Part shown: in pieces, positions 1-40,647 of the stretch
How positions within the stretch are numbered: position 1 is the first letter of the stretch
Layout: every line of letters starts with the position of its first letter
NCBI GenBank assembly: GCA_029882975.1
Contig: JAOUJW010000044.1
Coordinates: forward strand, 1 to 40,647
Direction of reading: 5' to 3'
Length of the DNA stretch: 40,647 nt
DNA from: Gammaproteobacteria bacterium
Lineage (GTDB): Bacteria; Pseudomonadota; Gammaproteobacteria; SZUA-152
Program-made: the position numbers and the translations under genes
Notes under the pieces: generated by a model
Told to the model about the DNA's origin: nothing
Database searches by the model: none
Seen by the model: only the letters and a program-made list of their open reading frames with translations

Positions 1-1
1 A

Positions 2-133
2 GCGGAGGTAGAAGCGGAGGTAGAAGCGGAGGTAGAAGCGGAGGTAGAAGCGGAGGTAGAAGCGGAGGTAGAAGCGGAGGTAGAAGCGGAGGTAGAAGCC
101 GAGGTAGAAGCGGAGGTAGAAGCCGAGGTAGAA
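2..133 (+). repeat. 12-bp minisatellite, 11 copies, coding for Ala-Glu-Val-Glu
   Basis: Eleven head-to-tail copies of GCGGAGGTAGAA run from the window edge to base 133. Copies 8, 10 and 11 or so differ only by GCG to GCC, which is silent. A few degenerate units follow to about base 187. The unit is a multiple of three, so copy-number changes keep the frame. The array may continue beyond the left edge. Confidence 0.95.
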
Positions 134-1027
134 GCAGATACCGAAGCGGAAGTTGTCGCTGAGATTGAAACGGAAGTAGAAGTTGCAATGGATGCCCAGA
201 CAGAAGTGGAATCTGAGACAGATCTCATTGATGTGGGCCTGGAAAATCCGATCGAAACAACACACAAAACGGATTTCCTGGATGAAGAACCGGAAAAACC
301 TCTAACAGTCTACAAAAAGGATGTTTTCTCCGTGTATCCTGCGGCTCCAGCAGAATCTCGAGGGATGGAAAAGTCAGAGGAACCGCTATCCACCGAAATC
401 CCATCAATACCGGATTCACTCAAATACACGGTATTTGGCACGGAAGCGGTCAGGGAAGCCTTGTCCCAGGCTGAGGTGGCCTTCACCCAAGCACCGGCTC
501 CCCTGGAGCTTGAACCACAGGAACCGGTTTTAGAACCAGAGCAATCCAACTCGTCGGTAACAGAAGTGCCAACTGTCCCGGAACCACAGAGTAAGCAGCC
601 AAGCATTCCGGATTGGGGGCAAAACAAGTTTCAGTGTCTCAGCTTCGATGTAGGAGGAACCACCATGGCGGCTCCCTTAGATCAATTGGACAGCGTGGTG
701 ACATGTAAAGGCAAGGTTCATTTTGTTCCGGGTCAGTCTCACTGGTTTCGAGGAATGTACCGTAATCGGGGTCTTACCGTGCGTATTATTGATTTGGATC
801 TTTTGATTAATCCCGAGGCTCAAGTTGATGAAAATATTAGATTTATAATGCTATTTGACCGGGGTCGCTGGGGTTTTGTATGTAACTCGGTGGATAGCAT
901 CTTTTCGTTGGAACCCGGCCAGGTTCGTTGGCAGCGTTCGACTCAAGTTCCTTGTATTTTGGGGACGGTGGTGGATCTGATGTGTCCCTTGCTGTGCCCG
1001 GACGAGCTGCGGCGAATGTTGGATTGA
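2..1027 (+). CDS. parP: ParP-like chemotaxis array protein with C-terminal CheW-like domain (5' end outside window)
   Basis: The reading frame is open from base 2 with no stop, so the ATG at 188 is probably internal and the true start lies upstream of the window. The N-terminal part is a run of Ala-Glu-Val-Glu tetrapeptides, then a Glu/Pro-rich low-complexity linker. From about base 626 a divergent CheW-like domain begins (FQCLSFDVGG, then RGLTVRIIDLDLLI). In ParP proteins a Pro/acidic N-terminal region and a C-terminal CheW-like (AIF) domain help the ATPase ParC place chemotaxis arrays at the pole. The order CheW-like, CheW, DUF2802 matches the end of the polar-flagellum che operon in Pseudomonas and Vibrio. 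The ParP name rests on that synteny and the domain layout. It could also be called a degenerate CheW protein. Confidence 0.75.
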   Translation, partial: AEVEAEVEAEVEAEVEAEVEAEVEAEVEAEVEAEVEAEVEAEVEADTEAEVVAEIETEVEVAMDAQTEVESETDLIDVGLENPIETTHKTDFLDEEPEKPLTVYKKDVFSVYPAAPAESRGMEKSEEPLSTEIPSIPDSLKYTVFGTEAVREALSQAEVAFTQAPAPLELEPQEPVLEPEQSNSSVTEVPTVPEPQSKQPSIPDWGQNKFQCLSFDVGGTTMAAPLDQLDSVVTCKGKVHFVPGQSHWFRGMYRNRGLTVRIIDLDLLINPEAQVDENIRFIMLFDRGRWGFVCNSVDSIFSLEPGQVRWQRSTQVPCILGTVVDLMCPLLCPDELRRMLD

Positions 1028-1098
1028 TTCTTAGTGGTATGGATTGTGCAGCTTTTAAACTTGGAAATTCTTGTTCGATCTGACTTTGGTAAGGAATT

Positions 1099-1578
1099 AT
1101 GGAAAATTCAGCGCAAAATTTTGCCGAAAACCCCATGGTCCGGTGGGTAACCTTCCACCTGGAAAATGAAAAATACGGCATAAATGTGATGCAGGTACAG
1201 GAAGTGTTGCGGGTGACGGAAATCGCACCTGTTCCCGGTGCCCCCGACTATGTTCTGGGGATTATCAATCTACGCGGTAATGTGGTCACGGTAATTGACT
1301 CGCGAAAACGTTTTGCCCTACCGGAAAAAGAGTCAGATGACGCAACTCGCATTGTGATTGTGGAAGTGGGCGAACAAGTGGTGGGGATTTTGGTTGACAG
1401 TGTTGCTGAGGTCGTGGAGCTGCGGCTGTCGGAGATTGAAACCGCACCCAATGTGGGTACGGAAGAAAGTGCCAAGTTCATCCAAGGTGTTGCCAGTGTG
1501 GATAGTGAGCTGCTCATCATTATTGATTTGAACAAGCTGCTAACTGACGAACAATGGATGGAAATGCTGGCCCTTTAG
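1099..1578 (+). CDS. cheW: CheW chemotaxis coupling protein
   Basis: This 159-residue protein is one CheW domain of normal length. The conserved core is visible as VRWVTFHLENEKYGINV near residue 14, then VLGIINLRGNVVTVID near residue 52. CheW links chemoreceptors to the kinase CheA in cytoplasmic arrays. The ATG has a TAAGGA ribosome-binding site a few bases upstream. The gene follows the ParP-like gene by 71 bp and precedes a small repeat protein and DUF2802, so it belongs to the flagellar che operon. Nothing is missing from the domain. This is the standard CheW, whereas the preceding gene has the divergent copy. Confidence 0.93.
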   Translation: MENSAQNFAENPMVRWVTFHLENEKYGINVMQVQEVLRVTEIAPVPGAPDYVLGIINLRGNVVTVIDSRKRFALPEKESDDATRIVIVEVGEQVVGILVDSVAEVVELRLSEIETAPNVGTEESAKFIQGVASVDSELLIIIDLNKLLTDEQWMEMLAL

Positions 1579-1612
1579 TTTTTCAAAGGCTTTAGGCGTA
1601 AGTGAGTGAAGT

Positions 1613-1888
1613 ATGATGGAAATCGGGAAAGTAGACACAGGCTTAATCGTTCACAAAGTCGATCCTAAAATCAAACCGGATAACGAACGAAAGGAAAACA
1701 ACAAACGGCAACAACCTCGAAAGAGGGATAAAGAGCCCTCAGCGGGAGTAGAGCCCTCAGCGGGAGTAGAGCCCTCAGCGGGAGTAGAGCCCTCAGCGGG
1801 AGTAGAGCCCTCAGCGGGAGTAGAGCCCTCAGCGGATAAAGCCCCTTCTGAAAACGGCGATACTCCGCACATCGATGATTATGTATAG
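1613..1888 (+). CDS. Small repeat protein in the chemotaxis operon, function unknown
   Basis: I do not recognise a family. The 91-residue product has a short ordered start (MMEIGKVDTGLIVHKVDPKI), a highly charged Lys/Arg/Asn/Gln stretch to about residue 41, five PSAGVE hexapeptides and an acidic tail. No signal peptide or membrane segment is visible. It sits 34 bp after cheW and 8 bp before the DUF2802 gene on the same strand, so it is probably co-transcribed. Support for coding comes from its operon position and the in-frame 18-bp repeat. The ribosome-binding site is weak, and start could be the second ATG. It may be a disordered linker or partner protein; this is inference. Confidence 0.6.
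   Translation: MMEIGKVDTGLIVHKVDPKIKPDNERKENNKRQQPRKRDKEPSAGVEPSAGVEPSAGVEPSAGVEPSAGVEPSADKAPSENGDTPHIDDYV
1733..1837 (+). repeat. 18-bp minisatellite, five full copies plus a partial, coding for PSAGVE
   Basis: Five exact copies of GAGCCCTCAGCGGGAGTA are followed by a partial sixth that ends at GCGGA. All copies are identical, which suggests recent expansion by slippage. The unit keeps the reading frame. The complementary strand is also open across the array in two frames, a by-product of the repeat. Confidence 0.95.
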
Positions 1889-1896
1889 GTGGTGAT

Positions 1897-2310
1897 ATGA
1901 CAAATGTAGCTGCATCAGTACCCATTGGATTTCTGACAACCATCATGATTGTATTTTGCGTGCTATCGGTGGGCGCATTCAGTACGCTTATTTTTGTGTA
2001 CTTGCGATTTCAGAAATTCGCCATGGAACAAGAGGCGGTAATCAATCGCCTTCACGATGATTTCAACGCCATGTGCGCGGCTGCAGTTGGGGTAGACAGT
2101 CACTTGGCGCGTCTGGAGGAACGAACCCGAACCCTATTACAACGCCAGGATCAACTGGAAATGCAAGAACCGGTGGGTGACAACTATCAGCACGCCATCA
2201 GTTTGGTCCGGAACGGCGCTGGTATTGACCAATTAATGAGTGATTGTGGTTTGGCTCGAGGCGAGGCTGAGTTATTGCTGTTGGCCGGTAGCATGGATCG
2301 GGTGAATTAA
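1897..2310 (+). CDS. DUF2802 membrane protein of the polar-flagellum chemotaxis operon
   Basis: This 137-residue protein has one N-terminal membrane segment (about residues 10-36, FLTTIMIVFCVLSVGAFSTL) and a coiled-coil-like Glu/Arg/Gln-rich stretch (residues 43-92). The C-terminal part, AISLVRNGAGIDQLMSDCG with GLARGEAELL, is the DUF2802 signature and looks like a helix-turn-helix-type fold. Its molecular role is not established to my knowledge. In Pseudomonas-type operons it directly follows cheW, as here with the repeat protein between. The ATG is preceded by GGTGGTGAT as ribosome-binding site. Family call is firm; function is open. Confidence 0.85.
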   Translation: MTNVAASVPIGFLTTIMIVFCVLSVGAFSTLIFVYLRFQKFAMEQEAVINRLHDDFNAMCAAAVGVDSHLARLEERTRTLLQRQDQLEMQEPVGDNYQHAISLVRNGAGIDQLMSDCGLARGEAELLLLAGSMDRVN

Positions 2311-2350
2311 ATCAAACAGTATTCATTACCGTCATACCAGAAAAAAAGTA

Positions 2351-3274
2351 ATGCCAGAAAAAAAATGGTATACCCGGCGGGGCCGGGAAATTCGGGGTCC
2401 GTATCCGGAAGCGGAAATTCAACGCTTTCTGCTATTGGGAAGAATAACCCCTGAAGACAACATTAGCGTGGACCAATTCAATTGGCGCACCGTGGCGGAT
2501 TTACCGCACCTGATTCCCGAAGAGCTGACACTGGACCTTAGTGTGGCGGAGAACCGCGAGCGTCTGGAAGCCCGTCGCAGAAAAGCCGATGAACGAGCAG
2601 TGGATCGACGCCAACAATATCGAGACCCCATAGCCGATCGTCGAACTGAAACCCCATCCCCCTCTCCAACAACCTTAATGGGGAAAAATTCTCCATCCCG
2701 CGAGCTGGTTATTTTCCGGTCTTTGTTTACCTTGTTACTACTGGGGGTTGGGGTGTATGCCGGCTTGGTGCTTACCGGAGCAGAGTCGCCTCAACCCGCT
2801 GATTGTTTTGTCCCTGCAGCTCCTGGTGTGAATTGGAGCTATTGTGTGATGGATTCTTTGCAATTAGATCATCGCAATTTACAGGGAATGCGCTTGGACC
2901 ATGGTGTGTTCCGTAATGCGGATTTCTCCGGTGCGGATCTAAACGGAGCTGATTTGTCTCATAGCCACTTCACTGCGGTGAATTTTAATCTGGCCAATTT
3001 GAATCGGGTTCGATTGGCCGCTACTGTTTTAACCGCAGCAGATCTCTCCGGGGCAGATTTAAGAGCTGTGGATTTGTCCGGTGCCGTGTTACCGCAGGCG
3101 AATTTACGTCAGGCGGATTTGCGTGGTGCCGATCTGCGTGGGGCAATTTTGACGGGCGCGAAAATGGAATCGACTCTCCTGGATGGAGCGAAGCTGGACG
3201 GGGCAGTGTGGGTGGATAAGCGAGTCTGTGGCCCGAACTCAGTAGGAATTTGCCGGCTCATACCTGATGGTTGA
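2351..3274 (+). CDS. GYF-like domain, transmembrane and pentapeptide-repeat protein
   Basis: Three parts are visible in 307 residues. Residues 1-60 form a GYF_2 (DUF4339) domain: KKWYTRRGREIRGPY, then an aliphatic and acidic body ending with WRTVADLPHLIP. A charged linker follows. One membrane segment lies near residues 122-143 (FRSLFTLLLLGVGVYAGLVL). The C-terminal half (about residues 170-290) is built of pentapeptide repeats of the A(D/N)LxG type (ADFSGADLNGADLS), which fold into a right-handed beta-helix. With one membrane pass the beta-helix should be periplasmic if the GYF part is cytoplasmic. The gene lies 40 bp after the DUF2802 gene and probably ends the operon. The ribosome-binding site is poor. 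Function unknown; a protein-binding scaffold is a guess. Confidence 0.82.
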   Translation: MPEKKWYTRRGREIRGPYPEAEIQRFLLLGRITPEDNISVDQFNWRTVADLPHLIPEELTLDLSVAENRERLEARRRKADERAVDRRQQYRDPIADRRTETPSPSPTTLMGKNSPSRELVIFRSLFTLLLLGVGVYAGLVLTGAESPQPADCFVPAAPGVNWSYCVMDSLQLDHRNLQGMRLDHGVFRNADFSGADLNGADLSHSHFTAVNFNLANLNRVRLAATVLTAADLSGADLRAVDLSGAVLPQANLRQADLRGADLRGAILTGAKMESTLLDGAKLDGAVWVDKRVCGPNSVGICRLIPDG

Positions 3275-3277
3275 AAC

Positions 3278-3832
3278 TTAGAAAGATTCGGTCGTGTATC
3301 TGGACACCTGTATTTGTTTGGACCAGTAGTTGTCACTTAGACCGGCTTTGCGTTTTAAATGGATCCAGAATTGGCTTTTCTCAGGCAGTTGTTCCCAAAC
3401 CGAGGGTAAAAATGTAGCTCGGTGACCGCCTGCCTCCAGGATTAAACCATCCTCTCCGGGATTTATTATTTCCAACAACTCTTGTTCCGAAGTAAACCGT
3501 AAGGCACAAGGCGGATTAAGGACCGAAATTTTTATGTGCAACAAGTCTCTTTCCGTTTGAGTCAGGGGAGGGAAGCGCGGATCCTTGAACGCCGCGCTGT
3601 GTGCATTATAAGCCACATCCAGAACCAAAGGTTGTCGGGCTTCCAATGTACCCATGCAACCGCGCAACTGTTGCTCGATTGTCAGGGTAACAAAACTGGC
3701 TCGGTGCTGTTGTAACGTTGGGTTGAAAGCGTTTAAATCCAGGTCGATACGGTGTTTGTGCCGCGATGCTAAACCGTAATCAATGGCGGCTGCGGCGGTG
3801 TGGAGTAAGTTTTCCCGGTCCTCTTTATCCAC
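3278..3832 (-). CDS. amrA: AmmeMemoRadiSam system protein A (AMMECR1 domain)
   Basis: The 184-residue protein is a single AMMECR1 domain. The hallmark LRGCMG occurs at residues 56-61, followed by AYNAHSAAFKDPRFPPLT, which is typical of bacterial AmrA. The family is homologous to human AMMECR1. Its reaction and substrate are, as far as I know, not firmly established. The gene starts 18 bp after the end of amrB on the same strand, so the two are an operon. amrS is divergent. The gene ends only 3 bp from the convergent pentapeptide-repeat gene with no visible terminator between them. Confidence 0.92.
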   Translation of the reverse strand: MDKEDRENLLHTAAAAIDYGLASRHKHRIDLDLNAFNPTLQQHRASFVTLTIEQQLRGCMGTLEARQPLVLDVAYNAHSAAFKDPRFPPLTQTERDLLHIKISVLNPPCALRFTSEQELLEIINPGEDGLILEAGGHRATFLPSVWEQLPEKSQFWIHLKRKAGLSDNYWSKQIQVSRYTTESF

Positions 3833-3850
3833 GATCTTTTTAACTCCACT

Positions 3851-4636
3851 CTATTGTGCTTCGACCACAAATGCTGCGTAACCCACCACCTCATGGCGTG
3901 GGCCGGCCGTATCACCGGAGTTTCGACAATCCACCAAAGTGGCTTTGAGCGATTTGCGTTTCAACAAGCACAGCAGTCCTTTCAGTGGAACCGCGCCGCA
4001 GGCATGTTGGGAATCAATCTTGTTTATGTCAAGGGACTCAATGGCTTGGCAAGTCACCGCATCCAACCGTTTGGCGGTTTCGTAGTCATGGTAATGGCTC
4101 AAATCAGAACTGATGACTATCAATGTTTCTTCTCCACCCCAAAGTTGCTCCAGCAGTATAGCCACTTGATCTTGAGGGCAGTCGCCCACTACGATGGGTA
4201 CCAGACTGAAACGATCCAATGCCATTTGTAAAAAAGGTAAATGTACTTCAAGACTGTGTTCCAAGCTATGTGCTTGATCCATCACTTTCACAAAGGGTAG
4301 AGTCGTCGCGGATTCGATGGCCGCTTGATCCAGGGGGATGTCTCCCAGTGGTGTGGCAAACGCCGTTGCACCACTGCAAGCGCAGCCAAAAAGGGGGACG
4401 CGATGTGACGGGCCCAGCAACACCACCCGGGTAATGCTGGAGCGTACCGTCTCCAGACGTCGGTAGGCACTGGCGGCTACCGGTCCGGAATAAATATAAC
4501 CGGCATGAGGGGCTATGATCGCCTTGGGAGCAACACTTTGCATCGATACCGGCTGCAACAGAGTTTGCAATGTCTGCCGTAATTGTTGCGGATCACCAGG
4601 ATAAAACATGTTAGAAACAGCAGCTTGGCGTATCAT
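3851..4636 (-). CDS. amrB: AmmeMemoRadiSam system protein B (MEMO family)
   Basis: The 261-residue protein is a full-length MEMO domain, related to nonhaem iron dioxygenases such as LigB and to human MEMO1. Candidate metal ligands are conserved: H44 in IAPHAGY, H78 in GPSHR and C213 in HACGAVP. The segment SSDLSHYHDY (residues 176-185) and the HSLEVHLPF motif are also typical. Human MEMO1 binds metal with equivalent His and Cys residues; what the bacterial protein does is unknown to me. It is the first gene of a leftward amrB-amrA operon and is transcribed from the 110-bp region shared with amrS. Confidence 0.92.
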   Translation of the reverse strand: MIRQAAVSNMFYPGDPQQLRQTLQTLLQPVSMQSVAPKAIIAPHAGYIYSGPVAASAYRRLETVRSSITRVVLLGPSHRVPLFGCACSGATAFATPLGDIPLDQAAIESATTLPFVKVMDQAHSLEHSLEVHLPFLQMALDRFSLVPIVVGDCPQDQVAILLEQLWGGEETLIVISSDLSHYHDYETAKRLDAVTCQAIESLDINKIDSQHACGAVPLKGLLCLLKRKSLKATLVDCRNSGDTAGPRHEVVGYAAFVVEAQ

Positions 4637-4746
4637 CTTGGGTATCCCGGTGCATGTCGATTTTTAAGTAAGCTGTTGATGGAGAAATACTAAAAAAAGG
4701 TCGCAAAACCCATTATATTTAAAGTATAGGCAATTGTTACAACATA
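4637..4746. promoter_or_regulatory. Shared divergent control region of amrB and amrS, with a direct repeat at the amrS start
   Basis: This AT-rich 110-bp interval must hold promoters for both directions. An AT-rich stretch CATTATATTTAAAGTATAGG is a candidate -10 area. The decamer TGTTACAACA occurs twice, at 4735-4744 and 4748-4757, 13 bp apart, with the second copy overlapping the first possible amrS start codon. That spacing places both copies nearly on one face of the helix, so they could be a regulator site. Promoter assignment is inference. Confidence 0.4.
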
Positions 4747-5853
4747 ATGTTACAACAGGCGCGCATGCACAGTCATCACACAGTACCAACTCAATATTGG
4801 CATAAACTGGAGCAGGGGGATCGAGTCCAGTGCGATCTTTGCCCACGTTATTGCACACTCCACGAAGGCCAGCAGGGCTTGTGTTTCATTCGTGCCTGTC
4901 AAGACCAGAAAATTGTACTCACCAGCTATGGCCGCTCCAGCGGTTTTTGTGTTGACCCCATAGAAAAGAAGCCCTTAAACCATTTTTATCCCGGTACATC
5001 GGTGTTGTCATTCGGTACTGCCGGATGCAATCTCGCCTGCAAATTTTGCCAAAACTGGGACATGAGCAAATCTCGGGAAATGGATACTCTGGCAGGGACG
5101 GCCACTCCGGAGCAATTGGCACGAGCGGCACAGACACTGCGTTGTAAAAGTGTTGCTTACACGTACAACGACCCGGTTATATTTTTGGAGTACGCGGTCG
5201 ATGTGGCACAAGCCTGCCATGAGGTGGGTGTTAAGTCCGTTGCCGTTTCCGCAGGTTATATTTGTGAAAAACCGCGGGAGCTTTTTTTCAAACATATGGA
5301 CGCAGCTAATATTGACCTGAAAGCCTTCACTGAGCGTTTCTATTACAAACTTACCGGTGCCCACATGCAAAATGTGTTGGATACCCTGTTGTACATCAAA
5401 CACCACACGCAAGTGTGGCTGGAAATCACCACCTTGTTAATACTCGGAGAAAACGACTCCGATAAAGAACTCCATGAACTTAGCAACTGGGTCCGTGAAA
5501 ACCTGGGCTCGGAAGTCCCGCTGCACTTCACCGCGTTTCATCCCGACTGGAAAATGAAAGACCACCCGTCAACACCGGCCGCCACATTACTTAAAGCGCG
5601 AAACATCGCCTTGGAAAACGGCTTGCAGCATGTTTATGTGGGTAATGTCCACGCCGAGGCCGCCGACAGCACCTACTGCACAAACTGCGGCCACAAGGTC
5701 ATTGGGCGGGATTGGTATGAATTGAAAGCCTGGCATCTCGACGTCAAAGGCTGTTGTGACAAGTGCGGCCATGTCCTGGCAGGACATTTTGACCCACAGC
5801 CGGGGGAGTGGGGGGCAAAGCGATTACCAGTGAGGATGGAGGATTTTGTGTAG
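4747..5853 (+). CDS. amrS: AmmeMemoRadiSam system radical SAM enzyme
   Basis: The 368-residue protein carries the radical SAM cluster motif CX3CX2C at C94, C98 and C101 (GCNLACKFCQNW). Extra cysteine groups lie at the N-terminus (CDLCPRYC and GLC) and at the C-terminus (YCTNCG and CCDKCGH), which could bind zinc or more iron-sulfur clusters. The core resembles pyruvate-formate-lyase activating enzymes, as expected for this family. Its substrate is not established. It is divergent from amrB-amrA. Translation may start at ATG 4747 or at ATG 4765; the latter has an AGG seven bases upstream and gives a shorter N-terminus closer to the family. The DUF455 gene follows on the same strand. Confidence 0.93.
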   Translation: MLQQARMHSHHTVPTQYWHKLEQGDRVQCDLCPRYCTLHEGQQGLCFIRACQDQKIVLTSYGRSSGFCVDPIEKKPLNHFYPGTSVLSFGTAGCNLACKFCQNWDMSKSREMDTLAGTATPEQLARAAQTLRCKSVAYTYNDPVIFLEYAVDVAQACHEVGVKSVAVSAGYICEKPRELFFKHMDAANIDLKAFTERFYYKLTGAHMQNVLDTLLYIKHHTQVWLEITTLLILGENDSDKELHELSNWVRENLGSEVPLHFTAFHPDWKMKDHPSTPAATLLKARNIALENGLQHVYVGNVHAEAADSTYCTNCGHKVIGRDWYELKAWHLDVKGCCDKCGHVLAGHFDPQPGEWGAKRLPVRMEDFV

Positions 5854-5930
5854 GGGGTGCATGTTTTGTGCTCACTTGGGTGCTGAAGGTTAATTCGATG
5901 CTGGATTGGTACTTAATCAAAATTATTCCG

Positions 5931-5953
5931 CCCCCAAACCCAAACCCAAACCC
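5931..5953 (+). repeat. (CCCAAA)n tract: four C-runs, G-quadruplex-capable on the opposite strand
   Basis: A C5 run and three C3 runs are separated by exactly AAA. The complementary strand therefore has four G-runs spaced by TTT, which fits the usual four-run quadruplex pattern and resembles telomeric repeats. More C-runs follow at about 5967-5995. The tract lies just before, or within, the start of the DUF455 gene and would read Lys-Pro repeats in its frame. Confidence 0.85.
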
Positions 5954-6019
5954 AAACTTGATACTATCCCCCCCAACCCGGATAATCCCCCCTTAACCAT
6001 CAAACCCTCTGGATACTAC

Positions 6020-6826
6020 GTGTTTTTCGAAAAAGTCCTCAATTGCCTGCAAATCAACGACCCCCAACAAAAAACCCAAACTTGTGAGCAATTATGGCGG
6101 GAGTGGCAGTCAGGTCACTTTGGGAAGACCGATTTCCATCAACCTTTGGAACACAGCGAATATGAGGTAGGACACCCGCAAAAACCCCGCTTGGTTCATC
6201 CGCGCGAATTACCCAAGCGCAGTGTGCATACCCCACAGGGTATTGCCACCATGGTGCATGCATTTGCTCACATTGAATTCAATGCGATCAATTTGGCATT
6301 AGATGCGGTTTATCGATTTCGTGGCTTGCCCGCGCAGTATTATGATGATTGGCTCAGAATTGCTGCAGAGGAGGCTTATCATTTCAAATTACTGCAAGGA
6401 GCGTTGCATACTCGCGGATTCCATTACGGTGATTTTGATGCTCACAACGGTTTGTGGGATATGGCGATGCGTACAGCTCATGATCCTCTGGTACGCATGG
6501 CAGTGATTCCAAGGGGCTTAGAGGCTCGTGGTCTGGATGTTACTCCGGCGATTTTGGAAAAATTTCGTGCCGTGCAGGAGAATGACCTGGTGCAGATTCT
6601 GGAGATTATTTTGCGTGATGAAATCGGTCATGTACATTGCGGTACATATTGGTTCAATTACCTTTGCGAGCGAGATGGTGTGTCATCACAAGAGACCTTT
6701 GAGCGATTGGTGAGACAATACGGCAAGGAAGGGGTAAAATCCCCCTTACATCGGCAAGCCAGGATACAGGCCGGGTTTAGCGAAGCGGAGTTGCTTTTTT
6801 TGGAAGGGTTAGAAGGATTGGAATGA
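6020..6826 (+). CDS. Ferritin-like DUF455 protein, probable diiron protein
   Basis: Numbered from GTG 6020, the 268-residue product has a ferritin-like four-helix diiron pattern: E86 (HIEFNAI), E118 with H121 (EEAYHF), E168 (LEARG) and E201 with H204 (DEIGHV). These are two ExxH pairs plus two single Glu, as in DUF455 (COG2833) proteins. No reaction is known for the family; diiron oxidase or hydroxylase chemistry is inference. The frame stays open upstream to TTG 5906, which would add a proline-rich 38-residue tail including KPKPKPK. I prefer GTG 6020 because family members begin near FFEKVLNCL. It is 166 bp after amrS and overlaps the lipoprotein gene by 4 bp. Confidence 0.82.
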   Translation: MFFEKVLNCLQINDPQQKTQTCEQLWREWQSGHFGKTDFHQPLEHSEYEVGHPQKPRLVHPRELPKRSVHTPQGIATMVHAFAHIEFNAINLALDAVYRFRGLPAQYYDDWLRIAAEEAYHFKLLQGALHTRGFHYGDFDAHNGLWDMAMRTAHDPLVRMAVIPRGLEARGLDVTPAILEKFRAVQENDLVQILEIILRDEIGHVHCGTYWFNYLCERDGVSSQETFERLVRQYGKEGVKSPLHRQARIQAGFSEAELLFLEGLEGLE

Positions 6827-7608
6827 GTCAGCAAATACTAGAAACACAGCATAGATACAGCGGGTCCGGTTTAACTCACTGCACGGGTGCTACCTTGTTG
6901 TCGAGTGTGTTATTACTCGGTACGTTGCTACAAGGCTGCGGTACGGCAGGCACCAGGCAGGCCGAATCACCAAAGAACGAAGTGGCGGTGTTACGCTATG
7001 AGGTTCGAGAGCCTGGGCGGGATAAGGCGTATGTGAGCGAGATTTTGGTAAGCAAAACCCGAATGGTGATGTGGGAGCCGGGAAATGCCAAGGATTTCCT
7101 TATGTTTGACCGGCAAAGCCAAACCATTTACAGCGTGACATCGGATGACCAGACGGTGTTTGTCATAAAAGCCAAACCCGTGGCAGGGGAGCCGCCCATG
7201 GCACTGGAAAATGTGGAAGTCTCTCAGCCCAGTTCCGCCATGCCAAAAATACAAAATATGCCGGCCACCCACTATCGCTACGATGTCAATGGTAAACATT
7301 GCTACGATGTGGTGAGTTTACCTGAGAATTTTTTGCCTGACGTACGACAGGCGTTGGTAGAATACCGTACCGTGTTGGCAGGGGAACACGCAGCCGGTCT
7401 CGCAAACTCACCTAAAGATCAGTTGCAGGCCTGTGATTTGTCGATCAATATTTTTCATCCGGTCAAGCATTTACAGCACGGTGTTCCCATCCGGGAATGG
7501 GATCGCAAGGGCAAGCAGCGATTTATGGTGGATTTCCGTGAAAAATGGTTGGCCGATATGAGCCGCTTTGATCTGCCGCAGGGCTATCAACACTATTCGA
7601 TCTATTAA
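6823..7608 (+). CDS. Putative lipoprotein, function unknown
   Basis: The start codon overlaps the stop of the DUF455 gene (ATGA), so the two are translationally linked. A hydrophobic segment (SSVLLLGTLLQGC) ends in a lipobox with Cys39, which predicts an acylated envelope protein. The residues before the hydrophobic core are unusually many (about 23), so a later start is possible. The mature part is about 220 residues with beta-rich character (TRMVMWEPGNAKDFLMFDR, then DQTVFVIKAKP). I do not recognise a family. The gene ends convergently 23 bp from lpxH. Envelope location suggests it may not share the cytoplasmic job of its upstream neighbour. Confidence 0.75.
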   Translation: MSQQILETQHRYSGSGLTHCTGATLLSSVLLLGTLLQGCGTAGTRQAESPKNEVAVLRYEVREPGRDKAYVSEILVSKTRMVMWEPGNAKDFLMFDRQSQTIYSVTSDDQTVFVIKAKPVAGEPPMALENVEVSQPSSAMPKIQNMPATHYRYDVNGKHCYDVVSLPENFLPDVRQALVEYRTVLAGEHAAGLANSPKDQLQACDLSINIFHPVKHLQHGVPIREWDRKGKQRFMVDFREKWLADMSRFDLPQGYQHYSIY

Positions 7609-7631
7609 AATCCTATTCGATTCGGCTGACA

Positions 7632-8357
7632 TCAAGCCGACATGGGGACAGTCAGTAGTTCGCAGCCTAACTCATTACAGCGTAATACGCTGCCCTGGTG
7701 GTACCAGTCGCCCAGGACGATGCGTTGTACGGTTTTTGATTCGATGTGGAAACTGTGCACGCCAGGGCGATGGGTATGGCCATGGATGAGACGTGTAGCT
7801 TGGTATTGTTGCATGGTTTGCTTCACACAGTGTTGATTGACGTCCATAATGTCTTCGGTTTTATAGCGGTTCGCTTCGCTGCTTTGTTGACGCAACGATC
7901 CCGCGATTTGCAATCGTTCCTCCACCGTTTTGGATAACAACATGCGTTGAGTGTTGGGATCGCGAAACTGTTGCCGTAGTTTCATATATTCCACATCATC
8001 TATGCACATGGAATCCCCGTGCATTAACAATGTGGTTTCTCCCCAAAGCTGAATGACACTGGGGTCGTCGATAAGACGGCAGCCGCTGAGCTTTTCAAAC
8101 TGAGAACCCAGGAGAAAGTCCCGGTTACCGTGCATGACGTCTACCGGACAGAGTGCACTGAATTGATTTAATGCCTGTAAGACTTTCTCCAAACCGGGTT
8201 CGATATAGTCATCGCCGATCCAGTACTCAAACAAGTCCCCTAATATGTACAGATGTTCTGTGTGTGCTGCCTGGTCCTGCAGAAACCGGCAAAACAAGTC
8301 GATCGTACCGGCTTGCTTGGCAGTCAAATGCAGATCGGAAATAAACAGAGTCGTCAT
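7632..8357 (-). CDS. lpxH: UDP-2,3-diacylglucosamine diphosphatase
   Basis: LpxH cleaves UDP-2,3-diacylglucosamine to lipid X and UMP in lipid A synthesis, at the cytoplasmic side of the inner membrane. The 241-residue protein has all metallophosphatase motifs: D8 and H10 (SDLHL), D41 (GDLFEYW), N78 (HGNRDF), H113 (MHGD) and the C-terminal IHGHTHRP pair. The start is fixed by SDLHL only seven residues in. No Shine-Dalgarno is visible before it. Instead a terminator-like hairpin ends seven bases upstream. The gene is the last of the leftward ppiA-ppiB-lpxH row, the ppiB-lpxH neighbourhood known from E. coli and Pseudomonas. Confidence 0.95.
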   Translation of the reverse strand: MTTLFISDLHLTAKQAGTIDLFCRFLQDQAAHTEHLYILGDLFEYWIGDDYIEPGLEKVLQALNQFSALCPVDVMHGNRDFLLGSQFEKLSGCRLIDDPSVIQLWGETTLLMHGDSMCIDDVEYMKLRQQFRDPNTQRMLLSKTVEERLQIAGSLRQQSSEANRYKTEDIMDVNQHCVKQTMQQYQATRLIHGHTHRPGVHSFHIESKTVQRIVLGDWYHQGSVLRCNELGCELLTVPMSA

Positions 8358-8360
8358 GTC

Positions 8361-8387
8361 AAAAGGGGCAGATTATTTGCCTGCCCC
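8361..8387 (-). terminator. Terminator-like hairpin directly upstream of lpxH
   Basis: Read leftwards, GGGGCA (8387-8382 complement) and TGCCCC form a six-bp GC-rich stem with an 11-nt loop, then TTTT, then the lpxH start codon. This could end ppiB transcription, attenuate read-through, or act on lpxH translation. The U-run is short, so strength is uncertain. Confidence 0.5.
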
Positions 8388-8428
8388 AGGTAGTGAGTCG
8401 TGGGAATGGGCAATCTCGTTAACTACTG

Positions 8429-8920
8429 TTAGAGCATTTCCGCTTTTTCTATAACGATATCATCTACCGGTACGTCCTGATGGCCCATTTTGCTGGTGGT
8501 AGACTGGCCTTTGATGTTGTTGACGACATCCATACCATCCACTACTTTACCAAACACGCAATAGCCCCAGCCGTGCGTATCCTCAGAGGTGAAATTGAGG
8601 AAGTCATTTTTGGCTACATTAATAAAAAATTGAGAGCTGGCGGAATGGGGGTCGTTAGTGCGCGCCATGGCGATGGTACCTACTTCGTTAGTCAGGCCAT
8701 TGTTTGCTTCGTTTTTGATGGGGTCATGGGTAGCCTTAGGTTGCATGCCCGCTTCCATGCCACCTCCCTGAATCATAAAACCGTCGATGACTCGGTGAAA
8801 CAGCGTGCCATCGTAAAATCCTTCACTGACATAGCGCTCAAAATTCTTCGCGGTTACGGGCGCTTTGTCGTGGTCCACTTCAATGTCGATGTTTCCAAAG
8901 TTGGTTTGTAGTCTAATCAT
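8429..8920 (-). CDS. ppiB: Cytoplasmic peptidyl-prolyl isomerase B (cyclophilin)
   Basis: A 163-residue cyclophilin without signal peptide, so it should act in the cytoplasm. The start at 8920 ([15 protein letters not shown]) has AGGA six bases upstream and matches the family. The frame remains open further upstream, but that extension overlaps ppiA and looks non-coding. Conserved motifs are [14 protein letters not shown] (catalytic Arg region) and [10 protein letters not shown]. As in E. coli PpiB, an aromatic position of human cyclophilin is replaced, here near [11 protein letters not shown]. It follows ppiA by 20 bp and precedes lpxH by 71 bp. Confidence 0.94.
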
Positions 8921-8940
8921 GAGTCGTCCTGTCAAAATGT

Positions 8941-9546
8941 TTATGGTTTTGCCGCGGGTTCGTCCGCCAGAATAGTGGCATTCAGAATGACTACCGGCGT
9001 ATTGGGCACGTCTCGGAAAGGGCCTTGCATGCCTGTGGGGGTTTTTCGGATACGGTCTACCACATCCATACCGGATGCTACTCGACCGAATACGGTATAT
9101 CCCCAACCACGAATACTCTCAGAACGATAGTTTAAAAATTCGTTGTTTACCACATTAATAAAAAACTGAGCGGTGGCAGAATGGGGTTGATTGGTGCGAG
9201 CCATGGCAACGGTGCCGCGTTCGTTTTTAAGGCCATTATTAGCTTCGTTACGAATCGGGTTATGGGTGGGTTTTTGTTGCATGTCTTCGGTAAAACCGCC
9301 ACCCTGAACCATAAAGCCATCAATCACCCTGTGGAAAATAGTGCCATTGTAAAACCCATTTTTCACATAGGCCAAAAAGTTTTGAACCGTCATGGGTGCC
9401 CGGGTGGCATTGAGTTCCAGAACAATATTACCCATGGAGGTTTCCAGCTGAACTTTATACAGTTTATCAGCGGCCAATGCGGTGGTGCTGATGATACTGA
9501 AACACAACAGAGCCAGACCTGCAGCGGAGGTTTTCAAAGTTTTCAT
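8941..9546 (-). CDS. ppiA: Periplasmic peptidyl-prolyl isomerase A (cyclophilin)
   Basis: A 201-residue cyclophilin with a clear signal peptide ([18 protein letters not shown], cleavage after TALA), so it is exported. The body is parallel to Ppi[35 protein letters not shown]. The start at 9546 is chosen because the signal peptide begins there and GGGGAA lies upstream; the open frame upstream of it is not needed. It is the first gene of the ppiA-ppiB pair. The two proteins are clearly paralogous, which suggests tandem duplication with gain or loss of the signal peptide. Confidence 0.93.
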
Positions 9547-9847
9547 GTTCAGGGTTCCCCAAAAAATTGAACGTGGGGCAATAATACACTTTTTCCCCGG
9601 TGGGTCACAGTGGAAGTCCATGATTTTGTCTGGCTTTTCACGTCACCTAATTAATCGATGGGTGAGTCGGTATGGGAATGGAGTTGTTAACATCCAGGCA
9701 ATGTAGCAATTGAAAATTGCAGTTATTATTAATGCCATTCACGGAATTAATCGGAGCTTCCCTAGGGTTTTCTCCCGGTAAATTTGTTACTATTCGCGAA
9801 AAATGAACTCATTATTTAACGACCAATCAAAAGGCTATAAGCGGACC
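9547..9847. other. Intergenic region between divergent ppiA and cysS
   Basis: About 300 bp without a credible gene. It must contain the promoters of ppiA (leftward; a TATTAT box at 9583-9588 on the minus strand is a candidate -10) and cysS (rightward). A small perfect hairpin, GCAATT-GAA-AATTGC, is at 9706-9720. No T-box-like leader or RNA gene is recognisable. Confidence 0.45.
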
Positions 9848-11263
9848 ATGTTGCACATCTATAACAATTTGAGCAAACAGAAAGAACCCTTTACTCCCAT
9901 TGATCCGCAACGGGTGCGCATGTATGTGTGCGGTATGACCGTGTACGATTTGTGCCATGTGGGACATGCTCGTGCATTGGTGGTGTTCGACTTGGTGTAT
10001 CGCTATTTGTGCCGCCTCTATGGTGCGGATCATGTGTCCTACGTTCGCAATATTACCGATATTGATGACAAGATCATCAAGCGTGCCGCTGAAAACGGCG
10101 AGCCGGTCGATCAGTTAACTCAGCGCTATATCGAGGAAATGGACCGGGATGCGGATGCCTTGCGGGTTTTGCGACCCAATGAGGAGCCGCGAGCCACCCA
10201 CTATATGGACCAGATCATCGCCATGATTAAGGTGCTGGAACAAAAAGGCTTTGCTTATGCTGCAGCCAATGGCGATGTGTATTACTCGGTAAGCAAATTT
10301 GCCCACTACGGTCAGTTGTCGGGGAGGCAATTACAGGATTTACGCGCTGGGGAGCGTGTGGATGTGGATGAAGCCAAGGTCGATGCCCTGGATTTTGTCT
10401 TATGGAAAAGTGCCAAACCCGGTGAACCCAGTTGGGAGTCACCTTGGGGGTCAGGCCGTCCCGGTTGGCATATCGAATGCTCTGCCATGTCGACCCAGTG
10501 CCTGGGGGACCATTTCGATATTCACGGCGGTGGTTTGGATTTACAGTTTCCCCATCATGAAAATGAAATCGCCCAGAGTGAGGCGGCCACCGGTCGAAAG
10601 TTTGCCAACGTCTGGATGCACAATGGCCATGTGCGCGTGGATAACGAAAAAATGTCCAAGTCATTGGGTAACTTTTTCACTATCCGTGAAGTATTGCAGC
10701 AATACGATGCGGAAGTGATGCGATTTTTTATTCTCAATAGTCATTACCGCAGTCCTTTGAATTATTCCGATCAACATTTGGATCAGGCCAAGGAATCCTT
10801 GCGAACCCTGTATCAGACCTTGCGAGGCATCAGTCCGGAAGGGAGCATGAAGAGGGTGCAGGGAATGGACATTGCAACGGAAAGCCCATACGCACAGCGC
10901 TTTTACGCCGCCTTGGACGACGATTTCAATACGCCTAAGGCTTTTTCCGTTCTATTCGATTTGTCTCGAGAGCTTAATCGGGTGCGCGAAACGGACACGC
11001 AGCAGGCCAAAGCTCTGGGTGGAGAATTATTGGCCCTAGGGGGGTTGTTGGGTTTATTGCAGCAAGACCCGGAGCAGTATCTTCAAGGCGGGGAACATGC
11101 CGGAGGCCTGGACAACGAAGCGGTGGATCAGTTAATTCAGCACCGAAATGAAGCCAGGGCTACCAAAAACTGGGCCGAATCCGACCGCATCCGTGACTTG
11201 CTGGCAGCCGACGGCATCGTTTTGGAAGACGCAGCGGAGGGCACTCGCTGGCGCCGCGAGTAG
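9848..11263 (+). CDS. cysS: Cysteinyl-tRNA synthetase
   Basis: The enzyme charges tRNA-Cys with cysteine in the cytoplasm. The 471-residue product shows class I signatures: C28 as the first zinc ligand (YVCGMTVYD), HVGH at residues 37-40, GWHIECSAM and HHENE for further zinc ligands, and KMSKSLGN. Length is normal. I start at ATG 9848 ([15 protein letters not shown]) because the family begins here; an ATG 45 bp upstream in the same frame would add 15 unconserved residues. It is divergent from the ppiA-ppiB-lpxH row and convergent with folD, as in Pseudomonas. Confidence 0.97.
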
Positions 11264-11405
11264 ATTCTACCAACGGTTCATGCTGCGAGATGGGCTGTTG
11301 GGACGGTTGGAGGACGTTGCACTCATCCAACCTACAATCGAGCCAATAGCAGTGGGCGAAAGGTGGAGTTTGCTTATGATCGGCGTCACCGCACCCGCAG
11401 CCACC

Positions 11406-12269
11406 TTATCTTATAGTCGGGTGTTGCTGTTCTGCCGCTTCCAGAGTGTTCTGTAACAGCGTAGCCACAGTCATAGGACCCACGCCACCGGGCACCGGGG
11501 TAATCCAAGCCGCTTTTTGGCTGGCGGCCTGAAAATCCAGATCACCCACCAGTTTGCCTTCGGCGTTGCGGTTGGTGCCCACGTCGATGACGATAGCGCC
11601 TTCCTTAATCCAGTCGGCATCGACAATGCCCGGTTTGCCCACGGCCACCACCAATATTTCGGCTCGACGAACGTGTTGTTCCAAATTTTTGGTGAAGCGG
11701 TGACAAGTCGTGACGGTACAACCGGCCAACAAAAGCTCCAGAGACATGGGTCGACCAACAATATTGGAAGCGCCCACCACCACCGCTTCTGCACCTTTGA
11801 AGTTTACCCCCGTGTGTTCCAGCAGGGTGATAATTCCTTTGGGGGTGCAGGGTCTGAGAATGGGTTGGCGTAAGGCCAGGCTGCCCACATTGTAGGGGTG
11901 GAAGCCGTCCACATCCTTATGGGCATCAATGCTGGCGATTATGGAACCAGAATCAATATGCTCCGGTAAGGGAAGTTGGACCAATATACCATCCACGTCG
12001 GGATTCCGGTTTAATTGATCCACCAGATTCAATAATGTTTCCTGACTGGTTCCTTCCGGCAAGTCATAGGCCAGAGAATGAAACCCTGCCTCCTCACAAG
12101 CCCGGCGTTTGCTGCCTACATAGACCTGGGAGGCGGGATCCGCTCCCACCAGTACGACGGCTAATCCGGGCGGGCGCAAGCCTTGGGTTTGGCGTTGCTG
12201 AACTTCTGCCCGGATCTGATTTCGAATCTCTTGGGCAATGGCTTTGCCGTCAATGATGTTTGCGCTCAT
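11406..12269 (-). CDS. folD: Bifunctional methylenetetrahydrofolate dehydrogenase / cyclohydrolase
   Basis: FolD converts 5,10-methylene-THF to 10-formyl-THF, feeding purine and formyl-Met synthesis. The 287-residue protein has Y50 and K54 of the active site ([10 protein letters not shown]), the substrate motif [11 protein letters not shown], the NADP-binding segment [16 protein letters not shown] and the terminal [15 protein letters not shown]. Length is normal. It is transcribed leftwards towards cysS; the 142 bp between the two convergent stops show no clear terminator hairpin. Confidence 0.97.
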
Positions 12270-12468
12270 GAAAAGTTGCTTCGGTGGTCAGTTTAGGAGT
12301 GCACATTATAAACCTTGGTTTTGTCGAAACAAGGATTTAGCTCAAATTCCGCAAGGTGAATCGGGGGATTCAGGTAATGGCTTATTTTTACTTGATAATT
12401 GCTCGCAACATCCGTAATATTCGCCACTCGTTGGCGGATTGACCATAGCGCATTCCCTATGGGGAAGT

Positions 12469-12474
12469 TATAAT
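12469..12474 (+). promoter_or_regulatory. Probable -10 box of the tRNA cluster
   Basis: A perfect TATAAT followed by a GC-rich discriminator ends eight bases before tRNA-Pro. TTGACC lies at 12439-12444 but the 24-bp gap is too long, so the -35 element is unclear. A short hairpin (CGCCA-CTCGT-TGGCG) is at about 12422-12436. Confidence 0.5.
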
Positions 12475-12482
12475 TGCCGCAC

Positions 12483-12559
12483 CGGGGTATAGCGCAGTCT
12501 GGTAGCGCGCCTGCTTTGGGAGCAGGATGTCGGGAGTTCGAATCTCTCTACCCCGACCA
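12483..12559 (+). tRNA. tRNA-Pro (anticodon UGG)
   Basis: A 77-nt cloverleaf with acceptor CGGGGTA pairing TACCCCG, anticodon loop CTTTGGGA with TGG, a TTCGAAT T-loop and encoded CCA. First of four tRNAs ahead of a shared terminator. Confidence 0.97.
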
Positions 12560-12617
12560 AATTACTGCTAAAGTGCCACCTAAAATCGGTATGCACTGAT
12601 GTATAAAGGTAACCCTT

Positions 12618-12694
12618 GCGCCCGTAGCTCATCTGGATAGAGCATCGGCCTTCTAAGCCGAGGGTAGCAGGTTCGAGTCCTGCCGGGCGTACCA
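12618..12694 (+). tRNA. tRNA-Arg (anticodon UCU)
   Basis: A 77-nt cloverleaf with acceptor GCGCCCG pairing CGGGCGT (one G-U pair), anticodon TCT in CTTCTAA, T-loop GTTCGAGTC and encoded CCA. It reads AGA/AGG codons. Confidence 0.97.
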
Positions 12695-12836
12695 AATAAG
12701 AGACCGGTGGGATAGATATTAGAACCGGTTGGTCAGTTTGGCCGGAGGCCAATTGGCCTTGTTGAAAGTTCGTTAACAATGTTAATTTGTTAATGCTGGT
12801 TTATTAACACTATTTTTTAACAATATAAAGTTAATG

Positions 12837-12912
12837 GTGGGCGTAGCTCAGTTGGTAGAGTCCCGGATTGTGATTCCGGTTGTCGTGGGTTCGAGCCCCA
12901 TCGTCCACCCCA
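12837..12912 (+). tRNA. tRNA-His (anticodon GUG)
   Basis: Acceptor GTGGGCG pairs CGTCCAC, anticodon GTG, T-loop GTTCGAGCC and encoded CCA. Base 12836 is G opposite C73, the extra G-1 pair that marks histidine tRNAs. Confidence 0.97.
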
Positions 12913-12951
12913 TTTTATGACGAGTGGCACAGGCCTGTGTAACCCGTTCTT

Positions 12952-13027
<76 letters not shown>

Positions 13028-13118
13028 TGCGTCAGCAGTCGAATTCCTCGAATTCGATTGAAGTAAATCGCTTTGATAACCAACAGTGCCACCTGTTTGT
13101 GTGACTACAAAGCACCAC

Positions 13119-13147
13119 AAAAGCCCGACTCATGGGCTTTTTTTATT
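13119..13147 (+). terminator. Rho-independent terminator of the Pro-Arg-His-Lys tRNA cluster
   Basis: AAAAGCCC and GGGCTTTT form an eight-bp stem with a seven-base loop (GACTCAT), followed by a T-rich run. It separates the four tRNAs from tRNA-Leu. Confidence 0.88.
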
Positions 13148-13166
13148 TTTTGTTCTGTTCGGCTGT

Positions 13167-13172
13167 TATACA
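13167..13172 (+). promoter_or_regulatory. Candidate -10 box for tRNA-Leu
   Basis: TATACA lies 12 bases before tRNA-Leu and just after the preceding terminator, so the gene needs its own promoter. The -35 element is not clear in the T-rich terminator tail. Confidence 0.4.
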
Positions 13173-13184
13173 ATGGCCGATTCG

Positions 13185-13269
<85 letters not shown>

Positions 13270-13277
13270 TATTATTA

Positions 13278-13439
13278 GAACCTATCTCAAAATTAAGATG
13301 CGTTTAGACGAGGGCTCACAGCGCAGGCTGGAGAGTGTTCCTAAAAACAAAGTTTACTCGCGATTTGTCGTTTTTACGTGGTTTTTGAGAATGGCAATAA
13401 CGAAGTATGTATGTAAAAAATTGATTTTGAGATAGGTTC
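13278..13439. mobile_element. MITE-like element, 162 bp, with terminal inverted repeats and TA flanks
   Basis: The ends are inverted repeats: GAACCTATCTCAAAAT is perfect for 16 bp and extends to 19 with one mismatch. Both ends are flanked by TA (13276-13277 and 13440-13441), as for TA-targeting elements such as IS630 or some IS5 relatives. The interior is too short for a transposase and no coding frame is visible. It is therefore either a non-autonomous element or a collapsed insertion sequence. It ends 35 bp before the tig start and may influence tig transcription. Confidence 0.7.
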
Positions 13440-13474
13440 TAGAATCCCACATTTGAGTACTATGGAGATAAACC

Positions 13475-14755
13475 ATGCAAGTTTCTGTTGAGACAACCTC
13501 TGGTCTGGAGCGTCGAATGACGGTAGAGATTCCCAAGGCGGATATCGATCAGGAGGTGCAAAAGCGATTAAAGTCCTTGGCTGGGAAAGCCCGGTTGTCT
13601 GGATTTCGACCAGGTAAAGTACCCTTCAGCGTGATTCAAAAACGTTATGGTGGCCAAGTACAGCAGGAAGTCATTGGTGATGTCATGCAATCCAGTTTTT
13701 ATGAAGCGCTGACTCAAGAGAAACTGATTCCGGCAGGACGCCCTCAAATTGAACCAACGGAACAATCCGAAGAAAGCGATTTGCAATACATCGCAACTTT
13801 TGAAGTTTTACCCGAAATCTCCGTATCGGTAGACAGCATTGCAGTAGAAGAACCTCAGGTGGAAATATCCGATGAAGATATCGATAAAATGATCGAGGTG
13901 ATTCGAAAACAGCAAAATGAATGGGAACCGGTGGAGCGTGAAGCCCAAGATGGCGATCAGGTTACCATCGACTTTACCGGCAAGATCGATGGTGAGGTCT
14001 TTCCAGGCGGTAGCGGCGAAGGAATGTCGGTGGTTATCGGTTCAGGGCGGATGATTAAAGGATTCGAAGAGGGTTTGGCGGGATGCAAAACCGATGAACA
14101 GAAAACCCTGTCGCTGCAATTTCCAGAGCAATACCATGCCGCCGATCTGGCTGGAAAGCCGGTGGAATTTGATATCACCGTGAAGAAAGTGGAACAAGCT
14201 GTGCTACCTGAAATAAATGATGAATTTGCAGCCAAAATGGGTGTCACAGAAGGTGGGTTGGTGGTGTTTCGCGAACAGGTCAAGGCGAATATGCAGCGGG
14301 AACTGGATCAGAATAAGCGCAGTAAACTCAAGCAACAGGTAATGGACGGCCTATACGAACACAATAAATTCGATGTCCCCAAGGTTATGGTGGAGAACGA
14401 AATCCAAGCTTTAATGCAACAAGCCGGACAACAAGCGCCGGGAATGGAGCTAAAAAGTGAAAACTTTGAAGAACAAGCTAGACGCCGGGTCGCAATCGGT
14501 CTAATTTTATCTGAGGTTGTTAAACAACATAATATCAAAGTGTCACCCACGAAAGTTCGGGAAATGGTTGAAAATTTAGCCGCAGGCTACGAAATGCCGG
14601 ATGAAGTCGTAAAATATTACTATAGTAATAAAGAGAGACTGCAAGAAGTTGAGAATTTCGCCTTGGAAGACGAAATTGTGAATTGGGTCATGTCACAAGC
14701 TAAAGTGTCTCCCAAATCCAGCAGTTTTGACGAATTTATGAATCCCGGCAGGTAA
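13475..14755 (+). CDS. tig: Trigger factor, ribosome-associated chaperone
   Basis: Trigger factor binds the ribosome exit tunnel and shields nascent chains. The 426-residue protein has the three usual parts: an N-terminal ribosome-binding domain with SGFRPGKVPFSVIQKRYG (residues 43-60, containing the FRxGxxP signature), an FKBP-type PPIase domain at about 150-240 (GDQVTIDFTGKIDGEVF) and an alpha-helical C-terminal chaperone domain. GGAGA lies six bases upstream of ATG. The upstream region is the MITE-like element, so its promoter context may differ from relatives. clpP follows after 72 bp. Confidence 0.97.
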   Translation: MQVSVETTSGLERRMTVEIPKADIDQEVQKRLKSLAGKARLSGFRPGKVPFSVIQKRYGGQVQQEVIGDVMQSSFYEALTQEKLIPAGRPQIEPTEQSEESDLQYIATFEVLPEISVSVDSIAVEEPQVEISDEDIDKMIEVIRKQQNEWEPVEREAQDGDQVTIDFTGKIDGEVFPGGSGEGMSVVIGSGRMIKGFEEGLAGCKTDEQKTLSLQFPEQYHAADLAGKPVEFDITVKKVEQAVLPEINDEFAAKMGVTEGGLVVFREQVKANMQRELDQNKRSKLKQQVMDGLYEHNKFDVPKVMVENEIQALMQQAGQQAPGMELKSENFEEQARRRVAIGLILSEVVKQHNIKVSPTKVREMVENLAAGYEMPDEVVKYYYSNKERLQEVENFALEDEIVNWVMSQAKVSPKSSSFDEFMNPGR

Positions 14756-14827
14756 AAAAGCCTGTTTCGGGTCGCAGTCGTGGGTATTTGTTAATTAATT
14801 GTAACTAAGGGAAAGGATTTTACACCT

Positions 14828-15460
14828 ATGAACAATGGCCAATTCAATACGACGGTCGGATTAAACTTAATACCCATGGTTGTGGAGCAATCCGCCCGCG
14901 GTGAGCGTTCCTACGACATATATTCCCGCCTGCTGAAAGAGCGAGTGGTTTTTCTGGTGGGGCCCGTGGATGATCACACGGCCAATATTATTGTGGCGCA
15001 GCTGTTATTTCTGGAATCGGAAAACCCGGATAAAGATATTAGTTTTTATATTAACTCCCCCGGTGGGTCCGTAACCGCTGGGTTGTCTATCTATGACACA
15101 ATGCAATTTATCAATTGTGATGTAAGTACCATGTGTATTGGTCAGGCTGCGAGCATGGGAGCTTTGTTGTTAACCGGCGGTACTAAAGGTAAACGCTTTT
15201 GCTTGCCACACTCACGTATGATGATTCATCAACCGCTGGGTGGGGTACAAGGGCAAGCCACGGATATTGAAATTCATGCCCGGGAAATCCTCAAAGTCAG
15301 AGATCGTCTGAATCAGATCATGTCACATCATACCGGCAAACCCATTGATAAGATTTCCGTCGACACAGACCGGGATAACTTCATGAGTGGGCAGGAATCG
15401 GTTGAGTACGGTTTAATTGACAAAGTATTACACACTCGGGAGACCATGGGCTCAGAGTGA
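14828..15460 (+). CDS. clpP: ATP-dependent Clp protease proteolytic subunit
   Basis: ClpP forms the tetradecameric serine protease chamber used by ClpX. In this 210-residue protein the catalytic triad is S109 ([11 protein letters not shown]), H134 (MMIHQPLGG) and D183 (DTDRDNFM). The N-terminus [19 protein letters not shown] shows the usual processing and axial-loop region. It lies between tig and clpX, as in most gammaproteobacteria. A GGGAAAGGA sequence lies about 10 bases before the ATG. Confidence 0.97.
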
Positions 15461-15619
15461 CGTTTGTAACTTATTGAATTAAAAAGGGAAGAAAAATCGC
15501 AGTTGCTATCCGAGCGCGTTTACAGTTAAAGTAAAGCTCGTTGTTAGACGATAACATTTTTAACTTCGCTGGGGGTACTGAGGGGTGTCCCTGCAATTTC
15601 TAAGTTTAAGAGGTCGGGT

Positions 15620-16897
15620 ATGAGCGATGATAAACACAATAAGGGTGATGATAGCGGGAAATTGCTGTATTGCTCTTTCTGTGGCAAGAGTCAGCATGAA
15701 GTTAGAAAACTAATTGCTGGACCCTCAGTATTTGTCTGTGACGAGTGCGTCGAGCTTTGCAACGACATTATTCGCGAAGAAGTTGAAGACAAATCCTCTA
15801 ACTTGGGTGGCAGTAAACTTCCCACGCCTAGAGAAATCAACGAAATACTGGACGAATATGTTATCGGCCAGCCCCGAGCCAAGAAAATTCTTTCCGTAGC
15901 CGTTTACAATCATTACAAACGATTGGAAGCCGGCCAGAAAAAAGACGATGTGGAACTGGCCAAAAGCAATATTTTGCTCATTGGTCCTACCGGTAGTGGT
16001 AAAACCCTGCTGGCGGAGACTTTGGCACGATTGTTAAATGTTCCTTTTACCATCGCTGATGCCACCACACTCACCGAAGCGGGTTACGTGGGTGAGGATG
16101 TGGAAAACATCATTCAGAAGTTGCTGCAAAAATGTGACTATGACGTGGAAAAAGCCCAAACCGGTATTGTCTATATCGATGAAATCGACAAGATTTCCAG
16201 AAAATCCGACAATCCCTCCATTACCAGAGACGTTTCCGGCGAAGGCGTACAGCAAGCTCTACTGAAACTCATTGAAGGTACCATTGCTTCCGTGCCGCCT
16301 CAGGGTGGGCGTAAACATCCACAGCAGGAGTTTCTCCAGGTCAATACGGCCAATATCCTGTTTATTTGCGGCGGTGCATTTGACGGTCTGGACCGTGTTA
16401 TTCGCGATCGTTCCGAAAAGAGCGGTATCGGATTCTCAGCACAAGTGCAAAGCAAAGAAGATAAGAAAAGTATCGGCGAAGTACTGGAAAATGTCGCTCC
16501 TGAGGATTTGACCAAATACGGTTTGATTCCCGAATTCGTAGGTCGGTTACCGGTTTTGGCCACTTTAAAAGAGTTGGACGAAGATGCGCTGGTACGAATT
16601 CTTACCGAACCCAAAAACGCCATTACCAAGCAATACGGCAAGTTGTTTGAAATGGAAAGCTGCGAGCTGGAATTTCGCACTGAAGGCTTATACGCCGTGG
16701 CCCGAAAGGCTATGGAACGTAAGACCGGTGCTCGTGGTTTACGTTCCATCCTGGAAAGCGTGCTTCTGGATACCATGTACGATCTTCCGTCTATGGAAGG
16801 TTTGTGCAAAGTAGTTATCGACGAAGATGTTATCGAGAACAAATCCAAGCCGTTGTTGATGTTTGAAGGCGAGCAAAGCCGGGCTGCATCCGATTAA
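15620..16897 (+). CDS. clpX: ATP-dependent Clp protease ATP-binding subunit
   Basis: ClpX unfolds tagged substrates and feeds them to ClpP. The 425-residue protein begins with a zinc-binding domain (C18, C21, C40, C43). The AAA+ module has Walker A GPTGSGKT, Walker [11 protein letters not shown], the pore loop GYVGEDV and the IGF-type loop GIGF used for ClpP docking. Length is normal. GAGG lies six bases before ATG. The 159-bp gap from clpP could contain a separate promoter, which I cannot identify with certainty. Confidence 0.97.
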
Positions 16898-16976
16898 GCA
16901 GACAACTCTTCTTAAAACGAGGTAGATTTCCCATTAACATCAAGGGTTATCGGTTCCATCAATCTTCACACTTCCC

Positions 16977-17005
16977 CTTGAAGTTAGGTATGTGTGTCCA
17001 CACAT
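16977..17005 (+). promoter_or_regulatory. Candidate sigma32 (heat-shock) promoter of lon, with overlapping dyad
   Basis: CTTGAAG (16977-16983) is a near-perfect sigma32 -35 box. After 14 bases comes CCACACAT, which matches five of seven informative positions of CCCCATNT. It lies 76 bp before lon, a heat-shock gene in many relatives. A perfect dyad TGTGTG-TC-CACACA (16991-17004) overlaps the -10 element and could be an operator. Confidence 0.45.
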
Positions 17006-17022
17006 TAATTAACACGGTAGTA

Positions 17023-17057
17023 AACCGGAGCTTCGCGATTGGCTGAAAACTCCGGTT
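17023..17057 (+). other. Hairpin in the lon leader
   Basis: AACCGGAG (17023-17030) pairs perfectly with CTCCGGTT (17050-17057) around a 19-base loop, ending 24 bases before the lon start codon. No T-run follows, so it is more likely an mRNA leader structure than a terminator. Confidence 0.5.
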
Positions 17058-17081
17058 ACAGTTCACTTAAAGGGGAAACGA

Positions 17082-19529
17082 ATGTCTGATCAGGGTGCTA
17101 TTTCCAATGTGATTAACGACCAAATGCAGGTAATGCCTGTGTTGCCCCTAAGGGATGTGGTCGTGTACCCCTACATGGTTATTCCGCTATTTGTGGGTAG
17201 AGACAAATCCATCCTGGCTTTGGAAACGGCCATGGATGAAGACAAGCAAATCTTATTAGTGGCACAAAAAAATGCCTCTCAGGACGAGCCCGAAGTGGAT
17301 GATTTATACCGCATCGGTACCGTTGCTAATATTCTTCAATTGTTGAAACTGCCTGATGGCACTATCAAAGTCCTGGTTGAAGGCAACCAACGAGCAAAAA
17401 TCCTCAATATTCTAAGCTCTGAAGAGTATTTCAGTGCCCAAATTTCTCTGTTTGATGTCCAGGATGACGAACAGCTGGATGAGCGCGAATGCGAGGTGTT
17501 GATGCGCTCCGTGCTGGCGCAGTTTGATCAGTACGTTAAATTAAGCAAAAAAGTACCCCCTGAAATACTCAGCTCTTTAAGCAGTATTGAAGAGCCGGGC
17601 CGCTTGGCTGACACCATCGCTGCGCATATGTCCTTAAAAATTGACGAAAAGCAAAAAATTCTTGAGATGGCCGATTTGCGCGAACGGTTGGAGCATCTCA
17701 TTGGTTTGATGGAAGCAGAAATTGATTTGTTACAAGTTGAGAAGCGCATTCGTGGCCGCGTCAAACGTCAGATGGAAAAGAGTCAGCGCGAGTATTATCT
17801 TAATGAGCAAATGAAGGCCATCCAGAAAGAACTGGGTGACTTGGATGAAGGTCATAACGAATTGGACGATTTGGCCAGGAAAATCGAAAAAGCCGGTATG
17901 TCCAAAGAAGCTCAGACCAAAGCGGAGTCTGAATTAAACAAACTCAAAATGATGTCACCCATGTCTGCAGAAGCGACAGTGGTTAGAAATTATATCGATT
18001 GGATTGTTAATGTACCGTGGAAAAAACGTTCCAAAGTACGCCACAATCTGGTGGAAGCCGAAGATGTGCTTGAGGCGGATCACTACGGATTAGAGAAAGT
18101 TAAGGAACGCATTTTGGAATATTTGGCCGTGCAGCAAAGAGCCAAAAAGGTTAAAGGTCCTATTTTGTGTCTGGTTGGACCTCCCGGCGTGGGTAAAACC
18201 TCCCTGGGTAAGTCCATTGCTCGAGCCACTAATCGCAAGTTTATTCGCATGGCATTGGGTGGCGTGCGTGACGAAGCGGAAATCCGCGGTCATCGTCGTA
18301 CCTATATTGGTTCCATGCCTGGTAAGATTATTCAAAACCTGTCTAAAGTGGAAACACGTAACCCACTGTTTTTGCTGGATGAAATTGATAAGATGGCAAT
18401 GGATTTTCGCGGTGATCCGGCTTCGGCTTTGCTGGAGGTTTTGGACCCGGAGCAAAATCACACCTTTAACGATCATTACCTGGAAGTGGACTACGATTTG
18501 TCCGATGTCATGTTTGTTGCTACGGCTAATACCATGAACATTCCGGGGCCCTTGTTGGATCGAATGGAAGTCATTCGATTATCCGGTTATACCGAAGACG
18601 AGAAGGTGAACATTGCAATTCGCTATTTGGTGCCCAAACAACGCAAGTCCAACGGCTTGAAAAAAGAGGAAATCGAAATTTCCGAGGCAGCCATCCGTGA
18701 CATTATTCGTTATTACACCCGCGAAGCCGGAGTGCGTAATCTGGAGCGGGAAATTTCCAAACTTTGCCGTAAGGTCGTTAAGGAAATTCTGTTGCAGGAG
18801 AAAAGTGGGGCCGAGGTTGCACAAATCAGTATTGATATCGATGGTTTGGAGCACTATTTGGGTGTGAAACGCCATCGATTCGGGTTGGCCGAAGAAAAGG
18901 ATCAACTGGGTCAGGTTACCGGTTTGGCTTGGACAGAAGTGGGTGGGGATTTGCTCACCATCGAAGCGGTGATGCTGCAGGGTAAAGGCAAACATGTGAT
19001 TACCGGCCAATTGGGCGACGTCATGAAGGAATCGGTTCAAGCCGCCATGAGTGTGGTGCGTAGTCGTGCGAAAATGCTGGGTATTAAATCTCCGGACTTT
19101 TATGAGACCAACGATATCCATATCCATGTGCCCGAGGGCGCAGTACCCAAAGACGGTCCCAGCGCCGGTGTGGGCATGTGCACGGCCATTGTGTCAGTGT
19201 TAACCGGTATCCCGGTTAGGGCAGACGTAGCCATGACGGGCGAAATCACCTTACGGGGTGAGGTGCTTCCCATCGGCGGATTGAAGGAAAAACTGTTGGC
19301 TGCCCACCGGGGTGGAATTAAAACGGTATTAATTCCCGAAGAAAACGGTAGGGATCTAGCTGAGATTCCCGACAACATAAAAGAAAGTTTGGATATTCGT
19401 ACTGTTAAATGGATAGATCAAGTATTGGAACTGGCTTTAACAGCCCAACCCAAGCCGCTGGAGGATGAAGTCCCTTTGGAAAAGTCCTCCGGTCCGGAAG
19501 AAGAAAGTAATAGTTTACAAAGGCATTGA
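17082..19529 (+). CDS. lon: ATP-dependent protease La
   Basis: Lon degrades misfolded and regulatory proteins. The 815-residue protein contains the N-terminal LAN domain ([20 protein letters not shown]), a coiled-coil linker, an AAA+ domain with Walker A GPPGVGKT near residue 366 and Walker B FLLDEIDK, and the protease domain with the Ser-Lys dyad S694 ([10 protein letters not shown]) and K737 ([14 protein letters not shown]). AAAGGGGAAAC provides a strong ribosome-binding site. It follows clpX by 184 bp and is followed by a long structured gap before hupB. Confidence 0.98.
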
Positions 19530-19533
19530 TAAT

Positions 19534-19557
19534 ACTTGCCTGCCGTAGCAGGCAAGT
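19534..19557. repeat. Perfect inverted repeat after lon
   Basis: ACTTGCCTGC-CGTA-GCAGGCAAGT is a 10-bp perfect stem with a tetraloop, five bases after the lon stop codon. It lacks a T-run on either side, so it may protect the lon 3' end rather than terminate transcription. Confidence 0.7.
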
Positions 19558-19590
19558 AACAGCAAATGCCTCTCTCGGCCGGTCGCTATC

Positions 19591-19667
19591 GGCATCCGTG
19601 CCTGTCGCGACACTATCTCATCCGTGAGCGTCGTCCGCGGCCTTTGAGGCATAATGCCATCCATGGC
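19591..19667. repeat. Cluster of three 12-nt mini-hairpins
   Basis: GGCA-TCCG-TGCC (19591-19602), CTCA-TCCG-TGAG (19617-19628) and GCCA-TCCA-TGGC (19656-19667) share four-bp arms and a TCCG/TCCA centre although the arms differ. The different arms with the same loop suggest selection on hairpin shape, as in REP-like intergenic palindromes. Confidence 0.6.
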
Positions 19668-19757
19668 AAAAAAAAGAGAGAGGGATGGGGGGTGGGGGTG
19701 CAGAGGCGGTTTTCTTGAGATTATCGAGTGACTCCTTGTTAACTTTTGGTTATTTCC

Positions 19758-19787
19758 TTGACAGATATTCACAGCCATTGGTATAAA
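19758..19787 (+). promoter_or_regulatory. Promoter of hupB
   Basis: A perfect -35 TTGACA and a -10 TATAAA are separated by 18 bp. Initiation near 19795 would give a leader of about 190 nt before hupB. A second possible promoter, TTAGGT with TATACT 17 bp away, lies a little downstream (about 19803-19831). Confidence 0.65.
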
Positions 19788-19982
19788 GGCCTCCCGGTTT
19801 TGTTAGGTTGGAGCTTCGGGCTAACTATACTGTCCTCTGCGGATAGTACGGAGATTAGGCTCAACGACGCGAAGCTCGTGCCAGCGTTTTAAGAACCACC
19901 AGGGTAGGGGAAAGGGCTTGGATGCTTGTCGCTCACGTAAGCTACTCTTAATAAACTGTAAAAAAAGAGAGAGGTAACTATT

Positions 19983-20255
19983 TTGAATAAAGCTCAATTG
20001 GTCGATGCAGTTGCTGAAAGCGCAGATATTTCTAAAGCGGCTGCAAACCGTGCAGTGGATGGAATGATTGCCGCTATCTCCGGTGCTCTTAGTGGCGGCG
20101 AACAAGTTTCATTAGTAGGATTTGGTACATTTTTAGTACGTGAAAGAGCGGCCCGAACTGGTCGAAATCCAGCCACTGGCGAACCAATTTCTATCAAAGC
20201 GTCAAAAAATCCTGCATTTAAGGCTGGTAAAGCTCTCAAGGATGCCGTAAACTAG
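19983..20255 (+). CDS. hupB: DNA-binding protein HU, beta type
   Basis: A 90-residue HU protein of exact family length that bends DNA and compacts the nucleoid. It starts [26 protein letters not shown] and the DNA-binding arm ([15 protein letters not shown]) and the end [12 protein letters not shown] are all present. The start codon is TTG, supported by GAGAGAGGT eight bases upstream and by the fixed family N-terminus. It follows lon as in Pseudomonas. The stop lies only 18 bp before tRNA-Val with no terminator between them, so mRNA and tRNAs are probably co-transcribed. Confidence 0.96.
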
Positions 20256-20273
20256 CGCGCTTTCAACGGTAGG

Positions 20274-20349
20274 GGGTGCTTAGCTCAGTTGGTAGAGCGT
20301 CGCCCTTACAAGGCGAATGTCGGGGGTTCAAGTCCCTCAGCACCCACCA
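20274..20349 (+). tRNA. tRNA-Val (anticodon UAC)
   Basis: A 76-nt cloverleaf with acceptor GGGTGCT pairing AGCACCC, anticodon TAC in CTTACAA, T-loop GTTCAAGTC and encoded CCA. Confidence 0.97.
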
Positions 20350-20354
20350 AGTTA

Positions 20355-20431
20355 GGAGTGGTAGTTCAGTTGGTTAGAATACCGGCCTGTCACGCCGGGG
20401 GTCGCGGGTTCGAGTCCCGTCCACTCCGCCA
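20355..20431 (+). tRNA. tRNA-Asp (anticodon GUC)
   Basis: A 77-nt cloverleaf with acceptor GGAGTGG pairing CCACTCC, G discriminator, anticodon GTC in CTGTCAC, T-loop GTTCGAGTC and encoded CCA. It lies five bases after tRNA-Val. Confidence 0.97.
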
Positions 20432-20438
20432 AACTAAG

Positions 20439-20475
20439 AAGGCGTTCTGAAGCAGTTTGGAACGCCTTTTTATTT
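20439..20475 (+). terminator. Rho-independent terminator after hupB-tRNA-Val-tRNA-Asp
   Basis: AAGGCGTTC and GAACGCCTT form a perfect nine-bp stem with a 12-base loop, followed by TTTATTT. It is the first terminator after hupB. Confidence 0.9.
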
Positions 20476-20502
20476 GAATAAATCTTTTATTAAAGATATT
20501 GG
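20474..20502 (+). promoter_or_regulatory. Candidate promoter of ppiD
   Basis: TTGAAT and TATTGG are separated by 17 bp, directly after the tRNA terminator. A small palindrome, ATCTTT-TATT-AAAGAT, lies in the spacer. A competing pair (TTAAAG with TATTTT, also 17 bp) overlaps it. Confidence 0.35.
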
Positions 20503-20541
20503 CTAAAGATCCTATTTTAAACTAAACGGTGAATCAGGCTT

Positions 20542-22467
20542 ATGTTGTACGTCATTCGGGAACGCATGCAAGGTTGGATCGCTTGGGCGATTGTTATCAT
20601 ACTGATAGTACCGTTTGCATTGTGGGGTATACAAGAGTACTTCAATGAAGGTGGTCCCCAAGTGGTGGCCAACATCAATGGCGAAGAAATCAAACAGAGT
20701 GCCTATACCGAGGCTTTAAGCCAGGAACGCGGCCTGATGCAGCAACAATTGCAGCAGATGCGCCAGATTTTCGGTGAACAATACGAAATGCCCCTGTCGG
20801 ATGAAGATATCAAGAAGCAGGCGATGGAAAAGCTGATCAACAGCGAACTGTTGCTGCAAAACGCCTCTGATATGGGTTTGCGAATTTCCGATGTTATGGT
20901 GGCCGGTCGAATTCGCTCCTTTGAAGCTTTCCAAGAAGACGGTAAATTTTCTCCTGAATTGTTTAAGAATTTCGCCTCTCGGCAGAATGGTGATTTCGGC
21001 CAGCTGGTGGCTAGGGATATGTTGACGCAGCAAATGCGTAACGCCGTAATGAACAGCGCCCTGGCGACCCCCAAAGACGTGGATCTCATGTTGCGTTTAC
21101 AAGAACAAAAACGCGACGTAGAGTACTTCACACTCACAGCTGCCAAACACAAGCAAGATTCCGATGCCACTGACGAGGCAGTAAAGGCTTATTACGAAGC
21201 GCATAAAACAGAATTCATGAATCCTGAAAAGGTTAGCGTGGAATATGTGGAGCTGTCCGTTGCTGACCTGGGGCAGGCAGTGGAACCCAACGAAGAGGAC
21301 TTGCGTGGTTATTACAAAGATCGCATGGGGCAATACCATGTGCCACCGGAAAGACGGACCAGTCATATCCTGATTTCTGTGGATGAAGGTGCTGATGAAG
21401 CCAAAATCAAAGCCGCAAAGGTTAAAGCGGAAGACATTCGCAAGCAATTACTAAATGGTGCTAAGTTCGAAGATCTGGCGAAAAAACATTCTGACGATCC
21501 CGGTTCTTCAAAGCTGGGTGGTGATATAGGTTTTTTTGGTAAAGGCAACCTGGACCCCAATTACGAAAAAGTCATGTTCGAAATGAAAAAAGGCGATCTG
21601 AGTGAGCCGGTGTTGAGTTCCTTCGGTTTCCATATCATCAAGTTGACGGATGTTCGTGAAGAACAAACCAAACCATTTGAAGCCGTTAAAGCCGAATTGG
21701 CCGCAGAATACAAAAAAGATCAAGCCAATAAAAAATACTTTGAAATGACTGATAAGCTCACCACTTTGGCTTACGAGGTGAATGATTCCTTGCAGGACGC
21801 CGCCGCCGCGGTCGGCTTGCCAATTAAAGAAAGCCCATTGTTTACTCGAAGCGGTATTCCATCCGATAAAATATTTTCCCATCCCAAAGTACTCAAAGCT
21901 GCATTTCAGGATGAGGTGTTAACACAACGTTATAACAGCGATCCTGTAGAAATCGGTGAGCATCATGTGGTTGTGTTGCGAATCAAGGCGCACGAGGAGA
22001 AAAGCCAACGTTCTTATGAAGAAGCCAAAGCCAGTGCAAAGCAAAAATTGCTGGTGGAGAAATCCAAACAAAACGCCAAAGAAAAGGGCGAAGCCGCCAT
22101 TAAGAAATTGTTAGCCGGTGAAACCATGGATGCCATGGCAAAAATTCTGTCTTCGGAGGTTAAAAAAGAAGTTGGCCTGAAACGTACCGACCGTAAAATC
22201 GACATGAATATCGTTAAGCAAGCATTCAAACTCATAAAACCGCAGGCAGACAAAAAGTCCTACGACGGCTTAGTTCTTCCTAACGGCGACTATGTGGTCA
22301 TGGCTGTTACTAAAGTTGAAGAAGCCGACCTGACAGCAATGGATGCAGCCAAGAAAACCAATACCCGACGTAGTTTGACTAATGTTGCCGGCGATACGGA
22401 GTTTGGTACGGTACTCACCAGTTTGAAGGATCGCGCTCGCATCCTAATCCTGGAAGAAAACTTATAA
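20542..22467 (+). CDS. ppiD: Periplasmic folding chaperone PpiD, inner-membrane anchored
   Basis: PpiD sits at the Sec translocon and helps fold exported proteins. The 641-residue protein has a single N-terminal membrane segment (about residues 11-31, GWIAWAIVIILIVPFALWGI), a SurA-like chaperone domain, one parvulin domain at about residues 270-372 (RRTSHILIS to SSFGFHIIKL) and a helical C-terminus. Length is normal for the family. It follows hupB and the two tRNAs, the conserved order. It probably has its own promoter because a strong terminator precedes it. Confidence 0.95.
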   Translation: MLYVIRERMQGWIAWAIVIILIVPFALWGIQEYFNEGGPQVVANINGEEIKQSAYTEALSQERGLMQQQLQQMRQIFGEQYEMPLSDEDIKKQAMEKLINSELLLQNASDMGLRISDVMVAGRIRSFEAFQEDGKFSPELFKNFASRQNGDFGQLVARDMLTQQMRNAVMNSALATPKDVDLMLRLQEQKRDVEYFTLTAAKHKQDSDATDEAVKAYYEAHKTEFMNPEKVSVEYVELSVADLGQAVEPNEEDLRGYYKDRMGQYHVPPERRTSHILISVDEGADEAKIKAAKVKAEDIRKQLLNGAKFEDLAKKHSDDPGSSKLGGDIGFFGKGNLDPNYEKVMFEMKKGDLSEPVLSSFGFHIIKLTDVREEQTKPFEAVKAELAAEYKKDQANKKYFEMTDKLTTLAYEVNDSLQDAAAAVGLPIKESPLFTRSGIPSDKIFSHPKVLKAAFQDEVLTQRYNSDPVEIGEHHVVVLRIKAHEEKSQRSYEEAKASAKQKLLVEKSKQNAKEKGEAAIKKLLAGETMDAMAKILSSEVKKEVGLKRTDRKIDMNIVKQAFKLIKPQADKKSYDGLVLPNGDYVVMAVTKVEEADLTAMDAAKKTNTRRSLTNVAGDTEFGTVLTSLKDRARILILEENL

Positions 22468-22482
22468 GCTTTGTAGAGTAGG

Positions 22483-22602
22483 GTGGGCAAGCTTTTCATG
22501 CCCACGCGGGCGAAAGGTGAGGTTACCCTTACCGTCTGGTTTTTATCGCTTCCTATGGAATCCCGATCAGTCTGCTCGGTGGAATACGTAAACTTTTCCA
22601 CC
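22483..22602. repeat. Two intergenic hairpins of a dispersed-repeat type between ppiD and fabI
   Basis: GTGGGCA and TGCCCAC pair around nine bases at 22483-22505, preceded by GTAGG. GGTGGAA and TTCCACC pair around 11 bases at 22578-22602. Repeats of the form GTAGGGTGGGC...GCCCAC are found in many bacterial intergenic regions, as I recall. The rest of the roughly 300-bp gap holds no gene apart from the fabI terminator at its end. Confidence 0.55.
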
Positions 22603-22700
22603 TTACACAAACAATCGTGCCAATAGCAAAATTTACAGGGTCGGGAGGGTTTTTTGGGGAAGCGTTATGCCCATTCGCCCTGCATGTCGGCGAAAAACAA

Positions 22701-22732
22701 AAATGGCTGCTCGGTTCCCCCGGCAGCCATTT
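22701..22732 (-). terminator. Rho-independent terminator of fabI
   Basis: Reading leftwards, AAATGGCTGC and GCAGCCATTT form a perfect 10-bp stem with a 12-base loop, followed by TTGTTTTT. It lies 36 bp after the fabI stop codon. Confidence 0.85.
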
Positions 22733-22767
22733 CGCATAACAGCCTTAAAAAAGCAAAATGAAACAGC

Positions 22768-23553
22768 TTATCCGAGCTGTCCCATACCCGTAATATTGTA
22801 ACCACCATCCACGTACATAATTTCACCGGAAATCCCGGATGCCAGATCCGAACACAGGAATGCCGCGGCGTTACCTACTTCCTCTATGGTGACGTTACGT
22901 CGCAATGGGGTATTTTGCTCATTGTAATCCAGCATGGCGCGAAAATTCTTAATGCCGGAGGCGGCAAGGGTGCGAATGGGGCCGGCGGAGATGGCATTAA
23001 CGCGAGTGCCTTCGGGACCGAGGCTGGCAGCCATGTAACGTACATTGGCTTCCAGGCTGGCTTTAGCCAATCCCATGACATTGTAGCCGGGCAGAACTCG
23101 TTCTGCACCCAGATAGCTCAGGGTGAGCAGTGAGCCGTTTTGGCCTCGCATCATTTCCCGACCGCCCTTGGCCAGTGCCGAAAAGCTGTATGAACTGATA
23201 TCATGTGCAGTTTTGAAGCCTTCTCGGGTCACGTTGTCCAGATAGTTACCTTCCAGTTCTTCTCTAGGCGCAAAGGCTACAGAGTGTACAATAATATCCA
23301 ACTTGTCCCAGTGTTTATTCAAACCTTCGAAGACCCCTTGGATTTCTTCGTCACTGACGACGTCACAAGGTAATGCGATTTGAGAGCCGCACTCTTCAGC
23401 CATTTTTTCCACTCTGGGTTTTAATTTGTCGTTTTGATAGGTGAAGGCTAAATTGGCACCTTCACGCTGCATCGCCTGGGCAATTCCCCAAGCTATTGAA
23501 CGGTTACTGGCTAACCCTACAATCAGAGCTCGCTTGCCTTGCATAAAACCCAT
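22768..23553 (-). CDS. fabI: Enoyl-[acyl-carrier-protein] reductase (NADH), FabI type
   Basis: FabI performs the last reduction in each cycle of fatty acid elongation. The 261-residue protein is a short-chain dehydrogenase of FabI type with [13 protein letters not shown] as nucleotide-binding motif and catalytic Y147, Y157 and K164 ([20 protein letters not shown]). Length and motifs are standard, with no resistance-type change that I can recognise by eye. AGGAAGGA upstream is a strong ribosome-binding site. It is divergent from the ABC transporter operon. Confidence 0.97.
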
Positions 23554-23588
23554 AGCTACTATCCTTCCTGTTAAGTGACAGGGGGCTA

Positions 23589-23594
23589 ATTATA
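23589..23594 (-). promoter_or_regulatory. -10 box of fabI
   Basis: A perfect TATAAT on the minus strand lies 35 bp before the fabI start. No good -35 box is visible 16-18 bp upstream. Confidence 0.5.
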
Positions 23595-23658
23595 CGCAAA
23601 GCGGGAGAAAAACTGTAGATGGGGTGCTGTGTTTGTCCCCATCGGCCGCAAGCCGGTC

Positions 23659-23664
23659 TATAAT
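23659..23664 (+). promoter_or_regulatory. -10 box of the ABC transporter operon
   Basis: A perfect TATAAT; initiation about seven bases on would fall near 23671. This argues for the GTG start at 23721 rather than the ATG at 23673, which would be almost leaderless. TTGTCC at 23633-23638 is 20 bp away, too far for a strong -35. Confidence 0.45.
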
Positions 23665-23720
23665 TACTGCCTATGGTGTTTACAGACCAATTACAAAAAA
23701 AATACTTAAGGGTTACGTCC

Positions 23721-25910
23721 GTGTTCCGTTGGCTTCAGTGCGTAGTTTTTGCACTAATGACTCTATTGCTTGGTTCCTGTACCGATCGTGCCTGGAACAA
23801 TCCCTATCCTGGTGCCGACGACCGGGCCAATATTATGTACTCCTCATTTGCCAGCCGCCCCAAGCATCTGGATCCGGCTCAGTCCTATAGTTCCAATGAA
23901 ATTACCTTTACCGGGCAGATTTATGAGCCGCCGTTACAATATCATTTTCTGAAGCGTCCTTATGAATTGATTCCCTTGACTGTGACACAAATGCCGCAGG
24001 TACATTATGAGGACAAAGACGGCAAGACGGTGTCAGAGAATTCCAAGAGCCTGGCTTACAGTGTTTATGAAATAAATATTCAAGCCGGAATTCAGTATCA
24101 ACCGCACCCGGCTTTTGCCATTGATGAACAAGGTCAGGCGCGCTATTTCAAGGTGAGCAGGAAACAATTGGATTCCTTGCATACCATTTCGGACTTTCAG
24201 CATACGGGTTCCAAAGAATTGACGGCGGATGATTATATTTATCAGATAAAGCGACTGGCTCATCCCCGACTGCATTCCCCCATTTACGGTTTGATGACGG
24301 AATATATTGTGGGCTTAAAGGAGTTGGGGCAAACCTTAAAAGCGGCGAACACAGAGTTGGTAAAAGCACAGGGAGAATCGGCCTTTCTGGATTTAAATGC
24401 TTTTGATCTCGGCGGTGTGCAGCGAGTGGATCGATATACTTACCGAATTAAAGTATTCGGTAAGTATCCACAGTTTTTGTTTTGGCTGGCCATGCCTTTC
24501 TTTGCACCAGTACCTCAGGAGGTTGACCGGTTTTATTCTCAAAAAGGATTTAAGGAAAAAAATTTAACACTGGACTGGTATCCCGTGGGTACCGGACCCT
24601 ACATGCTCACGGTGAACAATCCCAATTTGATAATGGTGATGCAAAAGAATCCCAATTTTCACGGAGAGCGTTATCCCAGCCAGGGAGAAGTCACTGATGC
24701 GGAACTGGGGTTTCTCAATGATGCAGACAAGCCGCTGCCCTTTATCGACAAGGTGGTCTACAGTCTGGAAAAAGAAAGCATCCCCAGTTGGAATAAATTT
24801 CTGCAGGGTTACTACGACGCCAGCGGTATTAATTCAGACAGCTTCGATCAGGCGGTACGCTTCAATAGCCAGGGGGAAGCGGGGCTGAGCGACGATATGA
24901 AGCAAAAAGGTATTCGTCTCATTACGGGCGTGGGGACATCCACTTACTACATGGGATTTAACATGCTCGATGAGGTGGTGGGTGGTTTGTCCGAGCAAAA
25001 ACGCTATTTACGTCAGGCCATTGCAATAGTGATGGACTACGAGGAGTATATTTCCATTTTTGCCAATGGCCGTGGTATCCCGGCGCAAGGACCATTGCCC
25101 CCCGGTATATTCGGTTATCGGTCTGGTACGGAAGGAATGAATCCCTATGTGTATGAAGCCACGGAACAAGGCGCGATTCGGAGAAAAGCGGTTGACGAGG
25201 CCAAGCGGCTGTTAGCTTTGGCCGGTTATCCGGGTGGGCGCGATGCCAAAACCGGTAAGCCTTTAATCATTTATTTCGATACCACTGCAACAGGACCGGA
25301 CGATAAAGCCCTATTGGATTGGTACCGCAAACAGTTCAATAAGATTGACGTACAACTGGTGGTACGTCCCACGGATTACAATCGATTTCAGGATAAAATG
25401 CGCAAGGGTACAGCGCAATTGTTTCGCTGGGGTTGGAATGCTGATTATCCGGATCCGGAAAACTTTCTGTTCTTATTGTACGGTCCCAATGGAATGAAAC
25501 AAACCAGTGGCGAGAATGCAGCAAATTACAACAATCCGGAATTTGATCGTTTGTTTGAGCAAATGAAAACCATGGATAACACGCCGCAACGTCAGGCGAT
25601 CATTGATAGAATGGTGGACATTGTTCGCAAAGACAGCCCCTGGATTTGGGGCTTGCATCCAAAAAATTTCAGTTTGTATCACCAGTGGTTCAGTAACGCC
25701 AAACCCAATTTGATGGCAAATAACACTCTTAAATACAAACGTATTGACGCGCAAACCAGATCCGGGCTGCGAAGTCAGTGGAATCGTCCTGTGTTATGGC
25801 CGGTGTGGCTGAGTTTTTTGTTGTTAATCGTGAGTTTGTTACCGGCACTGACTATTTACCGGCAACGGGTCAGGGCGACCGGGGTTTCGTCCACAGGGGA
25901 TAGACAATGA
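23721..25910 (+). CDS. Extracellular solute-binding protein of a peptide-type ABC importer, with extra C-terminal membrane segment
   Basis: A family 5 (SBP_bac_5) substrate-binding protein for peptides or similar solutes. Started at GTG 23721 (AAGGG eight bases upstream) it has 729 residues and a textbook lipoprotein signal ending LLLGSC. An ATG 48 bp upstream in frame would lengthen the n-region. The body shows DWYPVGTGPYML and WGWNADYPDPENFLFLLYG, typical of the family. Unusually, a second hydrophobic segment lies at about residues 692-713 (WPVWLSFLLLIVSLLPALTI) with a basic tail, so the protein may be held at both ends. It is longer than usual for the family. The stop overlaps the first permease (ATGA). 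Confidence 0.87.
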   Translation: MFRWLQCVVFALMTLLLGSCTDRAWNNPYPGADDRANIMYSSFASRPKHLDPAQSYSSNEITFTGQIYEPPLQYHFLKRPYELIPLTVTQMPQVHYEDKDGKTVSENSKSLAYSVYEINIQAGIQYQPHPAFAIDEQGQARYFKVSRKQLDSLHTISDFQHTGSKELTADDYIYQIKRLAHPRLHSPIYGLMTEYIVGLKELGQTLKAANTELVKAQGESAFLDLNAFDLGGVQRVDRYTYRIKVFGKYPQFLFWLAMPFFAPVPQEVDRFYSQKGFKEKNLTLDWYPVGTGPYMLTVNNPNLIMVMQKNPNFHGERYPSQGEVTDAELGFLNDADKPLPFIDKVVYSLEKESIPSWNKFLQGYYDASGINSDSFDQAVRFNSQGEAGLSDDMKQKGIRLITGVGTSTYYMGFNMLDEVVGGLSEQKRYLRQAIAIVMDYEEYISIFANGRGIPAQGPLPPGIFGYRSGTEGMNPYVYEATEQGAIRRKAVDEAKRLLALAGYPGGRDAKTGKPLIIYFDTTATGPDDKALLDWYRKQFNKIDVQLVVRPTDYNRFQDKMRKGTAQLFRWGWNADYPDPENFLFLLYGPNGMKQTSGENAANYNNPEFDRLFEQMKTMDNTPQRQAIIDRMVDIVRKDSPWIWGLHPKNFSLYHQWFSNAKPNLMANNTLKYKRIDAQTRSGLRSQWNRPVLWPVWLSFLLLIVSLLPALTIYRQRVRATGVSSTGDRQ

Positions 25911-26893
25911 TTGCATATATTGTGCGGCGTATCCTCTATGCCATTCCCATTTTGATTGGGGTGAATGTATTAACCTTCCTGCTATTTTTTGTAGTGAATT
26001 CGCCGGATAATATGGCACGCATGCATTTGGGCGTAAAACGGGTCACGCCGGAAGCCATAGAGCGCTGGAAGCAGGATCACGGCTACGATAAACCGCTATT
26101 CTATAACAGTGCTCCGACGGATGGCGGAGTGTTTACCGATACCATTTTTTTCGAGAAATCGGTGAAGTTGTTTGCGTTTGAATTTGGTAATGCCGATGAT
26201 GGCCGGAACATCGGTTACGATATCCGTCAGCGTATGTGGCCCAGCCTGGCCATTGCCGTACCGGTGCTTATATTTGGCTTGTTCCTGAACATTAGTTTTG
26301 CGTTGATCATTGCCTTTTTCCGGGCGACGTATTTTGATTATACCGCCGTGGTTTTGTGTGTTGTGCTGATGTCCATCTCCAGTTTGTTTTACATCATTGG
26401 CGGCCAGTTTCTTATCAGCAAGTTGTTGCATTTGGTGCCCATATCCGGTTTTGATCCTTCAGGGGTAAATGCTATCAAGTTCCTCATACTGCCGGTACTT
26501 ATATCCGTGGCCGGCGGGGTGGGTTCCGGCACCAGATGGTATCGCACCATATTTCTGGAAGAAATCAACAAAGACTATGTACGCACTGCCAGGGCCAAGG
26601 GTTTAAGTGAGACCGTGGTGCTGTTTAAGCATGTATTGAAAAATGCATTGATCCCTATTTTGACCGGTGTGGTCGTAGTGCTGCCGTTACTGTTTATGGG
26701 AAGCCTGATACTGGAATCTTTTTTTGGTATCCCCGGCCTGGGGAGCTACACCATCGATGCAATTCAACAGCAGGATTTTGCCATTGTCCGGGCCATGGTG
26801 TTCTTGGGCGCGGTTTTGTACATCATCGGATTAATCCTCACGGATATTTCCTATACGCTGGTGGATCCTCGGATTCGCCTGGGGGCCGGGTAA
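25907..26893 (+). CDS. ABC transporter permease, YejB/DppB type
   Basis: A 328-residue inner-membrane permease of a peptide importer. The N-terminus IVRRILYAIPILIGVNVLTFLLFF is the standard first membrane helix of the DppB/YejB family. The ATPase-contact loop is seen as DYVRTARAKGLSETVVLFKHVLKNALIP. It overlaps the binding-protein gene by four bases and the next permease by one, so expression is tightly coupled. Yej-type naming is based on operon order and the double ATPase. The substrate is not determined by sequence. Confidence 0.9.
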   Translation: MIAYIVRRILYAIPILIGVNVLTFLLFFVVNSPDNMARMHLGVKRVTPEAIERWKQDHGYDKPLFYNSAPTDGGVFTDTIFFEKSVKLFAFEFGNADDGRNIGYDIRQRMWPSLAIAVPVLIFGLFLNISFALIIAFFRATYFDYTAVVLCVVLMSISSLFYIIGGQFLISKLLHLVPISGFDPSGVNAIKFLILPVLISVAGGVGSGTRWYRTIFLEEINKDYVRTARAKGLSETVVLFKHVLKNALIPILTGVVVVLPLLFMGSLILESFFGIPGLGSYTIDAIQQQDFAIVRAMVFLGAVLYIIGLILTDISYTLVDPRIRLGAG

Positions 26894-28314
26894 TGGGATT
26901 TAAACTGATACCGTTGTGGACGGATGTACTCGTGTACGTGCTCTTGGCTACTATAGCCGCGTTTGCCTACCAGGCTCGCCACAAAGAACATTTACGCGCT
27001 CCCTGGCGTCACGTTGCACGACGCAAGCTGGCCATGAGTGCCATGGTGGTGTTGCTGGTTTATGTTGCCATTGGAATCTTGGATTCCATCCATTTCAAGT
27101 TACCTTTACAACAGCAGCAGAATAACCTCTCGGGGGAAGTGCATTATGGCCCGGAGTTGAGTGTATTTGATTTACTCTGCGGTCCGCTGCGTACCCAAAC
27201 AGAGAAAACCTACTCCGAACCTTTTGCCACCCGCTTGTTTGCCAAAGAGAACATAGAAACCCCATCAGGGCAGATTCGTGATTATCCAAGGCTACGTTTT
27301 GGCGGTGCGCATCTTAATAGTGAACAGGACAAGGCCCAGGATATTGTCTTGGGTGTATTATTTGCCTTTATTCTCGCCTTGCTGTCTGTGCTGATTATAA
27401 GCGCAGCCTTAAGCGCCTGGCTGGTATGGCGTCAACAAAGTTTGAAACAGAATTTTAATCAACAGTTCCTTTGCGTGCTCCAGGGTAAAACCGAAATCCC
27501 GTGGCAATCCATGTTGTTGACGTTGGGCGGGTTGTTGTTGGTTTTTTTCACTATCGTGGTCTTTGCCGGCAAGTATCATATATTGGGAACGGACAAAGTA
27601 GGGCAGGATGTGCTGTATTTGACTCTCAAGAGCATACGCACGGGTTTGCTGATTGGCACGCTCACAACACTGATTATGTTGCCCTTCGCTATTATGATGG
27701 GGATTATGGCGGGTTATTTTCGTGGTTGGGTGGATGATGTGGTGCAGTACATTTATACCACTTTAAACGCCATACCCGGTGTTTTACTCATTGCCGCGGC
27801 AATTTTATCACTGCAGGTATATATGGCCAATAATCCCGAGCTGTTTGACAGTGTGTCATCGCGAGCTGACATGCGCTTAGTGTTTCTATGTGCCATTTTG
27901 GGTGTGACCAGTTGGACCGGGTTGTGTCGGCTGCTGCGCGGAGAAACTCTGAAGTTATCTCAGGTGGACTATATTGAAGCGGCCCATGCTTTCGGAGTGG
28001 GCCACTTCAAATTGATGACCCGGCATATATTGCCCAATGTGATGCACATTGTGCTCATTGCCGTGGTTTTGGATTTTAGCGGTCTGGTGTTAGCCGAGGC
28101 AGTATTGTCCTATGTGGGGGTCGGGGTGGACCCGTCAATGATCAGCTGGGGCAATATGATTAACAGTGCCCGCTTGGAACTGGCACGGGAGCCGGTAGTT
28201 TGGTGGTCCTTGATTGCTGCATTTATTTTTATGTTTGTATTGGTGTTAGCGGCCAACTTGTTTTCCGATGCGGTGCGTGATGCATTTGATCCCAGAGTGA
28301 ATCGGGCCACATGA
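26893..28314 (+). CDS. ABC transporter permease, YejE/DppC type, long form
   Basis: The partner permease, 473 residues, is longer than the usual 300-340. The extra length is in the N-terminal half: two early membrane segments, a 70-residue polar stretch (about residues 75-145) and another membrane segment (about 150-175). The C-terminal half is a canonical permease domain (GTDKVGQDVLYLTLKSIRTG and the coupling loop VDYIEAAHAFGVGHFKLMTRHILPN). Long YejE-like proteins occur in operons with binding proteins of this type. It begins at the last base of the previous stop and ends one base before the ATPase gene. Confidence 0.88.
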   Translation: MGFKLIPLWTDVLVYVLLATIAAFAYQARHKEHLRAPWRHVARRKLAMSAMVVLLVYVAIGILDSIHFKLPLQQQQNNLSGEVHYGPELSVFDLLCGPLRTQTEKTYSEPFATRLFAKENIETPSGQIRDYPRLRFGGAHLNSEQDKAQDIVLGVLFAFILALLSVLIISAALSAWLVWRQQSLKQNFNQQFLCVLQGKTEIPWQSMLLTLGGLLLVFFTIVVFAGKYHILGTDKVGQDVLYLTLKSIRTGLLIGTLTTLIMLPFAIMMGIMAGYFRGWVDDVVQYIYTTLNAIPGVLLIAAAILSLQVYMANNPELFDSVSSRADMRLVFLCAILGVTSWTGLCRLLRGETLKLSQVDYIEAAHAFGVGHFKLMTRHILPNVMHIVLIAVVLDFSGLVLAEAVLSYVGVGVDPSMISWGNMINSARLELAREPVVWWSLIAAFIFMFVLVLAANLFSDAVRDAFDPRVNRAT

Positions 28315-28315
28315 T

Positions 28316-30349
28316 ATGAGCGAAATGTTATTAAGTGTCAATCAGCTCCGCACGGAATTTGAAAGTGGTCACCAACGTGCCAGGGTGGTGGATGGTATCA
28401 GTTTTAACATCCGCAAGGGCGAGACCTTTGCCTTGGTCGGCGAATCGGGTTGCGGTAAATCCATGACGTCCTTGTCCATCATGCGTTTGGTGCCGGAACC
28501 GGCCGGTCGCATTGCCTCCGGTCAAGTGTTATTAGACGATACGGACTTACTGCAATTACCTGAAACGGCGATGCGCGATATACGCGGTCGGCGTATTGCC
28601 ATGATATTTCAAGAACCCATGACCAGTTTAAACCCTGTTTTGAGCGTTGGCACTCAAATCGAGGAATCGGTGCTGCGGCACAATAGTGTCAAACAAGGTC
28701 AGACTGCTCAAGAAAAAACCTTGGAGTTGTTGCAAGCAGTTGGTATTCCAGACCCGCAACTGCGTTACAAGGAGTATCCGCACCAGTTGTCCGGTGGTAT
28801 GAAACAACGGGTTATGATAGCTATTGCGCTGGCGGGAGATCCCGATTTACTCATAGCGGACGAACCCACCACGGCCTTGGATGTGACTATACAGGCGCAG
28901 GTATTGGGTCTGTTAAAGCAAATTCAGGTGGATCGAGGCATGGCGGTATTGTTGATTACCCATGATTTAGGGGTAGTGGCCGGTATGGCAGATCGCGTGG
29001 CGGTAATGTATGCGGGGCAAATAGTGGAGATGGCGCATCGGGACGCTTTTTTTAGTCAGCCGAAACACCCATATTCAAGGAAATTATTCGATTCTTTACC
29101 CTCCTTGGATAAACGCCGGCATAACCTGGCGGTTATCAAAGGCTTTGTACCTTCGTTGAGCACACCGTTCAAAGGGTGTCGGTTTGAACCCCGATGTGAC
29201 AGTGCTTGGGAGTTGTGTGCGCAGCAGGTACCCCACTGGTTGGAGTTAGATGAAACAACCGGGGTTCGCTGTCACTTACACGACAGTTCACTTGCCGGTC
29301 AAGAGACAAAAACTTCTTCCAAGGCTACCAAGGCTGACGTGGATTCATCTGATGTACAGCAGATCACGCAAACAAGCCCCAAAGCCTTGTTGTCAGTGCA
29401 GGGACTCAAGGTGCATTTTCCCATTCGCAAAGGTTTGTTTCAGCGTGTGGTGGGACAGGTGCGCGCTGTAGATGGTGTATCCATGGAAATTCGGGAAGGG
29501 CAAACCCTGGCTTTGGTAGGCGAATCCGGTTGCGGAAAGACTACGGCAGGTAAAGGTATTCTGCAGTTGTTGCGAACCACAGCAGGTTGCATTAACTTGG
29601 ACAATGTGGATTTGGGTACCTTATCAAAGACGCAAATGCGGCAAAAACGCAAAGACATACAAATTATTTTTCAGGACCCATTTTCCTCTATGAACCCCAG
29701 AATGATGGTGGGGGATATAATCGAAGAGGGCATGATCGCCCAAAACGTCGGAGGTAATGAGGAGCAACGCAAACGTAAAGTGGAGGAGTTGCTGTCTCAG
29801 GTGGGATTGTCAGCCGAGATTAAATACCGTTATCCTCATGAGTTCTCGGGGGGTCAGCGTCAACGTATCTGTATTGCTCGGGCTTTGGCATTGGAACCAA
29901 AATTGATCGTTTGTGATGAACCCACCAGTGCGTTGGATGTTTCGGTACAAGCGCAAATTCTCAATTTGTTAAGACGCTTACAACAACAATATGGTCTGGC
30001 CTATTTGTTTATCACCCATGATTTATCCGTGGTGGAATATTTAGCTCACGAGGTGGCGGTGATGTATCTGGGACGCATAGTAGAGCAAGGAACGGTGCAG
30101 GAAGTTTTACGGGAGCCGTTACACCCCTATACCCGGGCGTTGTTGTCGGCCGTTCCCAGTACGGATGTCCATGCGTCTCGGGAATTGGTCTCGCTGCGGG
30201 GAGAGCTGCCATCGCCATCCAGTCCGCCTGTGGGTTGTCATTTCAATCCTCGCTGCAAACACGCTTTTCAACAATGTCGTAATGCGTATCCGCAGACTCG
30301 GCACATGAGTGAAAGCCATCGGGTCAATTGCTTTCTCTATGACGAATAA
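28316..30349 (+). CDS. ABC transporter double ATPase (YejF/GsiA type)
   Basis: Two complete nucleotide-binding domains are fused in 677 residues. The first has Walker A GESGCGKS, signature LSGGMKQR and Walker B LLIADEP. The second has [16 protein letters not shown] and LIVCDEP. Each is followed by an oligopeptide C-terminal domain with four Cys: [14 protein letters not shown] plus a later C in the first, and [14 protein letters not shown] plus a later C in the second. Such Cys groups bind an iron-sulfur cluster in related DppD-type ATPases. A polar linker of about 50 residues joins the halves. It is the last gene of the operon. Confidence 0.93.
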
Positions 30350-30361
30350 CGGTGACTGCTA

Positions 30362-30514
30362 CTATTTAATGACCATTTGATGTGCCACACCTATGGCGAT
30401 GTTGATTTCACTTTTGGTTTCAAGCGTGTTGGGGTCGATTACCCATATCTTAGGTTTGAGGGTTACGCGAAAAATTTTTCCAACACTATATTTTTTCAGA
30501 AAAACGAGTGACAT
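30362..30514 (-). pseudogene. Short reading frame resembling a beta-propeller (YVTN-type) fragment, overlapping the mltD 3' end
   Basis: A 50-codon leftward frame starts inside the last codons of mltD (ATG at 30514) and ends with TAG just before the ABC ATPase gene. Its product contains PKIWVIDPNTLETKSEINIA, then GVAHQMVI. This looks like one blade of a YVTN or cytochrome-cd1-type beta-propeller (xVWVIDPxT...I.xGxxxHxMxI). No larger gene surrounds it, so I interpret it as the leftover end of a deleted gene. The similarity is by eye only. It could be a chance frame or a real small gene. Confidence 0.4.
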
Positions 30515-32135
30515 CCACAAACAAAGTCAGGTTCTGGCCCGGCTGTAAATAGTCGGTTCCGGATAAGGAATTCCATTTGCGCACATCTTTTATGTTGACC
30601 CGGAATACCTGGGAAATTCTACTAAGAGAGTCTCCCGATTTGACCCGATATTTGATTTTGCGTTTGGTGGCTTTGCTGGGTGGGGCCACGATTTTGGTGC
30701 GCTGTATGGGGGCACCGTTTTGGCCGTACATGGAATAATTGTTAGGGCGCAGTAATAGGGTTTCACCCGGCACAATGGTATCGTCAGGAAGGACGCCGTT
30801 CCACTTGGTAATGTCTCTGACCGTCACATCGAATTTATTGGCGATGGCCAGTAAAGTATCACCGGTTTGAACTTTATATTTAACTTTGCTGCGTTTACTT
30901 AAGGCCATATGTTGTCCGGCACGGGTACCAAAACGCTGAAATTTCTTCGCGGCAATAGGAATCACCAAGCTGTCACCACTGCGAATCTGGGCGCCAATAT
31001 TATTGGTTTTCTCTATGGCCTCAACCGAAGCGTTGTATTTGGCTGCGATACTGCTCAGCGTGTCTCCTGCCTGAATTTTATGCCGCTTCCACTGTACCCG
31101 TTGTTGGGTGTTGAGCGTGACCAAGTTGCGCTGAAACTGTTGGGCACGATTGATGGGTATAAGCAAGTAGTGAGGGCCTTCCGGTGCCGTGGCCCAACGA
31201 TTGAATGCCGGATTCAGAGAATACAGTTCCTGTACTTTCATACCGGCCAAGTCGGCAGCCAAGGCCAGGTCCAACTGGGTTTTGGTGGGTACGCGGGTAA
31301 AATAAGGCTTGTCCGGTATGGGCTTGAGTTTTATGTTATAGGAAGCCGGGTCGTCCACTAAGGCCGCAATACCCAATAACTTGGGGACGTAGTCGCGGGT
31401 TTCCCGCGGCAGTTTTAGAGACCAGAAATCCGTAGGACGACCGGCCTGGAGATTTTTACGAATGGCTTTTCTGACGGTGCCTTGACCGGAGTTGTAAGCC
31501 GCCAATGCCAGCAACCAGTCATTGTCAAACTGGTCGTGCAGGTCAATTAAGAATTCCAACGCTGCCTGGGTCGCCAAATAAACGTCTCGACGTCCGTCAT
31601 ACCACCAATTGAGTTTCAGTCCGTATTGTTTACCGGTAGGGGCGATAAACTGCCATAGCCCTGCGGCTGAACCGGGTGAGTAAGCAAAAGGCTGAAATGC
31701 GCTCTCCACCACCGGGAGTAGAGCGATTTCCGCAGGCATATTGCGTTTTTCAACTTCTTCAAGTATGTAATGCAAAAATGGAGTAGCTCGGTTGGCAACA
31801 CGATTAATGTAGTTGGGGTGTTTTCGATACCAGTTGAGTTGAGCTTCTACTTTTGCTTGTTCGTAGCCGGACAGTTGAAATGAAGACCGTAAGCGGTCCC
31901 AGATGTTTTTGGTTCCCTGAACGAATTCTTCGTCCTTGGGTTGGAACTCATCAAAAGCGGAGGCTGCGTCACTGCCAGTGTTTAAAGGCGTCAGTTTCAC
32001 CCACGGTGCAACGGAAGACTCATCATCTATGAGGGATTTATCTTTGGCCCAGGAAGGAGAACACACGGCCAAAATCAATAGAAATGGCAGTAAATGTGTT
32101 TTTTTACGGTACGAAAGCTCGACCGGTTGGGTCAT
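30486..32135 (-). CDS. mltD: Membrane-bound lytic murein transglycosylase D with three LysM domains
   Basis: MltD cleaves peptidoglycan strands in the periplasm. The 549-residue protein has a signal peptide (LLPFLLILAVCSPSWA, cleavage near residue 30; the Cys is not in a good lipobox). The SLT domain (about residues 115-260) has catalytic E144 (LLPVVESAFQPFAYSPGSAA) and AAYNSGQGTVRKAI. Three LysM domains follow (near residues 345, 420 and 495: QAGDTLSSIA, QTGDTLLAIA, KSGDSLSRIS), which bind glycan. E. coli MltD has two LysM copies as I recall. It is divergent from the yafS-like gene; gloB, often its neighbour, is absent. Confidence 0.94.
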   Translation of the reverse strand: MTQPVELSYRKKTHLLPFLLILAVCSPSWAKDKSLIDDESSVAPWVKLTPLNTGSDAASAFDEFQPKDEEFVQGTKNIWDRLRSSFQLSGYEQAKVEAQLNWYRKHPNYINRVANRATPFLHYILEEVEKRNMPAEIALLPVVESAFQPFAYSPGSAAGLWQFIAPTGKQYGLKLNWWYDGRRDVYLATQAALEFLIDLHDQFDNDWLLALAAYNSGQGTVRKAIRKNLQAGRPTDFWSLKLPRETRDYVPKLLGIAALVDDPASYNIKLKPIPDKPYFTRVPTKTQLDLALAADLAGMKVQELYSLNPAFNRWATAPEGPHYLLIPINRAQQFQRNLVTLNTQQRVQWKRHKIQAGDTLSSIAAKYNASVEAIEKTNNIGAQIRSGDSLVIPIAAKKFQRFGTRAGQHMALSKRSKVKYKVQTGDTLLAIANKFDVTVRDITKWNGVLPDDTIVPGETLLLRPNNYSMYGQNGAPIQRTKIVAPPSKATKRKIKYRVKSGDSLSRISQVFRVNIKDVRKWNSLSGTDYLQPGQNLTLFVDVTRFSEKI

Positions 32136-32500
32136 TATCGTGACGCCCCTCGGATATTTAAAAATTCAGCAAGTTAACATACTGAATATTTTGTGTTTTT
32201 TCTTCATCTCTAACCGATTCCCTGGTGAAACAAGCCCCCTGGCTATTAAACTATTTTAGCGAATATATCCACGCGAGTTCAACGACCTTTGGCAATGATT
32301 ATCAGTTTAGTTACAGAATATGTAAGCACTTATTATTCGGTTCTTGGATAAACGGGGGTGTAAAAGGATATACTAGGATTCTCTGGATCATATGAACGGC
32401 ATTTATGACATGAAGCGTCAATTGCTATATGTTTTACCGGCTCTTTGAATTCTTCAGAGGTTCCTAAAAAATGACTAAGGGAATGGGTTAGCGGCAACTA
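32136..32500. other. Divergent region between mltD and the methyltransferase gene
   Basis: 365 bp with no credible gene and no gloB remnant that I can read in any frame. It must carry two promoters. A candidate rightward -10 is TATACT (32369-32374), with TTGGAT 19 bp upstream. ATTCAG and CTGAAT form a weak hairpin around 12 bases at about 32163-32186. A loose AT-rich site AATGATTATC near 32294 recalls a Fur half-site but is too poor to call. Confidence 0.4.
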
Positions 32501-33367
32501 ATGTCTATTTTTAGTAAATCCAAAATGAGTTGGTCCCTCTGTGAAGGCGATACGGAAAAACAGCTGCGTCAGTGGTATGGGCAGTTTCCGGGGAAATGGT
32601 TGGTAAAACGCGAACGTCAAGTATTGGAAAGCGTGCTTGGGGATTTGTTTGGCTATTATCTGATGCATGTGGGTAATAACGATCGCTTGGATTACCTGGA
32701 TTGCAGTCGAATTTCCTTGCGCATCATTATGAGTTCAAGTGTCGAAGATGTCGCTTTGGCATCCGAAAGCAGAGATCATTGTGTGGCTCTGACGGCAGAA
32801 CCGGAGTTTTTGCCCGTTACCGCTGACAGTCTGGATGTTCTCATCCTAAACCACACCCTGGAATTTTCCAACAATCCGCACCAGGTGTTACGAGAAACGG
32901 ACCGGGTATTAATTCCGGAGGGACATGTTATCATTCTCGGGTTTAATCCCTGGGGATTATGGATGTTATGGCGTTTGGCGTTTGGTTGGCGCAAAAAGCC
33001 GCCCTGGTGTGGTCGGTTTGTGCGAATAGCCCGCTTGAAAGACTGGCTGGAGCTATTGGGTTTCGACATTGTACGTACGCAAGTCTATTTTTTTCGACCA
33101 CCCTTGGCCAGTCGTAAAGTGATGCAAAAATTGCGTTTCGTCGAGAAACTGGGGCAACGTTTCCAATTGTTTTTTGGTGCTGCTTATATGGTGGTGGCAA
33201 AAAAACGAGTAGCGACATTAACACCCATAAAACCACGCTGGCGTCCGCGTCGAGGGCGACTCGGGGAACCGGAGCTGGCCGGTAACTCGTCCGTGAGTAG
33301 TCGGCAAAAACATAGTGCAAATAATGCAAATGGCATAAAAGAAAGAAAAAACAATAAAGATGGATAA
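32501..33367 (+). CDS. SAM-dependent methyltransferase, YafS-like
   Basis: A 288-residue protein with a class I methyltransferase core: [20 protein letters not shown] and [15 protein letters not shown] are characteristic of the YafS group. The glycine-rich SAM loop is poorly conserved, as in that group. The last 40 residues are basic and low-complexity. The target is unknown. The gene lies between mltD and rnhA, a position conserved from E. coli to Pseudomonas. Its 3' end overlaps rnhA by eight bases. The start may be ATG 32501 or ATG 32525; neither has a strong ribosome-binding site. Confidence 0.87.
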
Positions 33368-33803
33368 AACAGTGGAGCTATTTACCGACGGTGCCTGTCG
33401 CGGCAACCCTGGACCCGGGGGGTGGGGTGTGTTATTGCGCTACAAAAACACGGAAAAAACCTTACGTGGGGCAGAAGCCGATACCACCAACAATCGTATG
33501 GAGCTTACGGCTGCCATCAAAGGCTTGGAAGCTCTAAAATCGCGCTGTCGTGTGGATATAACCACCGATTCTCAATACGTAAAAAACGGTATCACTCAGT
33601 GGATCAATAATTGGAAGCGTAATTCCTGGAAAACCGCTGCCAAGAAACCGGTGAAGAACGAGGACTTGTGGCGACAATTGGATAGTTTGGTGCAGCAACA
33701 TGAGGTTCGTTGGCATTGGGTCAAGGGGCATGCGGGACATGCAGAGAATGAGTTGGCGGACCAGTTGGCCAATCAAGCCATAGATGCGATGTTGGAGGGA
33801 TAA
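33360..33803 (+). CDS. rnhA: Ribonuclease HI
   Basis: RNase HI removes RNA from RNA-DNA hybrids. The 147-residue protein has all four catalytic acids at expected places: D10 ([13 protein letters not shown]), E48 (NNRMELTAA), D70 (TTDSQYV) and D134 ([10 protein letters not shown]), plus H124 in the flexible loop (VKGHAGH). Its start lies inside the end of the methyltransferase gene, and dnaQ follows after five bases, so the three are one operon. Confidence 0.97.
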
Positions 33804-33808
33804 CGCGA

Positions 33809-34552
33809 ATGCGGCAAATCGTGTTGGATACGGAAACAACGGGTTTGGAAACGGCTCAAGATCATCGAATTATAGAAATTGGTTGCGTCGAGTTACTCAA
33901 TCGCCGCTTGACGGGCAATCATTTCCACCAATATTTGCAACCGGATCGGGAGATTGATGAAGGCGCTATTGAGGTTCACGGAATCAGTAATGAGTTCCTG
34001 ATCGATAAACCGCGGTTTGAAGATGTGGTACAGGACTTTCTGGACTACATCCGGGGAGCTGAGTTAATCATTCATAACGCCCCTTTCGATGTTGGGTTTA
34101 TCAATCATGAACTGCAACGCTGGCATCCAGGGTGCGAACCTCTGGAGAGTTTCTGTACCATTACCGATACACTTGCTATGGCCAGGCAGTTACATCCCGG
34201 ACAGAAGAATAACCTGGATGCCTTATGCAAGCGATATGATGTAAACAACGCTCACCGGGAATTACACGGCGCACTGCTTGATGCGGAGATCTTGGCCGAT
34301 GTCTACTTGCGTATTACCGGGGGCCAGGTTACGTTATTGTTGGATGGGCAGGCAGAAAATACCGAGGTTGGCGCTGAGCAGGGACTTCGACGGATTGTGT
34401 CGGATCGGCCGGCGTTAAGGGTAATACCGGCTTCTGAAGAGGAATTACACTCGCATCAACAAAGGTTGGAAGCAATTAACAAAAGCAGTGGCGGGGGTTG
34501 TGTTTGGTTGCTGCCCGATGAAGTGGCAGACGCGGCACTTGTTGATGCTTGA
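33809..34552 (+). CDS. dnaQ: DNA polymerase III epsilon subunit, 3'-5' proofreading exonuclease
   Basis: DnaQ proofreads in the replicative polymerase. The 247-residue protein shows ExoI with D7 and E9 (LDTETTGLE), ExoII with D94 (NAPFDVGF) and ExoIII with H153 and D158 (HGALLDAEIL). The C-terminal polar segment (after about residue 185) should bind the alpha subunit. rnhA-dnaQ adjacency is conserved, although the two are divergent in E. coli and co-directional here. It is convergent with the GGDEF-EAL gene, with 43 bp between the stops. Confidence 0.96.
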   Translation: MRQIVLDTETTGLETAQDHRIIEIGCVELLNRRLTGNHFHQYLQPDREIDEGAIEVHGISNEFLIDKPRFEDVVQDFLDYIRGAELIIHNAPFDVGFINHELQRWHPGCEPLESFCTITDTLAMARQLHPGQKNNLDALCKRYDVNNAHRELHGALLDAEILADVYLRITGGQVTLLLDGQAENTEVGAEQGLRRIVSDRPALRVIPASEEELHSHQQRLEAINKSSGGGCVWLLPDEVADAALVDA

Positions 34553-34595
34553 AACACTTTACGATCGAGTCGGGATCCTTTAGAGTCGGCCCCGG

Positions 34596-36956
34596 CTAAC
34601 CGGCCCGCACAATGGGTTTGTACCCCCAGGGGGAGTTCAAAATCCATTGTTTTAATTCCTTGGCTTTTAAAGGTTTGCACATATAGTGGCCTTGGGCGAC
34701 ATCACAACCCAGTTCCAACAGCATTTCCCAAACGGTTTTGTTATCCACGCCTTCGGCAATGACGCTCAGTCCCATGTTGTGGGCTAAATCAATGGTAGAT
34801 CGGACAATAACGGCATCACTGCCATCTTTGTGCATATCCATAACAAACGATTTGTCGATTTTAATATCCGATACCGGCAGTTTCTTCAAATAGGCCAGAG
34901 ACGAGTATCCGGTGCCAAAATCGTCCACGGATATTCTTACACCTTGGTGGTGCAATTTTGTCAGCATCTCCATGGCATGGTCCGGGTTCGCCATGACCGC
35001 ACTTTCTGTCAGCTCCAGCGATAACCATTCCGGTCCAATACCTGTTTGCGCCAATGTATTACTGACCGCATCCAGAATGGTGCTGTCTCCCAGACTGCGG
35101 GCGGAGAGATTAATTGCTACATGGATTTCGATACTTTCGCTGTGCCAGAGGGCGCAGTCAGCCAAGGCCTGTTCCAAGACCCAACAGGTCATGGCTTGTA
35201 CCGCTCCTGTCTGTTCCGCCATGGGTACAAATTCATCTGGCGTTAAATAACCGCGTTGGGGATGGTCCCAGCGTATGAGTGCTTCCACTCCGGTGGTACG
35301 GCCGCTGCGTGTATCAATCTTGGGTTGATATAGCAGTTCCAGTTGATTTTTTTCAATGGCTTCGTATAGGTCTGCTTCCAAATTCAACTGAATCAGACTG
35401 TGCTTGTCCAAATAGCTTTCGTAGAATGTGTAACCTTCTCGGTTGTGTTTTGCATGGTACATAGCCATATCGGCTCTTTGCATGAGTTGGTGATTATCGG
35501 TGCCGTCATGTGGGCAACGAACAATTCCGATGCTGGTGCAAACCGTGAGGGTGTGATTGTCTATGTTGATGGGTTCATTAATGGTTTCCAGGATCTTGCG
35601 GGCAATGATTTCCGCTGCGGTCACATCGTCCACGCCTGTGAGTATTGCTGCAAACTCATCGCCGCCCAGTCGTGCGATGGTGTCGGATTTGCGCACGGAT
35701 TCCTGCAAGCGTCCGGCGACTTCCTGTAATAACTGATCACCGATATGATGTCCCAGGGTGTCATTAACAAATTTAAATCGGTCCAGATCCAGCATCAATA
35801 ACAAAAAGGGCGTGCCTTGTCGCTTAGCAGTGAGGGTGGATTGTTCCAGGCGGTCGTAAAACAGGGCTCTGTTGGGTAAGTTGGTGAGCGAGTCGGTAAA
35901 GGCCATGGTTTCCAGGGTTTGGTACAAAACATACAGCTCGCTGCTCATATCGTTAAAATCTTCAGCCAGTTCGGATATTTCCGTATTTCCGCTCACGGTA
36001 ACTTTCTCACCTAAGTGGGTTTTGTCCTGGCGTACCCGGCGCAGCTGCTGAGTTAGATTGGCTAAGGGGTTTATGGCGGTTCTTTGCAATAAGATCAGCG
36101 CCAACATGGCGGTCACCAGTGTAGTCAGGCTGGCAGTAATGAGTATGATGGAACGGGTCTTTTCCAGCTTGGTATGTAAGCCGGTAATGTCAGAAGCGAA
36201 GGAAAATGTATACAAGGGTTCTCCCTTGTGAGTGGTTAAAGTGTAATTGGAAAAAATAATATTTTCCAAGGTGTGATTGGAAGGCCATAATGGAGATTTG
36301 TAGGCGGCACGTTCCATGCTCGGACGGCGTAATGTCAGTGGCATACCCAAAGCGCGTTCCACTTTGCTTAAGTTATTGGTGGGATCGGATACCACCATTA
36401 AATAGCCCTGAATGCGAATTCCGCCCACCGGTACAATGACGCTGATATGAGGTGTGTTATTGTTGGAGCATAGTCTCGACATGGTTTTAAGCCGGTGCGC
36501 TCCGGTGCGTATTTTGGCATCGGCGATCACGCCGGGACAGGGTATATTAGCTGCATTAAAGCCGGGCTCGCCTTCACTGGAGAGTCCGACCAGGTTAAAC
36601 TCCGAATCGAAGGCGAATAACTTTTCCAATTTGATAATGGACAGAGTGACAAAATAGCGGTGGAATTGTTCATTTAGTTGAGTTTGGATAATACTACTGT
36701 CTTTGGCCTGTAATGCCGCACGAAATGGTTGGTTGGTTTGAATGGATAAGCCCAGTTCGGCGGTTTTTTGGATGGTTTGATCCAGAATGTCATCCACTTT
36801 GATTTTTGCCAGGCGTTCAAACGCTTCCAGCTGATTTTCCAGAGCCAGCTTACGGTAGATTTCTCCCGTCACCATCGCCAGTACCATACCCAGCAATCCC
36901 ATGGCCAAAACAGTGAGGCCGAGGCTGGTACGCATGGAAGAGCGAATTTTAATCAT
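34596..36956 (-). CDS. Membrane-bound GGDEF-EAL protein (c-di-GMP turnover) with periplasmic sensor domain and HAMP
   Basis: The 786-residue protein has a first membrane segment (about residues 10-30), a periplasmic sensor region (about 31-268), a second membrane segment (about 270-292), a HAMP linker, a GGDEF domain (GGDEF at 431-435) and an EAL domain (EAL at 558-560). The cyclase motif is intact, and RKSD at 422-425 is a product-inhibition I-site. The phosphodiesterase motifs also look intact: ELTESA, DDFGTGYSSLAYLKKLP, DIKIDKSFV. Both activities are therefore possible, and the net sign cannot be told from sequence. It begins nine bases after the rhodanese gene, so the two form an operon. 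Confidence 0.94.
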   Translation of the reverse strand: MIKIRSSMRTSLGLTVLAMGLLGMVLAMVTGEIYRKLALENQLEAFERLAKIKVDDILDQTIQKTAELGLSIQTNQPFRAALQAKDSSIIQTQLNEQFHRYFVTLSIIKLEKLFAFDSEFNLVGLSSEGEPGFNAANIPCPGVIADAKIRTGAHRLKTMSRLCSNNNTPHISVIVPVGGIRIQGYLMVVSDPTNNLSKVERALGMPLTLRRPSMERAAYKSPLWPSNHTLENIIFSNYTLTTHKGEPLYTFSFASDITGLHTKLEKTRSIILITASLTTLVTAMLALILLQRTAINPLANLTQQLRRVRQDKTHLGEKVTVSGNTEISELAEDFNDMSSELYVLYQTLETMAFTDSLTNLPNRALFYDRLEQSTLTAKRQGTPFLLLMLDLDRFKFVNDTLGHHIGDQLLQEVAGRLQESVRKSDTIARLGGDEFAAILTGVDDVTAAEIIARKILETINEPINIDNHTLTVCTSIGIVRCPHDGTDNHQLMQRADMAMYHAKHNREGYTFYESYLDKHSLIQLNLEADLYEAIEKNQLELLYQPKIDTRSGRTTGVEALIRWDHPQRGYLTPDEFVPMAEQTGAVQAMTCWVLEQALADCALWHSESIEIHVAINLSARSLGDSTILDAVSNTLAQTGIGPEWLSLELTESAVMANPDHAMEMLTKLHHQGVRISVDDFGTGYSSLAYLKKLPVSDIKIDKSFVMDMHKDGSDAVIVRSTIDLAHNMGLSVIAEGVDNKTVWEMLLELGCDVAQGHYMCKPLKAKELKQWILNSPWGYKPIVRAG

Positions 36957-36965
36957 TATTTTGCG

Positions 36966-37412
36966 CTATTCGTGTAGGTAGGGATATCCTTTCGCCAACC
37001 ACTCCTCAAACCCCCCTCTAAACCAGTATGTATTTTTATACCCGCAGTCTATCGCAATCTTGACAGCTTTTGCACTGCGCCCACACTTAATACCATTACA
37101 ATAAAACAGAGCCGCCTGTGTTTTCTTCGGTATCACTTTAGCCAGGCTTTGGCAGTTGGTGTCGATATCTGGCAAACTCACCGAACCTTCCAAGTATCCT
37201 TGCTTGCGGTCCCCTGGAATACGAGAGTCCACCACGATAACATCTGGGTTAGAATTGACCAATTCGATAAATTCCTCAGCAGAAACCTTTACGGTTCCCT
37301 TAATATTATCAGGTGAATTGTCGGATTGGGGTTTCGCCGGCACCGTAGTGGCAGCAATGGTCAAAACCATGGCAAATAGCGCTATCACTCTGAATTTATT
37401 TGAAAAAATCAT
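36966..37412 (-). CDS. Exported single-domain rhodanese-like protein
   Basis: A 148-residue protein with a signal peptide (VIALFAMVLTIAATTVPA, cleavage near residue 26) and one rhodanese domain (DVIVVDSRIPGDRKQGYLEG). The active loop is CNGIKCGRS, with C105, C110 and R112. This loop is longer than the classic sulfurtransferase loop and has a second Cys, so it may handle sulfane sulfur or a disulfide in the periplasm. It is the first gene of a unit with the GGDEF-EAL protein, whose sensor domain is in the same compartment. A link between sulfur or redox state and c-di-GMP is inference. Confidence 0.9.
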   Translation of the reverse strand: MIFSNKFRVIALFAMVLTIAATTVPAKPQSDNSPDNIKGTVKVSAEEFIELVNSNPDVIVVDSRIPGDRKQGYLEGSVSLPDIDTNCQSLAKVIPKKTQAALFYCNGIKCGRSAKAVKIAIDCGYKNTYWFRGGFEEWLAKGYPYLHE

Positions 37413-37485
37413 TGTGCACCTGTTGAATGCTTGAGTTGTCGGGGGACGGGAGATCCCAATTCACGCGAGGCTACCAGGGTATATC

Positions 37486-37498
37486 GGACACTGTGTCC
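37486..37498. promoter_or_regulatory. Perfect dyad upstream of the rhodanese gene, candidate operator
   Basis: GGACAC-T-GTGTCC is a perfect palindrome with one central base, 74 bp before the rhodanese start. TATACC lies about two bases downstream on the minus strand and could be a -10 box. No terminator for the upstream nhaD gene is obvious in this 133-bp gap. Confidence 0.4.
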
Positions 37499-37545
37499 AA
37501 TTATTTACAAAACCAAAGCCCAAAGCCAGGATTTTTAGCCGGGAA

Positions 37546-39051
37546 TCAGAGAGGGGGTCCGGAAAACAGGCTGTTATTAAGCAGCCAGTGCACGTAAATA
37601 CTGGCAGCGTAGCCCAGCGCAATAACGGGCGTCCATTTTAAATGACCAAAAAAGGTGTAATGGCCTTTGGCTTGTCCCATTAGTGCCACACCCGCGGCAC
37701 TGCCAATGGACAATAAGCTACCGCCCACACCCGCAGTCAGCGTCACCAACAACCACTGCCCCAAAGACATATGCGGTTCCATATTTAAGACTGCAAACAT
37801 GACTGGAATATTGTCCACAATCGCTGAGATGACTCCCACGGCCACATTGGCCGAAAAAGCTCCCCATTGTTGGTACATCACTTCCGAAGCCATGGCCAAA
37901 TAACCCATATAGCCCAAGCCACCCACACAGAGTACCACACCGTAGAAGAACAACAGAGTATCCCATTCGGCACGGGCGACATTGCGGAAAATATCGTAGT
38001 TGTGGTCAGGATGATTGTAGATTGTATCTTCTTCGTTGTTATCGTCGTTCCAGCTGGCATCGTCCTTATTTTCAAACTCGTTGTAAGCCTCTGGACGAGC
38101 GCTGGAACCGATGTTTTGAATTGCGAAACTTTTTTTCAGGTAGAAACTAAAAAACTGTAAATAGGCCAGACCCGTCATCATGCCCACCATAGGGGGTAAA
38201 TGGAAAAAATTGTGAAAACTGACGGCGGTGGCAATGGTGAGTAAAAATAACATCATGATACGTTTGGCACCACGGCGCATCCGTACCTTCTCGGAAGTGG
38301 GTTTGGGTTGCTCATCTGGGATGGCAAAATGCATGATAGCGGCGGGAACGACGAAGTTCACTACTGATGGAATGAATAAATAGAAAAATTGATGGAAATC
38401 CACGATGCCTTTTTGCCAAACCATCAGTGTAGTAATGTCCCCAAAGGGGCTGAAGGCGCCACCGGCATTAGCGGCCACTACTATGTTAATGCAAGCAATA
38501 CCGATGAATTTAGGACTGTCGACGCCCACCGCCAGAACCACAGCACACATTAACAATGCTGTGGTCAGATTATCCGCCACCGGTGAAATGAAAAATGCCA
38601 GAATTCCGGTCAACCAGAACAGCTTACGATAACTGAAATTACGGCTCACTAACCAGGCACGCAGGGCATCGAAAATTTTCCGCTCTTCCATCACGTTGAT
38701 GTAGGTCATGGCCACCAGCAGAAACAGCATGAGTTCGGCGAACTCCAGGATATTATGCCGTACAGCAATTTCCGCGGCGTGGTTGTGACCGGCGTTGGCA
38801 TAAACTACCGCGATCATGGCCCAGATGACACCGGCGGCCAAAATTACCGGTTTGGACTTACGCAAATGGGTAAATTCCTCCGCCATTACCAGTAAATAAG
38901 CCAATGCAAAAATGGCCAGGGCAATGTAACCCACATTGTGGGTGGTAAGGTCCAGTTGCACTCCGTTCTCGGTTGCAAAGGCTGCTGTGGGCAGTAGCCA
39001 TGCTAAGGCACAAAAGACGATAGTCGAGATGGTGAAGATGATTTTGTTCAA
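37546..39051 (-). CDS. nhaD: Na+/H+ antiporter, NhaD type
   Basis: NhaD exports sodium in exchange for protons. The 501-residue protein has about 12 membrane helices and the family motifs SPVADNLTTALLM, NAGGAFSPFGDITTLMVW and DNIPVMFAVL. An initial hydrophobic segment ending in AFA resembles a signal peptide, as in other NhaD. A cytoplasmic-type loop of about 45 residues in the middle is very acidic (EFENKDDASWNDDNNEEDT). The start codon is TTG with GAGG eight bases upstream. It is monocistronic as far as visible. Presence fits a marine or saline setting, but does not prove it. Confidence 0.94.
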   Translation of the reverse strand: MNKIIFTISTIVFCALAWLLPTAAFATENGVQLDLTTHNVGYIALAIFALAYLLVMAEEFTHLRKSKPVILAAGVIWAMIAVVYANAGHNHAAEIAVRHNILEFAELMLFLLVAMTYINVMEERKIFDALRAWLVSRNFSYRKLFWLTGILAFFISPVADNLTTALLMCAVVLAVGVDSPKFIGIACINIVVAANAGGAFSPFGDITTLMVWQKGIVDFHQFFYLFIPSVVNFVVPAAIMHFAIPDEQPKPTSEKVRMRRGAKRIMMLFLLTIATAVSFHNFFHLPPMVGMMTGLAYLQFFSFYLKKSFAIQNIGSSARPEAYNEFENKDDASWNDDNNEEDTIYNHPDHNYDIFRNVARAEWDTLLFFYGVVLCVGGLGYMGYLAMASEVMYQQWGAFSANVAVGVISAIVDNIPVMFAVLNMEPHMSLGQWLLVTLTAGVGGSLLSIGSAAGVALMGQAKGHYTFFGHLKWTPVIALGYAASIYVHWLLNNSLFSGPPL

Positions 39052-39187
39052 GATATAACCTCTACATTAGTCCTTGTATTAAACCGGCCTTGAAATGCAA
39101 ATGGCAATGAAATAGAAAGTCATTTTAGCGGTTTATGCTGATAAAGGCGACACTTCCGATGGATGTGGTCGGATCTCAAGGAATCGA

Positions 39188-40402
39188 TTATTGTTTAGCC
39201 CGAAGTTTATAAATCCGGCCTTGGTTCGAGAAACTCAAAAAGTACAGCTCACCCTCGTTGTCTTGGGCAAAGGACACGATTTGGTAATCCGTATCAAACA
39301 GCAGTTGGTTTTCCGCGAGGTCTGAGTAGGGGTTACGTAAACCCCACACTTTGCCAACCACAAAGTCTGCGTAGAAATATACTCCTTTGGCAGAAGGAAT
39401 ACGCTGTCCGCGGTAGACATATCCGCCGGTGACCGACGCGGCATGGCCATGACGGCTGTTGGGAACTGGAAATCGCTTGTAGTCCAGAACGGGTTTTTCA
39501 TAGTACTCAGCAGGGTTGCAGGGTTTATTTCTGTAGTCGGCATTACCTTCGTAGCAGTTCCAACCATAGTTTTTCCCCAGTTCTACCCGGTTGATTTCCT
39601 CTCGGTTGCCTTGACCCACATCACCCATCCATAGTTGCCCCGTTTCTAAGTCAAAACTCCAACGCCAAGGGTTGCGAAATCCCCAGGCAAATATCTCCGG
39701 GCACCCCTTCTTGTCACTACAACTGCGGTTGGAGGAAAAGGGATTTTGTTTTGGGATTCGGTACTTTTTTTTGGCACTCGCGTTGCGTACATCTATTCGT
39801 ATCATCGAACCTAATATTGTCGATGTGTTTTGAGCGTTGTTATTCGGGTCCCCCCAACTACCACCATCACCAAACCCGGCATATAGAAACTTATCCGGTC
39901 CAAAAGCAATATGTCCGCCATTGTGGTTGTTCCAAGGTTGATCCAAACTGAATATTATCAGCTCCGAAGACGGGTCAAGGCCAAGGTTCTCTGCATCAGC
40001 CCGGAATCGGGAGATTCTGGATATCAGCGTTTTACTATTGTCTTTTTGCGGCTCAGAACTGCTGGTGTATGACAAATAAACAAAGCGGTTTTGAGAAAAT
40101 TCAGGATCAAATGCCATGCCGAGTAAACCACCTTCAAAGGAGTGGTCGACTCGGGAGCTGATGTCTATATAGACATTTTTGACCTTGGTATCGGCGGCGT
40201 TCGCAAAAGAGTAGACAATACCGGATTTCTCCGTCAGGAACCAACGTTGCCCATTCGAGGGTTCCTGTAATAAATAGGTAGGGTTATTGAAAGACAAGTA
40301 ATTAAATGCCAGGTCATAAGAAATATTGGATTCACTTTGTTCTGTTGCGGTGGCGATTGAACTGAAAAAAAACACCGCTATTGTAGACATTTGAGTGCGC
40401 AT
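39188..40402 (-). CDS. Exported PQQ-type sugar dehydrogenase (soluble glucose / sorbosone dehydrogenase family)
   Basis: A 404-residue secreted six-bladed beta-propeller. The N-terminus (MSTIAVFFFSSIATA) is a signal peptide; either Met1 or Met5 could start. Family motifs include GLLGMAFDPEF, NHNGGHIAFGPDKFLYAGFGDGG with the catalytic-type His, WAWGFRNPWRWSFD-like AWGFRNPWRWSFD, and DVGQGNREEINR with YGWNCYEG. Such proteins oxidise sugars with PQQ or serve as related propellers of unknown substrate. No PQQ synthesis genes are in the window, so cofactor supply is open. It lies between nhaD and an epimerase gene on the same strand, without clear link. Confidence 0.88.
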   Translation of the reverse strand: MRTQMSTIAVFFFSSIATATEQSESNISYDLAFNYLSFNNPTYLLQEPSNGQRWFLTEKSGIVYSFANAADTKVKNVYIDISSRVDHSFEGGLLGMAFDPEFSQNRFVYLSYTSSSEPQKDNSKTLISRISRFRADAENLGLDPSSELIIFSLDQPWNNHNGGHIAFGPDKFLYAGFGDGGSWGDPNNNAQNTSTILGSMIRIDVRNASAKKKYRIPKQNPFSSNRSCSDKKGCPEIFAWGFRNPWRWSFDLETGQLWMGDVGQGNREEINRVELGKNYGWNCYEGNADYRNKPCNPAEYYEKPVLDYKRFPVPNSRHGHAASVTGGYVYRGQRIPSAKGVYFYADFVVGKVWGLRNPYSDLAENQLLFDTDYQIVSFAQDNEGELYFLSFSNQGRIYKLRAKQ

Positions 40403-40422
40403 CAGTTTGAACTTGAAAAAGT

Positions 40423-40647
40423 TTAGTCGGTGACACTGTAGTAATCTTTATACCAATCCACAAAGGCCTTCACACCCTGCTCAACACTGGTGTCGGGTTT
40501 GTAATCCACGTCTTTAACCAGGTCCTGTACATCGGCATAGGTGTCCGGGACATCACCCGGTTGTAGTGGGAGGAAATTTATCTCGGCCTTTTTACCCAGG
40601 CAGTTCTGCAGCACTTCAATATAGTGCATCAAATCTACCGGCTGGTT
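40423..40647 (-). CDS. NAD-dependent nucleotide-sugar epimerase, C-terminal end (5' part outside window)
   Basis: The last 74 codons of a leftward gene that continues beyond the right edge. The sequence [20 protein letters not shown] followed by [12 protein letters not shown] is typical of UDP-glucuronate 4-epimerase and related UDP-sugar epimerases used for surface polysaccharide. The Rossmann domain and catalytic Tyr lie outside the window. The gene ends 20 bp before the sugar dehydrogenase start, so both may be transcribed together. Confidence 0.85.

What the first reader, a model, noticed from the sequence alone, without database searches (positions are those of the whole stretch)
34596..37412. 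Periplasmic rhodanese coupled to a GGDEF-EAL receptor
An exported rhodanese with a two-Cys loop (CNGIKCGRS) precedes, by nine bases, a c-di-GMP enzyme whose sensor domain faces the same compartment. The pair could sense sulfane sulfur or thiol state and set c-di-GMP level. I know no such described system.
Basis: inference. Interest (0 to 1): 0.55.

Follow-up and report, generated by a model that had tools for sequence, protein, structure and literature searches.

The report
Sulfur enzyme paired with membrane receptors
In some bacteria, many of them sulfur oxidisers, a small exported sulfur-handling enzyme is encoded beside a membrane receptor whose inner signalling part is swapped between lineages, which suggests a shared way of sensing sulfur or redox state outside the cell membrane.

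Summary
In detail: an exported CX4C rhodanese (36966-37412, -) lies nine bases before a GGDEF-EAL protein (34596-36956, -) with a periplasmic sensor. The pairing is strongly conserved. Of the 80 best relatives fetched, 71 have a transducer with the homologous sensor directly downstream on the same strand (7 do not, 2 cannot be judged). In an even sample of 275 genomes of the class, 37 of 45 strong matches do. The transducer's output is swapped: GGDEF-EAL, GGDEF alone, histidine kinase, chemoreceptor. So the unit is rhodanese + sensor, not rhodanese + c-di-GMP. The sensor's best structural match is the LuxQ periplasmic domain, a receptor run by a separate periplasmic protein. In 93 of 93 pairs a second rhodanese cysteine pair (C87/C123) and a sensor cysteine pair (C140/C163) are both present (63) or both absent (30), whatever the output. 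Best reading: the rhodanese is the periplasmic input protein of a LuxQ-like receptor and passes a sulfur/thiol state to it, in this clade probably through those cysteines. Carriers have soxB more often (29 of 36 against 87 of 239). Ligand, chemistry and effect on c-di-GMP are untested. Ten text searches, seven of them on this point, listed no description.

The parts
36966..37412 (-). Exported single-domain rhodanese, 148 aa
   Evidence: ORF; PF00581 43 bits; model pLDDT 93.0
37335..37412 (-). Signal-peptide-like N-terminus, residues 1-26 (cleavage after VPA judged by eye)
   Evidence: sequence; hydrophobic N-terminus in 96 of 97 family members
37074..37100 (-). Active-site loop C105-N-G-I-K-C110-G-R-S113
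   Evidence: C105 and C110 present in 93 of 93 paired rhodaneses (pairs without such a loop were not taken in); invariant in A1, A2 and A5
37152..37154 (-). Rhodanese Cys87, co-varying with the sensor cysteines
   Evidence: present with the sensor pair in 63 of 63, absent without it in 30 of 30
37044..37046 (-). Rhodanese Cys123, co-varying with the sensor cysteines
   Evidence: same counts
36957..36965 (-). Nine-base gap between the two genes
   Evidence: median gap 19 bases over 99 distinct pairs, first possible start codons taken
34596..36956 (-). Membrane GGDEF-EAL protein, 786 aa
   Evidence: ORF; Pfam
36171..36866 (-). Periplasmic LuxQ-like double-PAS/dCache sensor, about residues 31-262
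   Evidence: model pLDDT 93.9; LuxQ periplasmic domain Z 14.0, rmsd 3.8, 193 aligned
36537..36539 (-). Sensor Cys140
   Evidence: 60 of 60 in its lineage, 0 of 23 outside it
36468..36470 (-). Sensor Cys163
   Evidence: 60 of 60 in its lineage, 0 of 23 outside it
35934..36089 (-). HAMP domain, residues 290-341
   Evidence: PF00672 34.7 bits
35439..35903 (-). GGDEF domain, residues 352-506, with GGDEF motif and RxxD inhibitory-site motif (RKSD; meaning of the motif recalled)
   Evidence: PF00990 167.7 bits; motifs read in the sequence
34671..35375 (-). EAL domain, residues 528-762, with EAL and DDFGTG motifs
   Evidence: PF00563 263.1 bits; motifs read in the sequence

Best explanation
The two genes form a conserved two-part receptor. 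The exported rhodanese is the input protein: it takes up sulfur from, or is oxidised by, a periplasmic compound (sulfane sulfur, polysulfide, thiosulfate or a similar species; which one is not known). Its charged or oxidised state is then passed by protein contact to the LuxQ-like periplasmic domain of the membrane partner, which moves its HAMP and output domains. In this window the output sets c-di-GMP; in relatives it is a kinase or a chemoreceptor. In the clade of the window the hand-over probably uses cysteines: rhodanese C105/C110 and C87/C123, then sensor C140/C163, as thiol-disulfide or persulfide exchange. Shown here: conserved pairing, swapped outputs, sensor fold (predicted model), all-or-none co-variation of the cysteines. 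Inferred: physical contact, the chemistry, the ligand, and the sign of the c-di-GMP response.
For: 71 of 80 fetched relatives have the sensor-bearing transducer directly downstream on the same strand; 37 of 45 strong matches in 275 genomes of the class do, and 2 more have one upstream. Outputs of the 71: GGDEF+EAL 28, GGDEF 20, MCP 10, HK 7, undetermined 6. Sensor and rhodanese occur together: 34 both, 2 rhodanese only, 7 sensor only, 232 neither, of 275 genomes. The distances of the two trees agree (rho 0.79 over 93 pairs, 0.55 over 80 core pairs; highest of 500 shuffles 0.21 and 0.19). Sensor fold nearest LuxQ (Z 14.0). Cysteine concordance 93 of 93. soxB in 29 of 36 carriers against 87 of 239 others (Fisher p 8e-7); the window's genome has soxB and dsrA. 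Where the rhodanese stands alone at the dnaQ locus the four copies scored keep all four cysteines (L006, L008, L018, L019), and 12 of 12 sensor kinases without an adjacent rhodanese keep the sensor cysteine pair.
Against: No complex, ligand or assay was tested. The cysteine concordance rests on few events: 2 changes on the rhodanese tree, 3 on the sensor tree, so common descent explains part of it. 30 of 93 pairs keep a rhodanese without the sensor cysteines (22 chemoreceptors, 2 GGDEF, 1 kinase, 5 undetermined), so cysteine transfer cannot be the only mode. A disulfide C140-C163 could be purely structural. 7 of 78 assessable relatives lack the partner beside them, 5 of 45 class matches have no adjacent transducer, and the two further matches of the phylum draw (L213, L214) have none within about 1.5 kb. 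7 of 275 genomes have the sensor without a strong rhodanese match. 7 of 36 carriers lack soxB. The association with soxB is not corrected for descent beyond the even sampling.
Confidence: 0.5

Rival explanations
1. Enzyme-made ligand: the rhodanese makes or removes a small molecule (for example sulfite, sulfide or thiocyanate) and the dCache pocket of the partner binds that molecule, perhaps using conserved arginines R150 and R155; the proteins need not touch.
For: R150 and R155 are shared by the cysteine lineage (0.88 and 0.80 of 60) and the chemoreceptor-type lineage (1.00 and 1.00 of 16); the sensor resembles ligand-binding dCache and CitA domains. Works for lineages without sensor cysteines.
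Against: In the distant third lineage (7 sequences) R150 is not conserved and R155 only in 0.57. A diffusible product would not need one partner gene per receptor directly upstream, nor the all-or-none match of cysteines in both proteins. LuxQ, the best fold match, is run by a protein.
Confidence: 0.22
2. Maintenance: the rhodanese is a folding or disulfide-care factor for its receptor, which senses something unrelated by itself.
For: Sensor cysteines are invariant in 60 of 60 of their lineage and look like a disulfide pair; 7 of 275 genomes have the sensor without a strong rhodanese match.
Against: Sensors without the cysteines keep the rhodanese (30 of 93). The rhodanese keeps the sulfurtransferase loop and surrounding invariant residues. 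Carriers are enriched for soxB.
Confidence: 0.12
3. Other thiophile: same two-part receptor, but the signal is cyanide, arsenic, selenium or general periplasmic redox (as in YfiR-YfiN) rather than reduced sulfur.
For: 7 of 36 carriers lack soxB; [quoted passage not shown] passages of PMC4887326).
Against: The relatives whose records name a genus or family are largely sulfur bacteria, though most records are unnamed MAGs; soxB enrichment.
Confidence: 0.12
4. Neighbourhood only: the genes share a regulon or location, without joint action.
For: None beyond the rule that adjacency alone does not prove function.
Against: 37 of 45 in an even class sample, outputs swapped while the pair stays, co-varying cysteines, matching trees; only 2 of 25 other rhodanese ORFs of the genome have such a neighbour.
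Confidence: 0.04

Closest known systems
LuxP-LuxQ (Vibrio autoinducer-2 receptor)
   Same: Periplasmic protein plus membrane receptor; best structural match of the sensor is the LuxQ periplasmic domain (Z 14.0, rmsd 3.8, 193 aligned); LuxP is solved in complex with LuxQ (entry titles); luxP next to luxQ is recalled
   Different: The periplasmic partner is a sulfurtransferase-type protein, not a periplasmic binding protein; about 10% identity to LuxQ over the aligned part and no Pfam LuxQ match; outputs swapped between c-di-GMP enzymes, kinases and chemoreceptors
YfiR-YfiN (YfiBNR) c-di-GMP system
   Same: Periplasmic cysteine-bearing protein controls a membrane diguanylate cyclase and answers reductive stress (abstract and section headings of PMC4992967; passages of PMC4887326)
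   Different: The passages read name no rhodanese domain in YfiR; the YfiN NCBIfam model stays under its cut-off here (198.8 of 325 bits, HAMP-GGDEF part only)
IsmP (PA2072) CHASE4 iron sensor
   Same: Membrane c-di-GMP protein with a similar periplasmic fold (8z6n, Z 12.1, rmsd 3.8); GGDEF-EAL make-up of IsmP recalled
   Different: Its CHASE4 domain binds iron itself (abstract of PMC10904736); no rhodanese named there
SqrR persulfide-responsive regulator in Rhodobacter capsulatus
   Same: A persulfide-responsive protein whose loss changes c-di-GMP level (abstract of PMC9143464)
   Different: A transcription factor; no periplasmic partner or receptor named in the abstract
Orp1-Yap1 thiol relay (yeast; recalled, no call)
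   Same: A thiol enzyme senses the oxidant and hands the oxidation to a signalling protein
   Different: Peroxidase and transcription factor in the cytosol; here a rhodanese and a membrane receptor, and the hand-over is not shown

Membership tests
Rhodanese (PF00581) | Rhodanese domain over the curated cut-off | tested here: met
   43 bits against 22.2; nearest solved folds are rhodaneses and sulfurtransferases
Rhodanese (PF00581) | Catalytic cysteine in the active loop | tested here: met
   C105 in the window and in 93 of 93 pairs
Rhodanese (PF00581) | Sulfurtransferase activity | not testable with these tools
   needs protein
Two-domain c-di-GMP enzymes (GGDEF-EAL) | GGDEF and EAL domains with active-site motifs | tested here: met
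   167.7 and 263.1 bits; GGDEF, RKSD, EAL, DDFGTG read in the sequence; activity not tested
LuxPQ receptors | LuxQ-like periplasmic double-PAS fold | tested here: met
   Z 14.0 to 3c38; fold only, on a predicted model
LuxPQ receptors | Sequence match of the sensor to a LuxQ family | tested here: not met
   no Pfam family for residues ~30-260 at E <= 0.1; no LuxQ among the 14 PDB sequence matches of A4 at E <= 0.1
LuxPQ receptors | Partner is a periplasmic binding protein (LuxP) | tested here: not met
   partner is a PF00581 rhodanese
LuxPQ receptors | Periplasmic protein binds the receptor | not testable with these tools
   no complex prediction or binding assay
YfiBNR | YfiN equivalog model over cut-off | tested here: not met
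   198.8 of 325 bits
YfiBNR | Periplasmic repressor of the YfiR family | tested here: not met
   only PF00581 found in the partner at E <= 0.1
dCache_3 (PF14827) | Pfam match over cut-off | tested here: not met
   no match in the window protein; met by the distant partners L023 and L028
CHASE4 (PF05228) | Pfam match; fold | tested here: inconclusive
   no Pfam match; fold match Z 12.1 to the PA2072 domain

The most novel reading that the evidence does not exclude
A sulfur relay across the periplasm: an exported rhodanese reads extracellular sulfane sulfur or redox state on C105/C110 and hands it, through its own C87/C123, to the C140/C163 pair of a LuxQ-like receptor. The same input pair is plugged into c-di-GMP enzymes and kinases, and a form without the extra cysteines mostly into chemoreceptors, giving sulfur oxidisers a common sulfur sense for attachment, gene control and movement.
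Probability: 0.33. Interest if true: 0.87.

Novelty: new variant of a known kind. Interest (0 to 1): 0.72.

Why it matters
How sulfur-oxidising bacteria sense reduced sulfur outside the cytoplasm and turn it into attachment or chemotaxis is poorly known (my knowledge). An enzyme used as the periplasmic half of many receptors, with several kinds of output, would give a testable answer and a bioinformatic handle: each such rhodanese marks a receptor likely to read the same signal. The exact match of cysteines in two separate proteins names the residues to mutate first.

Tried and rejected
CX4C loop as the hallmark: rejected, since 10 of 25 other rhodanese ORFs in the genome have it. Rhodanese tied to c-di-GMP alone: rejected, since outputs are swapped. 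Cysteine transfer as the universal mode: rejected, since 30 of 93 pairs lack the sensor cysteines. A conserved wider operon: a NhaD-like gene, which lies upstream of the rhodanese in the window, was found in only 4 of 80 loci (71 of the 80 hold 800 bases or more upstream). A pairing throughout the phylum: in an even draw of 249 genomes only 2 besides the window's own had a match at E <= 1e-25, both without an adjacent transducer in the 1.5 kb flanks. Sequence relatives of the sensor in the PDB: the 14 matches at E <= 0.1 all lie in the TM/HAMP part. Fusion of the rhodanese to sensor or output: none seen in 80 loci at phmmer E <= 1e-4.

Limits of the counts: L061-L140 are the best 80 of 176 relatives and include genomes also seen. 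Partner domains were found by phmmer with single sequences, so weak ones can be missed; this holds for the control too. Output labels of loci cut at 1500 bases may read GGDEF where EAL follows. The sensor profile A4 was built from rhodanese-adjacent sensors, including some from the 275 genomes, which favours co-occurrence; the single-sequence search of 57 genomes, the window's own included, gave 21 both, 2 rhodanese only, 3 sensor only, 31 neither. Of the 45 class matches, 37 have the transducer downstream within 500 bases, 2 upstream (G280, one of two in G232), 5 none (G171, G059:C75, G114, G250, G172:C34), and 1 (G003) ends at the contig edge. In some searches pairs were cut to 99 distinct and 93 used; the 6 dropped (L061, L114, L115, L116, L128, L200) had short partners; four of them show the sensor pair, two are too short to tell. 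The 93 are pairs with a CX4C loop by construction. One search counts soxB at E <= 1e-50 (116 genomes; 113 over the curated cut-off). The tallies 37/2/5/1, 34/2/7/232, 21/2/3/31 and 29/7/87/152 were made by hand from the printed tables. Trees are quick ones; the sensor tree carries warnings about long branches.
Full report
WHAT IS THERE. On the minus strand of the window a 148-residue exported rhodanese (37412..36966) is followed after nine bases by a 786-residue membrane protein (36956..34596) made of a periplasmic sensor, HAMP, GGDEF and EAL. Beyond it lie convergent dnaQ and rnhA; upstream of the rhodanese, on the same strand, is an NhaD-like transporter gene (CitMHS family; the names dnaQ, rnhA and NhaD are mine, read from the translations). 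The active-site loop is C105-N-G-I-K-C110-G-R-S113. Motifs of both c-di-GMP domains are present. The genome holds 32 rhodanese-domain matches in 26 ORFs by my count, soxB and dsrA, so it is very likely a sulfur oxidiser; its fetched relatives are Gammaproteobacteria.

THE PAIR IS CONSERVED. A search of 57 genomes (the window's own and relatives) with the rhodanese and with the sensor part alone put the two side by side in many of them: 21 have both, 2 the rhodanese only, 3 the sensor only, 31 neither. A scan of one genome per species found 176 relatives, of which the best 80 were fetched. In 71 of the 80 the next gene on the same strand carries the homologous sensor; in 2 the contig ends; in 7 another gene follows. 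No fusion was seen. In an even draw of 275 genomes of the class, 45 matches at E <= 1e-27 lie in 36 genomes; 37 of the 45 have the transducer downstream on the same strand within 500 bases, 2 have one upstream (G280, and one of two in G232), 5 have none, 1 ends at the contig edge. The median gap is 19 bases over 99 distinct pairs. As control, of 25 other rhodanese ORFs in the window's genome only 2 have a same-strand transducer gene within 500 bases, both c-di-GMP genes. Sensor and rhodanese co-occur in the 275 genomes (34 both, 2, 7, 232), with the caution given under Tried and rejected.

THE OUTPUT IS SWAPPED. The partners of the 71 are GGDEF-EAL 28, GGDEF alone 20, chemoreceptor 10, histidine kinase with or without receiver 7, undetermined 6 (Pfam confirmation of examples). 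On the sensor tree of 93 pairs the four named outputs need at least 21 changes; kinases need 7 changes and chemoreceptors 7, of which starred branches force 4 and 5. Truncated loci inflate the GGDEF/GGDEF-EAL switches, not the others. So evolution keeps rhodanese and sensor together and changes what the sensor drives.

WHERE THE PARTNER IS MISSING. In six loci of the window's own family the rhodanese stands at the same dnaQ locus with no GGDEF-EAL gene between them (L006, L008, L009, L013, L018, L019; L010 ends at the contig edge). Of the seven genomes behind these loci, six (G003, G007, G009, G010, G013, G015) carry the sensor on a kinase elsewhere and one (G005, incomplete) shows none. The four lone dnaQ-locus rhodaneses that were scored keep all four cysteines (L006, L008, L018, L019), and 12 of 12 kinases without an adjacent rhodanese keep the sensor pair, so the two may act from separate loci there.

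THE SENSOR. Residues 1-345 were modelled with 83 sequences at mean pLDDT 93.9. Foldseek ranks KinD and LuxQ first among solved single domains. VIA-align places the LuxQ periplasmic domain on top (3c38, Z 14.0, rmsd 3.8, 193 aligned), then CitA, KinD and the CHASE4 domain of PA2072. By sequence only the TM/HAMP part matches the PDB at E <= 0.1. LuxQ is a receptor controlled by a separate periplasmic protein, LuxP (recalled; the complex is in the PDB list); that is how this pair appears to be built, with a rhodanese in LuxP's place. The likeness is one of architecture and fold, not of family: the partner is no binding protein and no LuxQ sequence family matches.

THE CYSTEINES. In the lineage of the window the sensor has two cysteines, C140 and C163, in 60 of 60 aligned sequences; 0 of 23 sequences of the two other lineages have either at these columns. 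The rhodanese has, besides its loop cysteines, C87 and C123. Over 93 pairs, these four extra cysteines are present together in 63 and absent together in 30, without exception. The match follows the sensor lineage, not the output: two GGDEF partners with the chemoreceptor-type sensor and one kinase of the distant lineage lack them, as do 22 chemoreceptors and 5 undetermined partners. It rests on few events (2 changes on the rhodanese tree, 3 on the sensor tree), so descent explains part of it. The loop cysteines are present in all 93, which were chosen by that loop.

MECHANISM. I commit to the following at 0.5: the rhodanese is the input half of the receptor, its sulfur-charged or oxidised state is passed by contact to the LuxQ-like domain, and in this clade the contact involves C87/C123 and C140/C163. 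Steps shown: pairing, swapped outputs, fold, co-variation. Steps inferred: contact, chemistry, ligand, direction of the c-di-GMP change. The main rival, a small product of the rhodanese bound by the sensor through R150 and R155, stays open at 0.22, because these arginines are shared by the cysteine lineage and the chemoreceptor-type lineage, though R150 is not conserved in the distant third one.

SULFUR LINK. Record titles that name a genus or family include Thiobacillus, Thiohalophilus thiocyanatoxydans, Sulfuricaulis, Chromatiaceae, Ectothiorhodospiraceae and Thiotrichaceae, but also one Afipia and one Methylococcales MAG; most of the 80 titles are MAGs without such a name. soxB occurs in 29 of 36 carrier genomes and 87 of 239 others (Fisher p 8e-7). 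In a draw over the phylum the family is rare: 2 of 248 other genomes at E <= 1e-25, both unpaired.

KNOWN OR NEW. Ten full-text searches were made. Seven bear on rhodanese or sulfane sulfur with signalling; none lists a paper that by title or start of abstract describes a rhodanese paired with a c-di-GMP enzyme, kinase or chemoreceptor. I read passages of PMC9237845 (rhodanese, GGDEF and MCP genes named apart) and PMC4887326, and the outline with abstract of PMC9143464, PMC4992967 and PMC10904736; the other papers I saw only in the search listings. The library lacks most subscription papers. I rate this a new variant of a known kind: a periplasmic accessory protein with a LuxQ-like receptor, where the accessory protein is a rhodanese and the outputs are exchangeable.

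Noticed in passing
L152 (G000:C2 near 256341) and L154 (G000:C42 near 8037): Two proteins of 352 and 344 aa with a rhodanese domain and alike N-termini (by eye, without a signal peptide) lie 216 and 151 bases from a GGDEF/EAL and a GGDEF gene on the same strand: a second kind of rhodanese/c-di-GMP neighbourhood.
   Followed up: no
L207, L208, L212: A different rhodanese family with loop FCNGWWCGQ (207-226 aa) also lies upstream of chemoreceptor genes (74, 517 and 48 bases), so rhodanese-chemoreceptor pairing may be wider or have arisen more than once.
   Followed up: partly
L190: A rhodanese of the distant lineage is followed by a gene for a PhnD-like periplasmic binding protein instead of a transducer (family judged by eye).
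   Followed up: no
L199 (G232:C6): Two rhodaneses flank one chemoreceptor gene: rhodanese, MCP, rhodanese on the same strand.
   Followed up: no
L107: A receiver-GGDEF gene lies 200 bases upstream of the rhodanese whose downstream partner is a kinase, so the kinase form may also end in c-di-GMP.
   Followed up: no
L059 (G016:C23): The rhodanese ORF beside a GGDEF-EAL gene is only 95 aa and matches weakly (1e-11), possibly a decayed copy.
   Followed up: no
L148, L150, L153, L155 (own genome): Several 268-278 aa rhodaneses share a YCNGxxCMKS or YCNGxxCYKS loop and have no transducer within 1 kb.
   Followed up: no
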